The notes under the pieces were generated by a model. It was given only the letters and a program-made list of their open reading frames with translations, had not been told where the DNA came from and made no database searches. Source: Deltaproteobacteria bacterium (lineage in GTDB: Bacteria; Desulfobacterota; Syntrophobacteria; Syntrophobacterales; Syntrophobacteraceae). Taken from it: a DNA stretch of 64,000 bases. Position 1 is the first letter of the stretch. The number at the start of each line of letters is the position of its first letter. A program made the position numbers and the translations under genes. The stretch is from the NCBI GenBank assembly GCA_012517315.1, contig JAAYVE010000002.1, positions 1 to 64,000 on the forward strand. Direction: 5' to 3'. Positions 1 to 64,000 of the stretch are shown here, piece by piece.

Positions 1-3000
1 CCCGAGGAGCCGGGGGCTCAGGTTCGCCCCATGGAGTCCGGCGTGTTCCTGTTTTGCAGCCAATGCCTGAGGGTGTCCGAACGGCTGGATCGGGAACAGT
101 GCCCCTTCTGCGGCGGGGAGGAGCTGATCAGGGTTTTCCTATCCAACCAGCGCACGACGCACCGGGGAAGGCCCATCGCACGCCATGACTGCCCTTACTG
201 TGATGCACCGAGCGGCCTCACCATCATGGGTTCCCAGGCGGCAAGCCTCACCAGCGTCATGCTGGCCCAGCTGTACTCCTCGAGCTTCAATGACGACAAG
301 AAGCTCCTCACTTTCTCGGATTCGGTCCAGGACGCGGCCCATCGGGCGGGATTTTTCGCCGCCCGGACCTACCGGTTCAACCTGAGGAGCGCCATCCAGC
401 AATGCGTCCAGAACGGGGCATCCGGGATCTCCCTTGCCGAGCTTCCCGAAGTCTTCATCCGGCACTGGTCGGAGCGGCTGGACGAAAAGGCCTACATCGC
501 CACATTCCTCCCGCCCAACATGAGCTGGTTCCAGGACTACGACCATCTGATGCAGCATGGAACGCTCCCCGAGGGGTCGGGGCTCAGGGCGGATGTGGAC
601 CGGAGGATCGGGTGGGAGATCGTGAGCGAGTATGGCTTCCAGGCCCGCATAGGGCGGACCCTCGAAAAATCCGGCTCCTCCATCGGGCGCGTGGACGGCG
701 AGGTCTTGGGGAACACTGCGGAGAGGCTGCTCGAGGTATTGCAGAACGAGATGGGGGAGCTCAGGGCTCTGGATCTCAATACCCTCCGGCGCTTCCTGCT
801 GGGGCTCCTGGTGCACCTCAAGAACGAAGGGGCCGTCTTCCACCCGGCACTGGACGGCTTCATCGAGGATTTCGGGAACCCCTATCTCATCAACCGGATC
901 CACTGGATGCCCAATTACGGGCAGTCGAGCCGAACACCGGCGTTTCTCACCACGAAGAGCGGGACGCGGTTTGATGTTCTGATCAGCGGGGGTGCGGGCC
1001 GCAGGACCTGGTACCAGGCCTGGGCGGAGAAGTGCTTGTTTCCCGTCCACCCCATGATCCGATCGCTCACGGACCGGCTCTATGGCTTCGTGCTGAAGGT
1101 CCTTGTCCAGGGGGGCGTCCTCGAGGAGCGGAAGGTCAGGAACGACCGGATCTGGGGGATCCGGCCCGAATCGATCCGGGTCGGCCATGAAGTCGGCCAG
1201 TTCCGCTGTGACAAGTGCGGCCATGGCGCTTCGGGGGCATCTCAGGACGCCGGGCTCTGGGAAGGGATGCTCTGCCTTCGGTTTGGCTGCTCCGGGAAGT
1301 ATTTCCGGGAAGATGGCGGCCTCGACTACTACGGCCGGCTCTACTCAACGGGGGACATCCAGCGGATCTTTGCAGAGGAACATACGGGGCTATTGACAAG
1401 GGAATCGCGGGAGGAGCTGGAGCGGCGGTTCAAGGCCGCAGCGGACGACCGCAGACCATGGGACCCGAACCTCCTCTCCTGCACCCCCACCCTCGAGATG
1501 GGCATCGACATCGGCGATCTGTCGACGGTGGTCCTGTGCTCCGTGCCGCCCGCCCAGGCCAATTACCTCCAGAGGATCGGACGTGCCGGAAGGCGGGATG
1601 GCAATGCGCTCAACCTGACCGTGGCCAACGCCCGCCCCCATGACCTTTATTTCTTCGCCAACCCCATGGAGATGCTTGCAGTGAGAGTCGAGCCTCCGGG
1701 GGTCTTCCTCAATGCATCCGCGGTGCTGGAACGGCAGTTCACGGCCTTCTGCTTCGACCGATGGGTGGAGTCGGGCATTTCCGAGACGGCCCTTCCCCAC
1801 AAGCTGGGGCACGTCCTGAACAGCCTTGAGCCGGCCGAGAGGAGCAAGTTCCCCCACAACCTCCTTCACTTCATCGAAACCCATCGTACGGAGCTGCTGG
1901 ACCGTTTCATCGCGCTCTTCGAGGGCTCTCTCACCCAGGATTCCGTAGACCGGCTGCTTCAGTTCATCCGTGAAGAAGAGGGCGGGCAGGAGAGCCTCCG
2001 GTACCGGATTGTGCAGGACCTCCACCGGCTGAAGAAGGAGAGGACTTCGCTCCAGAACAAGGTGAAGCTTCTCAGGGAGAGAATCCGAAAAAAGGAGGCG
2101 GACCCGGCCAAGGGGAAGAATTATCAGGAGGAACTGGATGAACTGAGACGGGAAAAGAGTGCCCTCCAGAAGCTGGTGAGCCTCATCAACGGCCGGGATA
2201 CGCTCAACTTTTTTACGGACGAGGGACTCATCCCCAACTACGCCTTCCCGGAAGCCGGGGTCCAGCTGCGGTCCATCATCTACCGGAAGAAGCAGACGAG
2301 GCAGGAGGGTGAAGGGGGTTACAACACCTGGGTCTATGAATACGAGCGTCCCGCAGCCAGCGCCATCGTGGAACTGGCGCCGGCGAGCCACTTCTACGCC
2401 GGGAGGCGCAAGGTCCGCGTGGACCAGGTGGACATGAGTGTCTCCGAGGTCGAGACCTGGCGCCTGTGCAACAACTGCTCCCATTCCGAGCTCATCGGGA
2501 CGGCCCCCGAGAAGAGCGCCTGCCCCCAGTGCGGGAGCCTGCTCTGGAGCGACGAGGGGCAGAAGAGGCGCATGGTCCGACTGAGGCAGGTCTTTGCCAG
2601 CACTTCGGACCGGGAGAGCCGGATCGGCGATGACCATGACGAGAGGGAGCCGAGCTTCTATGAAAAGCAGCTCCTCCTGGACTACAACCCCAAGCATGTG
2701 ACGGATGCCTACCGGCTGGAAAGCGATGAGGTCGCCTTCGGGTTCGAGTTCCTGTCCAAGGCCACCTTCCGGGAGATCAACTTCGGGGAAAAGGGGGAGT
2801 TCGGGGAGAAATTGACTGTTGCCGGGGTGGAGCTCCCCAGGAAGGGGTTTTCGCTCTGCCGCCATTGCGGGAAGGTCCAGGATAAGAGCGGAAAGGTCAA
2901 CCACGCCCTGACCTGTACTTCCCGGAGCCAGGCAGCCCCGCAGAACTTCATCGACTGCGTCTACTTGTACCGGGATTTCACCTCCGAGGCCATCCGCATC

Positions 3001-4758
3001 CTCCTTCCGGTCACGACCTTTGCCGGGTCCGAACGGAAACACCATTCCTTCCTGGCGGCCCTTCAGCTGGGCCTCAGGTGCAAATTCGAGGGGAACGTGG
3101 ACCATCTGAGGGTGACGGACCATGAGGAACCGGTGCCCGAGACGGCCTACCGGAAGAAGTACCTCGTGGTCTTCGACACCGTGCCGGGCGGGACGGGGTA
3201 CTTGAAGCAGTTGATGCGGTCGGACAAGCCCATGATGGAGGTTTTTCAGCTGGCGCTGGATGCCCTCAAGGCTTGCCCCTGCAACGAGGATCCCGAGAAG
3301 GATGGTTGCTATCAGTGCCTGTTCGCCTACAAGAACAGCTTCAGAATGAACGAAATCTCGCGGGATACGGCCATCGAGCTTCTCTCTTCGATCCTCCGGG
3401 AAAAGGATCACCTGGTCAAGACGGATACCCTCAAGAATGTGAAGGTCAACGTGCTGTTCGACAGCGAGCTCGAGGCCCGGTTCATCGAGGCGCTGAGGAG
3501 GGCTCGAAGCCCTGAATTGGACGTTGCCCTGACCAAGGAGGTGGTGAAGGGGAAACCCGGCTATTTCCTCAGAATCGGAAAGCGGTCCTACAGGATCGAG
3601 CCCCAGGTGAAGCTGAGTGAAAAGGAGGGGGTAGTCGTTCCAAGTACCTGCGACTTTGTCTTCTGGCCGGCTCGAAGCCAGCACGAACTGAAGCCCGTGG
3701 CCGTCTTCGCGGATGGGTTCCTCTACCACAGGGACCGCGTGGGGCTCGACCTGGCGCAGCGCATGGCCATCGTGAAGTCCGGGCGGTTCCTGGTCTGGTC
3801 CCTCACCTGGAAGGATGTCGAGCATCAATTCCATGGCCAGGGAAATTACTTTGAGGACCACCTGGATCCGGGGAAGCTGCCGGGGGGGAAGCTCCTGCAC
3901 CAATTTTTGGAGGGTTATGGCTTGCAGGATTTCAAGGGGGCCATGAAAGAGGGGAGCTTCCCCTGGCTCGTCCGCTACCTCTCAAACCCTGATGAGGGAG
4001 TCTGGCGGCGATTGGCCCTTGCCATTACGCTTTGCCTGATCGATGCGAAAGGGTACTCCAGTGAAGAAGCGGTGAAATCCTGGGTGGAACGGTTGGATGA
4101 GAAATCGACGCCAGGAATTCGCCGGGTCCTGAAGGAAAAGCTTGCGGACTCATTACTGGGGCACTACGAGGCCGGGGGAGATGAGTCGGTCCCTGCCGCT
4201 CATTATTTTGCCGCCGTGGAGAAGGGGTCCGTTTCTGAATCGAAACCGGAAGGAATGCGGCTGCTCTGCTGTTTCTCGGACGGGAAGGAGGAGAGACTCC
4301 TGCCCGGTTTCGAGGCGGCCTGGACGGGGATGCTCCGAGCCTACAACCTCATGCAGTTCATCCCCAGATCATTCTTCGTGAGCACCGAAGGTCTGAAGAG
4401 TCCCCACTATGATGAGCTGGCAGTCCCGGAGGAGCCGGCCGGAGGTGAGAAGGTTGAGCCGGCTGCGTCATCCGAATGGGAACAGCTCAAGGAGCTCGTG
4501 GACCCAAGCTTCCACGGGCTGTTGGACCTCCTGGCGGCGAACGGATGTCCTATTCCGGAGCCGGGTTACGAGCTGATGTCAGGGACGTCAGGGATCGTGG
4601 GTACTGCTGAGCTTGCATGGGAGGATAAGTGGATCGCCGCCTTGCGTGAGGATGAAATGGCCTTCCAACCGGTGTTCGAAGGCATGGGCTGGAGGGTCTT
4701 CGCGCTGGTGGAGATCGGCACCCAACCGGATGAATTCTGTAGCGCACTGAAAGGGTAG
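1..4758 (+). CDS. Large DUF1998-type DEAD/DEAH-box helicase with nuclease-like C-terminal segment (5' end outside window)
   Basis: The reading frame is open from base 1, so the ATG at 31 is probably not the real start and the N-terminal ATP-binding half lies outside the window. What remains begins with Cys-pair zinc ribbons. A helicase C-terminal domain follows, with LLTFSDSVQDAA (about 301-336), PTLEMGIDIGD (about 1486-1518) and QRIGRAGRR (1570-1596). A coiled-coil stretch lies near 2000-2200 and a further Cys-rich part after it. DUF1998 hallmarks are FDTVPGGTGYLKQ (3172-3210) and a Cys cluster CPCNEDPEKDGCYQC (3274-3318). The part after about 3460 has a spacing like PD-(D/E)XK nucleases: Glu in SELEARF, Asp at 3652, then VAVFADGFLYHRD (3697-3735). 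Known relatives with helicase plus DUF1998 are MrfA/YprA, DISARM DrmA/DrmB and Druantia DruE; the size fits DruE-like giants best. It is followed 14 bases later by a second helicase, suggesting one operon. Helicase identity is sure; the defence role is inferred. Confidence 0.85.
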   Translation, partial: PEEPGAQVRPMESGVFLFCSQCLRVSERLDREQCPFCGGEELIRVFLSNQRTTHRGRPIARHDCPYCDAPSGLTIMGSQAASLTSVMLAQLYSSSFNDDKKLLTFSDSVQDAAHRAGFFAARTYRFNLRSAIQQCVQNGASGISLAELPEVFIRHWSERLDEKAYIATFLPPNMSWFQDYDHLMQHGTLPEGSGLRADVDRRIGWEIVSEYGFQARIGRTLEKSGSSIGRVDGEVLGNTAERLLEVLQNEMGELRALDLNTLRRFLLGLLVHLKNEGAVFHPALDGFIEDFGNPYLINRIHWMPNYGQSSRTPAFLTTKSGTRFDVLISGGAGRRTWYQAWAEKCLFPVHPMIRSLTDRLYGFVLKVLVQGGVLEERKVRNDRIWGIRPESIRVGHEVGQFRCDKCGHGASGASQDAGLWEGMLCLRFGCSGKYFREDGGLDYYGRLYSTGDIQRIFAEEHTGLLTRESREELERRFKAAADDRRPWDPNLLSCTPTLEMGIDIGDLSTVVLCSVPPAQANYLQRIGRAGRRDGNALNLTVANARPHDLYFFANPMEMLAVRVEPPGVFLNASAVLERQFTAFCFDRWVESGISETALPHKLGHVLNSLEPAERSKFPHNLLHFIETHRTELLDRFIALFEGSLTQDSVDRLLQFIREEEGGQESLRYRIVQDLHRLKKERTSLQNKVKLLRERIRKKEADPAKGKNYQEELDELRREKSALQKLVSLINGRDTLNFFTDEGLIPNYAFPEAGVQLRSIIYRKKQTRQEGEGGYNTWVYEYERPAASAIVELAPASHFYAGRRKVRVDQVDMSVSEVETWRLCNNCSHSELIGTAPEKSACPQCGSLLWSDEGQKRRMVRLRQVFASTSDRESRIGDDHDEREPSFYEKQLLLDYNPKHVTDAYRLESDEVAFGFEFLSKATFREINFGEKGEFGEKLTVAGVELPRKGFSLCRHCGKVQDKSGKVNHALTCTSRSQAAPQNFIDCVYLYRDFTSEAIRILLPVTTFAGSERKHHSFLAALQLGLRCKFEGNVDHLRVTDHEEPVPETAYRKKYLVVFDTVPGGTGYLKQLMRSDKPMMEVFQLALDALKACPCNEDPEKDGCYQCLFAYKNSFRMNEISRDTAIELLSSILREKDHLVKTDTLKNVKVNVLFDSELEARFIEALRRARSPELDVALTKEVVKGKPGYFLRIGKRSYRIEPQVKLSEKEGVVVPSTCDFVFWPARSQHELKPVAVFADGFLYHRDRVGLDLAQRMAIVKSGRFLVWSLTWKDVEHQFHGQGNYFEDHLDPGKLPGGKLLHQFLEGYGLQDFKGAMKEGSFPWLVRYLSNPDEGVWRRLALAITLCLIDAKGYSSEEAVKSWVERLDEKSTPGIRRVLKEKLADSLLGHYEAGGDESVPAAHYFAAVEKGSVSESKPEGMRLLCCFSDGKEERLLPGFEAAWTGMLRAYNLMQFIPRSFFVSTEGLKSPHYDELAVPEEPAGGEKVEPAASSEWEQLKELVDPSFHGLLDLLAANGCPIPEPGYELMSGTSGIVGTAELAWEDKWIAALREDEMAFQPVFEGMGWRVFALVEIGTQPDEFCSALKG

Positions 4759-4772
4759 AGGGAGCTTGAGAC

Positions 4773-6944
4773 ATGGTTCATGGGAGTCTGCCCGTCAAGC
4801 TGGCCATATCGGATGATTTTCTGTTCTCGTTTTCGAGGATCCCAAGGAATCAGCAGACGAAGGTCCTGGAGTTCGTGAACAAGTTCCGGAGCGATCCAAC
4901 TCTTCCAGGCATCAACTATGAGAAGATCCAGGGTGCCAGGGACCCCAACCTGAGGTCGGTGAGGATTGACCGGGCGTACCGCGGCGTCGTGCTGCGGCCC
5001 GAGAAGGGGAACATTTACGTGTTGCTCTGGGTGGATCACCACGACAAGGCTTACTCCTGGGCCACGAACAAGGTCTGCGGTATCAACCCGGAGACGGGCA
5101 GCGTCCAGATCGTCGATGTGACCAGCGTGCCCGTGGAGCCCGGGAAGGAGACTCTTGCCGGAGATGGGTCTCGGAAGGGGCTCTTTGACGGGGTTCATGA
5201 CCGGCATCTCGTCCGGATGGGGATCCCGGAGATTCAGCTCCCTTTGGTGCGAAGCATCCAGACGGAGGAGGAACTGGACCGGGCAGCCGTAGTCCTCCCC
5301 CAGGAGGGTGCTGAAGCCCTCTACATGCTGGCCAGCGGGTATTCCGTCGAGGACGGGTTCAGGGAGCTTGAGATCACCGGAGAGCCCGAAACGGTCGACA
5401 CCAGCGACTTCAGCAAGGCCTTGGACGCCCCGGATTCCCGGCGCCGGTTCTTTGTCGTGGAGGACGACCTCGAGCTTTCGGCCATTCTGGAGGCACCCCT
5501 TGAGAAATGGCGCGTCTTTCTCCACCCTTCCCAGAGAAAGCTGGTCGAGCGGGATTGGAATGGCCCGGTGCGTGTTCTCGGTGGGGCCGGCACCGGGAAG
5601 ACCGTGGCTGCGATGCACCGAGCCCGATGGCTGGCTCTGAACCGATTCACGGGCAGGAACGATCGGATCCTCTTCACCACCTTCACCCGGAACCTGGCCG
5701 CCGACATCCGGGAGAACCTGACCAAGATCTGCCCCCAGGAGGCCATGGCTCGAATCGAAGTGGTGAACCTCGACAAATGGGTTTCGGACTTCCTCAAGCG
5801 GAATGGCTACAGCTACGACATCGACTACGGTCCGCGTATCATGCCGCTTTGGGAGACAGCCCTTTCCCTTGCGCCCTCGGAGTTGGGGCTGGATGCCACC
5901 TTCTACAGGGAAGAGTGGGAAAGGGTGGTTCAACCAGCGGCCGCCACCTCCATGAACGAATACATCAAGGCCCCCCGGGTGGGTCGTGGGGTTCGCATGA
6001 ACCGCAAGGACCGGCTGGCCGTGTGGCCGGTTTTTGAGGAATACCGTGCCCTGCTCAATGAAAATGGGCTCAGGGAAGCCATCGACGCCATGAGGGACGC
6101 CCGGCTGCTGCTGGAGAGCAAGGGCGACATCCTGGCCTATAAGGCGGTGATCGTCGACGAAGCCCAGGACATGGGGGCCGAGGCCTTCCGGTTGATCCGC
6201 CAGATGATTCCCGGAGGGGACAGAAAGAACGACCTTTTCATCGTCGGCGACGCCCACCAGAGGATTTACAGGCACAAAGTGGTTCTCAATCAGTGTGGGG
6301 TGAATGTCCGCGGGCGAAGCCGTAAACTCCGGATCAACTACCGCACCACGGAGGAAAACCGGCGCTGGGCCGTGAATCTGCTGGAGGGCTTGAGCATCGA
6401 TGACCTGGATGGAGGAATGGATGACCAGAAAGGGTACCAGTCCCTTCTGCACGGTGTCGCCCCTCAGGTGCAAATCTTCCCCACCTTCAACGATGAGGTC
6501 CGTTACGTTACCGCCTATCTCAATGATTTGGAAGGCCAGGGCCAGCCTTTGAACGGCGTATGCCTTGTGGCTCGGACTAATGAACTCCTCAAGCAATACG
6601 AGGCAAATCTCAGGGAGCAGGGCATATCGACCTGTTTCATCCAGCGGAGCGAAGCCGAGGACCGAAGGGCCCCCGGCGTACGTTTGGCCACGATGCACCG
6701 TGTAAAAGGGCTCGAATTCGACCGGGTCATCATCGCAGGCGTCAATGAAGGCGTCGTTCCTTATGAAAAAGGGGCCGACCGCCCATCGGATCCTGTGCTC
6801 AGAAAAGAGTCCGAGGTGCATGAGAGGGCCCTCCTTTATGTCGCGGCGACCCGAGCGAAGAGGGAGGTCCTGGTGACGACGTCGGGGGTGCCCAGCAGAT
6901 TCATCGCGGCACGTGGGCCCACATCGGATGGGCAGTTCCGATGA
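4773..6944 (+). CDS. UvrD/Rep-family superfamily 1 helicase with RelE/ParE-like N-terminal domain
   Basis: This is a 723-residue protein. Residues 1-95 are rich in short strands and basic residues and resemble a RelE/ParE toxin fold (start VKLAISDDF, then RSVRIDRAYRGVVLRP and VLLWVDHHDKAY). A linker follows, then a complete SF1A helicase: Walker A GGAGTGKT near residue 270, Walker B VIVDEAQDMG near 460, RKLRINYRTTEENR near 515, ATMHRVKGLEFDRVIIAG near 640 and LLYVAATRAKREV near 695. It is shorter than housekeeping UvrD or PcrA, has no obvious extra nuclease domain, and carries the toxin-like domain they lack. It starts 14 bases after the giant helicase, with AGGGAG as a plausible ribosome site, so the two are probably co-expressed. 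The helicase call is sure. The RelE-like domain rests on pattern only, and it may serve nucleic-acid binding rather than mRNA cleavage. Confidence 0.88.
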   Translation: MVHGSLPVKLAISDDFLFSFSRIPRNQQTKVLEFVNKFRSDPTLPGINYEKIQGARDPNLRSVRIDRAYRGVVLRPEKGNIYVLLWVDHHDKAYSWATNKVCGINPETGSVQIVDVTSVPVEPGKETLAGDGSRKGLFDGVHDRHLVRMGIPEIQLPLVRSIQTEEELDRAAVVLPQEGAEALYMLASGYSVEDGFRELEITGEPETVDTSDFSKALDAPDSRRRFFVVEDDLELSAILEAPLEKWRVFLHPSQRKLVERDWNGPVRVLGGAGTGKTVAAMHRARWLALNRFTGRNDRILFTTFTRNLAADIRENLTKICPQEAMARIEVVNLDKWVSDFLKRNGYSYDIDYGPRIMPLWETALSLAPSELGLDATFYREEWERVVQPAAATSMNEYIKAPRVGRGVRMNRKDRLAVWPVFEEYRALLNENGLREAIDAMRDARLLLESKGDILAYKAVIVDEAQDMGAEAFRLIRQMIPGGDRKNDLFIVGDAHQRIYRHKVVLNQCGVNVRGRSRKLRINYRTTEENRRWAVNLLEGLSIDDLDGGMDDQKGYQSLLHGVAPQVQIFPTFNDEVRYVTAYLNDLEGQGQPLNGVCLVARTNELLKQYEANLREQGISTCFIQRSEAEDRRAPGVRLATMHRVKGLEFDRVIIAGVNEGVVPYEKGADRPSDPVLRKESEVHERALLYVAATRAKREVLVTTSGVPSRFIAARGPTSDGQFR

Positions 6945-6984
6945 CCTGTTGCCTCTTTGGGGGGTGAGCGGGTGAGTGCGGATG

Positions 6985-7300
6985 GTGGGGTGAATGGCAA
7001 CCCCCAAGGGCCTTGAAGACGCTGGTGCACGTGCCCAAGGCACCGGGACCTGAGGGCGAAACGCCTGCCTTGGTCTTGGATGACGATCTGCTTCAAAGCG
7101 CTCAGTTGCTACGTGATTTCGGACCACTTGAAGAGGTGACCCTCTGCCTCGAGACGCCGGTAGAGCCCCTTTCGGAGCAACGGGGCGAGGAAGGAGCAGA
7201 ACTCACGCCCGCGAGTTGTATTATTGCGGTGCCATGAAAGACCAAATCCGCGGGACGCCTCAAGGTGTGGATAAACAACGCAGGCAAGGGGTGAGTGCAA
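6985..7300 (-). pseudogene. Decayed C-terminal remnant of an IS1634-like transposase
   Basis: No intact gene lies between the UvrD-type helicase and the tRNA. On the minus strand the pieces RPADLVFHGTAII, then (after a frame change) REFCSFLAPLLRKGLYRRLE and, past an in-frame TAG at 7109-7111, LKQIVIQDQGRRFALRS follow one another. This matches the order I recall for the tail of IS1634-type transposases (an R-P-hydrophobic-H segment, then FCSFLAL.LRKEL, then a G-R-F-x-LR segment near the end). One frameshift and one stop within 300 bases mean it is dead. No terminal inverted repeats could be assigned. The family call is from memory of the motif and is moderately sure. Confidence 0.5.
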
Positions 7301-7362
7301 CCCTCATTCGGTTACGCATCGAAAAGGGTTCGAGGCGAAAACCTGTGAAACCTTGATTCTTA

Positions 7363-7439
7363 TGGCGCGCCTGGAGAGATTCGAACTCCCGGCCCACGGA
7401 TTAGAAGTCCGTTGCTCTATCCGACTGAGCTACAGGCGC
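7363..7439 (-). tRNA. tRNA-Arg (anticodon TCT)
   Basis: Read on the minus strand the sequence folds as a full cloverleaf. The acceptor GCGCCTG pairs with CAGGCGC, the D arm holds AGCTCAG, and the anticodon stem ACGGA/TCCGT carries loop CTTCTAA (anticodon TCT). The T arm is GGGAG-TTCGAAT-CTCTC, followed by discriminator G and an encoded CCA. Its 3' end points toward the helicase pair and transposase remnant, the side where integrating elements normally insert. Confidence 0.96.
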
Positions 7440-7893
7440 GCAGTGTCGATGGAAAACGGTTGAGTGGCGGCGGACCTGCTTGGGATTCGGCTGTGACTTG
7501 CACGGGTGGATGTCCCAAAAAATCGCCCATCGCCTCAACCCCCCGCACAGGATGGGCTGTCCAGCAGCACAGAAGCCATTGCCGTGGGCCCCAACCAGTC
7601 CAGCCACATCGCAGGCCGCTTCCCGATGCGGTTTTATTAGTCGCATTTCTCCACTGTTGTCAACATCCTTTACCCTCTGCCGATGTTCGTTGTTTCCCTT
7701 AATCTTTGCCTATTTCTCCGTTTGCGGGTAAAGAACTTCCCATGGTGTCCTACGGGAGCGCTTTTCATTTGCGTTTTTTCTGTGGATCACTGAGGGAGAG
7801 CCGAGGCGGAGGGACCATTCAGCGTTCCCACAGGAAAACGGGGAGAACTGTTTTGGTTTGCTGTGTTGCCAAAACAAAGGAGGTGGTGGAGCC
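7440..7893. other. Non-coding stretch between tRNA-Arg and small membrane protein
   Basis: No reading frame here looks like a gene. The part from about 7640 to 7760 is richer in A and T than its surroundings and could hold promoters for the downstream genes. No clear sigma-70 box pair, terminator or repeat could be assigned. Confidence 0.4.
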
Positions 7894-8064
7894 GTGACTC
7901 AGAAGACGCGCTGGGTTTGTCTGGCGGCGGGTGTGGTCATTCTGGTGGTAGGCCTCGTGAAGCTCTTTCGAGATGGGGACGGGATTCCAGCCATTCTCGG
8001 CCTCCTCATCGTTGCTTTTTCGGCTTCGGGCATCCTCAAGGAGAAGGGCGGGAAAAAACCTTGA
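7894..8064 (+). CDS. Small two-helix membrane protein, unknown function
   Basis: This encodes 56 residues from a GTG start preceded at good distance by a strong ribosome site, AAAGGAGGTGG (7876-7886). The protein has a short basic N-terminus, a hydrophobic segment (about residues 8-24, VCLAAGVVILVVGLVKL), a charged turn RDGDGIP, a second hydrophobic segment (ILGLLIVAFSASGIL) and a basic tail KEKGGKKP. This is the layout of a small inner-membrane hairpin protein. I do not recognise the family and no function can be given. It lies about 100 bases before lysS on the same strand. The ribosome site and clean topology make it likely to be real despite its size. Confidence 0.6.
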   Translation: MTQKTRWVCLAAGVVILVVGLVKLFRDGDGIPAILGLLIVAFSASGILKEKGGKKP

Positions 8065-8075
8065 AGCGAATGCCC

Positions 8076-8104
8076 TTGACGTGCCGTGACAAATCATCTA
8101 ACTT
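8076..8104 (+). promoter_or_regulatory. Possible sigma-70 promoter ahead of lysS
   Basis: TTGACG at 8076-8081, a 17-base spacer and TAACTT at 8099-8104 lie about 60 bases before the lysS start. The -35 box is good and the -10 box is weak. The position is sensible for the first gene of the envelope block. Confidence 0.35.
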
Positions 8105-8166
8105 CCATCCACTTGACGGGGCGGCGAATAGTCTGACAATGCGGATTCATTGAGGATTTTCGGAAT

Positions 8167-9657
8167 ATGGATGATCTGAACGCCGTCATGCGGGAGCGCA
8201 TGGAAAAGGCTCAGGAACTGGAACGGGAGGGGATTCCCATCTTCCCCAACGGCTATCCTGTTGCCCATCACATCATTGACCTGCTAGACCGCTTTGGCTC
8301 GGCCACAGGGGAAGAACTGGAGGCCCATGAGGAGTCCTTCACCATCGGGGGGAGGATTGTTTCCATCCGGTCCTTCGGAAAATCCATTTTCATGCACCTC
8401 CTGGACTCGGAGAGCAGAATCCAGATCTACGTGCAGAAGAACCACATCCAGGAAGCGGATTACCGGCTGGTCAAGAAACTGGACGTGGGGGACATTGTCC
8501 GGGTGACGGGCCGCCTTTTCCGCACCCGCACCAACGAACTGACTCTCCTCGTGACGGATCTGGTGCTCCTCACCAAAAACCTTCGCCCTCTTCCCGAGAA
8601 GTACCACGGCCTCAAGGATATCGAAACGCGCTATCGCCAGCGCTATGTGGATCTCATCGTGCACGAGTCGGTGCGTGAGACGTTCCGCAAGCGGGCCAGG
8701 ATCGTGCAGGCCGTCAGGGATTTCCTCACTTCAAAGGGGTTCCTCGAGGTGGAGACCCCCATGATGCAGCCCATTCCTGGAGGAGCCACCGCAAAGCCTT
8801 TCAAGACGTTTCACAACGCCCTCGGTATGGAACTCTATCTCAGGATCGCCCCGGAACTCTACCTCAAGCGCCTGCTGGTGGGCGGTTTCGACCGGGTGTT
8901 TGAACTCAACCGGAATTTTCGAAACGAAGGCGTTTCCACGCAGCACAACCCTGAGTTCACCATGCTGGAGTTCTACCAGGCCTTCGCCACATACGAAGAT
9001 CTCATGAGCGTCACGGAGGAGCTTTTCGCCCATCTTTGCCGCTCCGTCAACGGGGGGGAGTTCGAGCTGGATTACCAGGGGCATCGGATTCAGCTGGCTG
9101 GTCCATGGCAGCGGTTGCGTTTCCTGGAATCGCTGGAGTGCATCGGAAACGTCCCGAGGGAGGCCATCCAGGATCCGTCGCGCTGCGCCGAGTACGCCAG
9201 GGGACTGGGGCTCGCCGCGGAGCGCTTCGAAGGGCATGGCAAGCTCCTCACCAAGATCTTTGACCTGACCGTGGAACCCAAGCTCATTCAACCCACGTTC
9301 GTCAGCCATTACCCGTTGGAGGTTTCGCCCCTGTCCCGCAGAAACGACGAGGATCCATCCCTTGTGGACCGCTTCGAGTTGTTCATCGCGGGAAAGGAGA
9401 TCGCCAACGCGTTTTCAGAGTTGAATGATCCAAGGGATCAGCGGGAGCGTTTCTTGCGCCAACTGGAAGCCCGCCGGGAAGGGGACGAGGAAGCGCATGA
9501 GATGGACGAGGATTACATTCGAGCCCTGGAGTACGGACTGCCACCCGCTGCAGGAGAGGGGATCGGCATCGACCGCGTGGTGATGCTTTTTACCGACTCG
9601 CCCTCCATAAGGGATGTCATCTTGTTTCCCCACCTGAGACCTGAGAAGAAGATCTGA
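8167..9657 (+). CDS. lysS: Lysyl-tRNA synthetase, class II
   Basis: This enzyme charges tRNA-Lys with lysine using ATP in the cytoplasm. The 496-residue length is normal for bacterial LysS. An N-terminal OB-fold anticodon-binding domain (about residues 55-150, beginning FTIGGRIVSIRSFGKS) is followed by the class II catalytic core. Motif 1 is around GFLEVETPMMQ, motif 2 is FRNEGVSTQHNPEFTMLE, and motif 3 is GEGIGIDRVVMLF near the C-terminus. It is directly followed by the lolC/E gene 7 bases downstream. This lysS-lolCDE linkage is frequent in Gram-negative bacteria and supports co-transcription. Confidence 0.97.
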   Translation: MDDLNAVMRERMEKAQELEREGIPIFPNGYPVAHHIIDLLDRFGSATGEELEAHEESFTIGGRIVSIRSFGKSIFMHLLDSESRIQIYVQKNHIQEADYRLVKKLDVGDIVRVTGRLFRTRTNELTLLVTDLVLLTKNLRPLPEKYHGLKDIETRYRQRYVDLIVHESVRETFRKRARIVQAVRDFLTSKGFLEVETPMMQPIPGGATAKPFKTFHNALGMELYLRIAPELYLKRLLVGGFDRVFELNRNFRNEGVSTQHNPEFTMLEFYQAFATYEDLMSVTEELFAHLCRSVNGGEFELDYQGHRIQLAGPWQRLRFLESLECIGNVPREAIQDPSRCAEYARGLGLAAERFEGHGKLLTKIFDLTVEPKLIQPTFVSHYPLEVSPLSRRNDEDPSLVDRFELFIAGKEIANAFSELNDPRDQRERFLRQLEARREGDEEAHEMDEDYIRALEYGLPPAAGEGIGIDRVVMLFTDSPSIRDVILFPHLRPEKKI

Positions 9658-9664
9658 AGGTTAT

Positions 9665-10906
9665 ATGAACTTCGAGGTTTTTGTCAGCCTGCGCTATCTG
9701 TTTGCAAAGCGCCGCCAGACGTTCATTTCTCTCATCACCCTCATTTCCATCGCCGGCGTTGCCGTGGGGGTCATGGCCCTCATTGTCGTCCTGGGCGTCA
9801 TGAACGGATTCCAGGACGATGTGCGCAACCGCATCCTGGGGATCACCTCCCACATCATGGTGATGAGCTTCAACGGAACCATTTCCAACTACCGGGATGT
9901 CATGTCCCAGATTGAAGAACGGCCTGGAGTTGTGGCTTCCACGCCCTTTGTCCATACGCAGGTGATGGTGAGTTCCGGCCGGAGTGTTTCCGGTGCTGTG
10001 GTCCGGGGGATCGATCTCTCCACGGCCCTTAAGGTCATCAACCTGCAGAAGACCATGGAACGGGGAAACGTGGAAGATCTGGGGAGATCGGTGGAGGGGG
10101 ACTCGCCCGATTTGCAGCCGGGGATCATCCTGGGCAGGCAACTGGCGAATCACCTCAATATCCGGCAGGGGGACTGGATCACCCTCATCTCACCGGCGGG
10201 CCGTCTCACCCCAATGGGCCAGGTGCCCAGAAGCAAGCTCTTCCAGGTCGTGGGGATCTTTGAGTCGGGGATGTACGAATACGACAATACCCTCGCCTAC
10301 ATAAACCTTCCGTTGGCGCAGCAGTTCCTGGGGATCGGCGACGTGGTGCTGGGGATCGAGGTGAAGGTGTCCAACATTTACAAGGCGCGGGATGTTGCCG
10401 ACGACCTGCAGACTGCCCTGGGCAGCCCCTACTGGGTGCGGGACTGGATGCAGATGAACCAGGCCCTTTTTTCAGCCCTCAAGCTGGAAAAGGTGGTCAT
10501 GTTCATCATTCTCACCCTCATCATCCTGGTGGCCGCTTTCAACATCGTCAGTTCCCTCATCATGCTCGTCATGGAGAAGACACGGGACATCGCCATCATG
10601 AAAGCCATGGGGGCGACGACCGCCAGCGTTCGGAAAATTTTCATGGTGGAAGGGTTGATGATCGGCATTTCGGGCACGTTCCTCGGGATCGTCGGGGGGT
10701 TTGTCCTGTGTGCCCTGCTCAAGAAATACAAATTCATCGAACTTCCAGAGGTTGTCTACGGCATCAAGACGCTTCCCGTAAACGTGGAAACAATGGATGT
10801 GGCCCTCATTGCCCTGGCCGCGGTGCTCCTGAGCCTCGTCGCCACCCTGTATCCTTCGCGCCAGGCTGCTAAACTGGACCCGGCGGAGGCCCTGCGCTAT
10901 GAATAA
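9665..10906 (+). CDS. lolC: Lipoprotein-releasing ABC transporter permease LolC/LolE
   Basis: This is the inner-membrane subunit of the Lol system, which extracts outer-membrane lipoproteins and hands them to the LolA chaperone. The 413 residues have the FtsX/MacB layout. One N-terminal transmembrane helix (about residues 22-45, ending VLGVMNGF) precedes a large periplasmic domain, and three C-terminal helices come after about residue 270 (VVMFIILTLIILVAAFNIVSSLIML onward). MEKTRDIAIMKAMGAT is the typical coupling segment and [17 protein letters not shown] the typical tail. Only one permease gene is present, so it may work as a homodimer, as in bacteria with a single LolF-type subunit. Its last 8 bases overlap lolD. 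Confidence 0.94.
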   Translation: MNFEVFVSLRYLFAKRRQTFISLITLISIAGVAVGVMALIVVLGVMNGFQDDVRNRILGITSHIMVMSFNGTISNYRDVMSQIEERPGVVASTPFVHTQVMVSSGRSVSGAVVRGIDLSTALKVINLQKTMERGNVEDLGRSVEGDSPDLQPGIILGRQLANHLNIRQGDWITLISPAGRLTPMGQVPRSKLFQVVGIFESGMYEYDNTLAYINLPLAQQFLGIGDVVLGIEVKVSNIYKARDVADDLQTALGSPYWVRDWMQMNQALFSALKLEKVVMFIILTLIILVAAFNIVSSLIMLVMEKTRDIAIMKAMGATTASVRKIFMVEGLMIGISGTFLGIVGGFVLCALLKKYKFIELPEVVYGIKTLPVNVETMDVALIALAAVLLSLVATLYPSRQAAKLDPAEALRYE

Positions 10907-11660
10907 CGACGGGCGCCCCATCGAGGTGCATGCCCTCGGGCTTTCCAAGGTTTTCGGCAGCGGCCCCCAATCCATCGAACTTTTCCGCGATCTGGATCTG
11001 GTCATCAGGAAAGGGGAACGCATCGCTATTGTGGGGGCGTCAGGGGCGGGCAAATCCACCCTGCTTCACATCCTAGGAACACTGGAAAAACCCACCAACG
11101 GCAAGGTGCTCTACGGCGGCAAGGACGTGTTTCTGTGGGATGAAAAGGAACTCTCCGGGTTCCGAAACCGCCACATAGGGTTTGTTTTCCAGTTTCATTA
11201 CCTCCTGCCCGAGTTCGATGCGCTGGAAAACGTCATGATGCCGGGACTCATCGGGGGGCTTAACCCGAGCGACGTGAGGTCTCAGGCCGAAGAACTGCTC
11301 CATAAGCTGGGGCTTTCGCACCGAACGAAGCATCGCATCGGCGAACTCTCGGGGGGAGAACAGCAACGGGTTGCCGTGGCGCGAGCCCTCCTTCTGCGGC
11401 CCAGCCTTTTTTTGGCCGATGAGCCCAGCGGAAACCTGGACACCCGTACCGGCAGGACCCTTCATGAGCTCCTTGTCTCCCTCAATGAGGAATTGGGGCT
11501 CACCATGGTGATCGTGACCCACAATTCAGAGCTCGCTTCCATGATGCACCGGACCCTGCGCCTCGTGGACGGAAGACTCCGCCTGGACAGGATGGAAGCT
11601 CCCGTGGAAGACGCACTGATCTCAAACCGAGATCCCGGCGAGGATGCTGGTTGGGACTGA
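10899..11660 (+). CDS. lolD: Lipoprotein-releasing ABC transporter ATPase LolD
   Basis: This is the cytoplasmic ATPase that powers lipoprotein release by the preceding permease. It has 253 residues with Walker [10 protein letters not shown] (about residue 47), a Q-loop in [12 protein letters not shown], the signature [15 protein letters not shown], Walker [13 protein letters not shown] and switch His in IVTHNSEL. The [10 protein letters not shown] segment is typical of LolD. The start ATG at 10899 overlaps the stop of the permease gene, indicating translational coupling. The C-terminal ~30 residues beyond the ABC core are variable and have no recognised role. Confidence 0.95.
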
Positions 11661-11814
11661 CTCTTTTCTCCATGACCGCCACGAGCGTTCTGAGGACATG
11701 TGGAAGTGGGGGAGGAAGAGGGAGATTTGAGTGCCTTGAGAGGTTATCAAAGTGGGGATGTTGGGGGGCTCGGTCCGACTGCGCTTAAGCCGGAAGGTCG
11801 AGATGAGAATTTCA

Positions 11815-11843
11815 TTGGGATGCGCTGGAGATGGTGTTATATT
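11815..11843 (+). promoter_or_regulatory. Sigma-70-type promoter ahead of bamA
   Basis: TTGGGA at 11815-11820 and TATATT at 11838-11843 are separated by exactly 17 bases. They sit in the 279-base gap between lolD and bamA, about 100 bases before the chosen bamA start. The -10 box matches consensus in five of six positions. Confidence 0.5.
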
Positions 11844-11939
11844 GCCCCTGCTCTCGCAGGGGGCAGCGGCGGATTCGGGAAGGCCTCATGGAGAACGTCC
11901 GGAGCACGGTGACCAGCCATGCATAGAGGGATCAAGTTC

Positions 11940-14591
11940 ATGCGTAGATTCGGTATCGCCACGGTACTGACCATTGCAGTCATCACATCCCTTGGGTGGG
12001 CACAGGAACGCTCTCCCAAGGTGGTGGTCATGCCCTTTGCCGTCCAGGGCCAGCCGGATGTGACGGCCACCCAGGGGCAGATCGGGGAGATCCTGGTGAA
12101 GCGGTTGGAAGCCGAAGGCATCCAGACGGTGGATTATCAGACGGTGGCGAGATCCTTCAGAGCGGGGGAGGCAGTGCGCACCGAGGAGCAGGCCAGGGCG
12201 GCGGCCCGAAGATTCCAGGGCGATTTCGCCGTCATGGGCACCCTGAACCAGATCGGCGGGACCATCAGCCTCGATGCCAAACTAGTGGATGCTTCGGGGC
12301 GGAAAAGAACGGAACTGCTTTTTGCCGAGGAACGGGGGTTGGAGAACCTCGCGGCTGCAGGCAATTCCGTCGTCCAGCAGATGACGGTGTATCTATTATC
12401 CAAAGCGGTCATCGCCGACATACAGGTGAGAGGCAACGACAGGATCGAATCCGAAGCCGTCAAGCTCAACATCAAATCCAAAAAAGGGGAGGTTCTTCGG
12501 CCCGAGCAAGTCAGGGAGGACATCAAGTCCGTCTACAAGATGGGGTATTTCGAGAAGGTGGAGACGGAAGTGACGGACAGCCCTGCGGGCAAGATCCTAA
12601 CGTTCGTTGTGCAGGAGAACCCAACCATCCAGGAAGTGCAGATCAAGGGCAGCAAGAAGGTGAAGGAGAAAGACATTCTCGCCGCCATCTCCACGAGGGC
12701 TTTCACGGTCCTCCAGAGAAACGTGGTGGCGGAGGATGTCCAAAAGATCATCAAGCTCTACCACCAAAAGGGCTATTTCAATGTGGATGTGACCTCCAGT
12801 ATCCAGTTCCCCCGCGACCCCAGAAAAGCTTCTGTAACCTTCAATATCAAGGAAAATAAGAAGGTCCTCATCGATACCATCAACTTCACCGGGAACAAGA
12901 CCTATTCCGCAAGAAAACTGCGCAGTGTGATGCAGACCAAGGAGGAGCATTTTCTCCTTTCCATGTTCAGTGAAAGGGGGGTTCTCCAAAAGGAAATCCT
13001 GGAGACGGACCTTGACCGGCTGACGGTCTTTTACCACGACAGGGGGTTCATGGATGCGCGCATCGGCGCGCCGGAGATCGTGAAGCGGGAAGACGGTTTC
13101 ACCATCACCATTCCCGTAGATGAAGGAGAACGCTACAAAGTCTCAGGGGTCCGCATCACCGGCAATACCATCGACGAACCGGAGAAGCTCCAGAAGGCTC
13201 TTCAGTCGAAGCCGAAGGAGTTCTTCAGCCGTGAAAAGCTCCGCAAGGACATCGACACCCTTTCCCGTGTCCACATGGACGAAGGGTACGCCCATACGGA
13301 TGTGAAACCCGCTGTCAAGCAGGAACCCTCCGACCGCACCACGGACATCACCTTCGAGGTGGACAAGAAGGAAATGGTGTATATCGGGCAGATCTACATC
13401 TCGGGGAACACCAAGACCCGGGACAAGGTGATCCGCAGGGAGATGCGACTGGCGGAAGGGGATGTTTTCAGCGCGACCAAAATGGAAGCGAGTCTCAATG
13501 CCTTGAAAAAGCTAGATTTCTTTGAGGAGGTGGAGGTCATCCCTTCCTCCACGGACCAATCGGGCATCATGAACCTGCACGTGAAGGTAAAAGAAAAGCT
13601 CACGGGTTCCATCAGCGTGGGAGGCGGGTTTTCTTCGGACAGTGGTGCTTTTGCCAGCGGTGAGGTCATCCAGCGGAATCTCTTCGGACTCGGCCAGTAT
13701 CTGGGCGTGAAGGCTTTCGTTGCAGAGGAGGCCCAGCGCTATATCATCACCTTCACAGAGCCCCGCTTGCTGGACACATACTTCTCCGTCGGCTTCGACG
13801 TCTACAACTGGCTCAAGGAATACAACGACTTCACCAAGGACGCCATCGGGTTCCGTCTGAAGACAGCGTATCCGTTCGGAAAGTACAGTAAGGTCCTCGC
13901 TTACTACACCTATGAAGAAGCGGACGTGACCGATGTGAGCAGAACTTCGTCCATCTTCATCCGGAGCCAGGAGGGCTACAATACCAAGGGAAGCTTGACC
14001 GCCGGGGTGGAAAGGGATTCCACGAACCATCCTGTCATGCCCACCAAGGGAAGCATTTCCGTATTGTCCTGGGAGTTTGCCAACGAGGCCCTGGGGGGTG
14101 AAGACAATTTTGTCAAGGGAGAGTTCCGTTCCGGAACGTTCATACCCCTGTTCTGGAAATTCGTGGGGCATGTGCGCGGCCAGTTCGGGCAGATTTGGGA
14201 ACTGGACGGGAAGGATACCGTCCCGATTTACGAGCGGTATTTCCTCGGAGGCATCGATTCGCTGAGAGGTTTCCAGTGGGGCGATGTGGGGCCGAGAGAC
14301 CCGGCGACCAACGAAGTCATCGGTGGGTTGACCTATGGTGTGGTGAACGTGGAGTTGTTGTTTCCTTTGCTGGAAAAGTACGGTATTCGAGGTGTGGTCT
14401 TTTTTGATGCCGGCAATGCGTACTTGGACATTGACGATGTGGATCTGAGCGATGTGCGCACCGACGTCGGCGCCGGGATTCGATGGAACTCGCCCTTTGG
14501 GCCCATTCGTGTGGAATTGGGCTACAATCTCGATCCCAGAGACGACGAGGATGAGTATCAGATCCAGTTTTCCGGAGGAGCATTCTTTTGA
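11940..14591 (+). CDS. bamA: Outer-membrane protein assembly factor BamA with extra N-terminal TolB-like domain
   Basis: BamA folds and inserts beta-barrel proteins into the outer membrane. The start at 11940 is preferred over 11919 because AGAGGG precedes it at proper distance and a clean signal peptide follows (MRRFGIATVLTIAVITSLG, cleavage near AQE). Residues about 25-150 (KVVVMPFAVQGQ ... FAVMGTLNQIGG) form an additional domain like TolB-N/FlgO-type proteins, absent from E. coli BamA. Five POTRA repeats follow (each opening near IQVRGNDRI, VQIKGSKKV, INFTGNKTY, VRITGNTID and IYISGNTKT). A C-terminal 16-strand barrel has the conserved LRGFQWGDVGPRD and a terminal Phe (QFSGGAFF). It has 883 residues and is followed by skp. 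The identification is sure; the role of the extra domain is unknown. Confidence 0.95.
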   Translation: MRRFGIATVLTIAVITSLGWAQERSPKVVVMPFAVQGQPDVTATQGQIGEILVKRLEAEGIQTVDYQTVARSFRAGEAVRTEEQARAAARRFQGDFAVMGTLNQIGGTISLDAKLVDASGRKRTELLFAEERGLENLAAAGNSVVQQMTVYLLSKAVIADIQVRGNDRIESEAVKLNIKSKKGEVLRPEQVREDIKSVYKMGYFEKVETEVTDSPAGKILTFVVQENPTIQEVQIKGSKKVKEKDILAAISTRAFTVLQRNVVAEDVQKIIKLYHQKGYFNVDVTSSIQFPRDPRKASVTFNIKENKKVLIDTINFTGNKTYSARKLRSVMQTKEEHFLLSMFSERGVLQKEILETDLDRLTVFYHDRGFMDARIGAPEIVKREDGFTITIPVDEGERYKVSGVRITGNTIDEPEKLQKALQSKPKEFFSREKLRKDIDTLSRVHMDEGYAHTDVKPAVKQEPSDRTTDITFEVDKKEMVYIGQIYISGNTKTRDKVIRREMRLAEGDVFSATKMEASLNALKKLDFFEEVEVIPSSTDQSGIMNLHVKVKEKLTGSISVGGGFSSDSGAFASGEVIQRNLFGLGQYLGVKAFVAEEAQRYIITFTEPRLLDTYFSVGFDVYNWLKEYNDFTKDAIGFRLKTAYPFGKYSKVLAYYTYEEADVTDVSRTSSIFIRSQEGYNTKGSLTAGVERDSTNHPVMPTKGSISVLSWEFANEALGGEDNFVKGEFRSGTFIPLFWKFVGHVRGQFGQIWELDGKDTVPIYERYFLGGIDSLRGFQWGDVGPRDPATNEVIGGLTYGVVNVELLFPLLEKYGIRGVVFFDAGNAYLDIDDVDLSDVRTDVGAGIRWNSPFGPIRVELGYNLDPRDDEDEYQIQFSGGAFF

Positions 14592-14602
14592 GGAGTGGAC
14601 AC

Positions 14603-15133
14603 ATGAAAAAGGGATTGGTGAGGTTTTTGCTTCTGTTTGCGGCGTTCAGCATGGTTTGTGCCCCGGCAGCCTTGGCCGCCGGTAAGATCGGATATTTCGA
14701 CATGCAGGCTGTGCTCAAGGGGTCCAAGGTCGCGCAGCAGGCTGAGGATGAAATCAAGAGACAGGGGGAATCGCTCAAAGGGCCTCTGGATGCCAAGTCC
14801 AACGCCTTCAAGACGGCCAAGGAAGACTTCGACAAGAAGAAGGACGTGATGGACGACAAGGCGAAAGCAAAAAAGGCTAAAGAGCTTCAGGACATGCTTG
14901 TGGAGGGCGAGAAGCTTCAACAGGAGGCTCAGGCCAAGATCAACAAAATGATCGTGGAGAAAAGAGGCCCTATCGTGGAAAGGGTCATGGAAATCATCAA
15001 CAAGATCGGCAAGGATGATAATTACGATTTCATCTTCGAGCGGGGTACAACTCTTGTTTATGCCAATGAGAAAGAGGACCTGACCAAACGGATCATCCAG
15101 GAACTGGACAAGGCGGGGCCGAAGAAGAAGTGA
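14603..15133 (+). CDS. skp: Periplasmic chaperone Skp/OmpH
   Basis: Skp holds unfolded outer-membrane proteins in the periplasm and delivers them to the Bam complex. The start ATG at 14603 follows AGGAG by 7 bases. The protein has 176 residues. A signal peptide (MKKGLVRFLLLFAAFSMVCA, cleavage after the following LAA) leads into GKIGYFDMQAVLKGSK, the standard OmpH opening. A long, charged, Lys-rich coiled-coil section (about residues 45-130) forms the tentacles, and YDFIFERGTTLVYA returns to the trimer core. It lies 11 bases after bamA and before the lipid A genes, the usual bamA-skp-lpxD order. Confidence 0.94.
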   Translation: MKKGLVRFLLLFAAFSMVCAPAALAAGKIGYFDMQAVLKGSKVAQQAEDEIKRQGESLKGPLDAKSNAFKTAKEDFDKKKDVMDDKAKAKKAKELQDMLVEGEKLQQEAQAKINKMIVEKRGPIVERVMEIINKIGKDDNYDFIFERGTTLVYANEKEDLTKRIIQELDKAGPKKK

Positions 15134-15180
15134 GGGAGGGGGGATCGGAGGATCCTCGAGCACGCAAGGCGAAGAGAAGG

Positions 15181-15208
15181 GAAGGGGCGGGTCATCACCC
15201 GCCCCTTC
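15181..15208 (+). terminator. Strong GC hairpin between skp and lpxD
   Basis: A perfect 12-bp stem (GAAGGGGCGGGT pairing with ACCCGCCCCTTC) has a 4-base loop CATC. No long T-run follows, so it is either a weak or attenuating terminator or a 3'-end stabiliser for the skp message. Confidence 0.5.
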
Positions 15209-15262
15209 GGATTTGTGCACGGAACTTTCGCCCTCTGCGACAAAGGAATGAGGCGTTTGGCT

Positions 15263-16324
15263 ATGCATCTCCCTTCGGACAATTCCCCGTTGTTCCTCCT
15301 GGAAGAGCTGGCGGAACAGCTCCAGGTTTCCCTCAAGGGGGACGGAAAGATTCCCATCCGTGGAATCGGCACCCTGGAGGATGCGGGCCCGGAAGACCTG
15401 AGCTTTGTCACCAGCAAGCGCTACGCGTCCTTCATTGCCCAGAGCCGTGCGGCGGCCCTGCTGGTTCCACCCGAGTTCGGCCACCTGGATCGTCCGCTTC
15501 TCATCAGCCGTCAGCCCTATCTAAGCCTTGCGCGGGCTGCGCAGCTCTTTTACCGGTCGCCTTCCGCGCCTCCCGGCGTCCATCCCTCCTCTGTCGTAGA
15601 CCCGTCAGCAACGCTGGGAAGTGGAGTCAGTGTCGGTCCCCTGGCCCACGTGGGAAGTGGTTGTTCCGTGGGCGATGGCACCGTCATCCATGGCGGGGTC
15701 TATATCGGAGGGAATGTGACCATCGGAGCCGACTGTCTCATCCACCCCAATGTCACCATCCTGGATGGCTGCCGGCTGGGAGACCGGGTCATCGTCCACA
15801 GCGGGACCGTGATCGGGAGCGACGGCTTCGGCTTCGCCCAGGATGACCAGGGGCAGCACGTGAAGATTCCCCAGGTGGGAATCGTTCAAATCGACGATGA
15901 CGTAGAAATCGGCGCCGGATGCGCCATTGACCGGGCCACCTTCGGCCGCACCTGGATCCAGAGGGGGACCAAGATCGACAACCTGGTGCAGATCGCCCAC
16001 AACGTGACGGTGGGGGAACATTCCATCGTGGTGGCTCAGGTGGGCATCTCCGGCAGTACCCGCATCGGGAGGCACGTGATCCTGGCCGGCCAGGTGGGGG
16101 TTGTGGGTCACTTGCAAATTGGAGACCGGGCGAGAATCGGGGCCCAGTCCGGGGTGAACCGTTCCGTGAAGGAGGGCGAAGACGTCCTTGGGACGCCCGC
16201 GCTGCCTCACAAGGAGTATCTCCGGTGTGCGGCCGCGTTCCGACATTTGCCCCGCTTTCGTGATGAGCTTCGGGATCTGCAGGCCCGACTGCGGCAATTG
16301 GAGGACATACTCACCAAGGAATGA
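15263..16324 (+). CDS. lpxD: UDP-3-O-acylglucosamine N-acyltransferase LpxD
   Basis: LpxD adds the second acyl chain to the UDP-3-O-acylglucosamine lipid A precursor. From the ATG at 15263 it has 353 residues, close to family length; a GTG at 15215 or ATG at 15248 would give longer forms with poorer ribosome sites. The N-terminal uridine-binding domain includes [21 protein letters not shown] left-handed beta-helix of hexapeptide repeats follows ([19 protein letters not shown] onward), with the catalytic His in [13 protein letters not shown], and a C-terminal helix ends in a coil ([15 protein letters not shown]). The stop is 3 bases before fabZ. Confidence 0.95.
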
Positions 16325-16327
16325 GCC

Positions 16328-16765
16328 ATGGCAAAGGATCTCTTGGATATTCTCCGGATTCTCCCACATAGGTACCCCTTCCTCCTGCTGGATGCGATCC
16401 TCGAGGAGACAACGGAGACCATTGTGGGCCTCAAGAACGTGACCTTCAACGAACCGTTTTTCCAGGGGCATTTCCCGGGACATCCCATAATGCCCGGCGT
16501 ACTCATCGTGGAGGCCATGGCCCAAGCGGGAGGGATCCTCGCCTTTTCCCACCTGGAACACACGGAAAAGAACCTCGTGTACTTCATGGGACTGGACGGT
16601 GTTCGTTTCAGGAAGCCCGTGCGTCCGGGGGATCAGCTCATCTTGAAACTCAAACTTCTCAAGCGTCGGGGGCCTGTCTTCAAGATGAAGGGGGAAGCTT
16701 ACGTGAAAGATCAGCTTGTGGCGGAAGCGGAGTTGATGGCGACGGTGGATCCCGGCACGGCGTAA
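16328..16765 (+). CDS. fabZ: 3-hydroxyacyl-ACP dehydratase FabZ
   Basis: FabZ dehydrates 3-hydroxyacyl-ACP in fatty-acid elongation and so competes with LpxA/LpxD for hydroxyacyl-ACP, the usual reason given for its place in the lpx cluster. The 145-residue protein begins with LRILPHRYPFLLLDAIL. It carries the hot-dog active site FFQGHFPGHPIMPGVL with the catalytic His, and the catalytic Glu in IVEAMAQAGG. Length and motifs are fully standard. It sits 3 bases after lpxD and about 100 bases before lpxA. Confidence 0.97.
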   Translation: MAKDLLDILRILPHRYPFLLLDAILEETTETIVGLKNVTFNEPFFQGHFPGHPIMPGVLIVEAMAQAGGILAFSHLEHTEKNLVYFMGLDGVRFRKPVRPGDQLILKLKLLKRRGPVFKMKGEAYVKDQLVAEAELMATVDPGTA

Positions 16766-16864
16766 AGAGTGCAGACAGGCCGCAGACATGAATTCTTCGG
16801 GCATGGTCGAGCGGCAGCATACGGCCTCCTCATTTTTGAGACCTCACAGGAGAGCAAAGATTTC

Positions 16865-17650
16865 ATGGAGATCCATCCCACTGCCGTTGTGTCCCCCGGA
16901 GCAGAACTAGCGGAGGACGTCATCATCCGGCCTTACAGTGTCATCGGACCCCATGTGAAGATCGGTTCGGGGAGCGTGATCGGCCCCCACGCCGTGATTG
17001 ACGGGTGGACGAGCATCGGAGCCCGAAACCAGGTTTTTCCCTTCAGCACTATCGGGGGGCCACCCCAGGACCTCGGCTACTCAGGGGAGGAGACCCGGCT
17101 CGTTCTGGGAGATGACAACGTCATCCGGGAAAACGTCACCATCAGCCGTGGCACCGTCAATGGCGGGGGAGTAACGGTCATCGGCAACCGGAACCTCTTC
17201 ATGGCCTATGCCCATGTGGCGCACGACTGCAAGATCGGCGACCGGGTGATCCTGGCTAACGCCACCACCCTGGCGGGCCACGTGCAGATCGACGACTGCG
17301 CGATTCTTGGAGGAATGGTGGCCATCCACCAGTTTGTCCGTATCGGTCGTTATTCCTTCATCGGAGGCATGTCGGGGCTGCGGATGGACATGCCTCCCTT
17401 CATGCTGGCATTCGGTGCCCCCGCCAAGCTCTACGGTCCAAACCTGGTCGGGCTCAAGAGGAACGGTTTCAGCCCGGAAGCGATCCAACTCCTCAAAAAG
17501 AGTTATCGCATCATCTTCCGCTCGGGTTTGTCCCTGAAGGACGCGGTGGAAAAGATCGAGCAGGAAGTGGGAATGACCCCGGATGTGCAACATCTTGTGG
17601 AGTTCATGCAGCGTCGGTCCAAGCGCGGGATCACGCGGGACTCCGTTTGA
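16865..17650 (+). CDS. lpxA: UDP-N-acetylglucosamine acyltransferase LpxA
   Basis: LpxA starts lipid A synthesis by moving a 3-hydroxyacyl chain from ACP to UDP-GlcNAc. The ATG at 16865 is preferred: it follows an AGGAGAG site and gives MEIHPTAVVSPGAELAEDV, the standard opening, for 261 residues. The 33 residues that could be added upstream do not resemble the family. The hexapeptide beta-helix runs to about residue 190, with the catalytic His in LFMAYAHVAHDCKIGD, and is followed by the helical C-terminal domain (LKRNGFSPEAIQLLKKSYR). A neighbouring Gfo/Idh domain raises the possibility of a 3-amino sugar substrate, which cannot be decided from sequence alone. Confidence 0.96.
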   Translation: MEIHPTAVVSPGAELAEDVIIRPYSVIGPHVKIGSGSVIGPHAVIDGWTSIGARNQVFPFSTIGGPPQDLGYSGEETRLVLGDDNVIRENVTISRGTVNGGGVTVIGNRNLFMAYAHVAHDCKIGDRVILANATTLAGHVQIDDCAILGGMVAIHQFVRIGRYSFIGGMSGLRMDMPPFMLAFGAPAKLYGPNLVGLKRNGFSPEAIQLLKKSYRIIFRSGLSLKDAVEKIEQEVGMTPDVQHLVEFMQRRSKRGITRDSV

Positions 17651-18104
17651 GGCGGTTTTCGGAGGATGGGGCGATCTGCCCTCGGTGGGTGGATCCTGCA
17701 ACGGGGCGAGTGGGATTCCGTCGTTCACCGGGCGGCAGACAACAGTCTCTCTGCCCCGGAGCTTTCCGGGGGGATCCGCAGTCCATTGAAACCCGTTTCA
17801 GGAACCGGCTGAACCTTGCATGCAGCGGTGCGGGCATGTGAGAATGCGGCAAGATCCTGTGCTTGTGCGGGGGGAGCGGCGCTGCCGCATCATGCTGGAG
17901 ATCTTCACCCTGAAGGGGCGACACAGGTGATGGGTGATGGAAGGTATGTTGAACAGCCTGGGAATGGATGGTCTTTTGTGTCGGTCGCATTCCATGATGA
18001 GGTAAAGGAAGAGGTTTCTCGAGTAAGGTAACGAGGGCCTTGGATTCTTCAGGTCTCTTCCACATGTGTAACGTTTTCCGTTTTTTGAAGGAAATGACGC
18101 AGAG
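17651..18104. other. Non-coding gap inside the lpx cluster
   Basis: About 450 bases separate lpxA from the lpxI fusion in a cluster where other gaps are only a few bases. No frame here shows a convincing protein, and no promoter pair, strong terminator or repeat stands out. It may be a decayed gene or an internal regulatory region. Confidence 0.35.
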
Positions 18105-20072
18105 TTGTATGGGGTGACGAACAGCCTGTCCTTACCGGATAATCGAGTGGGACTCATTGCGGGGAGCGGACAGTTTCCTCTCCTTCTGGCTCATGCGGCC
18201 CGGCAGCAGGGGATCCAGGTCGTGGCCGCAGGCTTCGACGGGGAAACGGACCCTTCCCTTGCGCGATATGTGTCCTCTTTTCACCTGCTCAAGCTGGGAC
18301 AATTGGGCAAATTGATCAAGGTGTTTCAGGAAGCCGGAGTGCGTCACGCGGTCATGGCGGGGGCCATCAACAAGACCCGCCTTTATACAAGGATCCGGCC
18401 GGATTGGCGGGCGGTCCGCTTCATGAACCGGCTGCGCAACAAGAAAGACGATTCCCTCCTGAGGGCCCTGGCCGAGGAACTGGAGTCCGAGGGCATCCAC
18501 ATCGAAGCATCCACCATACTGCTGCCTTCCCTCCTTGCCCCCGAAGGCATTCTCACCCGCCGCAAACCGAATCGCCGGGAGCGACAGGACATGGAATTCG
18601 GGTGGCAGATCACCAAGGCCATCGGGTTCCTGGACATCGGGCAATGCCTGGTGGTCAAGAACCAGGCGGTCCTCGCCGCGGAGGGGATCGACGGGACGGA
18701 TGCCACGATTCTTCGGGGGGGACTCCTTTGCCGGGAAGGGGCGGTAGTCATCAAGACGAGCAAACCGATCCAGGACCTTCGCTTCGATGTCCCTGCGGTG
18801 GGTGCGGGGACCATCGAGGCCATGAAGCGGGTCAAGGCCAGTGTGCTCATGGTGGAAGCGGGAAAGACCCTGATCTTTGACCGGGAGCGCATGATCGACG
18901 AGGCCGATGCATCCAGGATCACTATCGTGGCGCGAAGGGAGGAGGAGGTTGTTCAGAGGAAGCGGCATGATGAGCAGGAAGGCGGAAATGGGTTCCTCGC
19001 CGCCGAGGTGAGGAATCGTTCCACCCCCGCCGAGGTTGCCCATCCCCTGCCGACCCTCATTCGCAAGCCGGCCCCGGAAGCCTTGAGGGTGGCGGTCATC
19101 GGGGTGGGGTACCTCGGCAGGTACCACGCCCAGAAATATGCCCGTCTCACCGAGGCCGACCTGGTGGCCGTGGTGGACACGGACAGCATCCGGGGGGAGG
19201 AAGTGGCTCGGGAGTGCGGCACCAAAGCCTTGACCGACTACCGGGAACTGTTCGGCTGCGTTGACGCGGTGAGCGTCGTGGTTCCCACGCCGGTCCATTT
19301 CCAGGTCGCCAGGGAATTCCTGGAGGCTGGAGTTCACGTTCTCCTGGAAAAGCCCATGACCCAGACCCTGGAGGAAGCGGACCGTCTCATACGGCTGGCC
19401 AGGGAGAAGGAATGCGTGCTTCAGGTGGGCCACCTGGAGCGTTTCAATTCTGCGTTCAAGGCCCTGCGATCGCGGCTCAGGCGCCCCATGTTCCTGGAAG
19501 CGCACCGCTTGGCTCCTTTCAACGAGCGGGGAACGGAGGTGGACGTGATCCTCGACCTCATGATCCACGACATCGACATCGCGCTGTACATCATGGGTTC
19601 CCCTCTGAAGAGCATCCGGGTGGCCGGGGCCTCGGTTCTCACGTCCCTGCCCGACATCGCCAATGTGCGCATGGAGTTCGAAAACGGGGCCACGGCAAAC
19701 CTCACGGCGAGTCGCATTTCCGTGAAAAGTCTCCGCAAGCACAGGATTTTTCAGGAGGACGGTTATTTTGTCGCGGACTATGCCGAACACCGGGCTTATG
19801 CGGTTTACCGGGAAGGGGAGCCCGACGAAAAGGGGTATCCTCAGCTTTCCATGGAGGAGATCGAACTGGACGAGAGGGATGCTCTGGAAGAGGAGATCAT
19901 CGCCTTTCTCCATGTGGTGCGCACGGGAGGGAATCCCTTGGTGGGGGGTGAGGAGGGACGGCGCGCCCTCGCCGTGGCCCTGGACATTTCGACGCAAATC
20001 GACGAGCAGTTTCGGAGCAGAGATGGAACCCTTCGCGGGGAGCCCTTTGCGCATTTTCCTCAGCGCGGGTGA
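18105..20072 (+). CDS. lpxI: Fusion of UDP-2,3-diacylglucosamine pyrophosphatase LpxI with a Gfo/Idh/MocA oxidoreductase
   Basis: The 655-residue protein joins two enzymes. Residues about 1-280 are LpxI (DUF1009), which cleaves UDP-2,3-diacylglucosamine to lipid X. It opens with VGLIAGSGQFPLLLAHAARQ and contains MAGAINKTRLY, DIGQCLVVKNQAVLAAEGID and MVEAGKTLIFDRERMI. After a linker of about 45 charged and Pro-rich residues, residues about 325-650 are a Gfo/Idh/MocA NAD(P)-dependent oxidoreductase. Its Rossmann motif is VAVIGVGYLGRYHAQKYA, its EKP motif is VLLEKPMTQTLEEA, and DLMIHDIDIALYIMG marks the C-terminal domain. The TTG at 18105, 10 bases after GAAGGAAA, is the likely start; a GTG at 18114 is the alternative. 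The end overlaps lpxB by 50 bases. A GnnA-like role (UDP-GlcNAc 3-oxidation for 3-amino lipid A) is possible but unproven. Confidence 0.9.
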   Translation: MYGVTNSLSLPDNRVGLIAGSGQFPLLLAHAARQQGIQVVAAGFDGETDPSLARYVSSFHLLKLGQLGKLIKVFQEAGVRHAVMAGAINKTRLYTRIRPDWRAVRFMNRLRNKKDDSLLRALAEELESEGIHIEASTILLPSLLAPEGILTRRKPNRRERQDMEFGWQITKAIGFLDIGQCLVVKNQAVLAAEGIDGTDATILRGGLLCREGAVVIKTSKPIQDLRFDVPAVGAGTIEAMKRVKASVLMVEAGKTLIFDRERMIDEADASRITIVARREEEVVQRKRHDEQEGGNGFLAAEVRNRSTPAEVAHPLPTLIRKPAPEALRVAVIGVGYLGRYHAQKYARLTEADLVAVVDTDSIRGEEVARECGTKALTDYRELFGCVDAVSVVVPTPVHFQVAREFLEAGVHVLLEKPMTQTLEEADRLIRLAREKECVLQVGHLERFNSAFKALRSRLRRPMFLEAHRLAPFNERGTEVDVILDLMIHDIDIALYIMGSPLKSIRVAGASVLTSLPDIANVRMEFENGATANLTASRISVKSLRKHRIFQEDGYFVADYAEHRAYAVYREGEPDEKGYPQLSMEEIELDERDALEEEIIAFLHVVRTGGNPLVGGEEGRRALAVALDISTQIDEQFRSRDGTLRGEPFAHFPQRG

Positions 20073-21195
20073 GGCATCCGGGGACCTGCACGGATCCCGC
20101 CTGGTTCGAGCCATTTGGAAAGCCTGTCCCGAGGCTTCCATCACCTGCATGGGCGGACCCCTCCTCGAAGAGGCCGGGGCCCGGATCGTCGTACCGAATC
20201 GTGACGTTGCGGTGGTGGGGCTCTCCGAAGTCCTGGTGCACCTCAAGTCCGTTGCCCGCGCCTTTTCGGCCATCCGTTCCCACCTCTCCGCACAACGTCC
20301 ACACGTGGCAGTGCTCATTGATTTCCCCGATTTCAATTTCCTTGTGGGCCGCTTGGCCAGAAAACTGGGGATCCGGGTCTTTTACTACATCAGTCCACAA
20401 GTCTGGGCATGGAGGAGCGGCCGGGTTCAGACCATGAAGCGTTTCGTGGACGACATGGCGGTGATTCTGCCCTTCGAACCTGAGTTCTACGCCCGTCGCG
20501 GGATGCCCGTGCGGTATGTGGGCCATCCTCTCCTGGATGTTCTGAATGAGGCTCCGACCCCCAAAGAGGCGCGGCTGCGATACGGATGCGATGAAAAAAC
20601 GCAGACGGTGGGGATTCTCCCGGGGAGTCGGACAAGCGAGGTCCGATTGCTCCTCGCTCTTTTCTGCGAAGCGGCGACCATCTTGAAGGACCGGATGCCC
20701 GGTGTGCGTTTCCTGCTGCCGGTGGCACCGTCCCTGGACAAGGCCTGGATCGAATCGCAGGTGATCCCTTTCCAACTGCCTGTACGGTTGGTGAGGGGAG
20801 ATACGTACGGGGTCATTCGGGCATGCGACCTGCTCATCACGGCGTCGGGAACGGTGACCCTGGAGGCGGCCGTTCTAGGGACCCCCATGATCATCGCCAA
20901 CCGCGTTTCTGCCATCACCTACCATGTGGGCCGACACCTGATTCGAGTGCGGCACATCGGCCTCCCCAACCTCATCGCCGGTCGGGAAATCGTCCCCGAA
21001 TTCGTACAACTGGGCGCCACGCCGAGCCTTCTGGCCCAAGAAGTGTTGCAATTTCTCCAGGCCCCCCATCTCCTGGAACGGCAAAGAAGTGAACTGGGGA
21101 AGATCCGGGAGCGCTTAGGTTCACCGGGGGTGGCCGACCGAGTGGCGGCCCTCGTTTTGGAACAAGCTCGTCAGGGGAAGGCAAGTGAAGCGTAA
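20023..21195 (+). CDS. lpxB: Lipid-A-disaccharide synthase LpxB
   Basis: LpxB condenses lipid X with UDP-2,3-diacylglucosamine to form the lipid A disaccharide at the inner membrane. The ATG at 20023 gives 390 residues, the normal length. The N-terminal motif LRIFLSAGEASGDLHGSRLV follows at once. YYISPQVWAWRSGRVQTMKR and LPFEPEFYARRGMPVRYVGH are typical family blocks, and LITASGTVTLEAAVLGTPMI lies in the nucleotide-sugar binding half. The start lies inside the end of the lpxI fusion gene (50-base overlap, different frame), so the two are translationally linked. The 3' end overlaps waaA by 11 bases. Confidence 0.95.
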   Translation: MEPFAGSPLRIFLSAGEASGDLHGSRLVRAIWKACPEASITCMGGPLLEEAGARIVVPNRDVAVVGLSEVLVHLKSVARAFSAIRSHLSAQRPHVAVLIDFPDFNFLVGRLARKLGIRVFYYISPQVWAWRSGRVQTMKRFVDDMAVILPFEPEFYARRGMPVRYVGHPLLDVLNEAPTPKEARLRYGCDEKTQTVGILPGSRTSEVRLLLALFCEAATILKDRMPGVRFLLPVAPSLDKAWIESQVIPFQLPVRLVRGDTYGVIRACDLLITASGTVTLEAAVLGTPMIIANRVSAITYHVGRHLIRVRHIGLPNLIAGREIVPEFVQLGATPSLLAQEVLQFLQAPHLLERQRSELGKIRERLGSPGVADRVAALVLEQARQGKASEA

Positions 21196-22528
21196 ACGTC
21201 ACAGAGCCCGACCTGCAACAGGTGGACCCTTCCTCTTGCCGGTCAACGCACTCCTGACCTGCCTATGGCCTTTCGTCCTTCTGTACTTTCGCCTTCGGGC
21301 GGCTACGGACGGGAAATATGCCATCACCTGGCGGGGCCGTTTGGGGCTGGAAATGCCCCATCTGGGGAATCACCCCAGGCGCCTGTGGGTGCATGCCCTT
21401 TCCGTGGGGGAAACTTTGTCCGCCGTCCCGCTGGTCCAGGCCCTCAAAGCCGAGAATCCCTCCTTCGAGATCGTCTTCTCCACCTCTACGGAGACGGGTC
21501 GGGTCATCGCACGAAAGAATTTGGATCCTCACGTGACAGAGTGCTTCATCATGCCCCTCGACTTTCCCTGGGCAGTGAACCGTCTGGTGGAAAGGGTTGC
21601 CCCCCGTGCCTTCGTCCTCGTTGAGACGGACGTGTGGCCCAACATGGTGAACCAATGCCGGCGCCGGGGGATCCCGGTGTTTCTGGTGAACGGCAGGATT
21701 TCCGATTCTTCCTTTGGGAAGCTGCGGTGGTTTCGGAGGTTGACGAAGGGGATGTTCGGCTCCCTTCACCAGGTCTTCGCCCAGACGTTGACCGACAAGG
21801 CGAAATATGAGCTCCTGGGTGTCCCCGCGGGCCGGGTTCGAGCTGCGGGAAACCTCAAGGTGGATTCCGTTCTGCCTCCGCTAAGTGAAAAGGCCGTGGC
21901 TGGACTTCGGGCTTCCGCCGGCGTTGAACCCGAGCGGCCGGTGTGGATCGCCGGGAGCACCCACGAAGGGGAAGAGGAACTCCTTCTTCAGGTCCATGAA
22001 AGACTGATGGTGAAACATCCTGATCTCCTGCTCATCGTGGCCCCGAGGGAAGTCCGGCGGGCGGGTGAGTTGGCTTCTGCGGCCCTGGAACATGGGTTTG
22101 CCCCAGCGTTCCGGTCCAGAGGGGAATCGGCCCACGGCAGGGGTGTCTACTTTTTGGATACGCTGGGAGAACTCAGCCGCTTTTATGCTCTCGCCCGCGT
22201 TGCGTTCATCGGCGGAAGCCTTGTCCCGCTCGGCGGCCACAACCCCTTGGAGGCGACGGCCCAGGGAAAGTTCGCCGTGTGGGGGCCTCACCTGTTCAAC
22301 TTTAGAGAACTGGAATCACAACTGGTTCTTGCGGGGTGTGGAGCTAAAGTATCGTCCGGGGAAGAACTGGAGGAGATTCTCACCCGTTTCCTTGCAGATG
22401 CCGCACCGGGGAGAAGGGCCGAAAGCGATGCGCGGCGTTTTTTCGCTGCGCACACAGGACCGTCCCGCACGATCGCCCGTGAGATTCTTTCCGAGTGGGG
22501 TCAGGGCATTGGGGAGCAGATGCCATAG
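21185..22528 (+). CDS. waaA: Kdo transferase WaaA (KdtA)
   Basis: WaaA adds Kdo sugar(s) from CMP-Kdo to the lipid A precursor. The GTG start at 21185 follows AGGGGAAGG and gives 447 residues. A membrane-associated N-terminal helix (VNALLTCLWPFVLLYFRLRA) precedes a GT-B fold with LWVHALSVGETLSAVPLVQ, FVLVETDVWPNM, GNLKVDS, WIAGSTHEGEEELL and LVPLGGHNPLEATAQGK. All are hallmark WaaA blocks. No MsbA-type flippase lies between lpxB and waaA, unlike in many relatives. It ends the lpx cluster, and the next gene is convergent. Confidence 0.94.
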   Translation: MKRKRHRARPATGGPFLLPVNALLTCLWPFVLLYFRLRAATDGKYAITWRGRLGLEMPHLGNHPRRLWVHALSVGETLSAVPLVQALKAENPSFEIVFSTSTETGRVIARKNLDPHVTECFIMPLDFPWAVNRLVERVAPRAFVLVETDVWPNMVNQCRRRGIPVFLVNGRISDSSFGKLRWFRRLTKGMFGSLHQVFAQTLTDKAKYELLGVPAGRVRAAGNLKVDSVLPPLSEKAVAGLRASAGVEPERPVWIAGSTHEGEEELLLQVHERLMVKHPDLLLIVAPREVRRAGELASAALEHGFAPAFRSRGESAHGRGVYFLDTLGELSRFYALARVAFIGGSLVPLGGHNPLEATAQGKFAVWGPHLFNFRELESQLVLAGCGAKVSSGEELEEILTRFLADAAPGRRAESDARRFFAAHTGPSRTIAREILSEWGQGIGEQMP

Positions 22529-22615
22529 GCAGGGGGCTCGGTACGGGCCGTGGCGGTTGGGGATTCGCTCACCTGCTGCCCTCGCCGATGAAGGCCGTGC
22601 CCTCTTTCCACCGGT

Positions 22616-23497
22616 TCAGGGGGTGCGTGCCATTCCGGAAGGTTTCAGGCAGGAACGGACAGTGGCCCATGGGAACCTTCTCCCCGGGCAATCCGTCGCG
22701 GCCCCTTCCACGTCCCTGTGTCCCACGATACGGGACGGCGGGATCCGGTAGTAGTCGGTGAGGGTTCTCAGGAGATATATCAGCGACTCCATTTGCCTGG
22801 GGGTCGGCTGATCCAGGTTGAAATTACCCACCAAGGCGACGCCGATGCCCTTTTCGTTCATTCCCCCGGCCTTGCAATGGGCTCCGCTTTGCTGCTTGAT
22901 CCACCGCGGGGCCACCTCGATCTGCCCGTCCCCTTTCCCCAGCGTGCCGTTGTCAATGAGAAAGTGATACCCGAGGCCGTTCCAGAACCCCCGGTCCTGA
23001 TGAGAGCGGTGGATGCTGAACGCCTTTCCGATGTCCGTGGCCGTGTGGTGGATGACGATATACTGCCACTGAGTATTGGGATAAAGAGCGATGACGTGCC
23101 GGATGGCCTTGGCGTTGGGGATGACAAGTTTCTGGCCGATTTGCAGTGGGTCCTGAGGCCGGAGGCGATTGGCCCGGTAGATGTCTTCGGGTTTCACATC
23201 GTACATGCGGGCGATGCGCCAGACGGTTTCCAGCGGAGCCACCTCGTGGGTGATGGTCCGGGGAGCGCTGGAGGGAATGGGGCACTGCTCCACCACCCTG
23301 GCTCCACCGGACTTACCCGGGGTTCCCGGCCCAGGGAAGGATTCCCGAGATCGGTAATTTCCATCCGTGCGGGTGTTGCCTCCGCATTGAACCGGATAAC
23401 CGGGATGCGTCCGCGGCGCACATCCCTGAGCCCCCACAAGAAGGAAGAGGAAAAAAACCAATCCCGACCAGGAGACTGCCTTCTTCATCATTGTCAC
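22616..23497 (-). CDS. N-acetylmuramoyl-L-alanine amidase lipoprotein with LysM domain
   Basis: This is a predicted peptidoglycan hydrolase that cuts the amide bond between MurNAc and the stem peptide. The 293-residue protein has a lipoprotein signal with lipobox (LLVGAQGC), so it is probably anchored to a membrane facing the periplasm. A Pro/Gly-rich linker follows. A LysM peptidoglycan-binding domain (about residues 82-128, HEVAPLETVWRIARMYDV ... LQIGQKLVIP) leads into an Amidase_2/PGRP-like zinc domain (about 145-290). The zinc ligands are probably the first His of IVIHHTATD and the His in IVGHRDVEG, with the Cys of ATDCPGRRFPW at the third position. The GTG start follows AAAGGA by 9 bases. 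It is convergent with waaA. Confidence 0.9.
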   Translation of the reverse strand: MTMMKKAVSWSGLVFFLFLLVGAQGCAPRTHPGYPVQCGGNTRTDGNYRSRESFPGPGTPGKSGGARVVEQCPIPSSAPRTITHEVAPLETVWRIARMYDVKPEDIYRANRLRPQDPLQIGQKLVIPNAKAIRHVIALYPNTQWQYIVIHHTATDIGKAFSIHRSHQDRGFWNGLGYHFLIDNGTLGKGDGQIEVAPRWIKQQSGAHCKAGGMNEKGIGVALVGNFNLDQPTPRQMESLIYLLRTLTDYYRIPPSRIVGHRDVEGAATDCPGRRFPWATVRSCLKPSGMARTP

Positions 23498-24625
23498 CGC
23501 TTGGAGTCCTTTGGCGAACTCCCTAAGAACCGATCAATCTGCAATTGCCGCATGACGGGTGCTGTTTCTCTCAAAGCATACAAGCACTGAGCGATTGAGA
23601 TCAAATACATTTTCATGGCGAGAATTCATGGCGAGAAGCCTACCGCCGCTTTGAGCACCGTGGGCGAATGCCTTAATAAAACAATGAACAATTCTAGGGG
23701 CGCTAACTGGTGAGGGTTCCACGGTAGGTACGCTTCAGTTAAGCTGTAACTTAATGAAATAAGTAATAATTATTTTTACAATAGGTATTGAGATTACCCA
23801 ATTCAAGTCTGAATAAATCATCCTTTACGCTCTTCAGAACGACAGTGTATCTCATGAGTCAATTCTTCCGAGGGAGCTTCAGGATGTTCCAAAGAATGAC
23901 TTTATTGTGGAGAGGTACCCCGTTGGGGGGTGGGGGAGAGGTTGTCTACCTGGAGTAGAAATGAGGCGGATTTTTGGGATTGGACGCCGGCCGCAGAAGT
24001 TGATGCAGCAAAGCTTTTCAAATCTCACGCAGCAGTTTGTCTACCGGGAGGAGAAAAGGTCGGTTCCCGGGGGATGGGGTGCGCAATGATGTTTTGACCT
24101 CCACGGGGTCTGTTTTCGTTGAGGAGACTCATTGTGGCATGAGCACGGCCAAGTGTTCCTTTTTTCGTGGCACGAACCTTGTAAACCTCTTGAAGGTTAC
24201 CGGAAGAACCCGGAATCGCACCGGCGAGTGATGCTCGCCGACAGTGTCGATCCCCGACTTGGCGAAACCGTTCTATGCCGGGGCCGGGGTCCTGAAGGCC
24301 GAAAATCAGCGCCAACGGTCTAATGCTGCTGCCTGTGAGTGCAGGCGGGTCTGTAACCGAGTTGGCGGAGCTGTATCCCCACCTGGCTCACTCTGGTAGC
24401 CCCCGTTTCCTCTTCTTCCCCCTGAGAGATCCTTTACTGTCCGCCCCGTCCGAGGAACACTCATTGAATTTCCCAAAAATGAGACCTTGAAGTTGCTTTT
24501 TCTTCATGGTGTTGACCTGAGCTGGAAAGGGCTCGGCGATGCGTTGTGCATCTTAAGCGAGTTGCGGCTGTTTTTGTCTTTGTTTTGTCGCACAGACGTC
24601 AGGAGACACGAGGCAAGGGGGGGAG
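23498..24625. other. 1.1 kb intergenic region, AT-rich first half and hairpin-rich second half
   Basis: No convincing protein gene lies here. About 23700-23880 is clearly AT-rich against the GC-rich background. From 24168 on there is a sigma-54-like promoter followed by a series of stems. One is a perfect 7-bp hairpin CGGCGAG-TGATG-CTCGCCG (24222-24240). Another is a long-range stem CGCCAAC/GTTGGCG (about 24310 with 24361-24367) enclosing GCCTG-TGAGTG-CAGGC. I compared it with common riboswitches, tmRNA, RNase P and SRP RNA from memory and found no match. Confidence 0.5.
24168..24183 (+). promoter_or_regulatory. Sigma-54-like promoter
   Basis: TGGCACG-N4-TTGTA has GG and GT elements separated by exactly 10 bases, close to the sigma-54 consensus TGGCACG-N4-TTGCW. 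It lies about 440 bases before the PilZ gene and directly before the hairpin cluster. No enhancer-binding regulator gene is nearby in the window. Confidence 0.5.
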
Positions 24626-25075
24626 ATGGCTGAAAGAGGCGAGAGCGACAGAAGAAAATATCGGCGCTATGACCTGCAAAAACCCATGTTCGTTGTGCTG
24701 AGGCCCGATTTCGAAGTGGTCGGGAAGCTGACCAACATCAGTGCGGGGGGGATGGCTTTTGAATACAACGCATTCGGAGGGCACCGCAAGGTGGAACAAA
24801 GCATGGTGGATGTATTCTCCCATCCCAGTGAGGTCGTTTTGATGAAGGCTCCCTGCCGCATTGTCTATGATCACGAAATCGAAGCATTCACTGGTTCAAT
24901 GGAATGCCAGTCCCGGCGCTGCGGCGTCGAATTCTGCGATCTCTCCGAAAGGCAGCAGGGCCAGTTGAAAAAAGTCCTGGAGATGCAGGCTTCGGCGACC
25001 CTGCCGGACGAAGGCCCGGAGGGGAGGGACAACCGCTACCCCTTGGTTTCCCATCGTGAACCCTTCAGGAGATAG
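24626..25075 (+). CDS. PilZ-domain protein (c-di-GMP receptor)
   Basis: This 149-residue protein probably binds cyclic di-GMP. The RxxxR motif is in DRRKYRRYDL near residue 10 and the (D/N)xSxxG motif in LTNISAGGMAF near residue 38, both in the expected order for PilZ. The rest of the barrel follows (PCRIVYDHEIEAF ... CGVEFCDLSERQQGQLKKVL). The last ~25 residues are a polar tail. A GGGGGGAG ribosome site precedes the ATG. Its 3' end overlaps the convergent response regulator by 40 bases. Its place before the polysaccharide locus suggests c-di-GMP control of exopolysaccharide or motility, an inference from context. Confidence 0.85.
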   Translation: MAERGESDRRKYRRYDLQKPMFVVLRPDFEVVGKLTNISAGGMAFEYNAFGGHRKVEQSMVDVFSHPSEVVLMKAPCRIVYDHEIEAFTGSMECQSRRCGVEFCDLSERQQGQLKKVLEMQASATLPDEGPEGRDNRYPLVSHREPFRR

Positions 25076-25989
25076 GACCGAAGGCTCATGTTGGCGTTCG
25101 CCAGTTTGAGTTTCCTGCGAATGTTCCTCCGGTGCGTCCGCACGGTGTTTTGCGAGATGAACAGCTGGTCGGCGATTTCTTCAGTGGAAAGACCGTTCTT
25201 GATGAGGGATGCAACCCTGAGTTCTGTCGGGGAAAGGGCGAGGGCCACCTTGGTTTCGTTTGAAGCGCTGGAAGTGATGTCTCTGAGGGTGATGGCGATC
25301 ATGTCCAGTTCAAGGGTGAACTTGGCCAGTTCCTTCTCCTTGCAAAGACTGTCGAGAATGGGCAGCACAATGGATTCGATCTTCGAGGTGATGCGCTTTT
25401 CCAGTTGTTCCCGTTCGAAATCGATGCTTCGGGCCAGTGTGGAAAACGCTCGGTTGGTCTCGAGGAGCCGTTCGTTGACGTGCTCGAGCCTTTCCTTGTG
25501 GGCCAGAAGCTCCGCCTGGTTCTGCTTCAGCTCTGCCAGCAGCCTTTTGAGGATGCGTTCGTTTCCGAGCACTTCCAGTGCGCGCTGAACAGCGTGATGG
25601 AGCAGTTCCCTGCCAAACGGTTTTTCGAGGAAATCGAACGCACCGAGACGGAGGGCTTTGATGGCTGCCTCCTTGTCGGCATATCCCGTGATGATGATGA
25701 TCTTGGAGTCGTGATTGTGGTGGAGGATCCGAGGAATGAAATCCAGTCCGGAAGTGTTGGGCAGTTGCAGGTCCACAAGGTAGACATCAGCCAGGATGTC
25801 GGCATACCATGGGCTTTCCAGTTGCTCTCCGGTGACGACCTCCGCCTTGAAACCCCAGGAATGGACAAAGCTGCTCAAGAGGTGACAAACACCTTCGTCA
25901 TCGTCCACGATACAGACACAGGTTTCATCGGAAAGCCGTCTTGACTGCATTTCCGAGTCTTGACCATATTTCGCGGTATTCTCTTTCAT
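25036..25989 (-). CDS. Response regulator with LuxR-type DNA-binding domain
   Basis: A predicted two-component transcription regulator of 317 residues from the ATG at 25989. The N-terminal receiver domain has the acidic pocket VDDDEG, the phospho-acceptor Asp in VYLVDLQLPNTSG, Thr in IIIITGYADKEAA and Lys in FDFLEKPFG. A coiled-coil section (about residues 140-205, with repeated LKQNQAELLAHKERLEHVNE-like heptads) links to a C-terminal LuxR helix-turn-helix, LSPTELRVASLIKNGLSTEE followed by ISQNTVRTHRRNIRRKLKL. The frame is open upstream to 26241, but those residues do not resemble the family. No histidine kinase lies nearby, so it is an orphan. It is divergent from the polysaccharide genes and may control them. 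Confidence 0.88.
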   Translation of the reverse strand: MKENTAKYGQDSEMQSRRLSDETCVCIVDDDEGVCHLLSSFVHSWGFKAEVVTGEQLESPWYADILADVYLVDLQLPNTSGLDFIPRILHHNHDSKIIIITGYADKEAAIKALRLGAFDFLEKPFGRELLHHAVQRALEVLGNERILKRLLAELKQNQAELLAHKERLEHVNERLLETNRAFSTLARSIDFEREQLEKRITSKIESIVLPILDSLCKEKELAKFTLELDMIAITLRDITSSASNETKVALALSPTELRVASLIKNGLSTEEIADQLFISQNTVRTHRRNIRRKLKLANANMSLRSYLLKGSRWETKG

Positions 25990-26178
25990 GGAGACCGTCA
26001 CATCCTTTCCGGGCGGGTTCAGAAACAAACCAGCCCCGCTCGACAGGGGAGTTGCCCAAGCGAATGGCTCATCTTTCAGCGTCATAGGGGGAATGAGGGG
26101 GCAATCCCCATGAACCGTCCTTTTGGGAGACCTGGAGCTTGCGCCACGATCGGGATACGGGACGCTCATTTGCGCGAG

Positions 26179-26207
26179 AGTATAGATAAGACCCTGTTTC
26201 TTTGCAA
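26179..26207 (-). promoter_or_regulatory. Sigma-70 promoter for the response regulator
   Basis: On the minus strand TTGCAA (26207-26202), a 17-base spacer and TATACT (26184-26179) form a near-consensus pair pointing to the response regulator start at 25989. Confidence 0.55.
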
Positions 26208-26264
26208 GAACGAGCGCTTCCGACCCATCGAAGAACGACAATTTTCAATCGGGCTCAAATCCCC

Positions 26265-26293
26265 TTGACTCCCTCTTGGCATCCAAATAACAT
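26265..26293 (+). promoter_or_regulatory. Sigma-70 promoter for the polysaccharide export operon
   Basis: TTGACT (26265-26270), a 17-base spacer and TAACAT (26288-26293) point toward the Wza-like gene at 26522. It lies back to back with the response regulator promoter, about 60 bases apart. Confidence 0.5.
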
Positions 26294-26300
26294 GCCATTT

Positions 26301-26318
26301 AGAATGATAATTCATTCT
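26301..26318. promoter_or_regulatory. Palindromic operator candidate (Fur-box-like)
   Basis: AGAATGA-TAAT-TCATTCT is a perfect 7-bp inverted repeat with a 4-base centre. It starts about 8 bases after the plus-strand -10 box, so a protein bound here would cover the transcription start. The core includes GATAAT and resembles a Fur box, but the fit is partial. Confidence 0.45.
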
Positions 26319-26521
26319 CTGCCGGAGGAACGAAACCTCTTTTTCCCGGGGTATCTTCACCGTCCATGCGAACTGCCGAAAACGCCCAGTCGGAGCGGGC
26401 ACATCAAGGCCTCTGTGAAGTCTCCCTGCGTTCGAGACCCTCTTCGTGGTTTTCCTGTTCGAGTAACCCGGAACAAAGACTCTCGCCAAGGTGAATCCTT
26501 TTTTTCAGGGAGGGAACGAAT

Positions 26522-27583
26522 ATGAAACCCCATCGTAACTTGAAGAGAAAGAGATTTCAGCGTGTAACCATCCTGGTGGCGAGTTTCTTCTTGGGCTTTG
26601 CCCTCTTGGCCCATGCCGGCTCCGGACCGAAGCCCACCATCAGTCTGGAACAGGCCATGATGAAGACCAGTGAGAGCGAAAGGCAGCTCAAGGATTTCAA
26701 TGACCGGCTCTTCGCATCCGTGAGCGGGGCTCCGAGACCCGAGGACTACCTCCTTTCCCCCGGCGACTTGGTTGAAGTAACGGTGTTTGAAGCCCAGGAG
26801 CTCAAGCGGGAGGTGAGGGTCGGGGACCAGGGCACCATCATTCTGCCCCTCATTGGCCCGATCCAGATCAGGGGGCTCACCACCAACGAAGCTGCTCGCA
26901 AGATCGAGAAGGCATACCAGAAGAAATACCTCCATGATCCCCACGTGGACCTCTTCGTCAAGGAGTATCGTGGGGGCAAAATCACCCTCATCGGGGCCAT
27001 GAAGAAACCCGGGACCTACGATTACTTCGGGAGACAGCGCCTCTTGGATGTTCTCGCCATGGGTGAGGGGCTCGGTGACAAGGCCGGTCGAGTGGTCCAC
27101 GTGCGCCGGGTCGGTACGGATCCCCAGCATCCGACGACTCTGCTCATCGACCTGGATGAAGTCGTTTTTGAGGGCAAGTCGGACATGAATATTCCCATCG
27201 AGAGGGGTGATGTCATTTATGTGCCTGAGGCGGGAACCGTCTACATCGACGGGGCCATCCGCAAACCCGGAACCATCTCCATCCGGCCGGGCATGACGGT
27301 GAACGAGGCTATTGTGGAGGCGGGTGGGTTTGCTCCATATGCTCAGCAGGACAAGATCAAGGTAGTGCGGCGTATGGCCGAGGGGAAACGGGATGTCATC
27401 CAGGTGGGCATCAAGGACCTGCGTGCCGGTGCTGCCAGCGGCATGGAAGTGAAGGACAGGGACGTTATTTTCGTGGAAACCAATGACGTGAAGAAGTTTC
27501 TTTCCGGGCTGCGTTTAAACTTCTTCGGCGGGATTGTCGGAGTCGGCTACGAGCCTGAGCGAACGATGATCAATCGCCAGTAG
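26522..27583 (+). CDS. Polysaccharide export protein, Wza-like (Poly_export/SLBB)
   Basis: A periplasmic/outer-membrane export channel component for capsular or exopolysaccharide. It has 353 residues, begins with a basic N-terminus and signal peptide (VTILVASFFLGFALLAHAG), and has no lipobox Cys, unlike E. coli Wza. The Poly_export domain runs from DYLLSPGDLVEVTVFEAQEL to about residue 165. Two SLBB domains follow (ITLIGAMKKPGTYDYFGRQ and VYIDGAIRKPGTISIRPGM). The tail FLSGLRLNFFGGIVGVGYEPE is short. An AGGGAGGG-type ribosome site precedes the ATG. It is the first gene of the locus and lies 124 bases before the Wzc-like kinase, the usual partner. Confidence 0.9.
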   Translation: MKPHRNLKRKRFQRVTILVASFFLGFALLAHAGSGPKPTISLEQAMMKTSESERQLKDFNDRLFASVSGAPRPEDYLLSPGDLVEVTVFEAQELKREVRVGDQGTIILPLIGPIQIRGLTTNEAARKIEKAYQKKYLHDPHVDLFVKEYRGGKITLIGAMKKPGTYDYFGRQRLLDVLAMGEGLGDKAGRVVHVRRVGTDPQHPTTLLIDLDEVVFEGKSDMNIPIERGDVIYVPEAGTVYIDGAIRKPGTISIRPGMTVNEAIVEAGGFAPYAQQDKIKVVRRMAEGKRDVIQVGIKDLRAGAASGMEVKDRDVIFVETNDVKKFLSGLRLNFFGGIVGVGYEPERTMINRQ

Positions 27584-27707
27584 ACGGACCTGTCTTGGCT
27601 TCCTGGAGGAGCAAGGAAGAGTCGATGTGCGCCGGGCCGTCACGAATTGACTCCCGAGAGGCCGGGGGGAGAGATCAACGCCTTAAAGAAGTTTTGGAGA
27701 AGAAGAC

Positions 27708-30089
27708 ATGTATCCACAATTGAACAAACCGGAATCCCAGTACCCCGTCATGGTCCCGGACAACCAGATGTTGTCCACGGAAATCCGGGAAGCTTTGCTC
27801 CATTATGACACTTCTCCGACCCTGTCCGACTTCCTCGAAATCATCCTTAGGCGCAAGTGGCTGATCATTGGAGTATTTTTCCTTTTCATCGTTCCTGCGG
27901 CCGTCATCAATTTCATGATCAAGCCGGTGTTTCAGGCTACGGGGTCCATTGAAATCAACCCTCAAAGCCCCAAGGTCACGAAGTTCGAAAACATCATCTC
28001 GAACCCCATCGGAATGAAAACCGATGAATACTACCTCACACAACTGGAACTCCTCCAGAGTCCCGCCTTGGCCAGACGGGTCATCGACCGGCTGGATCTG
28101 GACAAGAAGGACGGATTCAACCCGGAGCTGGACAAAAAGAACGAGACGAAGCTCATCTGGAGGCTCGCCAATCGCATCATGGACCTCAAGGGCACGGTCA
28201 TGGGCATGGTCATGAGCCTGTTTCAGCCGGCGACGGAACACGTGAAGACGGCGGGTGTGGCGGCCGGCTCAGGGGAGCAAGGGGAGCGCAGGGAGAAGAG
28301 CCTTGCCGAGATACGCTTCGAAAAGTACATGGAGTCTCTTTTTAAGGCGAGGCTGGCGGTTGAGATCGTGCCGGACACCAGCATCGTGCAGATCAAGTTC
28401 GATTCCACCGACCCGGCCCTGTCGGCGCAGGTGGTGAACGGTTTGATCGAAGAATACATCAGCTGGCAGATGGACCGGAGGATCGAGGCGGCCAAAGCGG
28501 CCAAGCAGCAGCTCGAAAAGCAGATCAAGCTGGCCCGCACGGACATGGAGAAGTCCGAGTCGGAAATGAACCGCTATGCCAGGGAAAAGGGGATCGTATC
28601 TCTGGACGGGCGCCTCAACCTGGTTTACCAGCAACTGGAGAAGATCAACACGGCACTTGCCGAGGCCGAGGCGGAACGCATCCAGAAGGGGGAATTTTAC
28701 AAGTACACGGAAGGCAGCGACATCGCTTCCTCTCCCCTTGTCCTCCAGAATACGCTGATCCAGTCCCTGCGGCAGCAGTACATCGATTTGACGGGGGAAT
28801 ACGAGAAGCTGCGGGTCTTTTTCAAGGACGATTACCCGTCCGTGAAGAATCTCAAAGCCAAGATGATCGACATCGGCAAGAAGATCGACGCAGAGCAGCA
28901 ACGGCTGCTGAACTCCTTCAAGAACGATTACCTCGCGGCGGAAAAGAAGGAAAAGGCACTCCTCACGACGGCGGAAGAGAAGAAGGCCCTGGCCCTCCAG
29001 TTGAACGATTATGCCAGCCGCTACAAGGTCCTGGAGCGTGAGGTGGAGATCAACAAGCAGATTTTTCAGTCGCTCCTGGAGCGCTCCAAGGAGATCGACG
29101 CCAACGTGGGAACCGACCTCGGCAACATCAAGATCGTGGACCTGGCCAGCATGCCCCTTCGCCCCGTCAAGCCGAAGATGCTGCGCAACCTCTTTCTTGC
29201 GGCTGCCCTGGGTCTCATGGCAGGTTGCGGTTTGGCTTTCTTCAGGGAATACATGGACCGGACCATCCGCCGTATCGACGAGATTTCCGACCGCCACATG
29301 ATCCCCATTCTCGGGGTTCTGCCCCTAGTGTCCAAAGAGGAAGCCAAGCGCCTGGACACGCTGGTTCGCGTGAGTCCGGCATCCCTTTTCTCGGAAGCCG
29401 TCCGTGCTGCCAAGGCGTCTGTACAACTGGCATGCGCCCGGCAGCGGGAAGACGGCGTGAAGTCCTTCCTCGTGACGGGGACCACGGCGGGTGAGGGGAA
29501 GACGACCATCGCCTCCAACCTGGCCCAGGCGTATGCAGCCACCGGGGCCAAGGTCCTCATCATGGACGCCGATCTGCGCAGGCCCCGCCTCGACTGGGTC
29601 TTCGCCAGGCAGTCGGGCAACGGCCACCACGGACTCAGCCATTTCCTCAACGGCGTATGTTCGGTGGAACAAATCATCCAGGAAACGGATGTTCCCAACC
29701 TCTACTACATCCCATCCGGACCGGCCTCCTCGAGATTGGCGGAACTGCTGGCGTCTTCCAACATGAAAAAGCTCCTTTCCTATCTTTCCGAGAATTTTGA
29801 CCGGGTTATCCTCGACTCCCCTCCCTTCGGAGTGTTTGCGGATGTCTTGCTTCTCGCCGGCCAGGTGGATGCCGTCATCCTCGTGACGGCCCTGGGCAGG
29901 ACGCACAGGGAGGACGTGCGCATTTTCCGGAGCAAGATCGTGGAGGCGAGAGGACACCTGCTGGGGAGCATCGTCAACAAACTGGACCTGAACCGCTACA
30001 ACGGCAGTTACTACCAGAAACATTACCGAAGCTACTACTCGAGGCGTTACGACCATGGCGAGAACCTGCCCGTGAAGCAGGATTTTTGA
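27708..30089 (+). CDS. Wzc-like polysaccharide co-polymerase with tyrosine autokinase domain
   Basis: A 793-residue inner-membrane protein that sets polysaccharide chain length and couples synthesis to export. A Wzz domain with first transmembrane helix (WLIIGVFFLFIVPAAVINFM, about residues 48-67) leads to a long periplasmic coiled coil. The GNVR-type region (LEREVEINKQIFQSLLERSK) precedes the second helix (about residue 490). The cytoplasmic BY-kinase has Walker A TAGEGKTT (about residue 590), Walker A' LIMDADLRRPR and Walker B VILDSPPFG. The C-terminus has a cluster of seven Tyr within about 23 residues (RYNGSYYQKHYRSYYSRRY), the autophosphorylation sites. Kinase and membrane parts are in one chain as in proteobacteria. 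A separate phosphatase was not found in the window. Confidence 0.93.
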   Translation: MYPQLNKPESQYPVMVPDNQMLSTEIREALLHYDTSPTLSDFLEIILRRKWLIIGVFFLFIVPAAVINFMIKPVFQATGSIEINPQSPKVTKFENIISNPIGMKTDEYYLTQLELLQSPALARRVIDRLDLDKKDGFNPELDKKNETKLIWRLANRIMDLKGTVMGMVMSLFQPATEHVKTAGVAAGSGEQGERREKSLAEIRFEKYMESLFKARLAVEIVPDTSIVQIKFDSTDPALSAQVVNGLIEEYISWQMDRRIEAAKAAKQQLEKQIKLARTDMEKSESEMNRYAREKGIVSLDGRLNLVYQQLEKINTALAEAEAERIQKGEFYKYTEGSDIASSPLVLQNTLIQSLRQQYIDLTGEYEKLRVFFKDDYPSVKNLKAKMIDIGKKIDAEQQRLLNSFKNDYLAAEKKEKALLTTAEEKKALALQLNDYASRYKVLEREVEINKQIFQSLLERSKEIDANVGTDLGNIKIVDLASMPLRPVKPKMLRNLFLAAALGLMAGCGLAFFREYMDRTIRRIDEISDRHMIPILGVLPLVSKEEAKRLDTLVRVSPASLFSEAVRAAKASVQLACARQREDGVKSFLVTGTTAGEGKTTIASNLAQAYAATGAKVLIMDADLRRPRLDWVFARQSGNGHHGLSHFLNGVCSVEQIIQETDVPNLYYIPSGPASSRLAELLASSNMKKLLSYLSENFDRVILDSPPFGVFADVLLLAGQVDAVILVTALGRTHREDVRIFRSKIVEARGHLLGSIVNKLDLNRYNGSYYQKHYRSYYSRRYDHGENLPVKQDF

Positions 30090-30195
30090 GCCGCGTCCCC
30101 AATATGGAGAGTCTGAAGCGAGTGAAGAGGGGTTCTTGTTGTGCATCATTAGGAGAGGGAGCCGGGAGAGGCTTCCCATGGAAGAGGAGATCATG

Positions 30196-31170
30196 ATGAA
30201 GGATATGAAGAAACAGAGGCTTTTTTCCGTTCTCAGGTTGTTCGTTCTTGGAGGGTGCGTTTTTATTCTTGCCTGCGTGAATCCTGTTGCCGCGGCAGTG
30301 ACGGTGGATTTTGAGGACATCGACCTCGCTGGGCAACCCTTTGTGAACTTCGGGTCGACCCTGTCCTCCCAAGGTTACAACCTGGAGAGCTTGGGGGCGA
30401 TGTTCATCATCGGTGACCCGGCCCAGTGTGAAGGGGGATGCGTGGACAACGGCACTCAGACCCTGGTGAGCCTGGATGGCGATGACATCCCACCCGGCGG
30501 CATCGGAGGCGGGCCCATCACGGTCACGGAAGCCAACGGCAAGCCGTTCAGGTTCGTGGGGTTCGACGCGGCGGAAGGCATCCAAGACAACTCAGATTTC
30601 CCTCCAGCCGCCTCCCTGGTCGTGACGGGGGAATTGGCGGCCGGGGGCACTGTCGCAGCCGTTTTCAATCTCGATGGCGATGTGGACACCTTTGAGACTT
30701 TCTCAACGGTCGGCACGCTCCTGGAAAACCAGCTTTTCACCTCCATTCTCATAACAGCCGTCGGACCGGCTCCTCTCGGGGATGGAGCGTTTGCCCTGGA
30801 CAATCTCGTCGTGGAGAGCGGCCAAACCACCGCCTGCGCAAACCTGGCCAATCTTTCCGCATTTTTTGCAACCTACGGCTTCACCTTTGACGGGGCTCTG
30901 GGCGAGGACGTCACCGTCAGGATGTCCACGGTCGGAACCAGTGCAGCCGGTCTTGTGAAGGCGAGTGTGACCATGACCGGTCCTGATTTTACGGTGATCA
31001 AGCGCATGAGCAACGTGAATGACGTGCTCACCGTTAACCTGCCCCAGACCGGGACCTATGCCGTTTCGGCCCGGTGGTACCCGGGAAGGACCCGTGTGCC
31101 TGGCGACTACTGCCTTGAGCTGCAATCCTCGGCTGATGCCTGGACGACGTTCCAGAGGGACGCCAACTGA
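30196..31170 (+). CDS. Secreted protein of unknown function in the polysaccharide locus
   Basis: The ATG at 30196 follows GAGGAG by 6 bases and gives 324 residues; ATGs at 30178 and 30193 are alternatives. A signal peptide (LRLFVLGGCVFILACVNPVAAA) precedes VTVDFEDIDLAGQPF, a beta-rich opening like those of secreted PEP-CTERM-type surface proteins, although no C-terminal sorting signal is present. A Cys pair (QCEGGCVD) may form a disulfide. The last ~100 residues (VTVRMSTVGTSAAGLVKASV ... YAVSARWYPGRTRVPGDYCL) resemble a pre-peptidase-like beta-sandwich. It lies between the Wzc-like gene and rfbF, so it is probably exported and may attach to or process the glycan. No enzyme motif is recognised. 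Confidence 0.7.
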   Translation: MKDMKKQRLFSVLRLFVLGGCVFILACVNPVAAAVTVDFEDIDLAGQPFVNFGSTLSSQGYNLESLGAMFIIGDPAQCEGGCVDNGTQTLVSLDGDDIPPGGIGGGPITVTEANGKPFRFVGFDAAEGIQDNSDFPPAASLVVTGELAAGGTVAAVFNLDGDVDTFETFSTVGTLLENQLFTSILITAVGPAPLGDGAFALDNLVVESGQTTACANLANLSAFFATYGFTFDGALGEDVTVRMSTVGTSAAGLVKASVTMTGPDFTVIKRMSNVNDVLTVNLPQTGTYAVSARWYPGRTRVPGDYCLELQSSADAWTTFQRDAN

Positions 31171-31218
31171 GAGGCGGGGCACGGTCTTGTCAAGTGTGAA
31201 CACTCAGGAGGTATTGTC

Positions 31219-31986
31219 GTGAAAGTTGCCATTCTTGCGGGCGGTGTGGGTTCCCGCCTGGCCGAGGAAACCGTGGTGAAACCGAAACCCATGGTGGAGA
31301 TCGGGGGAAAACCCATTCTCTATCATATCATGATGCATTACTCGTGCTACGGTTTCAAAGACTTCGTGGTGGCTCTCGGCTACAAGGGAGAGTACATCAA
31401 AAAGTACATGGTGGACTACTGCCCGCTCAACAGCGATCTCACCGTCTGCCTGAAGACCGGTACGGTCACCATTCACGACGGTGTGAAACCCGACTGGACG
31501 GTGGAGTTGATCGACACGGGCCTGGAAACGTTGACCGGTGGGCGCATCAAGCGCCTGGCACCCTACCTGGGCAACGAGACGTTTATGCTCACCTGGGGAG
31601 ACGGAGTGTCCGACGTGAATCTCCATGAACTCCTGAAATTCCACCGCTCCCACGGAAAGCTCGCCACTCTCACGGCGGTTCGCCCGACGGCCCGCTTCGG
31701 TCACCTGGAACTCAACGGGGACTCGGTGACGGAGTTTTCCGAGAAACCGCAGACCAAGGAGGGGTGGATCAACGGTGCTTTCTTTGTCCTCGAGCCCGGC
31801 GTGTTCGATTACATCGAAGGGGATCAGACCCAGTGGGAGCGGGAACCCCTGGAGGCGCTGGCCAGGGACGGGCAGCTCATGGCCTACAAGCACACGTCGT
31901 TTTGGCAGTGCATGGATACCCTGCGTGACAAGAAACTTCTGGAATCTTTATGGAACTCCGGTAAGGCTCCCTGGAAGATCTGGTGA
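31219..31986 (+). CDS. rfbF: Glucose-1-phosphate cytidylyltransferase RfbF
   Basis: RfbF makes CDP-glucose from CTP and glucose-1-phosphate, the entry to CDP-linked deoxy and branched sugars. The GTG start follows AGGAGGT by 6 bases. The 255-residue length is standard. The nucleotide-binding motif is [20 protein letters not shown] with [14 protein letters not shown] following, [12 protein letters not shown] holds the metal-binding Asp, and [19 protein letters not shown] and [14 protein letters not shown] are typical. The usual partner RfbG (CDP-glucose 4,6-dehydratase) was not recognised nearby; the next gene is a different SDR enzyme. Confidence 0.92.
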
Positions 31987-32009
31987 CAGGGAAGGATGGA
32001 GGATCAGCG

Positions 32010-33047
32010 ATGCGAATCATGGTTACCGGCTCACAAGGATACATCGGCACGGTCCTTGTGCCCATGCTTCTGGAACTCGGGCATGACGTGGTGGGGCTCG
32101 ACAGTGACCTGTACGAGCAGTGCACCTTTGGGAACGGGATGGTCTCCATTCCCGTCATCCGAAAAGATATTCGTGATGTGGAACGGACCGACCTGGAGGG
32201 GTTCGATGCGGTTTTGCACCTTGCCGGGCTGTCCAACGACCCCCTGGGGGATCTCAACCCCGAACTCACCTTCGAGATCAACCACAGGGCTTCCGTGCGC
32301 TTGGCCCGACTGGCCAAGGAAGTGGGAGTCAAACGCTACATCTTCGCCTCCTCATGCAGCAACTACGGTGCGGCCGGGGAAAACATGGTGAACGAGGAAT
32401 CCCAGCTCAATCCCGTGACCCCTTACGGCGTTGCCAAGGTCCTGGTGGAACGGGATGTGGCCCCGCTCGCCGACGATGACTTCACGCCGGTTTACCTGCG
32501 CAATGCCACGGCATACGGTGTTTCCCCCCGCTTGAGGTTTGACCTGGTTCTGAATAATCTGGTGGCCTGGGCCTACACGACGGGGCTGGTCTATATCAAG
32601 AGCGACGGCACGCCGTGGCGCCCCATCGTTCACATTCGCGACATTTCTCGTGCGTTCATCGCGACCCTCAACGCACCCAAAGAAAAGGTTCACAACCAGG
32701 CGTTCAACGTGGGCGTCAACACGGAGAACTACCGGATTCGCGAGATCGCCGATGTGGTCAAGGAAACGGTGCCCGGATGCCGCATCGAATACGCCGCCGA
32801 CGGGGGGCCGGACAAACGGTGCTATCGTGTCGAATGCAGCAAGCTCCCCAAAGCGGTTCCGGAATTCAAGCCCGAGTGGGACGTGAGAAAAGGGGCTCGT
32901 GAGCTTTACGAAACTTACAAACGGATCGGTTTGACCCTCGAGGAGTTTGAGGGGCCGAAATACCAGCGCATCGGGCATATCAAGCATCTGTTGAGTACTG
33001 GAAAGCTGGATCCGTCGTTGCGCTTCAATACAGGCAACGGACAATAG
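32010..33047 (+). CDS. NAD(P)-dependent sugar epimerase/dehydratase (extended SDR)
   Basis: The ATG at 32010 follows GGAGG and gives 345 residues; the frame is open to 31983. The Rossmann motif [18 protein letters not shown] stands at the N-terminus. [17 protein letters not shown] and [14 protein letters not shown] lead to the catalytic YGVAK (Tyr and Lys of YxxxK). The substrate half includes FRPxxH-type elements ([16 protein letters not shown]) and [20 protein letters not shown]. It probably acts on a nucleotide sugar, perhaps the CDP sugar from RfbF or its methylated product. It lacks the GFKG signature of RfbG, so a 4,6-dehydratase role is less likely than epimerase or ketoreductase. The exact substrate is unknown. 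Confidence 0.85.
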
Positions 33048-33242
33048 AACCCATTCAACCGGAGGACTTGGTTCCTCTCCTTCAACCTTGCCTTGCACCA
33101 TTGCCAGGGCTTTCCGAGATCCACCCCATTGCCACGGTTGCACCTATCCTTCACTTGAGCGGCACAGCGTCATGCCATCTCGGCCGGACTTTCCCGGCCC
33201 GAAGAGAACCTGCGCCTTGCCGCCAACCCAGAGGAGCATTTG

Positions 33243-34472
33243 ATGAACAGTGACCACAGGGTCTGTCGCTCCTGCATGCAGCCGGAGCCTCAGATCTTTC
33301 TGGATTTGGGCGACACGCCTCTCGCCGATCGCATTCTCACCGGGGCGCAACTTGGTGAGCACGAGCCGCATTTTCCGCTCCAGGTGGCGTTCTGCCGCCA
33401 CTGCGGGTTGGCCCAGATCCTCGAAACAGTCCCACCGGAAGTGCTTTTCTGTGAGGACTACCCCTACTACTCTTCTTTTTCACCGGCGCTTTTGCAGCAT
33501 TCCAGGGAAAACGCTACGGAACTGATAAGAGTGCGCAATCTCGATGCTTCGAGCTTCGTTGTCGAACTGGCGAGCAACGATGGTTACCTGCTGAAGAATT
33601 ACGTGGAACAGGGAATCCCCTGCCTGGGAATCGATCCGGCCGATGGGCCCGCGAAAGCGGCTGTAAAGATCGGCGTCCCGACTCTATGCACTTTCTTCAC
33701 GACGGAACTGGCCCGGCAGATGGCCGGCGAGGGGCGCAGCGCCGACGTCATCCACGCAAACAACGTCCTGGCCCACGTGGCCGATACCAACGGCTTTGTG
33801 GAAGGCATCCGTATTCTCCTCAAAGACGACGGCGTGGCGGTCATCGAGGTTCCCTACGTGAGAGACCTCATCGACCATTGCGAATTCGACACCATCTATC
33901 ACGAGCACCTCTGTTATTTCTCCGTGACAGCGCTCGATCACCTGTTTCGCAGGCATTCCCTTTTCTTGAACGACGTCAGGAGACTGCCCATCCATGGGGG
34001 ATCTCTGCGCCTCTACGTAGAGCCCCGGGAAAGGGTGGGTGAGGCGGTCAGATCGCTCCTAGCGGAGGAGCGCCGACTGCACGTCGACCGCTTCGGATAC
34101 TATGAGGATTTCGCCGCACGGGTGAAGGGACTCAAGGAGGATCTCGCCTCGCTTTTGAAGGGTCTCAAGGCAGAGGGAAAGACCATTGCGGCGTACGGAG
34201 CGGCGGCGAAGGGGAGCACTCTCATCAACTATGCCGACGTAGGAACGGATCTCATCGACTATGTGGTGGACCGGAACGTGCATAAGCAAGGCAAGTTCAT
34301 GCCCGGAAAGCACCTGCCCATCTGTGAACCCGACCGCCTGGTGCGGGACATGCCCGATTACGTGCTCATGCTGGCATGGAACTTCGCGGATGAGATCATG
34401 AAACAGCAAAGCGAGTACCGGCAGAGGGGGGGGAAGTTCATCATTCCCATCCCCACCGTGCGCATTGTTTGA
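33243..34472 (+). CDS. Sugar C-methyltransferase (TylC3-like)
   Basis: This SAM-dependent enzyme probably adds a C-methyl branch to a keto-sugar nucleotide. The ATG at 33243 follows GAGGAG by 6 bases and gives 409 residues. A Cys-based zinc-binding N-terminal domain ([10 protein letters not shown] ... FCRHCGLAQ) is followed by a SAM-binding fold ([40 protein letters not shown]) and [20 protein letters not shown] with the conserved His-Glu. A C-terminal second Rossmann domain ([20 protein letters not shown] ... [18 protein letters not shown]) completes the three-domain C-methyltransferase architecture. It is the first of three consecutive proteins of this design, and the one most like characterised sugar C-methyltransferases. 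A small GC hairpin (33182-33199) lies just upstream. Confidence 0.88.
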
Positions 34473-34508
34473 ACTGCCTTTTCGTTCACCTTCTCTCCAG
34501 GAGCATCC

Positions 34509-35765
34509 ATGAACCCACATCAGGCCGCCACCCATGAGCCCCCTCTGACGGGGGTTGACACAGCCGCCTTCTCCTGTCCTTCCTGCAACGGAGAGAAGGT
34601 GTCGCTTTTCCACAGGGTTGAGGCGTTTCCGGTCCATAGCACGCTCAACATGAAGACGCGGCAAATGGCCCTGGAGTACCCGCGGGGGAGGATCCATCTC
34701 GGGTTCTGCCCGCAGTGCGGCTTCATTTCCAACGTGGGCTTCGACCCAGACCTCATCCACTATTCCTCCCAGTGCGAAGAACCCCAGTGGTACTCGCCCA
34801 CGTTCACCGCATTCGCACGCAGCCAGGCATCTGATTTGATCGACAGGTACGGCCTCTACGGCAAGGACATCATGGAGATCGGTTGCGGAAAGGGAGATTT
34901 CCTGATCCTCCTGTGTGAACTGGGAAACAACCGGGGAGTGGGGTTTGATCCGGCGTACGTGGATGAGAGGAATTTCAGCGAGGCGAGGAAACGGGTCACC
35001 TTCATCACCGACTATTACACCGAAAAGTATCGGGATTATGGGGCGGACTTCATCTGCTGCAGGATGACCCTGGAACACATCCATTCCTGTGGGGCTTTCG
35101 TGCGCATGCTGAGAGCGTCCATCGGCGATCGCGAGACTACGGTGTTTTTCCAGGTGCCGGATGTGACGCGCATCCTGAGGGACTGCTGTTTTGAGGACAT
35201 CTACTACGAACACTGCTCCTATTTCAGCGCCGGCTCCCTGGCAAGGTTGTTTCGCGATTGCGGGTTCCACGTTCTGGACGTCCGAAAGGCCTACGGAGAA
35301 CAGTATCTTACCCTAGAGGCCCGTCCTGCGGATACCAGTACGAATGCTGCACGAACCTTTGAAAATGACCAGGCCCTCTTGGCGGGGTTCGTCGGGGACT
35401 TCCAGGAGCGTGTCCGGCGCAAGATGGAACGGTGGCGGTCCTTGCTCTCGGCTTTTCACCGGCAAGGGAAGCGGGTCGTACTTTGGGGATCGGGATCGAA
35501 AGCGGTGGCATTCACCACCTGCCTGGGGATCCAGAGGGAAGTCGAATACACGGTGGATATCAATCCGTACCGGCAGGGCACCTTCCTGCCCGGTACGGGT
35601 CAGCCCATCGTTGCCCCTGCTTTTCTTTGCGACTACCGGCCTGATGTGGTGGTCGTCATGAACGCCGTCTACGTGACGGAGATCCGCGGCGAACTGGATC
35701 GGCTGGGTCTCCATCCGGAAATCCTAACCCTGGAGAGTCCGTTCCGAAAGGAAAACCCACAATGA
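34509..35765 (+). CDS. C-methyltransferase-like protein, paralogue A
   Basis: A 418-residue protein with the same three-domain plan as the gene before it. The N-terminal Cys pairs are CPSCNGE and CPQCGF. The SAM-binding motif IMEIGCGKGDFLILLCELGN is more classical than in the first enzyme. FICCRMTLEHIHSC, VPDVTRILRDCCFEDIYYEH and the C-terminal VVLWGSGSKAVAFTTCLG with VDINPYRQGTFLPGTGQPI follow. It is clearly closer to the following gene than to the preceding one (shared IMEIGCGKG/VVEIGCGKG, NNRG-x-GFD and PSNVG-like blocks), so the two look like a tandem duplication. It probably methylates or otherwise modifies a sugar. The substrate is not known. The next gene overlaps it by 4 bases. Confidence 0.82.
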   Translation: MNPHQAATHEPPLTGVDTAAFSCPSCNGEKVSLFHRVEAFPVHSTLNMKTRQMALEYPRGRIHLGFCPQCGFISNVGFDPDLIHYSSQCEEPQWYSPTFTAFARSQASDLIDRYGLYGKDIMEIGCGKGDFLILLCELGNNRGVGFDPAYVDERNFSEARKRVTFITDYYTEKYRDYGADFICCRMTLEHIHSCGAFVRMLRASIGDRETTVFFQVPDVTRILRDCCFEDIYYEHCSYFSAGSLARLFRDCGFHVLDVRKAYGEQYLTLEARPADTSTNAARTFENDQALLAGFVGDFQERVRRKMERWRSLLSAFHRQGKRVVLWGSGSKAVAFTTCLGIQREVEYTVDINPYRQGTFLPGTGQPIVAPAFLCDYRPDVVVVMNAVYVTEIRGELDRLGLHPEILTLESPFRKENPQ

Positions 35766-36961
35766 GCGAGGCGGCGAGGGCTCCGGAACCTTTTCTATGT
35801 CCTGTGTGCCGTTCGGGGGAGACAGAAGAATTCTTCCTCTTGAGAGGTGTGCCCATCCACTGCAACCTGCTCTGGCAAAGCCGCGACCGGGCAGTGGACG
35901 CCCCGCGGGGTGACCTGCGGCTGCGCTTTTGCCATGCCTGCGGACACGTCTTCAACAGTGCCTTCCGTGCGGAACTGATGGAATACTCGGAGCGGTATGA
36001 AAATTCATTGCACTTTTCCCCTTTTTTTCAAGAGTATGCACGGGCCCTGGCGCAGGAACTGAGGGACCGATACGGGCTGCGGAACAAGCACGTGGTGGAG
36101 ATCGGCTGCGGGAAAGGAGAATTCCTGACCCTTCTCTGCCGGGAGGGAGACAACCGGGGGACCGGGTTCGATACCAGCTATGAACCCGGACGACACCGAG
36201 ACATGACGAACGGTCGCGTGACCTTTGTGCGGGATTTCTTCGGTCCGCAGCATGCCCACCTGGCTCCCGACCTGGTGGTTTGCAGGCATGTCCTGGAGCA
36301 CGTGGAGAACCCTCTCCGTTTCCTCGTGGAAGTGAAGGAAACTCTCAGGAATTGTCACGAGGCCGGGGTCTTTTTCGAAGTCCCCAATGCCATGTTCATT
36401 TTCAGGGACCTCAGCATCTGGGACCTCATCTACGAACACTGTGGCTGTTTCACCAGGGAATCCCTCAGGGCAGCCTTCCAGTTGGCCGGGTTCTGCGTGA
36501 GTTCCGTCGGAACCGCCTTTTCTCGGCAGTTCCTCACCATCGAGGCTCAGGCCCGGAATGGTTCCTGCCCCGGCATCTGGGATTCCCGCGCCATTGAGGA
36601 AAAATATGTGCCTTATGTGCAGCGTTTTTCCCGGAATTTCCAGGATAAAGTGGAGGAATGGAGCCGAAGGCTTCAGGAGATCCAGGAATCCCGTGGGAAG
36701 GTCGTGGTTTGGGGAGCGGGTTCAAAAGGAGCAGGCTTCCTGAACATGGTGCCGGGGGCGGACAAGGTCCGCTACGTGGTGGACATCAACCCTCACAAAC
36801 AGGGGAAACATGTGGCAGGTTCCGGGCAGACCATTGTCAATCCTGAATTTCTGACGAAATATCGTCCCAAAGTGATTCTGGTCATGAATCCCGCCTATCT
36901 GGATGAAATCCGGCGCATGTGCGAGGCAATGGGCCTTGCCGCTCAACTCTTGCGGGTATGA
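35762..36961 (+). CDS. C-methyltransferase-like protein, paralogue B
   Basis: A 399-residue protein starting in an ATGA overlap with paralogue A, so translation is coupled. Domains are a zinc-type N-terminus (CPVCRSGE, CHACGHVF), SAM-binding VVEIGCGKGEFLTLLCREGD, LVVCRHVLEHVENPLRFLVE, VPNAMFIFRDLSIWDLIYEH and a C-terminal Rossmann-like half (VVVWGAGSKGAGFLNMVPGA ... VDINPHKQGKHVAGSGQTIV). Motifs align one for one with paralogue A. Three such enzymes in a row suggest either several methyl branches or a heteromeric arrangement. An active methyltransferase is likely since the GxGxG-type motif is intact. The substrate is unknown. Confidence 0.82.
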   Translation: MSEAARAPEPFLCPVCRSGETEEFFLLRGVPIHCNLLWQSRDRAVDAPRGDLRLRFCHACGHVFNSAFRAELMEYSERYENSLHFSPFFQEYARALAQELRDRYGLRNKHVVEIGCGKGEFLTLLCREGDNRGTGFDTSYEPGRHRDMTNGRVTFVRDFFGPQHAHLAPDLVVCRHVLEHVENPLRFLVEVKETLRNCHEAGVFFEVPNAMFIFRDLSIWDLIYEHCGCFTRESLRAAFQLAGFCVSSVGTAFSRQFLTIEAQARNGSCPGIWDSRAIEEKYVPYVQRFSRNFQDKVEEWSRRLQEIQESRGKVVVWGAGSKGAGFLNMVPGADKVRYVVDINPHKQGKHVAGSGQTIVNPEFLTKYRPKVILVMNPAYLDEIRRMCEAMGLAAQLLRV

Positions 36962-37001
36962 GTGGTGTGGTTTTTCAAAATCTCCTAAGGGGAGACTTGA
37001 G

Positions 37002-38417
37002 ATGCTGAAAGAATACGCAGTATGGTTGACAAGGGCATTTCGCCTGTTCGACGTCCTGCTGATCCTCTTGTCTTTCCTGTTTGTCCGCCACTTTTATTTT
37101 TATCAGGATGTTGCGGATCAGTTGGAGAGGTCGTCCACGTTCCAGCAGGTCTTGCTGCTGTGGACAGTCTTCTGGTTTTTTGTCGCCAAGCGTTTGCGGA
37201 TCTATGACTCCAGGCGGATAGAATCGTTCATCTACGAAGTGTGGGATGTTGTGAAGGCGGCGGCCATCGCCATGTCTGCCGCCATTATCCCTGTCCTCTT
37301 CTTCAAGCCCCTCGCCGAAGGATTGAAGTTCTTTGCATCCGTATTCGTTTTCCAGATTTTTGTCCTCGTGGCTTTCCGCTCCTTACTCCGCAAGTCGCTG
37401 AGGTACTTGCGGAGCCGTGGCTACAATTTTCGCCGGGTGCTTATCGTGGGGTGCAACGAGAGGGCCGCAAGACTGGCACAGGAAATAGAGAGTTCGCCCC
37501 AACTGGGACTCCACGTGATTGGCTTCATCGATGCCCCCAACGGCAACGGCCGCTCCTGCAACGGGTATCATTTCAATGTCCTCGGTACCCTCGACGACCT
37601 GGAAAGAATTGCCCGGGAGCGCGTTATCGACGAAGTCTTCATTCGGCTTCCCATCAAATCCTTCTACTCGGAAATCGAAAAGATTCTAAGATTTTGTGAG
37701 ACGGTGGGAGTGGATGCCAAAGTCCCGGCCGACCTCTTCAACCTGGACCTATCCAAGTCGGCCGTGTCCGACGAATTCGGCCTTCCGGTCATCGATCTTT
37801 ACACGAGTCCCAGGATGAACGGGCAGCTGCTCCTCAAACGGTTCATGGATGTCTGCATTTCTCTCGTGCTGCTCATCGCCTGGTTTCCTCTGATGCTCGT
37901 TGTTGCTGCGCTCATCAAGGCAACGTCCAAGGGCCCGGTCTTTTTCAAGCAGCAGCGGGTTGGGTACAACGGCAGGCTGTTCACCCTGTGGAAATTTCGC
38001 ACTATGGTGAACGATGCCGATACTCTCAAGGAGAGACTCAAAGACCTAAACGAGGTATATGGTCCTGCCTTCAAGATCAAGGACGATCCGAGGATCACCA
38101 AGATTGGGAAATTCCTGAGGCGCACGAGCATCGACGAGATTCCCCAACTGTGGAACGTGCTGCGAGGGGACATGAGCCTCGTGGGGCCCAGACCTCCTGT
38201 TCCCAAGGAGGTGGAGCAGTATATCCTGAGGGACCGCCGCCGTTTGAGCGTGAAGCCGGGGATCACAGGCGTCTGGCAGGTGTGCGGCAGGAACTGTGTG
38301 CCCTTTGACAAATGGATGGAGATGGACCGGCAGTATATCGACGAGTGGTCCATCTGGCTGGACCTCAAGATTCTCGCCAAGACCCTTCCCGCCGTCTTCA
38401 GGGGCACAGGCCTGTGA
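37002..38417 (+). CDS. Polyprenyl-phosphate sugar-1-phosphate transferase (WbaP/WcaJ type)
   Basis: This initiating transferase moves a sugar-1-phosphate from a nucleotide sugar to undecaprenyl phosphate at the inner membrane. The ATG at 37002 follows AAGGGGAG by 7 bases, giving 471 residues. Four N-terminal transmembrane helices (from about residue 14 to 130) are followed by a CoA-binding-like domain (RRVLIVGCNERAARLAQEIE). A fifth hydrophobic segment (about residues 290-310, ISLVLLIAWFPLMLVVAALI) leads to the catalytic Bac_transf domain: FFKQQRVGYNGRLFTLWKFR, FLRRTSIDEIPQLWNVLRGD, MSLVGPRPPVPKEVEQY and VKPGITGVWQVCGRN. It is the priming enzyme of the locus. The sugar moved (glucose, galactose or other) cannot be told from sequence. 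Confidence 0.92.
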   Translation: MLKEYAVWLTRAFRLFDVLLILLSFLFVRHFYFYQDVADQLERSSTFQQVLLLWTVFWFFVAKRLRIYDSRRIESFIYEVWDVVKAAAIAMSAAIIPVLFFKPLAEGLKFFASVFVFQIFVLVAFRSLLRKSLRYLRSRGYNFRRVLIVGCNERAARLAQEIESSPQLGLHVIGFIDAPNGNGRSCNGYHFNVLGTLDDLERIARERVIDEVFIRLPIKSFYSEIEKILRFCETVGVDAKVPADLFNLDLSKSAVSDEFGLPVIDLYTSPRMNGQLLLKRFMDVCISLVLLIAWFPLMLVVAALIKATSKGPVFFKQQRVGYNGRLFTLWKFRTMVNDADTLKERLKDLNEVYGPAFKIKDDPRITKIGKFLRRTSIDEIPQLWNVLRGDMSLVGPRPPVPKEVEQYILRDRRRLSVKPGITGVWQVCGRNCVPFDKWMEMDRQYIDEWSIWLDLKILAKTLPAVFRGTGL

Positions 38418-38771
38418 GGGACTTATGACATCAAAAACATGACATTTCAGCAGCCTGCCGAGTCCTCGTTCCTTTTTCCACTGTACTGGTTCGTTTTCGG
38501 TTGACAGAACCTTCTCCCCTTCACTATAGGTTGGGGCCATCGGCGCACCCGGATGCTTTCATGATCCCCGTTTTCCCGGTGTTGACCTGTCTTGGCTCGA
38601 GAGGTTAAGACAGGGAAACCCTCAAGGGGTCCTTTTTCCGTGGCGATGGTTCAACCAGGTGAGGAGGAAAGGTGGTGGAGGTGAGTCAAACGTCTGACTC
38701 TATGGTCTCCAGGGCTCTTGAGTGACCACGCTCCACCTTGTTTACCGCAAATCAGTGCAAAGGGGCTAATC
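38418..38771. other. Intergenic region with hairpin before the first large secreted protein
   Basis: It contains a perfect 8-bp stem CCTGTCTT/AAGACAGG (38586-38593 with 38607-38614, 13-base loop). A short CCCT/AGGG stem with CCTTTTT then lies at about 38620-38640 and could act as a terminator of the upstream genes. No promoter pair is convincing. Confidence 0.4.
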
Positions 38772-41543
38772 ATGAAGAAAATTGGCAGGTACGGGGCGGT
38801 CTTGTTGATCACCCTGGCGGGGCTTCTCTTGGGCACGGGTGCCGGTGAGGCGCAGTTTGCCGGGGGAGGTCCAAAACCCGGGGATGTCTACAAGGAGTTC
38901 TATTTCACTCACAACTCCACCAATTGGCGGGTCACCGACCCGGGAGTGGACTTGGTGAAGTACCCGGAAGCGGCGGCATTTCTCCCCAACCCGACTCTTT
39001 ACATCAATGTGGATGACTTGGCTGGGGCCACCAAGGCTGAGGTGGTCATCGATTTCTGGTGCGGACATGAGGGGACGACCGGCAGGGCGTTCCGTTTCAA
39101 CGGCAACAGTTGGATCTATCTTCCTGATCTGCCCGCGCTTTCCGATCCGGACAACAAGTACATGCACCAGACCAATCACTTGGTTTCCGTTCCCCTGAGT
39201 CACCTCAAAGTTGGGAGCAACGCCATTCAGGGGACATCCGGCCCCAACGGCTGGGACTGGGGCCAGTGGGGTTGGTTTGGCATCGTCTTGCGCGTTTATT
39301 ACAGCCCCAGCAAACCCCACGCGACGGGACACATTTCCTCCCACACGTCGGGTTCCCTTTTCACCGACAATCCCACCCTCTCGGCCGCCATCACCCAGGG
39401 AACGGCCAACCGGGTGGACTTCCTCGCGTATTATGACGGCTACGACACGGACGGCGACGGCGTCTACAAGGACTGGCACAGGAATTATCACAGGACCTCT
39501 TGGACGGAAACCATCGGGATCAAGGGGCACGTGGGGACGGACACCACCGCGCCCTTTTCCGTGACATGGGACACGAGCTGGATCCCCGACCAGGACCCGG
39601 GACAGGTGAAATTCATCGCCCGCATTCGGGACACCAACGGGTACTGGTACGTCACCCCGGAAGTGTCCAACCTGAGCTTTCAGAGAAGCAGCGCATCGGT
39701 CAAGCTCTACAAGCCGACCACTTCGACCGTTCCCCAGCTTTATTGGGTGCGCGTCGGCCAGGTGAAGTCCCACAAGGTGAACATTCCAACCCTCTCCGGG
39801 GCCACGGCGGCCTTGATGCATACGGCCACCTGGAATGGAAACGAGACGGGAGCCAGCTTCTACAACAACGTCAACAGCTGGACCGCGCCCAAGTACGGAA
39901 AAGACCACTTTTACTCCTATGACCTCATTTCCGTGCCCACAAGCGCCCTCAGGACCGGAGACAACACCATCACGTTCAGTTCCAGCACGGTGCATCACGG
40001 GATCGAAGTGATGTGGCCTGCGCCTGCGATCGCCGTGCGCTACGGGACCGCCCCCCCACCACCCACACCCACGGCTCCAACCATCACCCAGCAGCCGTCC
40101 AACCAGACGGTCCAGGTAGGCCAAACGGCCACCTTCAGTGTGTCGGCGACGGGGACGGCCACCTTGAGGTACCAGTGGCGCAAGAACGGTGCGAGTATTT
40201 CGGGGGCCACCAGTGCGTCCTACACGACGCCAGCGACGACGACCGCAGACAATGGGGCGGTCTTCTCATGCGTGGTTTCCAACGACTACGGCAGCGTCAC
40301 CAGCAACAACGCCACACTGACGGTTCAGCAGAGCAGCACGGGAACGGCGCCGGTCATCACGCAGCAGCCGTCCAGCCGGACGGTCCAGGTGGGCCAGACG
40401 GCGACCTTTACGGTGACAGCGACGGGAACGACTCCCTTGAACTATCAATGGCGGAAGAACGGTGCCCCCATTTCAGGGGCCACCAGTGGCTCTTACACGA
40501 CACCCCCGGCCACGACTGCGGACAACGGAGCCCTCTTTTCCTGCGTGGTTTCCAACAGCTACGGTAGTGTCACCAGCAGCAGTGCCACCCTTGTTGTTGT
40601 CACCTCGACTCCTTCGGAATCGAATGGGGTTTCCAACCCCGGATTCGAAAGCGGGACCTCGGGCTGGAACTATTACACCAACGGCCAGGGGAGCTTTACG
40701 GCATCGTCTCCAGGGTACGAGGGGTCGATGGCGGCCAGCGTGGCAATCACCTCGACGGGGACGAACAACCAGCTGTACCAGTACGGGATCGCCCTCGAAC
40801 CGAACACGGACTACCGCTTAAGCTTTGTAGCCTATTCCAGCAGCGGGAGGGACCTGAAGGTGTCCCTGCTCAAGCACGGCTCCCCGTATACCGATTACGG
40901 CATCTCCATGGAGACGGTTGACTTGGGGAGCGGTTGGAGTTCCCACGTCATTTCTTTCAGGACGAGGAACTTCGCCGCCCCTGTAGACGATGCGAGGCTC
41001 ATGTTCTGGTTTGCGGACACGGCCGCAGCGGGAGACCAGTTCTGGATCGACAGCGTGGTGCTCATAAAGGGTTCTACAACCACGACGACAAACATCGTCG
41101 GCAACCCCGGCTTTGAAGCAGGGACGAGCGGCTGGACCTTTTACACGAACGGGAGCGGGACCTTTGCCGCCTCTTCGCCCGGCGACAACAGTGCGAGCGC
41201 CGGCAAGGTTTCCATCATTTCCAAGGGAACCAATACCCAGCTCTATCAACAGGGGTTGGCTCTGGAACCCAACACGCAGTACCAGTTGAAGTTTTCGGCC
41301 TATTGCCCCACCGGGCGGGACGTGAAGGTGTCTCTGCTTAAGCATGTCTCTCCTTACACTAACTACGGGGTCTCCATGCAGTCCTTTGACCTGTCAACGG
41401 GCTGGGGTGCATACAGTCTTACTTTCAATACCCCCAATTTCGGGGCCCCTGTGAACGACGGGCGGCTCATGTTCTGGTTTGCCGACACGGGGTTGGCCGG
41501 TGACGCATTCTTCATCGACAACGTGGAGTTGTCTAAGAAATAA
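38772..41543 (+). CDS. Large secreted protein with unknown N-terminal module, two Ig-like and two carbohydrate-binding-like domains
   Basis: The ATG at 38772 follows AAGGGG and gives 923 residues. A signal peptide (VLLITLAGLLLGTGAGEA) leads into QFAGGGPKPGDVYKEF. The first ~410 mature residues form a module I do not recognise, rich in Trp, Tyr and His (NGWDWGQWGWFGIVLRVYY, YDGYDTDGDGVYKDW). Two Ig-like domains follow (about residues 435-520 and 525-611; ITQQPSNQTVQVGQTATF, YQWRKNGASISGA), then two CBM4/9-like jelly rolls (about 616-768 and 774-923; NPGFESGTSGWNYYTN, NPGFEAGTSGWTFYTN). Ig and CBM pairs are near duplicates of each other. No membrane anchor or sorting signal is at the C-terminus. 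It is probably extracellular and glycan-binding. The next gene shares its N-terminal module. Confidence 0.82.
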   Translation: MKKIGRYGAVLLITLAGLLLGTGAGEAQFAGGGPKPGDVYKEFYFTHNSTNWRVTDPGVDLVKYPEAAAFLPNPTLYINVDDLAGATKAEVVIDFWCGHEGTTGRAFRFNGNSWIYLPDLPALSDPDNKYMHQTNHLVSVPLSHLKVGSNAIQGTSGPNGWDWGQWGWFGIVLRVYYSPSKPHATGHISSHTSGSLFTDNPTLSAAITQGTANRVDFLAYYDGYDTDGDGVYKDWHRNYHRTSWTETIGIKGHVGTDTTAPFSVTWDTSWIPDQDPGQVKFIARIRDTNGYWYVTPEVSNLSFQRSSASVKLYKPTTSTVPQLYWVRVGQVKSHKVNIPTLSGATAALMHTATWNGNETGASFYNNVNSWTAPKYGKDHFYSYDLISVPTSALRTGDNTITFSSSTVHHGIEVMWPAPAIAVRYGTAPPPPTPTAPTITQQPSNQTVQVGQTATFSVSATGTATLRYQWRKNGASISGATSASYTTPATTTADNGAVFSCVVSNDYGSVTSNNATLTVQQSSTGTAPVITQQPSSRTVQVGQTATFTVTATGTTPLNYQWRKNGAPISGATSGSYTTPPATTADNGALFSCVVSNSYGSVTSSSATLVVVTSTPSESNGVSNPGFESGTSGWNYYTNGQGSFTASSPGYEGSMAASVAITSTGTNNQLYQYGIALEPNTDYRLSFVAYSSSGRDLKVSLLKHGSPYTDYGISMETVDLGSGWSSHVISFRTRNFAAPVDDARLMFWFADTAAAGDQFWIDSVVLIKGSTTTTTNIVGNPGFEAGTSGWTFYTNGSGTFAASSPGDNSASAGKVSIISKGTNTQLYQQGLALEPNTQYQLKFSAYCPTGRDVKVSLLKHVSPYTNYGVSMQSFDLSTGWGAYSLTFNTPNFGAPVNDGRLMFWFADTGLAGDAFFIDNVELSKK

Positions 41544-41587
41544 AGGTACATGATTCTCAGGCGTTCAGCCTGAACACCCTCCTCTCT

Positions 41588-41620
41588 CCGCTGATTCAAG
41601 CGTCTTGCTTGAATCAGCGG
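41588..41620. terminator. Perfect 14-bp hairpin between the two secreted-protein genes
   Basis: CCGCTGATTCAAGC pairs with GCTTGAATCAGCGG over a 5-base GTCTT loop. A smaller TCAGGC/GCCTGA hairpin precedes it at 41557-41573. No T-run follows, so termination may be partial or Rho-dependent. A repeat or protein-binding palindrome is the alternative. Confidence 0.55.
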
Positions 41621-41833
41621 ATTCCATCCAGGTTATGTTCTCGACGTCTGTTTTCTTTCCTTGCCCTTGTCAGTGAAAAAATGTTCCACTGGGGCCATGC
41701 CGCTCGATAAGGGGAAGGTCTTTTTTTCGCAATTCAAGCTCTCAGGCATCACCCCATCGGTTTTCGATTCGTCCGGCCTCAGGTGCGGATGAAACGATGG
41801 CTCGCATACTTCCAGCAAAGGAGAGGGATCGAC

Positions 41834-44800
41834 ATGAGAAGGAGTGCCTTTACATGCCTGATACTGGCTGCGGTTGCCATCCTGGTCACGGGGAAGGTCT
41901 CCCTTGCCCAGTTTGCGGGGGGAGGTCCCAAGCCGGGAGACGTTTATAAGGAATTTGCCTACAGCAACACAACCAGTAACTGGCGTGTGACGGACCCCGG
42001 TGTTGACCTTGCGACCTACCCCGAGGCCGCGGCATTTCTCCCCAACCCTGTCCTTCGCCTCAGTGTGGATGATCTCCAGCACGCCGTCAGGGCCGAGGTG
42101 GTGATCGATTTTTGGGGAGGCCACGAGGGAACCATCAACAAGCAGTTCCGCTTCAACGGGAACCCCTGGATCATGATCCCGGAACTGGATGACTTGGGGA
42201 CGGTTCCCTCATTGGGCGAGAAATACATGCAGCAGGTGAACCACCTCATCACCGTTCCTCTGGAGCATCTCCGCGTGGGAGAAAACACCATCGAGGGAAC
42301 CAGCGGGCCCAATGGGTGGGACTGGGGGCAGTGGGGGTGGTACGGCCTGGTTCTGCGCATCTATTACGACCCGGCGAGCAAGCCCCATGCAACGGGACAG
42401 ATCACTTACCCCGCATCGGGTTCCCTCGTGGGAGACAATCCCACTCTCCAGATCCAGACCTCGGGCAGTGTGAACCGGGTGGATTACCTGGCCTGGTACG
42501 ACGGATACGACACGGACGGGGACGGGGTCTACGCCGACTGGCAGAGAAACTATCACCGGCGCCCCTGGACGGAGACCACGGGGATCAAGAACCACGTGGG
42601 CACGGCCACCACGTCTCCCTTCCAGGTGACTTGGGACACCCAATGGGTCCCGGACCAGGATGTAGGGCAGGTGAGACTGATCGCCAGAGTGCGGGACACA
42701 AACGGGGTCTGGTTTGTGACCGACGAGGTGTCCAATCTCAGCCTTCAGAAATCCCAATCGGTGCGACTTTACAAGCCGACCGGCGTGCCTCAACTCTTCT
42801 GGGTTCGTGCAGGGGAAACCAAGTCCTGTAAAGTGTACATTCCCACCCTTGCCAATGCCGTCGACGCGGTGATGCTGGTCAAGACGTGGAATGGAAACGA
42901 GGCCGGCGCCACATTCTATTCCCGCGTGAACGGTTGGACGGCGCCTAAATACGGGCTGGACCACCTGTACTCATATGACGTGGTTCCCGTGCCCCTATCT
43001 GCACTCACGGCGGGGGACAACACCCTCTCGTTCTATTCCGCGACAGAACACCATGGGATGGAGATCCTGTGGCCGGGTCCCGCCATCATGGTCCGCTACG
43101 GGCAGGCTTCTCAGGGGACCGCCCCTTCCATCACGAGCCATCCCGGAAACCAGTCAGCGCTGGTGGGGGAGAGTGTCACATTCACCGTTGCTGCAGCGGG
43201 AGCGACTCCCCTCCGGTTCCAGTGGAAGAAGAACGGAGCCGATATCCTCGGGGCCGACGCCCCCTCCTACACGACCGTTCCCATCACCCTCGCCGACAAC
43301 GGGGCCGTTTTCTCATGTACCGTTTCCAATGATTATGGCACGGTGACGAGCAGTGACGCTGTTCTCACCGTGACGGCCGCCTCCGCCCCCACAGCGGAAA
43401 ACATTATCGTCAACCCCGGTTTTGAAAGCGGGACAAGCTCCTGGAATTTCTACACCAGCGGGACCGGGGCATTCGACACCCCTACGCCAGGTTACGAAGG
43501 GGCCAGGGCGGGATGCGTGCGCATCACCACACCAGGGAGCAACACGCAGCTCTACCAGTACAATCTTCCCCTGGAACCCAACGTGGATTATGAGTTGGTT
43601 TTCGCCGCCTATTCCAACACGGGACACGACGTGAAGGTGTCCCTCCAGAAGCACGGGAGCCCGTACACCAATTACGGCCTCAATAAAGTCCTGGTGAATC
43701 TCCAGGCGGGTTGGCAGGTCTTCACCCTCCCGTTCAGGACGCAGGGGTTCACCGCTCCAGTGAGCGACGCCCGCCTCATGTTCTGGTTCAGCGACACAGC
43801 GGCGGCCAACGACGTGTTCTATTTCGACCAAGTGGTCCTGCAGAAGAAGGCCGCTTCAACGGTCCTCTATCCCTTGACCCTCGACGTCTCCGGGTCGGGA
43901 GGGGTCTCCCTCGACCCTGCAGGTGGGGCCTACGCGGCGGGCACGGTCGTCGGGCTCACGGCGGTTCCCTCCGCCGGTTGGGAGTTCGCAGGCTGGAGCG
44001 GAGCACTCAGCGGAGTCGATCCATCAGCCTCCCTGACCATCACGGGAGACACCCAGGTGGGAGCGACTTTTGTCCCCAGGACCTACAGCCTCACTGTAAG
44101 TCAGGTGGGCGAAGGCACCATCCAAGTGGATCCGTCCAAGTCCGCTTACGCATACGGGGAAACGGTCACCCTCACCGCCACGCCCGATACCGACTGGACC
44201 TTTGCTGGCTGGGACGGCGGTTCCGGTTCTGCGGGGACATGGTGGAATTCCGCATGGGCCTGCAGGGTCCCCGTGACCGTGGATCCAGCCGGATATCAGC
44301 GTTTTTCCAGACCGGTAGAAACGTTCATGAACTTCACGGCGATGCTGGCCGGGCTGAACCGCCCGGGGACCTTTGATCCCAACTCCATCCGTGTAGTGGA
44401 AGTGGATGCCGGCGGCACCGTGGTGGATCCCGCCGTTCCCTTCCAGTTCGATGCGGCCTCTGATTTCGATCCCGCCGTCAATGCCACGGGAACGCTTGTT
44501 TTTCTCCTGACCGGGACAACCCCCGCCGGGGTGACCCGAACCTTCCATGTGTACTTCGACGTGGTGGAGGCAGGTATCGCCCCGGCGGACATACCCGCAC
44601 AGGTCAACCTCACAGATGACGTTATGGATGAAGGATTGGCCAGCTACCGGATTCAGACGACAAATGCCACCTATTTCTACCAGAAAAGTGCCGGGGGGAT
44701 TTCCAGCCTCTTGGACGTGAGCGGAAGAGACTGGATCGGGTACAACACCACGGTGGGTTCAGCCGGCAGCTACCGGGGCATCCCCAACCTGGTATACCCC

Positions 44801-47800
44801 GAAGGGTATTTCCATCCGGGCAGCACCGCTTCCACCAGCAGCATCGTGGTGAACGGCCCTGTTAAGAAGACAATCCGGACCGTGACCAACGACGGCAAGT
44901 GGGAAGCCCTGTGGGAGTTCTATCCCTCTTATGCCACCATGACCGTCCTCAGGGCCGACCATGCCTACTGGTTCCTGTACGAAGGAACGCCAGGGGGAGC
45001 CCTGGACTCCGCCGATTTCATGGTGCGGTCCACCGGGACCCAAACCCTTGCATCGGCTTCTTGGACCGGTGACATCACCAACGCCGTGGGTGAGGAATGG
45101 ATCTATTTTACGGACCCCGACATCGGGGGACAGGCGAGGTCTCTCTTCCTGGTTCACCATCAGGATGATACCTATACGGACTCCTATTGGCCCATGGAAG
45201 GAAACATGACCGTTTTCGGGTTCGGCCGTTCGAACCTGGCTACCTACATGACCCAGGTTCCCAATCGCTTCACCATTGGGTTCGTGGACACGGCCGAATT
45301 TTCGGCGGGATCCTCTGTGATCCGCTCAGCCTGCAAGCCCCTGAACGCTGGTGTGGGGAGTCCACAGAAGAACGGGGCGGGTCCCCTGACGCTGGTCATC
45401 AATGGCGACATCACCGTGGTGGGCACCTTCGTTTATGCCCCGCCCCGCACTCTCACGGTGCAGGCGCAGGGTTCCGGTGCGGTGACGCTCAACCCCCCCG
45501 GCGGGACTTACCCTCAAGGGAGTGTCGTTCAGCTGACGGCGACGGCGTCCTCCGGTTGGCAGTTCAGCGGGTGGAGCGGGAGCCTCACGGGTACGGCCAA
45601 TCCCGCTTCACTGATGATGGACGGTGACAAGAACGTCACGGCGAATTTCACTCCACTTCCCTCGTACACCCTTTCGCTGCAGACGTCCGGTTCCGGCGTG
45701 GTGAACCTGAACCCAGCGGGGGGTACCTACCTTCAGGGAACGCCCGTTCAGTTGACGGCGACGGCGTCCTCCGGTTGGCAGTTCAGCGGGTGGAGCGGGA
45801 GCCTCACGGGTACGGCCAATCCCGCCGTGTTGACCATGGACGGGAACAAGAGCGTGACGGCGACGTTCACCGAGTACATTCCTCCCCAGGTAATCATTTC
45901 CGATGATTTCAACACCTGCGGCTTGGACACGGGGACATGGACCTTCGTCAACCCTCTGGGGGATGGGACCTTCGCCCTCAGTGGGGGAGGGACGAGCGAT
46001 GCCCGCCTTTCCCTTTCCGTTCCCGCCGGGAGGTCCCATGACCCGTGGGTGACCAATCCGACGGCGCGCATGATGCAGGCGGTGGAAGACCTGGATTTTG
46101 AAATGGAGGTGAAGTTCGAGTCGGTTCCGACCCAAAAGTATCAGATCCAGGGCATCATGGCCGAACAGGATGCCCAAAACTGGGTGCGCTTCGACTTCTA
46201 CCATGACGGGACGAAGCTCAACGTCTTCGCGGCAGCCACCATCAACGGGGCTCCCAAGGCCTACATCAATAAGGCGTTTACCCCAGCAACGCCTCTTTAT
46301 ATGCGCGTCAAGCGGCAGGGGGACCAGTGGACGCAGTGGACTTCCACAAATGGGGTGGACTGGACGCAAAGCGGGACTTTCATGCAGGCCATCAATGTCA
46401 CGGCGGTAGGTCCTTTTGTGGGGAACCACGGGGTGGGCACAGCAGTGCCTGCTTTCACGGCCGTCTTTGACTACTTCTTCAACGTGAATGCCCCCATTGT
46501 TCCCGAGGACGGAGGGCTCCTTCCCCAGAAAACCTTGAACCTCAACGCGGTGGGAGGCGGAACGGTCACCGCCGACCCGCAGCAGAGCACTTACAGCTGC
46601 GGGCAGGCGGTTCAGTTGGTGGCTTCTCCGGTTCCGGGCTGGCAGTTCAGCGGATGGAGCGGCGATTTGACAGGATCGGATAATCCCGCAGTCGTCACCA
46701 TGGACACGGACAAGAATGTCACAGCCACGTTCACCGAATCCCCTGTGCCCCAGGGAATCGTCTCCGACGATTTCCGAGCCTGCCAGTTGAACGGCGGGAC
46801 CTGGTCCTTTGTCAATCCTCTAGGGGACGGCAGTTACACCCTCGATCACGATGGGCCGAACAACACCCGTCTGGCCCTTTCAGTTCCTGCCGGTACTTCC
46901 CATGATCCCTGGGCGACGAACCCCACAGCACGGATGACGCAAGCAGTTGAAAACGGGGATTTCCAGGTGGAGGTCAAGTTCGAGTCGGTGCCTAATCAAA
47001 GATATCAGATGCAGGGGATCATCGCCGAACAGAACGCCTCCAACTGGGTGCGCTTCGACTTCTACCATGACGGGACGAAGCTCAACGTCTTCGCGGCAGC
47101 CACCATCAACGGGACCCCCAGGGCGTTCATCAATAGCCAGGTCGCCCAATCCTCGCCGCTGTACATGCGCGTGAAGCGGGAGGGCAACCTGTGGACCCAG
47201 TCCTATTCCACCAATGGGGTAGACTGGACGACAAGCGGAAGTTTCACCCAGGCGATCCAGGTGTCTGCAGTGGGCCCCTTTGTGGGGAATCACGGGACGG
47301 GTGGAGTGGTGCCGGCCTATACGGCCCTGGTGGATTATTTCTTCAACACCGCACAACCCATTGCCCCGGAAGATGGAGCCACCCTTTCACAGGTGAATCT
47401 GGACACGGAGGTGGCGGGTAGTGGAACCATCATCCGCGATCCAGATCAGACGTCGTACAACTGTGGACAGAAGGTTCAGTTGCTTGCCGTGCCGTCCGCA
47501 GGCTGGCAATTCGCCGGCTGGACCGGAGGGCTGAGCGGGTATTCCAACCCGGCAACGATCACCATGGACGGCGACGAGACCGTCACGGCCACCTTCACCA
47601 GCGGCACAACATACAGCCTCACGGTGCAGACGGCGGGTTCGGGATTGGTGGCCGTGAACCCCTTGCTGGCAACCTACCCGGCGGGAACGGTGGTCCAGTT
47701 GCTGGCAACGCCGTCCACGGGGTGGCGGTTCGGTGGTTGGAGCGGCAGCCTGAGCGGCACCGCCAACCCTGCAACCCTGACCATGGACGGCAACAAGACC

Positions 47801-49696
47801 GTCACGGCGACGTTTCTTGAGGGGTCAGCGGAATCGGGACCGGTCATCGACGTGTGGTACGGTCCTTACCAGGTTTTCGGGGAACCCGGGGTGCCCCAGT
47901 ACTGGGCGAATGTCCTGGGCAAGGTGTCCGATCCTGACGGGGTGACGTTCCTTACTTACTCCCTCAACGGCGGGCCGGAGCGGCTCCTTTCCATGGGCCC
48001 CTTCCGCCGCCTGCAGGACGCGGGGGACTTCAACGTGGAGATGGCCTTCGCGGAACTACAAGACGGGGTGAACGACATCACCATCAGGGCCACCGACAGT
48101 CTCGGCAACCTCTCCGTGGAAACGGTGAGCGTGGACTATCCCGCCGGGAACATCGCGCCGCAGACGAGCAATATCAACTGGAGCCTGGTTTCCGACCTGC
48201 AGAGCGTGGTGCAGATCGTGGACGGCAAGTGGCAGGTTGCCTCAGGCGCCATACGCCCGACGCAGATCGGTTATGACCGGGGATTTGCGTTGGGAGACCT
48301 CGAGTGGAAAGATTTCGAGGTGACCGTTCCCATCACTGTCCACAATTACGACAATCGAGGGTTCGAGAGCTACAACTACAGGCCCTCCCTGGGGTTCATA
48401 CTGAGGTGGCGGGGCCATTACGACTGGGACGGCTCACAGCCCCGGTGGGGATACACGCCTGTGGGCGGTGGACCTTGGTATGAATTCCGCCCCGACGGAA
48501 CGGGGTCCGGCGACCTTTATGTGACCGACTTCCTGCAGTTGGATACGCCCCATCCCGGCAATCCCGTCACGTTCCTCCAGGGAGTCCCCTACATCTGGAA
48601 GGCAAGGGTACAGACGATTCCGGCACTGGGAAGCCATTACAGCTTCAAGGTGTGGCAGAGCGGTACAAGCGAACCCGCCCAGTGGCAGGTGACCGGTCTC
48701 GATCCGCAGGATATCGCCGACGGGTCCCTCCTTTTCCTGGCGCACTACGTGGATGCGAGTTTCGGCAACATTTCGGTGATCCCCACCGCCGATTCCAGCA
48801 TTCCCGTCATCGACCAGGTTCAGGTGAGCCAGGACACGGGCTTTGCCGTGGTCACATGGAGGACCAACGTGCCATCCACCAGCGTGGTGCGCTATGGACT
48901 GACGACTTCGTATGAGGGAGGCACCGTTCAGGACCCGGTGTTGAAAACTGAGCACAGCATCACCCTGCCGGCCCTCGTGCCGGACAGCGTCTACCACTAC
49001 CAGATCGCCGGGGTTAACAGTCAGGGATTCGAGAGCGGCTACCCCGACATGACCTTCCGCGCCGGCGGTGCGTCCACCATTCGATCGGATGATTTCAGCG
49101 GTGCGGTGCTGAACGCGTCCCTTTGGAGCTTTATCAATCCCCTGGGGGATGCCATCCTCAGCATGACGGGGACCCAGGCGGCTATCTACCTGCCCCCGGG
49201 GGCTTCACACGATTTGTGGGCCGGCGGTAATTTGGCGGCGCGCCTCATGCAGCAGGCCAATGACACGGACTTCGAAATCGAGGTGAAGTTCGATTCGGCG
49301 GTCACCGCCAAATACCAGATGCAGGGCGTGATTGTGCAACAGGATGCGGCGAATTTCCTCCGGTTCGATTTCTATCACGACGGCGCGAGCCAGCGGATTT
49401 TTGCCGCAAGTTTCGTCAACGGAGTGCCGACTGTACGTTACAATCAAGCCATTGCAGGAACGGCCCCGCGCATGCGTATCAAGCGGGCTGCGGGTCAGTG
49501 GACCCAATCCTATTCCCCGGACGGGGTGACTTGGACAGCGGCCGGGAATTTCACCCACAACCTGGCGGTGACGATGGTGGGACCGTTTGCCGGCAACCAG
49601 ATCCCCCAAACGGGTTCTCCTGCCCCGACGTTCACCTGTCTCATCGATTACTTCTTCAACACCAGTTCCCCCGTCGTTCCTGAAGATGGGCAATAG
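41834..49696 (+). CDS. Giant multidomain secreted protein (2620 residues) with InlB-type B-repeats
   Basis: The ATG at 41834 follows AAAGGAGAGG; a signal peptide (AFTCLILAAVAILVTGKVSLA) precedes QFAGGGPKPGDVYKEF. Modules in order: the unknown ~410-residue module shared with the previous gene; one Ig-like domain (about 43120-43385); one CBM4/9-like jelly roll (43400-43850); seven B-repeats with the W-x-F-x-GW-x-G core (first at 43870, last ending about 47823); three similar DUF1349/LamG-like units, each beginning IxSDDF and ending near PEDG; an Ig/cadherin-like stretch (about 47830-48150); a concanavalin-like stretch (to 48785); and an Fn3-like domain (about 48790-49065). The second B-repeat is interrupted by a DUF2341-containing block (44237-45360). 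No catalytic motif or anchor is seen. It is probably an adhesin or matrix protein binding polysaccharide. Its export route is unknown beyond the Sec signal. Confidence 0.82.
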   Translation: MRRSAFTCLILAAVAILVTGKVSLAQFAGGGPKPGDVYKEFAYSNTTSNWRVTDPGVDLATYPEAAAFLPNPVLRLSVDDLQHAVRAEVVIDFWGGHEGTINKQFRFNGNPWIMIPELDDLGTVPSLGEKYMQQVNHLITVPLEHLRVGENTIEGTSGPNGWDWGQWGWYGLVLRIYYDPASKPHATGQITYPASGSLVGDNPTLQIQTSGSVNRVDYLAWYDGYDTDGDGVYADWQRNYHRRPWTETTGIKNHVGTATTSPFQVTWDTQWVPDQDVGQVRLIARVRDTNGVWFVTDEVSNLSLQKSQSVRLYKPTGVPQLFWVRAGETKSCKVYIPTLANAVDAVMLVKTWNGNEAGATFYSRVNGWTAPKYGLDHLYSYDVVPVPLSALTAGDNTLSFYSATEHHGMEILWPGPAIMVRYGQASQGTAPSITSHPGNQSALVGESVTFTVAAAGATPLRFQWKKNGADILGADAPSYTTVPITLADNGAVFSCTVSNDYGTVTSSDAVLTVTAASAPTAENIIVNPGFESGTSSWNFYTSGTGAFDTPTPGYEGARAGCVRITTPGSNTQLYQYNLPLEPNVDYELVFAAYSNTGHDVKVSLQKHGSPYTNYGLNKVLVNLQAGWQVFTLPFRTQGFTAPVSDARLMFWFSDTAAANDVFYFDQVVLQKKAASTVLYPLTLDVSGSGGVSLDPAGGAYAAGTVVGLTAVPSAGWEFAGWSGALSGVDPSASLTITGDTQVGATFVPRTYSLTVSQVGEGTIQVDPSKSAYAYGETVTLTATPDTDWTFAGWDGGSGSAGTWWNSAWACRVPVTVDPAGYQRFSRPVETFMNFTAMLAGLNRPGTFDPNSIRVVEVDAGGTVVDPAVPFQFDAASDFDPAVNATGTLVFLLTGTTPAGVTRTFHVYFDVVEAGIAPADIPAQVNLTDDVMDEGLASYRIQTTNATYFYQKSAGGISSLLDVSGRDWIGYNTTVGSAGSYRGIPNLVYPEGYFHPGSTASTSSIVVNGPVKKTIRTVTNDGKWEALWEFYPSYATMTVLRADHAYWFLYEGTPGGALDSADFMVRSTGTQTLASASWTGDITNAVGEEWIYFTDPDIGGQARSLFLVHHQDDTYTDSYWPMEGNMTVFGFGRSNLATYMTQVPNRFTIGFVDTAEFSAGSSVIRSACKPLNAGVGSPQKNGAGPLTLVINGDITVVGTFVYAPPRTLTVQAQGSGAVTLNPPGGTYPQGSVVQLTATASSGWQFSGWSGSLTGTANPASLMMDGDKNVTANFTPLPSYTLSLQTSGSGVVNLNPAGGTYLQGTPVQLTATASSGWQFSGWSGSLTGTANPAVLTMDGNKSVTATFTEYIPPQVIISDDFNTCGLDTGTWTFVNPLGDGTFALSGGGTSDARLSLSVPAGRSHDPWVTNPTARMMQAVEDLDFEMEVKFESVPTQKYQIQGIMAEQDAQNWVRFDFYHDGTKLNVFAAATINGAPKAYINKAFTPATPLYMRVKRQGDQWTQWTSTNGVDWTQSGTFMQAINVTAVGPFVGNHGVGTAVPAFTAVFDYFFNVNAPIVPEDGGLLPQKTLNLNAVGGGTVTADPQQSTYSCGQAVQLVASPVPGWQFSGWSGDLTGSDNPAVVTMDTDKNVTATFTESPVPQGIVSDDFRACQLNGGTWSFVNPLGDGSYTLDHDGPNNTRLALSVPAGTSHDPWATNPTARMTQAVENGDFQVEVKFESVPNQRYQMQGIIAEQNASNWVRFDFYHDGTKLNVFAAATINGTPRAFINSQVAQSSPLYMRVKREGNLWTQSYSTNGVDWTTSGSFTQAIQVSAVGPFVGNHGTGGVVPAYTALVDYFFNTAQPIAPEDGATLSQVNLDTEVAGSGTIIRDPDQTSYNCGQKVQLLAVPSAGWQFAGWTGGLSGYSNPATITMDGDETVTATFTSGTTYSLTVQTAGSGLVAVNPLLATYPAGTVVQLLATPSTGWRFGGWSGSLSGTANPATLTMDGNKTVTATFLEGSAESGPVIDVWYGPYQVFGEPGVPQYWANVLGKVSDPDGVTFLTYSLNGGPERLLSMGPFRRLQDAGDFNVEMAFAELQDGVNDITIRATDSLGNLSVETVSVDYPAGNIAPQTSNINWSLVSDLQSVVQIVDGKWQVASGAIRPTQIGYDRGFALGDLEWKDFEVTVPITVHNYDNRGFESYNYRPSLGFILRWRGHYDWDGSQPRWGYTPVGGGPWYEFRPDGTGSGDLYVTDFLQLDTPHPGNPVTFLQGVPYIWKARVQTIPALGSHYSFKVWQSGTSEPAQWQVTGLDPQDIADGSLLFLAHYVDASFGNISVIPTADSSIPVIDQVQVSQDTGFAVVTWRTNVPSTSVVRYGLTTSYEGGTVQDPVLKTEHSITLPALVPDSVYHYQIAGVNSQGFESGYPDMTFRAGGASTIRSDDFSGAVLNASLWSFINPLGDAILSMTGTQAAIYLPPGASHDLWAGGNLAARLMQQANDTDFEIEVKFDSAVTAKYQMQGVIVQQDAANFLRFDFYHDGASQRIFAASFVNGVPTVRYNQAIAGTAPRMRIKRAAGQWTQSYSPDGVTWTAAGNFTHNLAVTMVGPFAGNQIPQTGSPAPTFTCLIDYFFNTSSPVVPEDGQ
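45534..45606. repeat. 73-bp exact direct repeat, copy 1
   Basis: Identical to 45753-45825 at an offset of 219 bases (73 codons, in frame). It encodes the LTATASSGWQFSGWSGSLTG part of consecutive B-repeats. Exact DNA identity points to recent duplication or gene conversion. Confidence 0.9.
45753..45825. repeat. 73-bp exact direct repeat, copy 2
   Basis: Second copy of the sequence at 45534-45606, in the following B-repeat of the same protein. Confidence 0.9.
46178..46249. repeat. 72-bp exact repeat in DUF1349-like unit 1
   Basis: Identical to 47042-47113 (offset 864 bases, 288 codons). It encodes NWVRFDFYHDGTKLNVFAAA and the following residues of the first DUF1349/LamG-like unit. Confidence 0.88.
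47042..47113. repeat. 72-bp exact repeat in DUF1349-like unit 2
   Basis: Second copy of 46178-46249, within the second DUF1349/LamG-like unit. The third unit (near 49370) is diverged at the DNA level. Confidence 0.88.
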
Positions 49697-49720
49697 GAAA
49701 GGAGGAGGCGCCGAGTCCGT

Positions 49721-50506
49721 ATGAGAGCTGAAGTCCTTCGCGAATTCTGGGACTACCGGGAATTGTTCTTTTTCCTGGTGTGGAAGGACGTGAAGGTCCG
49801 CTACAAGCAGACCCTGCTTGGGGCCTCCTGGGCGGTCATCCAGCCCTTTTTCACCATGGTGGTCTTCACCCTTTTCTTTGGAAAACTCGCAAACATGCCA
49901 AGCGACGGGATTCCCTACCCCATCTTCTCTTATAGCGCCCTCGTGCCCTGGACGTACTTTTCGGGGGCACTCTCCCTTGCGGGAAACAGCTTGGTGAACA
50001 ACACGAACCTCCTCACAAAGGTCTATTTTCCGCGGGTGGCCATCCCGGCTTCGGCGGTCATGTGCGGGCTGGTGGATTTCCTCATCGCTTTCACGGTCCT
50101 TCTCGCCATGATGGTCTACTACGGCATGCCCCTCCGCTGGGACCTGCTCCTATGGCCGGTCCTGGTGCTGCCCCTGATGTTCCTGGCACTGGGTCTGGGC
50201 ATGGTCCTGGCGGCCTTGAACGTGAGGTACCGGGACATCAAGCACGCAATTCCCTTCGCCGTGCAGATGCTCCTGTTTTTGACACCAATCATCTATCCCA
50301 CCAGCATCGTCCCCGAGCGTTTTCGTTCGCTGGCGGCGTTGAACCCTCTGGTGGGTATCATCGAGGCGTTTCGGGCTACGGTGGTTCCCTCGCGCCACAT
50401 CGACTGGCAGCTCCTGGGAATGTCCGTTGCCGTCTCCTTTTGTGTTTTTGTGATTGGTCTCCTGTATTTCCGCAGCGCGGAGAGACAGTTCGCTGATGTC
50501 ATCTGA
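49721..50506 (+). CDS. wzm: Polysaccharide ABC exporter permease, Wzm type
   Basis: The membrane subunit of an ABC-2 exporter for lipid-linked polysaccharide. It has 261 residues with six expected hydrophobic helices, opening with ELFFFLVWKDVKVRYKQTLL and GASWAVIQPFFTMVVFTLFF. The characteristic VPWTYFSGALSLAGNSLVNN and KVYFPRVAIPASAVMCGLVD follow, and LLFLTPIIYPTSIVPERFR and LNPLVGIIEAFRA lie near the end. GGAGGAGG precedes the ATG. The Wzt-type ATPase follows 20 bases after the stop. It implies export of a completed glycan across the inner membrane, an alternative to a Wzx/Wzy route. Confidence 0.93.
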   Translation: MRAEVLREFWDYRELFFFLVWKDVKVRYKQTLLGASWAVIQPFFTMVVFTLFFGKLANMPSDGIPYPIFSYSALVPWTYFSGALSLAGNSLVNNTNLLTKVYFPRVAIPASAVMCGLVDFLIAFTVLLAMMVYYGMPLRWDLLLWPVLVLPLMFLALGLGMVLAALNVRYRDIKHAIPFAVQMLLFLTPIIYPTSIVPERFRSLAALNPLVGIIEAFRATVVPSRHIDWQLLGMSVAVSFCVFVIGLLYFRSAERQFADVI

Positions 50507-50526
50507 AAGGGGGCTGGGGATTGTCC

Positions 50527-51837
50527 ATGGGCAATGCCGTAGAGGTAGAAAATCTTTCCAAAAAATACCACATCGGTGAGCGTGGTCGTGAGCGCATGGT
50601 CCGCGAGGCCATCGTGAAGTATTTCAAGAGTCTTTTCCAAAGGGGGCGGAACGAGGCCATCTGGGCTCTGAGGGATGTCTCCTTTTCCATCCGCCAGGGA
50701 GAAGTCCTGGGTATCGTAGGCCGAAACGGGGCCGGGAAGAGCACCCTCCTCAAGATTCTTTCCCGAATCACCTATCCCACTTCGGGAACCATCAAGGTGA
50801 ACGGGCGTGTGGCCTCCCTCCTGGAGGTGGGTACCGGTTTCCACGAGGAACTCACCGGTCGGGAAAATATTTACCTCAATGGCTCCATTCTTGGGATGCG
50901 GCGCAGGGAGATCGAATCCAGGATGGACCAAATCGTGGCGTTTTCCGGGGTGGAGCAGTTCCTGGAGACGCCCATCAAGAGGTACTCCTCAGGGATGCGG
51001 CTGCGCCTGGGGTTTGCCGTGGCCGCCCATCTGGATGCCGATGTGATGCTGGTGGATGAAGTCCTCGCCGTGGGGGACGCCGAGTTTCAGAAGAAGTGCC
51101 TGAGCGCCATGGACAACCTGAGTGAGAGCGGGCGGACTGTTCTCTTTGTGTCCCACAACATGGAGGCGGTGGAGAACCTCTGTGAGAGGGCTATCTGGAT
51201 CGATGACGGTATAGTGCGGCAGGACGGCCCGGCAAGAGAGATCATCCAGAATTACTTGTCCACTTTTGCCGGGGCGGGTGAAAACCGCTACGACCTTGCT
51301 GTCCTGGACCGGAAGGTGGGGAACGGGGATGTTCGGTTCACAGGAATTGCTTTCCTTGAACCTGATGGGACGGAAAAGACCCTTATTCGGTGCGGTGACC
51401 CATTGGTGGTGCGACTGCACTTCGAGGCGAAGCAATGTATCCGTAGCCCCCATTTCGCCTTCGAGCTGTTCACGGAATTCGGGACCAAGGTGACCTCCCT
51501 CAACACTTGGGCGTCCGGCTTCGAAATTCCCCTCATCCCACGCGGAAGAGGTCACGTGGATTTGGAGATCCCATCCCTCAACATCGTGGACGGGCGATAC
51601 TACATCTCCCTCTGGGCGGCCAGCGCCGGGAACCTCTGGTATGATCGCCTCGACCACTGTGCCTACCTGGACGTTACGGCGTCCGACTTCTACCACTCCG
51701 GGCGGGCCATGACGAGTCAGCACTATGGGTTGGTCCTCCTACCGTGCACTTGGAAGGCGGGGGCGATGTGCGACGACATGGCCCACTGTCAGGAAGGGGA
51801 CTTCTTCCCTGATTCCCATCGAAGGTTCGCCGTATAA
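50527..51837 (+). CDS. wzt: Polysaccharide ABC exporter ATPase, Wzt type with C-terminal glycan-binding domain
   Basis: This ATPase pairs with the preceding permease. The ATG at 50527 gives 436 residues; an in-frame TTG at 50521 is less likely. The ABC domain has Walker [13 protein letters not shown], the signature YSSGMRLRLGFAVAAH, Walker B MLVDEVLAVGD and switch His in LFVSHNMEAV. After about residue 245 comes a Wzt_C beta-sandwich (DVRFTGIAFLEPDGTE ... GRGHVDLEIPSLNIVDGRYY) that in related systems recognises the finished O-polysaccharide end. Its presence suggests the exported chain carries a terminal mark, possibly a methyl group added by a locus methyltransferase. That link is inference. 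Confidence 0.93.
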   Translation: MGNAVEVENLSKKYHIGERGRERMVREAIVKYFKSLFQRGRNEAIWALRDVSFSIRQGEVLGIVGRNGAGKSTLLKILSRITYPTSGTIKVNGRVASLLEVGTGFHEELTGRENIYLNGSILGMRRREIESRMDQIVAFSGVEQFLETPIKRYSSGMRLRLGFAVAAHLDADVMLVDEVLAVGDAEFQKKCLSAMDNLSESGRTVLFVSHNMEAVENLCERAIWIDDGIVRQDGPAREIIQNYLSTFAGAGENRYDLAVLDRKVGNGDVRFTGIAFLEPDGTEKTLIRCGDPLVVRLHFEAKQCIRSPHFAFELFTEFGTKVTSLNTWASGFEIPLIPRGRGHVDLEIPSLNIVDGRYYISLWAASAGNLWYDRLDHCAYLDVTASDFYHSGRAMTSQHYGLVLLPCTWKAGAMCDDMAHCQEGDFFPDSHRRFAV

Positions 51838-51851
51838 CCGGAGAGGATTCC

Positions 51852-52751
51852 ATGGACTGTTTGAGGCCCCGGGTGAGCATGGGGCTGCCGGTATACAACG
51901 GCGAGAATTATCTGGCGGAGGCTCTGGATTCCCTCCTCGCCCAGACCTTCCAGGACTTCGAACTCATCATCCGCGACAATGCATCCACCGACGGCACAGA
52001 GACCATCTGCCGGGAGTATGCGGAGAGGGACCGCCGCATCCGGTACTTTCGCAACCCGCGAAATATCGGGGCCGCCCCGAACTTCAACCTGGTTTTCAGA
52101 CAGGCCAGGGGGGAGTATTTCAAGTGGTGCGCCCATGACGATGTGTGTGCGCCGGAATTCCTCACCCGGTGCGTGGATGTTCTGGACTGGGACGAGAGTG
52201 CCGTCCTCGCATACCCCAAGACTATGATCATCGACGAGAAAGGTGATCCCGTCCAGGTGTATGGCAGGAAACTGGCGACGGATTCCCCCGAGAAGGCCGT
52301 GCGTTTTCAGGCGCTCCTGGAGGGACACAACTGCTACGAGGTGTTTGGGCTCATTCGTCGGGATGTCCTCGAAAGAACACCCCTCATCGGGGGATACGCC
52401 CACGGGGACGGAGTGCTCTTGGCGCGTCTGGGACTCCATGGGCGCTTTGTGGAAATTCCGGAAATGCTTTTCTTCGCCCGCCGCCACGCGAGGCAGTCCA
52501 TGACCATGGTGAACGATTACCAGAGTTATGCCGTCTGGTTCAACCCTGCACTGCGAGGAAAGCGGAGATTCCCCTATTGGCGTATCCATGGAGAGTGGCT
52601 TCGCGCTGCCCTCGAAGTACCGATGAGCGATCGGGACCGAAGACGATGCCTGCGCATGCTGGTTCGGTCGTTCCGCCGGAGAAAGAAGCTGCTCGTGGAC
52701 GAGTTGCGGAGTCAGTTCATACCGGCCTCGGACTGGCGAATAGCGAAATGA
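51852..52751 (+). CDS. Family 2 glycosyltransferase
   Basis: A 299-residue GT-A enzyme that transfers a sugar to the growing lipid-linked glycan on the cytoplasmic side. The N-terminus VSMGLPVYNGENYLAEALDS is the standard GT2 start, IIRDNASTDGTETIC is the nucleotide-binding block, and the metal-binding acidic motif is CAHDDV near residue 96. No transmembrane helix is apparent. The C-terminal ~100 residues are basic and rich in Arg (SDRDRRRCLRMLVRSFRRRK), suiting peripheral membrane association. It starts 14 bases after wzt. Donor and acceptor cannot be told. Confidence 0.88.
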   Translation: MDCLRPRVSMGLPVYNGENYLAEALDSLLAQTFQDFELIIRDNASTDGTETICREYAERDRRIRYFRNPRNIGAAPNFNLVFRQARGEYFKWCAHDDVCAPEFLTRCVDVLDWDESAVLAYPKTMIIDEKGDPVQVYGRKLATDSPEKAVRFQALLEGHNCYEVFGLIRRDVLERTPLIGGYAHGDGVLLARLGLHGRFVEIPEMLFFARRHARQSMTMVNDYQSYAVWFNPALRGKRRFPYWRIHGEWLRAALEVPMSDRDRRRCLRMLVRSFRRRKKLLVDELRSQFIPASDWRIAK

Positions 52752-52767
52752 TTGAAAGGCAGACTCG

Positions 52768-53700
52768 ATGTACCTGACTGTAGGCATCTGCACATGGAAC
52801 CGGGCGGAATTGCTTGACCAGACTCTGAACTCTCTCCGAAGGCTGGTCGTCCCCCATTCCTTGCAGTGGGAAGTCCTGGTGGTGAACAACAATTGCACCG
52901 ACCGGACCGATGAGGTCATTGCCGCCCAAGCGGACCATCTTCCCCTCTGCCGCCTTTTTGAGCCGACCCCAGGCAAATCCCATGCCTTAAACCTTGCTGT
53001 CAGGGAAGCGCGCGGGGAGTATATTCTCTGGACGGACGACGATGTGCTGGTGGAACCGGACTGGATGCAGTGCTACGCAGAGGCGTTCGCCCAGTGGCCT
53101 GAGGCCGCCGTATTCGGAGGTCCCATCCGGCCTTGGTTTTCCAACACGCCCCCTGACTGGCTGGAAAGGGTCCTGCCGGTCGTGGCCAACGCCTATGCGG
53201 TCCGTGACCTTGGAGATATCCCTGTTCTCCTCTCCAGGGATGCTCTGCCTTTTGGGGCGAATATGGCTGTGAGGATGAAAGAGCAAAGACAGTACCTTTA
53301 CGACACGCGCCTGGGTCCCCGTCCAGGCAGTGCCGTGCGGGGCGAGGAAGTGGAGTTGGTGCTGAAAATGCTGGATGCCGGTGTTCAGGGCCGATGGGTC
53401 CCCAAGGCTGCCGTGTACCACCACATCCCGCTTCATCGCCAATCGATATCATACTTGGCCTCTTATTACCGGGGTGCCGGTGAGGGAAATGCCCTTCGCC
53501 GCCTGAATGCCAAGAGAGGTAATCAAAGCGCAGACGGGACTCTTCTAAAGCTATCCATGAGAGCCCTGGTGGAAGAGATGAAGTACCGCATCCGCCGAGT
53601 TCACTCGGAGCCGGAAGTTTGGATTCGGCATCTCATCAGGGTCAACATAGCGTGGGGTGAGGTGTCTGCGGCGAAGCAAGCCCCAAAAATAGGAACATAG
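52768..53700 (+). CDS. Family 2 glycosyltransferase
   Basis: A 310-residue GT-A enzyme with the opening LTVGICTWNRAELLDQTLNS, the block VLVVNNNCTDRTDEVIAAQA and the metal-binding triad ILWTDDDVLVEPDW. EVELVLKMLDAGVQGRWVPK-like sequence near residue 193 supplies the acceptor-side acidic residues. It is of the type often found in exopolysaccharide loci. It has no membrane helix. It starts 16 bases after the preceding glycosyltransferase and probably acts in the same pathway. Specificity is unknown. Confidence 0.88.
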   Translation: MYLTVGICTWNRAELLDQTLNSLRRLVVPHSLQWEVLVVNNNCTDRTDEVIAAQADHLPLCRLFEPTPGKSHALNLAVREARGEYILWTDDDVLVEPDWMQCYAEAFAQWPEAAVFGGPIRPWFSNTPPDWLERVLPVVANAYAVRDLGDIPVLLSRDALPFGANMAVRMKEQRQYLYDTRLGPRPGSAVRGEEVELVLKMLDAGVQGRWVPKAAVYHHIPLHRQSISYLASYYRGAGEGNALRRLNAKRGNQSADGTLLKLSMRALVEEMKYRIRRVHSEPEVWIRHLIRVNIAWGEVSAAKQAPKIGT

Positions 53701-53826
53701 TCAGGTTGACTTGGTTGAATTCGGTTTTGAACTTTTCTGGGGCACCGATTGGATTGGTGCGAAAAGGATTACTAGGCGATCTCTCGTTTGGTGATCGAAA
53801 GGATACGGCATCATGAGGATGCTGGG

Positions 53827-54951
53827 ATGCTTGGCATACTCTTGTGTGAGGTGGGGCGATTGAATTCCGAGACATGGGGTAGCAGGGTCGTTCCTACGAC
53901 CCGGAAGCCCGCCGTCACACTTATCTCCAGGCACATGGCCAACCATGCCTCCGTCTCCGGTTACGACAGGCTGGGGCATTATCTGGAGGCCCGCATTATC
54001 CACCCCGTTGATCAGTGGACGTTTGCCAGGAGGACCGTTACCAGGCTCTTGCGGCCGTTGGTCCATCGTTCAGGTTGCCTTTGGTATCACAGGGATGCGT
54101 TGTTCAGTGAACTGTGTGCCGGGGTGCATTGGCTGAAAGGAAGCAACCGGCTTTTTCATTTCCTTTACGGGGAGAATGCGTACCGATATCTGGGGCATCT
54201 CAAGAGCGTCGCTAGGAAAAACCTATTAGTATGCACCTTTCACACCCCAGAGGAGAAGTTTCGAGCGGTGGTCAGAGATGTGAGACACCTCCGCCGAATT
54301 GACGCGGCAATCGTGGTTTCCACCTCGCAATTGGATTTTTTCGGGAACCTACTGGGCAGGGATAGAGTGCATTATGTCCCCCACGGAATCGATGTGGACT
54401 ATTTCAGGCCTTTGGAGGTTTCAGAACAAAGAGACGAGGAGGTCTTCCGCTGCCTGTTCGTCGGGACGCATCTGCGCGATTTTGAAAGCCTTGCGGCATG
54501 CTGGCGGATCGTGAACCAGGAGGCGAAGAAAATGCAGCTCTCGGTTGTCACCTTTCCGGAGTATCACGGGTACTTCGAGGGAATCCCCAATGTAGAGCTG
54601 TATGCGGGAATTCCGGACCAGAAACTGCTTGCCCTTTATCGAGGTGCCCATGCATTCGTTTTTCCCCTGCTGGATTCCACGGCGAACAACAGCCTGCTGG
54701 AAGCCATGGCGTGCGGACTTCCCGTCGTCTGCAGCGATGTGCCTGGTGTGAGAGACTATGCCGATGAATCCTGTACCCTTTTCACTGCTAGGGGAGATGC
54801 TGAAGCCATGGCTCATGCAGTTTTGACTCTGAACAAGAACCGGCGCCTCTGCACGACAATGGGACTTGCCGCTCGAGAGCGTGTCATGGCTTTTGGCTGG
54901 CGAAATGTGGCCTCCATGGTAATGGAGCTCTATCAGGGTTTGGCGGGTTGA
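53827..54951 (+). CDS. Family 4 glycosyltransferase
   Basis: A GT-B enzyme of about 374 residues. The start is uncertain: the frame is open from 53788, with candidates ATG 53827 (after GAGGA) and TTG 53860 (after GAGGTGGGG). Family-like sequence begins near TLISRHMANHASVSGYDRLG. Typical blocks are VHYVPHGIDVDYFRPLE in the middle, FRCLFVGTHLRDFESL, and the C-terminal donor-binding NNSLLEAMACGLPVVCSDVP with the conserved Glu. VRDYADESCTLFTARGDAEA follows. It is one of five GT4-type enzymes in a row interrupted only by the membrane protein and a methyltransferase. Specificity is unknown. Confidence 0.85.
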   Translation: MLGILLCEVGRLNSETWGSRVVPTTRKPAVTLISRHMANHASVSGYDRLGHYLEARIIHPVDQWTFARRTVTRLLRPLVHRSGCLWYHRDALFSELCAGVHWLKGSNRLFHFLYGENAYRYLGHLKSVARKNLLVCTFHTPEEKFRAVVRDVRHLRRIDAAIVVSTSQLDFFGNLLGRDRVHYVPHGIDVDYFRPLEVSEQRDEEVFRCLFVGTHLRDFESLAACWRIVNQEAKKMQLSVVTFPEYHGYFEGIPNVELYAGIPDQKLLALYRGAHAFVFPLLDSTANNSLLEAMACGLPVVCSDVPGVRDYADESCTLFTARGDAEAMAHAVLTLNKNRRLCTTMGLAARERVMAFGWRNVASMVMELYQGLAG

Positions 54952-54955
54952 TGCA

Positions 54956-56185
54956 GTGAATGACAGAATGCGTCCCATGAAAATCGTCCTATACACGGTC
55001 AGCTTTCTCCCGACTATCGGCGGGCGTGAGATAGTCATCCACTACCTTGCTCGGACCCTCAAGGAACTGGGGCATGACGTGCGGGTAGTGGGCCCTGCTG
55101 GGTTTTTGAGTCAGCGTAAGTTCCGCATGGGTTATCCGTTGCACCGTTGGCCGACCCTGTGGGGGTTATTGGATGATCGAATGAGGATGGCTCAGTTGCT
55201 GCTTGATGCCGTTATCTGGGGTTGTGATGTCATCCATGCCCATTGCACTTATCCATGCGGCTATGTTGCAGGGCGACTCAAAACGTTCAGGCGTATTCCA
55301 ATGGTCGTCACTCCTCACGGCGAAGACATCAATATGATCCCGGAGATCGGATTTGGGCAAAGGCTCGACCCCTTGAAGCGCCCCAAGATTAAGGAGGCAT
55401 TGCAGAAGGCGGATGTGATCACGGCTATCAGTAGGACGGTGGAGACTTCCTTGATGCAGGCAGGTGCGCCGGTGGAGAGAATCAGGAGGATTCCAAACGG
55501 CATTGACCTGGACCGGTTTCAGAAACCGGTGGCGTGCGATGTGCCTGGATGGCTTCAACTGCCGCAGGATTCACGGTTGATCCTGACGGTGGGGAATTAC
55601 CGACGCTGCAAGGGACAGGAGTCAATCATCGAAGCCATGCCCCTTGTCCTGAAGGAGGACCCCCAGGCCCGACTCGTCGTCGTGGGAAAAGGCACGGAAG
55701 CTTTGAAGCCAATGATCGCCACCTTGGGATTGGAAGACAGAGTCAGGCTGACGGGGAGGATTGGTTTTCCCGCCAAAATCATCAACGGTCATGGTTCAGG
55801 AGAAAACCAGGAGACGACGGACTGGCTGGCTGCTCTGTACCAACGGAGTCAGATCTACATTTCCGGGGGTATGGAAGAAGGTGCGGAAGGTTTGTCCCTG
55901 GCAGTACTAGATGCAATGGCCGCCGGGTGCGCCATCGTGGCTACAGACATTTCAGGCAACAGGGATGTTATCCGGCACCAGAAAACCGGAGTGCTCATTC
56001 GACCGGCGGACTCGACTGCAATGGCAGAAGCCATTGTGCGCCTGTTGCGCAACCCTGACATGCGAAGCAGGCTGGGGGCTGGCTCCCGGCGGGTTGCAGA
56101 AGAATTCGGATGGAGCCGCATCGCAAGCGATTATGTTCGCGTCTACCAGGAGGCCAGGGAGTGTGTGCAACGCGGTCGGATCTGA
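54956..56185 (+). CDS. Family 4 glycosyltransferase
   Basis: A 409-residue GT-B enzyme, starting at GTG 54956 or possibly ATG 54977. The N-terminal domain has LYTVSFLPTIGGREIVIHYL and DVIHAHCTYPCGYVAGRLKT. The linker region has IRRIPNGIDLDRFQKPV. The C-terminal donor site shows LTVGNYRRCKGQESIIEAMP, LVVVGKGTEALKPMI and GAEGLSLAVLDAMAAGCAIV with the catalytic-type acidic residue. The start lies 4 bases after the previous stop, so the two are coupled. Donor sugar is unknown. Confidence 0.87.
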   Translation: MNDRMRPMKIVLYTVSFLPTIGGREIVIHYLARTLKELGHDVRVVGPAGFLSQRKFRMGYPLHRWPTLWGLLDDRMRMAQLLLDAVIWGCDVIHAHCTYPCGYVAGRLKTFRRIPMVVTPHGEDINMIPEIGFGQRLDPLKRPKIKEALQKADVITAISRTVETSLMQAGAPVERIRRIPNGIDLDRFQKPVACDVPGWLQLPQDSRLILTVGNYRRCKGQESIIEAMPLVLKEDPQARLVVVGKGTEALKPMIATLGLEDRVRLTGRIGFPAKIINGHGSGENQETTDWLAALYQRSQIYISGGMEEGAEGLSLAVLDAMAAGCAIVATDISGNRDVIRHQKTGVLIRPADSTAMAEAIVRLLRNPDMRSRLGAGSRRVAEEFGWSRIASDYVRVYQEARECVQRGRI

Positions 56186-56371
56186 AGGAGTTGCCGTGCT
56201 CCAAACTCTGATGTTGTGTTTGGGGAGAGGCCTGATTTCTCTGAGTGAGACTTGCAAAGCCATTTTTAGTCCACGAGTTAAGGCCCTGCTTGATAAGGGC
56301 AAGTTGAGAAAGGGGCCCTGCTGGGCTCATAAGGTCTTGTCTACGTGTTCATTGGCTCATAGGCGTTTTCA

Positions 56372-57625
56372 ATGGGATCCCTCAAGAGAGACAATCTGCG
56401 AATACTACTCCTCGCGTTGGACAAATATCCACCTTTCCGCGTGGATCTCACCGTTCTTTTTGGAAAGGAATTGTTGAGGCGCGGCCATACCATCGACTGG
56501 TTACTGCAGTCAGATGCGGACGCAAAAGCGGCCTATGAAACCCGGTGGTCCGAATGCAGGGTCTGGGTAGGCCCCACCGACAACGGAACATCCAGATGGC
56601 AAAGGGCGCGGAAGAATCTTTTGGATATCGCTCATGATCTCCGCATGTTTCCACTGTTGAGGAAACATCGTTACGATTTTATTGTTGTGAGGGATAAATT
56701 CCTGGCGGCGATGCTGGCCCTGATAGCCGCGAGGCTCCATGGAACCCGCTGCGTTTTTTGGCTTTCCTATCCCTTTCCGGAGAACTACATTTTTCAGGTA
56801 AAGGAGGGCTCTGCAAGATACCCTCTCATTTATTGGCTCAGGGGGAATTTTCTTAAGTTCCTCTGCTATCGTGTCGTCATGCCTTTTGTTGCCCACTCCT
56901 TCGTCCAAACGGAGAGGATGCTGCATAACATAGAAAAGCATGGTATCCCAGCGGATCGAATGACACCCGTCCCAATGGCCGTAGCCGTGGACGAGGTTCC
57001 TTTTTTCGGTCATGGCCTCGTGCAAAAAACAGGTCGAGAGAAGAAAATATCGTATCTTGGGACATTAGTCAGAACCCGTCATCTTGACTTCCTGGTGCGC
57101 GTGCTGGCAAGGGTGCTTGAAGGTGAGCCTGACGCAGTCCTCTACCTAGTTGGGGGGGGCGAAGACGCAAAAGACGAGGAGATCCTCAGGGCCGAGGCTT
57201 CAAGGCTTGGCATCGCGGACAGGGTGATCATCACAGGTTTTCTTCCGCAAAAGGGAGCCTGGCAGCACATCCGGGACGCCCATGTGTGTGTCTCTCCTAT
57301 TTATCCGACCCCCACTCTGGAATGCGGTTCACCCACCAAGCTCCTGGAATATATGGCCATGGGAAAAGCCGTCGTGGCCAATGACCACCCCGAACAGCAG
57401 TCTGTCCTTGCCGACAGCGGGGGTGGAATTTGTGTCCCATATAATGAGGAAGCTTTTGCTCAGGCGATCCTCCGTATCTTCAACCGTCCGTCGGAGGCTT
57501 CGGAGATGGGGCGCAAGGGCAGGGAATATGTCGAAAAAAAAAGGAATTATAGGCAGGCAGCCGACCTCGTGGAAAAAAAACTTCACGATCTTTTAGAGGA
57601 AGTTGCACGAAAGGACCGGCACTGA
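56372..57625 (+). CDS. Family 4 glycosyltransferase
   Basis: A 417-residue GT-B enzyme. The opening is ILLLALDKYPPFRVDLTVLF followed by GKELLRRGHTIDWLLQSD. Middle blocks are YDFIVVRDKFLAAMLALIAA and FWLSYPFPENYIFQ. The C-terminal half includes ISYLGTLVRTRHLDFLVRVL, VLYLVGGGEDAKDEEILR, VIITGFLPQKGAW and LECGSPTKLLEYMAMGKAVV. Its last base overlaps the start of the next gene (TGATG). A 186-base gap precedes it, with no recognised feature. Base composition is slightly more AT-rich than the envelope block, as in many sugar loci. Confidence 0.87.
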   Translation: MGSLKRDNLRILLLALDKYPPFRVDLTVLFGKELLRRGHTIDWLLQSDADAKAAYETRWSECRVWVGPTDNGTSRWQRARKNLLDIAHDLRMFPLLRKHRYDFIVVRDKFLAAMLALIAARLHGTRCVFWLSYPFPENYIFQVKEGSARYPLIYWLRGNFLKFLCYRVVMPFVAHSFVQTERMLHNIEKHGIPADRMTPVPMAVAVDEVPFFGHGLVQKTGREKKISYLGTLVRTRHLDFLVRVLARVLEGEPDAVLYLVGGGEDAKDEEILRAEASRLGIADRVIITGFLPQKGAWQHIRDAHVCVSPIYPTPTLECGSPTKLLEYMAMGKAVVANDHPEQQSVLADSGGGICVPYNEEAFAQAILRIFNRPSEASEMGRKGREYVEKKRNYRQAADLVEKKLHDLLEEVARKDRH

Positions 57626-58758
57626 TGGGGCGAAAGAGGCGGTTGTGCATCCTGATCCCAAACCACTGGTCGGCTGCCATGGGTGGTTCCGAGTATCAGG
57701 TCCAGCGCCTTGTGGGTAAACTGGTAGCGGACGGTGAGTTCGATGTGCTGTTCCTGACCAGGCAATGTGGACAGGGCCATTGTCCCGAAGGCTACAAGCT
57801 GCTCTGCATGAGGGGGTGGGATAAGCTCCTCAAGTACGGTTTCTTTTTTGATGCCTTCAATCTCCTTCGTTGGCTCCGTCGCGTGCGGCCCGATGTAATC
57901 TATCAGAGGGTTGGATGTGCCTACACGGGAGTAGCGGCGCACTATGCGTCAAAGGGCGACTGTCGCATGGTGTGGCATGTGGCAAGCGATGAGGATGTGC
58001 TGCCCATGGAAGGGGTTCGGTCCCCCCGGGACGGCTTTCGTTGGCTTGAGAAGAAGTTTCTGGAGTATGGCGTGCGAAAGGCCCATCGCGTTGTGGCCCA
58101 AACATTCCAGCAAGGTTCCTTCTTGCACAAGCACTACAACCGAAAACCGGCAGCCGTCATTCCGAATTTTCATCCCCTGCCCGGAGAGGAAATGACCAAG
58201 AACGGAATGTTCAAAGTCGTCTGGGTGGCTAACTTCAAACCACTTAAGCAGCCGGAGCAGTTCATCAGCCTTGCAAGAGATTTGAACAAGCTTCATGAAA
58301 AAGTGATTTGCATCATGATCGGCGCTCCTGCCCACTGGGCACCACAATGGCAGCGTTCGCTGGAGGAGCGCATGGCAGGGGTTGAAACCCTCACCTACCT
58401 GGGCGAGCGCCCCCTGGAAGAAGTAAACCGGATCCTCGCGGGGGCCCACCTTTTTGTCAATACGAGCATTCAAGAGGGTTTTCCCAATACCTTTATTCAA
58501 TCGTGGATGCGCAAAGTGCCTGTCGTGAGTTTGCACGTTGACCCTGACGGTGTTCTGGAGCGAAAAGGGATTGGATACTGCTGCAAAACTTATGAAAAGA
58601 TGCTGGAAAGGGTTATTCAGTTGGTCCAGAATCCCGCTTTGCGGAATGCCATGGGGGAAAGGGCCCAAATTCATGCTTTTTCGATGCATTCGGAAAGGAA
58701 CATACAGGAATTAATCCAAGTGTTAAAGGCGGAATCATCGCTGGATCCAGGTTTATGA
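57625..58758 (+). CDS. Family 4 glycosyltransferase
   Basis: A 377-residue GT-B enzyme starting inside the stop of the previous gene. LCILIPNHWSAAMGGSEYQV at the N-terminus holds the Gly-rich donor/acceptor loop. YQRVGCAYTGVAAHYASKGD and VRKAHRVVAQTFQQGSFLHK follow. The C-terminal domain includes VVWVANFKPLKQPEQFISLA, LTYLGERPLEEVNRILAGAH and NTSIQEGFPNTFIQSWMRKV, in which the Glu of QEGFPN is the usual conserved acidic residue. Specificity is unknown. It ends 111 bases before the polymerase-like gene. Confidence 0.87.
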   Translation: MGRKRRLCILIPNHWSAAMGGSEYQVQRLVGKLVADGEFDVLFLTRQCGQGHCPEGYKLLCMRGWDKLLKYGFFFDAFNLLRWLRRVRPDVIYQRVGCAYTGVAAHYASKGDCRMVWHVASDEDVLPMEGVRSPRDGFRWLEKKFLEYGVRKAHRVVAQTFQQGSFLHKHYNRKPAAVIPNFHPLPGEEMTKNGMFKVVWVANFKPLKQPEQFISLARDLNKLHEKVICIMIGAPAHWAPQWQRSLEERMAGVETLTYLGERPLEEVNRILAGAHLFVNTSIQEGFPNTFIQSWMRKVPVVSLHVDPDGVLERKGIGYCCKTYEKMLERVIQLVQNPALRNAMGERAQIHAFSMHSERNIQELIQVLKAESSLDPGL

Positions 58759-58869
58759 CCTCGAGTTGTGATTGCGAGACTTACACCGGGTGTTTAGCCC
58801 GCAGGAAGGCATTTGGAATTCTCCGATGGAACTTTTTAAGCTCGAGATCATTTCCCCAGGAGTGAGAAG

Positions 58870-60222
58870 ATGAATTGGCTGGTCTACCCATTCCTTATAT
58901 CTATACTCCTGATCCATAGGTTCATGCCCATCCCCCGCTCCTTGACCTGGATCCCCGATCTGCTCTCCCTCTTGACGCTTCTAGTGATCATCCTAAGGGT
59001 CGTGCATCATGAGAAAATTGTCATCTCAACCAAGTATGTTTTTTTGCTGACACTCTTCCTGTCATTCGCCTTCATCGGTACGGCTCTCAATGTGGAATCA
59101 GGTCGCCAAATCATCTTTGGGGTCCGGACTCATCTAAAATACCTTCCTTTTTTCCTCTTGCCGGCCATCTATGACTTCACCCCCGGCGAAGTCAAGAAGC
59201 AACTGCTCCTAGTCTTAGGCATCCTGTTGCTCCAGTGCCCCGTAAGCATTTTGCAGAAAGTGTACTTCCTCTCAAGGGGAATCTTCACCGGTGATGTGGT
59301 GAGGGGCACGATAGGAGATTCGGGGTCCCTTTCCATCATCCTCGTTTGTGCAGCCGTCATGGTTTTTGCCCTTTACCTCCGGAAGAGGATCCACCGCAGG
59401 GCATTTTACGTTGTCATGGTGTTGCTTCTTTTTCCCACCACCATCAACGAGACTAAGGTCACCGTTGTGATGCTGCCCTTGGGGCTCATGATTCCGGCAT
59501 TTCTTTGCGAAGGGTATCTGAGTGCAGAACGGAAGAAGAATATTCTGAGGGTGGTGTTCGGCTTGGTTGCATTTTTTATAGTGTTCATCCCCACGTACAA
59601 CCTCATCATCAAGCCATACAAGGACGCTCCCGATTTCGTCGGTTTGTTCGAGAAAAAGGGTTACCTTCAGCGCTACCTCTACAAGGGGGTGAGGGGGAAA
59701 TCCTATGAGGACGTGCGGAGAGGTGACGCCATCATGCTCGCCCTCAAGACATTGTCGGATGATCCTTCCACCATGGCATTTGGGTTCGGGGTTGGAAGGG
59801 TGACACAGTCATTTTGGGGCTCTGATGAAGATTCCTTATTCAAGAAGGCTCAGCAATATGGCGCACAACACATCGCCTTGAGTCAGATCCTATGGGAGAC
59901 TGGCATCCTGGGACTCTTGCTCTACCTTGCTCTTTTCGTGTTCCTGTTGAATGATGCCCGCATGCTGGTGAAATCCGATGACCTCTTCGGGGCGATGGCG
60001 TTGGGTTGGTGTGCTGTGGTGCCGCTCATCGGCGTGTGCTTGATATACACAAACATGTTGCACACCAATGGGATCAATCTGGCTTTCTGGTACTTTTCCG
60101 GACTCATTGCGGCAAAGGCCAAAATGAAGGCCCTCAGGCTGCAGTATTTGGGCATGCGGTTCAACCTGCCCTCGGGTTGGCGCCAGAACCCCGTGAACGT
60201 GTCAGGTAGGCAGAGGGTGTAA
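58870..60222 (+). CDS. O-antigen polymerase/ligase-like membrane protein (Wzy/WaaL type)
   Basis: A 450-residue integral membrane protein with about ten or more hydrophobic helices and one larger polar loop (about residues 245-340), the layout of Wzy polymerases and O-antigen ligases. It starts LVYPFLISILLIHRFMPIPR. The loop has RGKSYEDVRRGDAIMLALKT and FGFGVGRVTQSFWGS, similar to the Wzy_C region. LLYLALFVFLLNDARMLVK and a final basic tail close it. The family diverges too much to separate polymerase from ligase. Since an ABC exporter is also present, a ligase-type or surface-attachment role is a fair alternative. GGAGTGAGAAG precedes the ATG. Confidence 0.8.
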   Translation: MNWLVYPFLISILLIHRFMPIPRSLTWIPDLLSLLTLLVIILRVVHHEKIVISTKYVFLLTLFLSFAFIGTALNVESGRQIIFGVRTHLKYLPFFLLPAIYDFTPGEVKKQLLLVLGILLLQCPVSILQKVYFLSRGIFTGDVVRGTIGDSGSLSIILVCAAVMVFALYLRKRIHRRAFYVVMVLLLFPTTINETKVTVVMLPLGLMIPAFLCEGYLSAERKKNILRVVFGLVAFFIVFIPTYNLIIKPYKDAPDFVGLFEKKGYLQRYLYKGVRGKSYEDVRRGDAIMLALKTLSDDPSTMAFGFGVGRVTQSFWGSDEDSLFKKAQQYGAQHIALSQILWETGILGLLLYLALFVFLLNDARMLVKSDDLFGAMALGWCAVVPLIGVCLIYTNMLHTNGINLAFWYFSGLIAAKAKMKALRLQYLGMRFNLPSGWRQNPVNVSGRQRV

Positions 60223-61073
60223 TGGAATGCAGTGTCTGTGGACAGAGTGCTGCGTTTTCACTTTACATGAAGGCAAAAAAACATCACCCCAGCTACTGGA
60301 GATGCGTGGAATGCGGGTTTGTGTTTGCCCATCCCCAACTCCCCTGTGACTACAGTCACTACCGATTTATAGCCCCAAACCCGTCTGAGCTGACGGCCCG
60401 CTTGGCAAATTACGCCCAGAGATATGGCATCATCGAGGAATTCATCCTGTCCCCGCACCCACGGGTGTTGGATATCGGAACCAACTGCGGGATTTTTCTC
60501 AAGTACCTTCAATCGAAGAACATCGAGGGAGAGGGCATCGAACCCAACCAGGTTGCCTCCCATTACGGGAGGACGAACTTCCAAGTGAAAATCGACTCTG
60601 TGTCTTTGGAAGATTACCAATCTGAAAAGAAATTCGATGTGATCACCATGTTCAATGTACTGGAACACGTTGAGGATCTCTCCAACACCATTCATAAGGT
60701 CAAGTCGCTACTCTACCGTGATGGAGTCGCCGCTTTTGAGGTACCCAATATCTTTCATCTGCTATCGTTACTGTCCTCGGGCTATTGGCATCACTTCGAG
60801 CCAACACACAATTGGTTTTTCGACAGGAATACCATGGTCCGGTTCATGCGGGCGAATGGTTTTCGAGTGAGGAAAGCCTGCTTCATCCCGAAGATCGTGA
60901 CTCTTGCAAAATGCGTCGACGGCGCATTAGCGACTTTGAGGATATATGATCATGTTTCCATGAGGGCATACCTTCGGCTGCGGGAGAAGAGCTTCTACAA
61001 GTGGCTCAACAGTGTCGAGATCAATGTGGGCATGTGCGACTACTTGCTCGTCATTTGCACTCCCGATGACTAG
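60222..61073 (+). CDS. SAM-dependent methyltransferase with zinc-ribbon N-terminus
   Basis: A 283-residue protein starting in a TAATG overlap with the membrane protein gene. Cys pairs at the N-terminus (CSVCGQ and CVECGFVF) suggest a zinc ribbon. The class I methyltransferase motif is VLDIGTNCGIFLKYLQSKN, the post-I acidic residue lies in EGIEPNQVA, and FDVITMFNVLEHVEDL is motif II. FEVPNIFHLLSLLSSGYWHH and FEPTHNWFFDRNTMVRFM follow. It belongs to the Methyltransf_23 type common in glycan loci and is simpler than the three-domain enzymes earlier in the locus. It could place an O-methyl end cap, but no substrate is known. Confidence 0.83.
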   Translation: MECSVCGQSAAFSLYMKAKKHHPSYWRCVECGFVFAHPQLPCDYSHYRFIAPNPSELTARLANYAQRYGIIEEFILSPHPRVLDIGTNCGIFLKYLQSKNIEGEGIEPNQVASHYGRTNFQVKIDSVSLEDYQSEKKFDVITMFNVLEHVEDLSNTIHKVKSLLYRDGVAAFEVPNIFHLLSLLSSGYWHHFEPTHNWFFDRNTMVRFMRANGFRVRKACFIPKIVTLAKCVDGALATLRIYDHVSMRAYLRLREKSFYKWLNSVEINVGMCDYLLVICTPDD

Positions 61074-61230
61074 AGATGTGGAGTCCTTTCTCTTGTCTGC
61101 ACCGTCCCCGCTCCCAGGAAACCTTTGATACACCCTTTTGTAGGATGACTTCCGGCAGCGAGATTCTTCGCACATGGCTCGATGAGAATTGCTGCCTTGC
61201 TACACGCACTGAGGGAGGCTGTTCCCCCCG

Positions 61231-62505
61231 GTGAAGATCCTTATCATCAATTCCTATCATTACCTGAGGGGCGGGGACTGCCGGCATGCCTTCGGCCTGG
61301 CGGATCTTCTCAGGGAACATGGGCACGAGGTCCATCATTTTGCCATGAAAGGCAGGGAGAACCTCCCCTGTGAAGACGAAGGGTATTTCATCGAGGAAAT
61401 CGACTACCGCAAAGCCCTGGAGAGGGGTTGTCTGACCGACATGCTCCAAGTGCTCTGCCGTCCCATCTATTCAGTGGAGGCCAGGAAGAAACTGTCCCGT
61501 TTACTGGACACGGTGAGACCGCATATCGTTCACATCCATTCCATCCGCCATCACATCACTAAGTCGATTCTCCCTGAACTGGCAAGGAGAAGGATCCCTG
61601 TGGTGTGGACACTCCATGATTACAAGGAGTTGTGCCCAAACACCTCCTTTTATAATGGCAGAACAATCTGTGAGAAGTGCAGAAGAAAGAAATATTGGCA
61701 CGTCATATTCAATCGGTGCAAGAAAGGGTCCCTGGGGGCTTCGGTGGTGACCTTCCTCGAGGCCGTTGTCAACGGGAGCATCAACACGGATGCCGTGGCG
61801 TTATATGTCTCTCCCAGCCGGTTCCTTCGTGAGAAGTTTATCGACTATGGTTACGACCCGTCGAGAATCGTGCATATCCCCAACTTCCTGCAACTGGAGG
61901 ATTTCTCGCCGAATTACCATCCGGGGGACTACTTCCTCTACATCGGGAGGCTGGAAAAGGAAAAGGGGCTCATGACGCTGATTGAGGCATTCATGGCGGC
62001 GAGAGCGACGGACTCCTCCCTTTCCTTGAAGATTGCCGGCACAGGAACACTGGAGGGCGAACTTCGAAAGTTGGTTCACACTGCGGCGTGCAGCGGGACC
62101 GAACTCCTGGGCTTCGTCACTGGAGACCGTCTTAAGGACCTTACTCAAAAAAGCAGGGCTATCGTTATTCCATCCCAGTGGTACGAGAATTACCCATTTT
62201 CATGCCTCGAAGCCATGGCCTTCGGTAAACCCGTCATCGCCTCCCGAATCGGTGGAATACCTGAGCAGGTGGAAGACGGTGTCACTGGTTTTCTCTTTGA
62301 GCCGTTCCGTGCGGATCAACTGGCGAATAAGATGCTCCAACTGGCTCGAATGAATGTGGAAGAGATTGCACAAATGGGCCGCCTTGCAAGGCGCAAAGTG
62401 GAAAGCGCCAATTCCAGGGAAAGGTACTTCGCATCAATAAGCCTCCTCTACAACCGCCTGTTGGAGAAGAAGCAAACAAAACATCATGTTCGGTTAATGG
62501 ATTGA
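61231..62505 (+). CDS. Family 4 glycosyltransferase
   Basis: A 424-residue GT-B enzyme with GTG start at 61231. The N-terminal domain includes [20 protein letters not shown] and [21 protein letters not shown] Cys-rich segment ([18 protein letters not shown], then [11 protein letters not shown]) is typical of this subgroup and may bind zinc. The C-terminal domain has [54 protein letters not shown] and [20 protein letters not shown]. It follows a 157-base gap without recognised features and precedes the radical SAM gene by 6 bases. Specificity is unknown. Confidence 0.87.
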
Positions 62506-62511
62506 CCTACA

Positions 62512-63504
62512 ATGGAATGCGCGATCATCACCACCTACCGGTGCAACGCACGTTGCGGCATGTGTCACACATGGAAGCACCCCAGCAAGTCATCGGAAGA
62601 ATTCAAGCCGGAGATCCTCAGGAAAATCCCCGGGGGAATGAAGCGTCTCAACATCACGGGCGGTGAACCGATGCTTCGAGAGGACATCCGGGACATTGTC
62701 CGGATCCTTGATCAGAAGACACGGCGCTTGGAGATCAGCACCAACGGGTATTTCTACGATCGAATCGAGGCGTTGGCCCGGGAGTTTCCAAATATCACCT
62801 TCCGGGCGAGCGTCGAGGGTCTTCCCGCCCTGAACGACGAACTCCGGGGAATGAAAAGAGGCTTCGACCGAGCGTTGCGAACGATCCTGCGCCTCAAGAG
62901 TCTGGGAGTGAAGGATATCGGGTTTGCCATGACCATCTCCGGTGAAAACTGCCGAGACCTGCTGGATCTATACACACTCGCGGCTTCCATGGGTGTCGAA
63001 CTCGCCAATGCGGTGGTGCACAACTCCTTCTATTTTCACAAAGAAGACAATTCCATAGGGAATGTGGCAGAAGTCGAACGGGTCATGACCGCTTTCATCG
63101 GGATGCTCCTGCGTTCCCCGAGAACATACCTGAAAAAGCGGGTGAAGGACTGGTTTCGGGCCTACCTCAATGCAGGGCTCCTGCGCCATGTTCAGGGAAA
63201 GGAGCGGCCCATCGACTGCGGCGCAGGGACAGATACGTTCTTCCTGGACCCCTGGGGGAGGATTCTGGCTTGCAACGGGTCTGAAACGCCACTCGTCATG
63301 GGAGACCTCACGACTCATTCCTTCGAGGAAATCTGGAACGGCGAGCAAGCGGAGCAGGTGAGACGACAGGTGAGGGAATGCACCCGCCATTGCTGGATGA
63401 CGGGTACCGCGGTCCCTGCCATGCGCCGCAATCCAGTGGCCCCCATCGTTTGGGTGGTTCGAAACAAATTGAGAGTGATGCTCGGTCAGCCGATCTGCAT
63501 CTAG
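62512..63504 (+). CDS. Radical SAM/SPASM-type protein
   Basis: A 330-residue protein with the radical SAM cluster motif CxxxCxxC in ITTYRCNARCGMCHTW at the very N-terminus. NITGGEPMLREDIRD is the GGE SAM-binding motif, and LEISTNGYF and FRASVEGLPALNDELRGMKR belong to the barrel. The C-terminal SPASM-like part has Cys in IDCGAGTDTFFLDPWGRILA, CNGSE and CTRHC, suited to an auxiliary iron-sulfur cluster. It begins 6 bases after a glycosyltransferase and ends 20 bases before the next, so it is part of the operon. Such enzymes modify peptides or sugars by radical chemistry. No precursor peptide is visible nearby, so a sugar or glycoprotein target is a fair guess only. Confidence 0.85.
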   Translation: MECAIITTYRCNARCGMCHTWKHPSKSSEEFKPEILRKIPGGMKRLNITGGEPMLREDIRDIVRILDQKTRRLEISTNGYFYDRIEALAREFPNITFRASVEGLPALNDELRGMKRGFDRALRTILRLKSLGVKDIGFAMTISGENCRDLLDLYTLAASMGVELANAVVHNSFYFHKEDNSIGNVAEVERVMTAFIGMLLRSPRTYLKKRVKDWFRAYLNAGLLRHVQGKERPIDCGAGTDTFFLDPWGRILACNGSETPLVMGDLTTHSFEEIWNGEQAEQVRRQVRECTRHCWMTGTAVPAMRRNPVAPIVWVVRNKLRVMLGQPICI

Positions 63505-63524
63505 AGCACTTTAGGAATGGTTGC

Positions 63525-64000
63525 ATGAGAATCGCTGTACTCGGCACCAAGGGGGTCCCTGGCCGCCACGGGGTGGAGGTGGTGGTGGATTCTCTCTTGC
63601 CGGAGCTTGCCGCCCTAGGGCACCAACTCACCGTATACGCTTACTCGAGCTATGCCTGCCCCCAAGACGACTACAAGGGTGGGCGGATTAGGACCGTCAG
63701 GGGAATACCCCAGAAGAATCTGGAAATGATCACTCATATGTGGAGCGCTTCCCTGGAGACTTGGAGGGAACCCTACGACGTGGTTCATATCCACAGCACG
63801 GATCCCTGCCTTCTGGCCTGGCTGCCAAGGGCAAGAAACGGCATAGTGGCAACGTCCCACGGGCAGGCCTACATGCGGAGGAAGTGGAGTGCACCCGCCC
63901 GGGGAATGTCTCTGGTGGCCGAGCGCTTCTTCATGCGCCTCCCACAGGTGGTCACTTCGGTGTCGAAGCCTCTTGCGGCCTATTACGCTGAGAAATACGG
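63525..64000 (+). CDS. Family 4 glycosyltransferase, 3' end outside window
   Basis: The ATG at 63525 begins MRIAVLGTKGVPGRHGVEVV, the opening of rhamnosyltransferase-like GT4 enzymes (DUF1972-type GxxGVxxxxGGxE pattern with His-Gly here). The visible 158 residues cover the N-terminal acceptor domain, with VVHIHSTDPCLLAWLPRARN, IVATSHGQAYMRRKW and VVTSVSKPLAAYY. The frame is still open at the window end. It extends the polysaccharide locus beyond 64000. Donor sugar is unknown. Confidence 0.85.
   Translation, partial: MRIAVLGTKGVPGRHGVEVVVDSLLPELAALGHQLTVYAYSSYACPQDDYKGGRIRTVRGIPQKNLEMITHMWSASLETWREPYDVVHIHSTDPCLLAWLPRARNGIVATSHGQAYMRRKWSAPARGMSLVAERFFMRLPQVVTSVSKPLAAYYAEKY

Follow-up and report, generated by a model that had tools for sequence, protein, structure and literature searches.

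What are the two large helicase genes that lie side by side at the very edge of a contig in a deltaproteobacterial genome, close to a tRNA gene, and do they form a defence system of their own kind? The window analysed here is the first 64 kb (64,000 nucleotides) of contig C49 (JAAYVE010000002.1), one of the 61 contigs of a 4.43 Mb assembly rated 99.4% complete. An earlier note on this DNA, made from the sequence alone, had described a giant DUF1998 helicase, cut at its 5' end and followed 14 bases later by a UvrD-type helicase with a toxin-like N-terminus, and had proposed that the pair might be an undescribed module acting against phages or mobile elements. Open reading frames and Pfam matches confirm the two genes and their arrangement. 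The first frame runs open from 1 to 4758 and encodes 1,585 amino acids; its 5' part is missing, since the window starts at base 1 of the contig. It closes with a TAG stop codon, and exactly 14 bases separate this codon from the ATG at 4773 of the second frame (4773-6944), which encodes 723 amino acids. The features to which we refer, under the gene names that are justified below, are as follows.

1-4758, + strand: armC, YprA/DUF1998-family SF2 helicase-nuclease, 5' truncated (open frame, Pfam, identity, tree)
1375-1596, + strand: RecA2/Helicase_C region of ArmC (PF00271, residues 459-532; motif VI QRIGRAGR at residue 524)
3055-3321, + strand: MZB/DUF1998 zinc-binding domain of ArmC (PF09369, residues 1019-1107, 45.6 bits)
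3445-3840, + strand: Vsr-like PD-(D/E)xK nuclease domain of ArmC, predicted to be active (conserved residues, weak fold matches)
4456-4731, + strand: C-terminal tail of ArmC, ~90 residues, with a putative mini endonuclease-like fold (hhalign against ZorE tails, fold match to 3hrl)
4773-6944, + strand: armD, RelE-like domain joined to a UvrD/GajB-like SF1 helicase (Pfam, 50-51% identity)
4794-5087, + strand: putative RelE-like N-terminal domain of ArmD (alignment, secondary structure, individually weak PDB profile matches)
5508-6902, + strand: UvrD-type SF1 helicase core of ArmD (Pfam, Foldseek, motifs)
7363-7439, - strand: tRNA-Arg(TCT), with the operon on its 3' side and lysS on the other side

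Both the Helicase_C and the MZB/DUF1998 domains of ArmC exceed the curated Pfam cut-offs, and the protein reads in order as motif VI (QRIGRAGR), several CxxC pairs with the MZB domain, and then a putative nuclease domain. The Walker motifs and the BrxA-like domain expected of such a protein fall in the N-terminal part that lies beyond the contig end. In an alignment of 24 homologues, the SELE, DF, DG, H, D and R positions of the putative Vsr domain are conserved. Structural comparison of the C-terminal part of ArmC by VIA-align gave only weak matches to PD-(D/E)xK folds, with Z up to 6.5; region 49-228 of the AF2 model aligned with BsoBI (Z 5.8), BstEII and TnsA, likewise with weak Z scores, and Foldseek returned no match under E 0.001 for the C-terminal part. 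The conserved residues and this faint likeness to PD-(D/E)xK enzymes are consistent with the predicted active Vsr nuclease of the ArmC described in a preprint (see below).

The helicase assignment of ArmD is straightforward. The protein matches the Pfam families UvrD-helicase and UvrD_C, its fold matches UvrD/PcrA in Foldseek (E 6e-22), and its helicase motifs are intact, with Walker A (GGAGTGKT) at residue 270 and Walker B (VIVDEAQD) at residue 459. Its first ~105 residues are predicted to follow the order beta-alpha-alpha-beta-beta-beta-beta-alpha, which is that of RelE toxins. The best matches of an N-terminal profile among 177,635 PDB sequences were YoeB (twice) and RelE3, each weak at E 0.04-0.1, and a nearly invariant motif, VDHHDxAYxWA (also given as VDHHDKAYxWA), runs through a 29-sequence alignment of the domain. 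The toxin-like N-terminus noted earlier is thus tentatively retained as RelE-like, on matches that are individually weak (E 0.04 for the best).

The pairing itself corresponds to a system that has recently been named. ARMADA Type II is an anti-phage defence system tested against phages in E. coli, with the strict gene order armA-armB-armC-armD (Bell et al. 2025, PMC12458937). In that description armA encodes a BrxHII/RapA-like helicase, armB a PglX-like methyltransferase, armC a YprA-like helicase with a C-terminal Vsr nuclease predicted to be active, and armD a GajB-like UvrD helicase fused to a RelE-like domain (PMC12458937). A protein search of plasmids recovered contiguous armA-armB-armC-armD genes of the right kinds and lengths on an E. 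coli plasmid (L053) and a Pseudanabaena plasmid (L054). The ArmC of the window is 38-39% identical to the ArmC proteins of these two plasmids over ~1,580 amino acids, and its ArmD is 50-51% identical to theirs. Closer to the window, four genomes of its own family (G007, G008, G011 and G015) contain armA, armB, armC and armD, all present and in that order. In a maximum-likelihood tree the window ArmC falls inside a clade of 16 ArmC sequences (support 99/99), apart from the three DruE sequences of Druantia type (99/98); the gene for one of these lies beside the ARMADA operon of the E. coli plasmid. The DUF1998 helicase is related to Druantia DruE as a member of the YprA family, though in a separate clade.

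Since gene pair, order, fusion and domain content all fit the published definition, the two genes are almost certainly armC and armD, which make up the 3' half of an ARMADA Type II operon for anti-phage defence that this genome acquired at the 3' end of tRNA-Arg. They are a partial copy of a known system, and no new system is present. The idea of a defence module at a variable locus thus survives, whereas the statements that the pair was not a named system and was undescribed do not, the pairing having been described, with anti-phage activity, as ArmC-ArmD of ARMADA Type II (PMC12458937). The comparison with defence-system models that had been suggested, made here with PADLOC 2.0.0, returned only distant DruE and GajB matches; that library dates from 2023 and is older than the ARMADA name, so that a scan with it would miss the system. 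The finding accordingly places in a described defence system an operon that the 2023 library labels as distant DruE/GajB only. A defence role of the window pair is supported by homology with the tested E. coli system.

The genomic surroundings are those of an island. The tRNA-Arg gene is indeed a neighbour, as the earlier note had stated; the transposase relic also reported there was not recovered, the ORFs between armD and the tRNA matching no Pfam transposase family. Beyond the tRNA lie genes that their translations identify as lysS, lolC, lolD and BamA-like; LysS and LolC also have matches in relatives. Of 10 relatives examined, 8 have the tRNA-Arg(TCT) gene upstream of lysS. The homology shared with G001, a genome of the same genus, extends about 24 bases outside the tRNA 3' end; the sequence that follows differs from one relative to the next: G001 has a Cas3 gene there, G006 has signalling genes, and still other genes occur elsewhere. 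The G001 gene encodes a Cas3 HD helicase (L106, 1-1467, - strand) and lies on the armCD side, ~1.3 kb from the 3' end of tRNA-Arg. Because tRNA and lysS are conserved but the flank beyond them is variable, the armCD locus is regarded as an island rather than as part of the core genome, and it resembles the tRNA-linked elements described for E. coli ARMADA (PMC12458937). A search of the window's own genome for an attachment repeat matched the tRNA 3' end, within 3 mismatches, only to the tRNA itself; the other end of the element may lie off the contigs. At a larger scale, the adjacent armC-armD pair recurs in Desulfobacterota, Pseudomonadota, Cyanobacteriota, Bacillota and Bacteroidota, which is more than chance. 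Related pairs are carried on plasmids and on contigs of a viral collection, and some copies stand beside Druantia or Zorya genes.

Two other identities for the pair deserve to be weighed. A housekeeping DNA-repair pair of the MrfA/YprA and UvrD kind might be expected from the fact that both protein families have repair members and that the operon adjoins lysS, lolC and lolD. ArmD-type proteins, however, occur in only 11 of 60 genomes, the window's own included; the pair is missing from most relatives, among them the same-genus G001, although tRNA-Arg and lysS are syntenic there. The window's genome also encodes a separate MZB helicase of ~1,033 amino acids on contig C51, and the same pair is found on plasmids and viral contigs. 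The syntenic core position that a housekeeping role would imply is therefore not what was observed, and this reading is very improbable. Equally improbable is a new Druantia variant, which is what the best PADLOC match of ArmC, DruE1 at E 9e-58, would suggest. That match is partial, covering positions 1037-1690 of a profile of 1776; the tree parts ArmC from DruE, and the neighbouring gene is ArmD rather than DruH. Moreover, a separate DruE-type protein adjoins ARMADA in the E. coli plasmid and in loci L011 and L022.

A further alternative concerns the state of the copy and is a sub-case of the preferred reading, the family being the same and the copy incomplete: the window may hold a remnant that has lost armA, armB and the 5' part of armC by deletion, leaving a decaying pair or a helicase pair that works alone. 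In its favour, queries for ArmA, ArmB and the ArmC N-terminus taken from relatives gave weak helicase-like matches or none elsewhere in an assembly estimated to be 99.4% complete, although the same ArmB search is positive in 7 of 60 relatives. Decayed copies do exist, such as L025, where a transposase fragment is flanked by what is left of armC, namely its first ~82 and its last ~60 codons, and L026 and L174 carry armD alone. Against deletion, the armC frame reaches contig base 1 with no stop or frameshift and neither gene contains an in-frame stop; contig breaks at variable islands are common, and a deleted operon would normally join other sequence rather than end with a contig. A remnant is accordingly rather unlikely. 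An intact operon interrupted by an assembly gap seems more likely than gene loss, given that the armC frame continues without interruption up to base 1 of the contig. In alignment, residue 18 of the window ArmC pairs with residues 555 and 547 of the E. coli and Pseudanabaena proteins, which puts the missing N-terminal part at roughly 515-540 residues and the full length at an estimated ~2,100 amino acids for this YprA/DUF1998 helicase; the missing stretch would measure several kb, or about 9 kb in an operon built like those of the relatives.

The ARMADA II operons of Desulfobacterota relatives also vary in cargo. The genes before armC (at the armB-armC junction where armB is visible) differ from genome to genome and include an AbiL pair, a helix-turn-helix/PIN-like pair, a RelE/ParE-like toxin-antitoxin pair, and PDC-M38 and HEC-01-like ATPases (L055, 9316-11552; L015, 597-3587; L016, 2572-3134; L039, 1529-3555; L011, 1293-3190). 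Locus L013 carries cargo at 162-1649 and at 8010-9892, some of it between armC and armD as well. In G061 (L161, 1-16001; L022, 1-12109) the ARMADA II operon encloses, between armB and armC, a Druantia III-like pair made up of a DruH-like protein and DruE, and Zorya II lies divergently upstream of armA. A second subfamily of RelE-UvrD proteins, ~30-35% identical to ArmD, occurs after Type III restriction-modification-like genes or before a DUF4011 protein (L185, 2022-10082; L037, 3960-12058; L188, 8028-15784); these other partners indicate that the RelE-UvrD fusion is used by several systems.

As to how the complete system would work, all four genes are required for defence in E. coli ARMADA II, Walker mutations in ArmA, ArmC and ArmD and mutation of the ArmB methyltransferase motif matter, infected cells survive, and the anti-phage activity is direct and non-abortive (PMC12458937). 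By homology with that system, a complete copy of the operon found here would need ArmA (a Snf2/RapA-type translocase), ArmB (a PglX-like DNA methyltransferase), ArmC and ArmD, and would stop the phage without killing the host. We infer that ArmC would load on single-stranded phage DNA intermediates, translocate along them and cut by means of its Vsr domain, and that ArmD would be recruited beside ArmC and translocate on the same DNA, with its RelE-like part serving either as an RNase or for binding. Target or self discrimination would be the task of ArmA and ArmB.

The part of the finding that we consider worth following is the end of ArmC. The PADLOC model for ZorE matches the last ~80 residues of the window ArmC (E 1.5e-9), and profile-profile comparison of ArmC tails with ZorE tails by hhalign gave 99.6% probability and E 6.3e-25. 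An HMM of the ArmC tail matches the ZorE proteins of Zorya II from E. coli, Vibrio albus and a Planctomycetales bin; it also matches a large sacsin/NOV_C protein of V. albus, in which the tail starts past the end of the PADLOC TmtA model and is therefore an appendage. Tails are likewise borne by a NERD-UvrD helicase between armB and the nested Druantia III of an Oceanospirillales genome, and by a UvrD-type helicase in G309. Besides that of the window (4456-4731), tail loci include L116 (2836-3075, - strand), L020 (3934-4185 and 9533-9766), L151 (8461-13326), L161 (7682-10189, - strand) and L153 (6219-9401, - strand). As judged by these profiles, ArmC ends in ~90 residues that are homologous to the C-terminal extension of ZorE and to the tails of other defence proteins. 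The best fold match of the tail is 3hrl, at a Z of 6.5 that is under the tool's threshold for a clear match; a comparison with PDB sequences gave no match, and a tree of the tails, which are too short, yielded no well-supported grouping. Inactivated nuclease domains are mentioned at the end of ArmC (PMC12458937), and 90% of Druantia-associated ZorE leaves have been reported to carry a C-terminal nuclease-like region that was not confidently assigned (preprint on Druantia III-Zorya II synergy); no description of a link between the ArmC tail and the ZorE extension was found in the literature searched.

Among 369 genomes of the class of V. albus, 10 carry the tail and 8 a canonical ArmD. Each of these 8 armD genes follows directly on a tailed ORF, which encodes ArmC in 6 cases and a sacsin/NOV protein in 2. 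Over all loci collected, a tailed ORF stands directly upstream in 44 of 48 ArmD entries (one genome counted twice); of the remaining four, L013 and L057 have ArmC separated from armD by additional sequence, and the other two stand alone. By the same test none of 13 loci of the second RelE-UvrD subfamily has a tailed ORF directly upstream, L184, with an upstream YprA helicase of weak tail score (E 8.7e-5), falling just outside the test. The association of tail and armD is mostly that of ArmC beside ArmD, and its independent part consists of the two sacsin/NOV loci. In locus L025 (362-6864) a DDE transposase fragment splits the remains of armC, which lie with Zorya II genes on one side and a complete armD on the other; its reading as a Zorya-ArmD pair without ArmC was rejected on account of that decayed and split armC, and the locus was dropped as evidence.

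It is possible, and we offer the idea tentatively, that the tail is a module for docking or targeting that can be borne by different proteins. It would be an inactivated mini endonuclease fold through which various effectors (ArmC, ZorE of Zorya II, sacsin/NOV-type ATPases and NERD-UvrD helicases) connect to a common machinery, which would most likely be ArmD or the DNA intermediate on which ArmD works. The tail may thus bring effectors of several kinds to ArmD or onto one and the same DNA. If so, it would provide a physical basis for the arrays of Zorya II, Druantia III and ARMADA II and would account for the C-terminal extension of ZorE. Cooperation between these systems becomes directly testable, since the ZorE extension is homologous to the ArmC tail and since armD is immediately preceded by a gene for a tailed protein even where, as in two loci, armC is absent.

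Among known systems, ARMADA II is the one that the locus matches, sharing with it an ArmC (YprA helicase, Vsr nuclease and inactivated nuclease-like domain) directly before ArmD, in the same gene order and with 38-51% identity to copies inside complete armABCD operons. It differs in that the window's assembly shows only a 5'-truncated armC and armD, in belonging, as it appears, to the Desulfobacterota, a phylum absent from the main text of PMC12458937, and in the extra cargo genes that Desulfobacterota relatives carry between armB and armC. Druantia III has in DruE a related YprA-type helicase-nuclease, but ArmC belongs to another clade and has another C-terminal nuclease; Druantia III has no ArmD-like partner, whereas in the window no DruH is adjacent and, on the downstream side, which is the side that could be read, the next gene is armD. 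DISARM (DrmA/DrmB) also employs a YprA-type helicase with DUF1998, but there the helicase and DUF1998 parts are separate genes, accompanied by a PLD nuclease. The window pair has no such separate drmA and drmB genes: the helicase C-terminal domain and DUF1998/MZB are joined in one polypeptide with a Vsr domain, and the partner is a UvrD-type helicase. The GajB protein of Gabija is a UvrD-type helicase of the same broad group as ArmD; no GajA accompanies the pair, however, and ArmD has its RelE-like N-terminus. ZorE of Zorya II, finally, shares with ArmC the homologous C-terminal ~90 residues (hhalign 99.6%), while the remainder of that protein, a DUF8245 region and an HNH nickase, is unrelated to ArmC.
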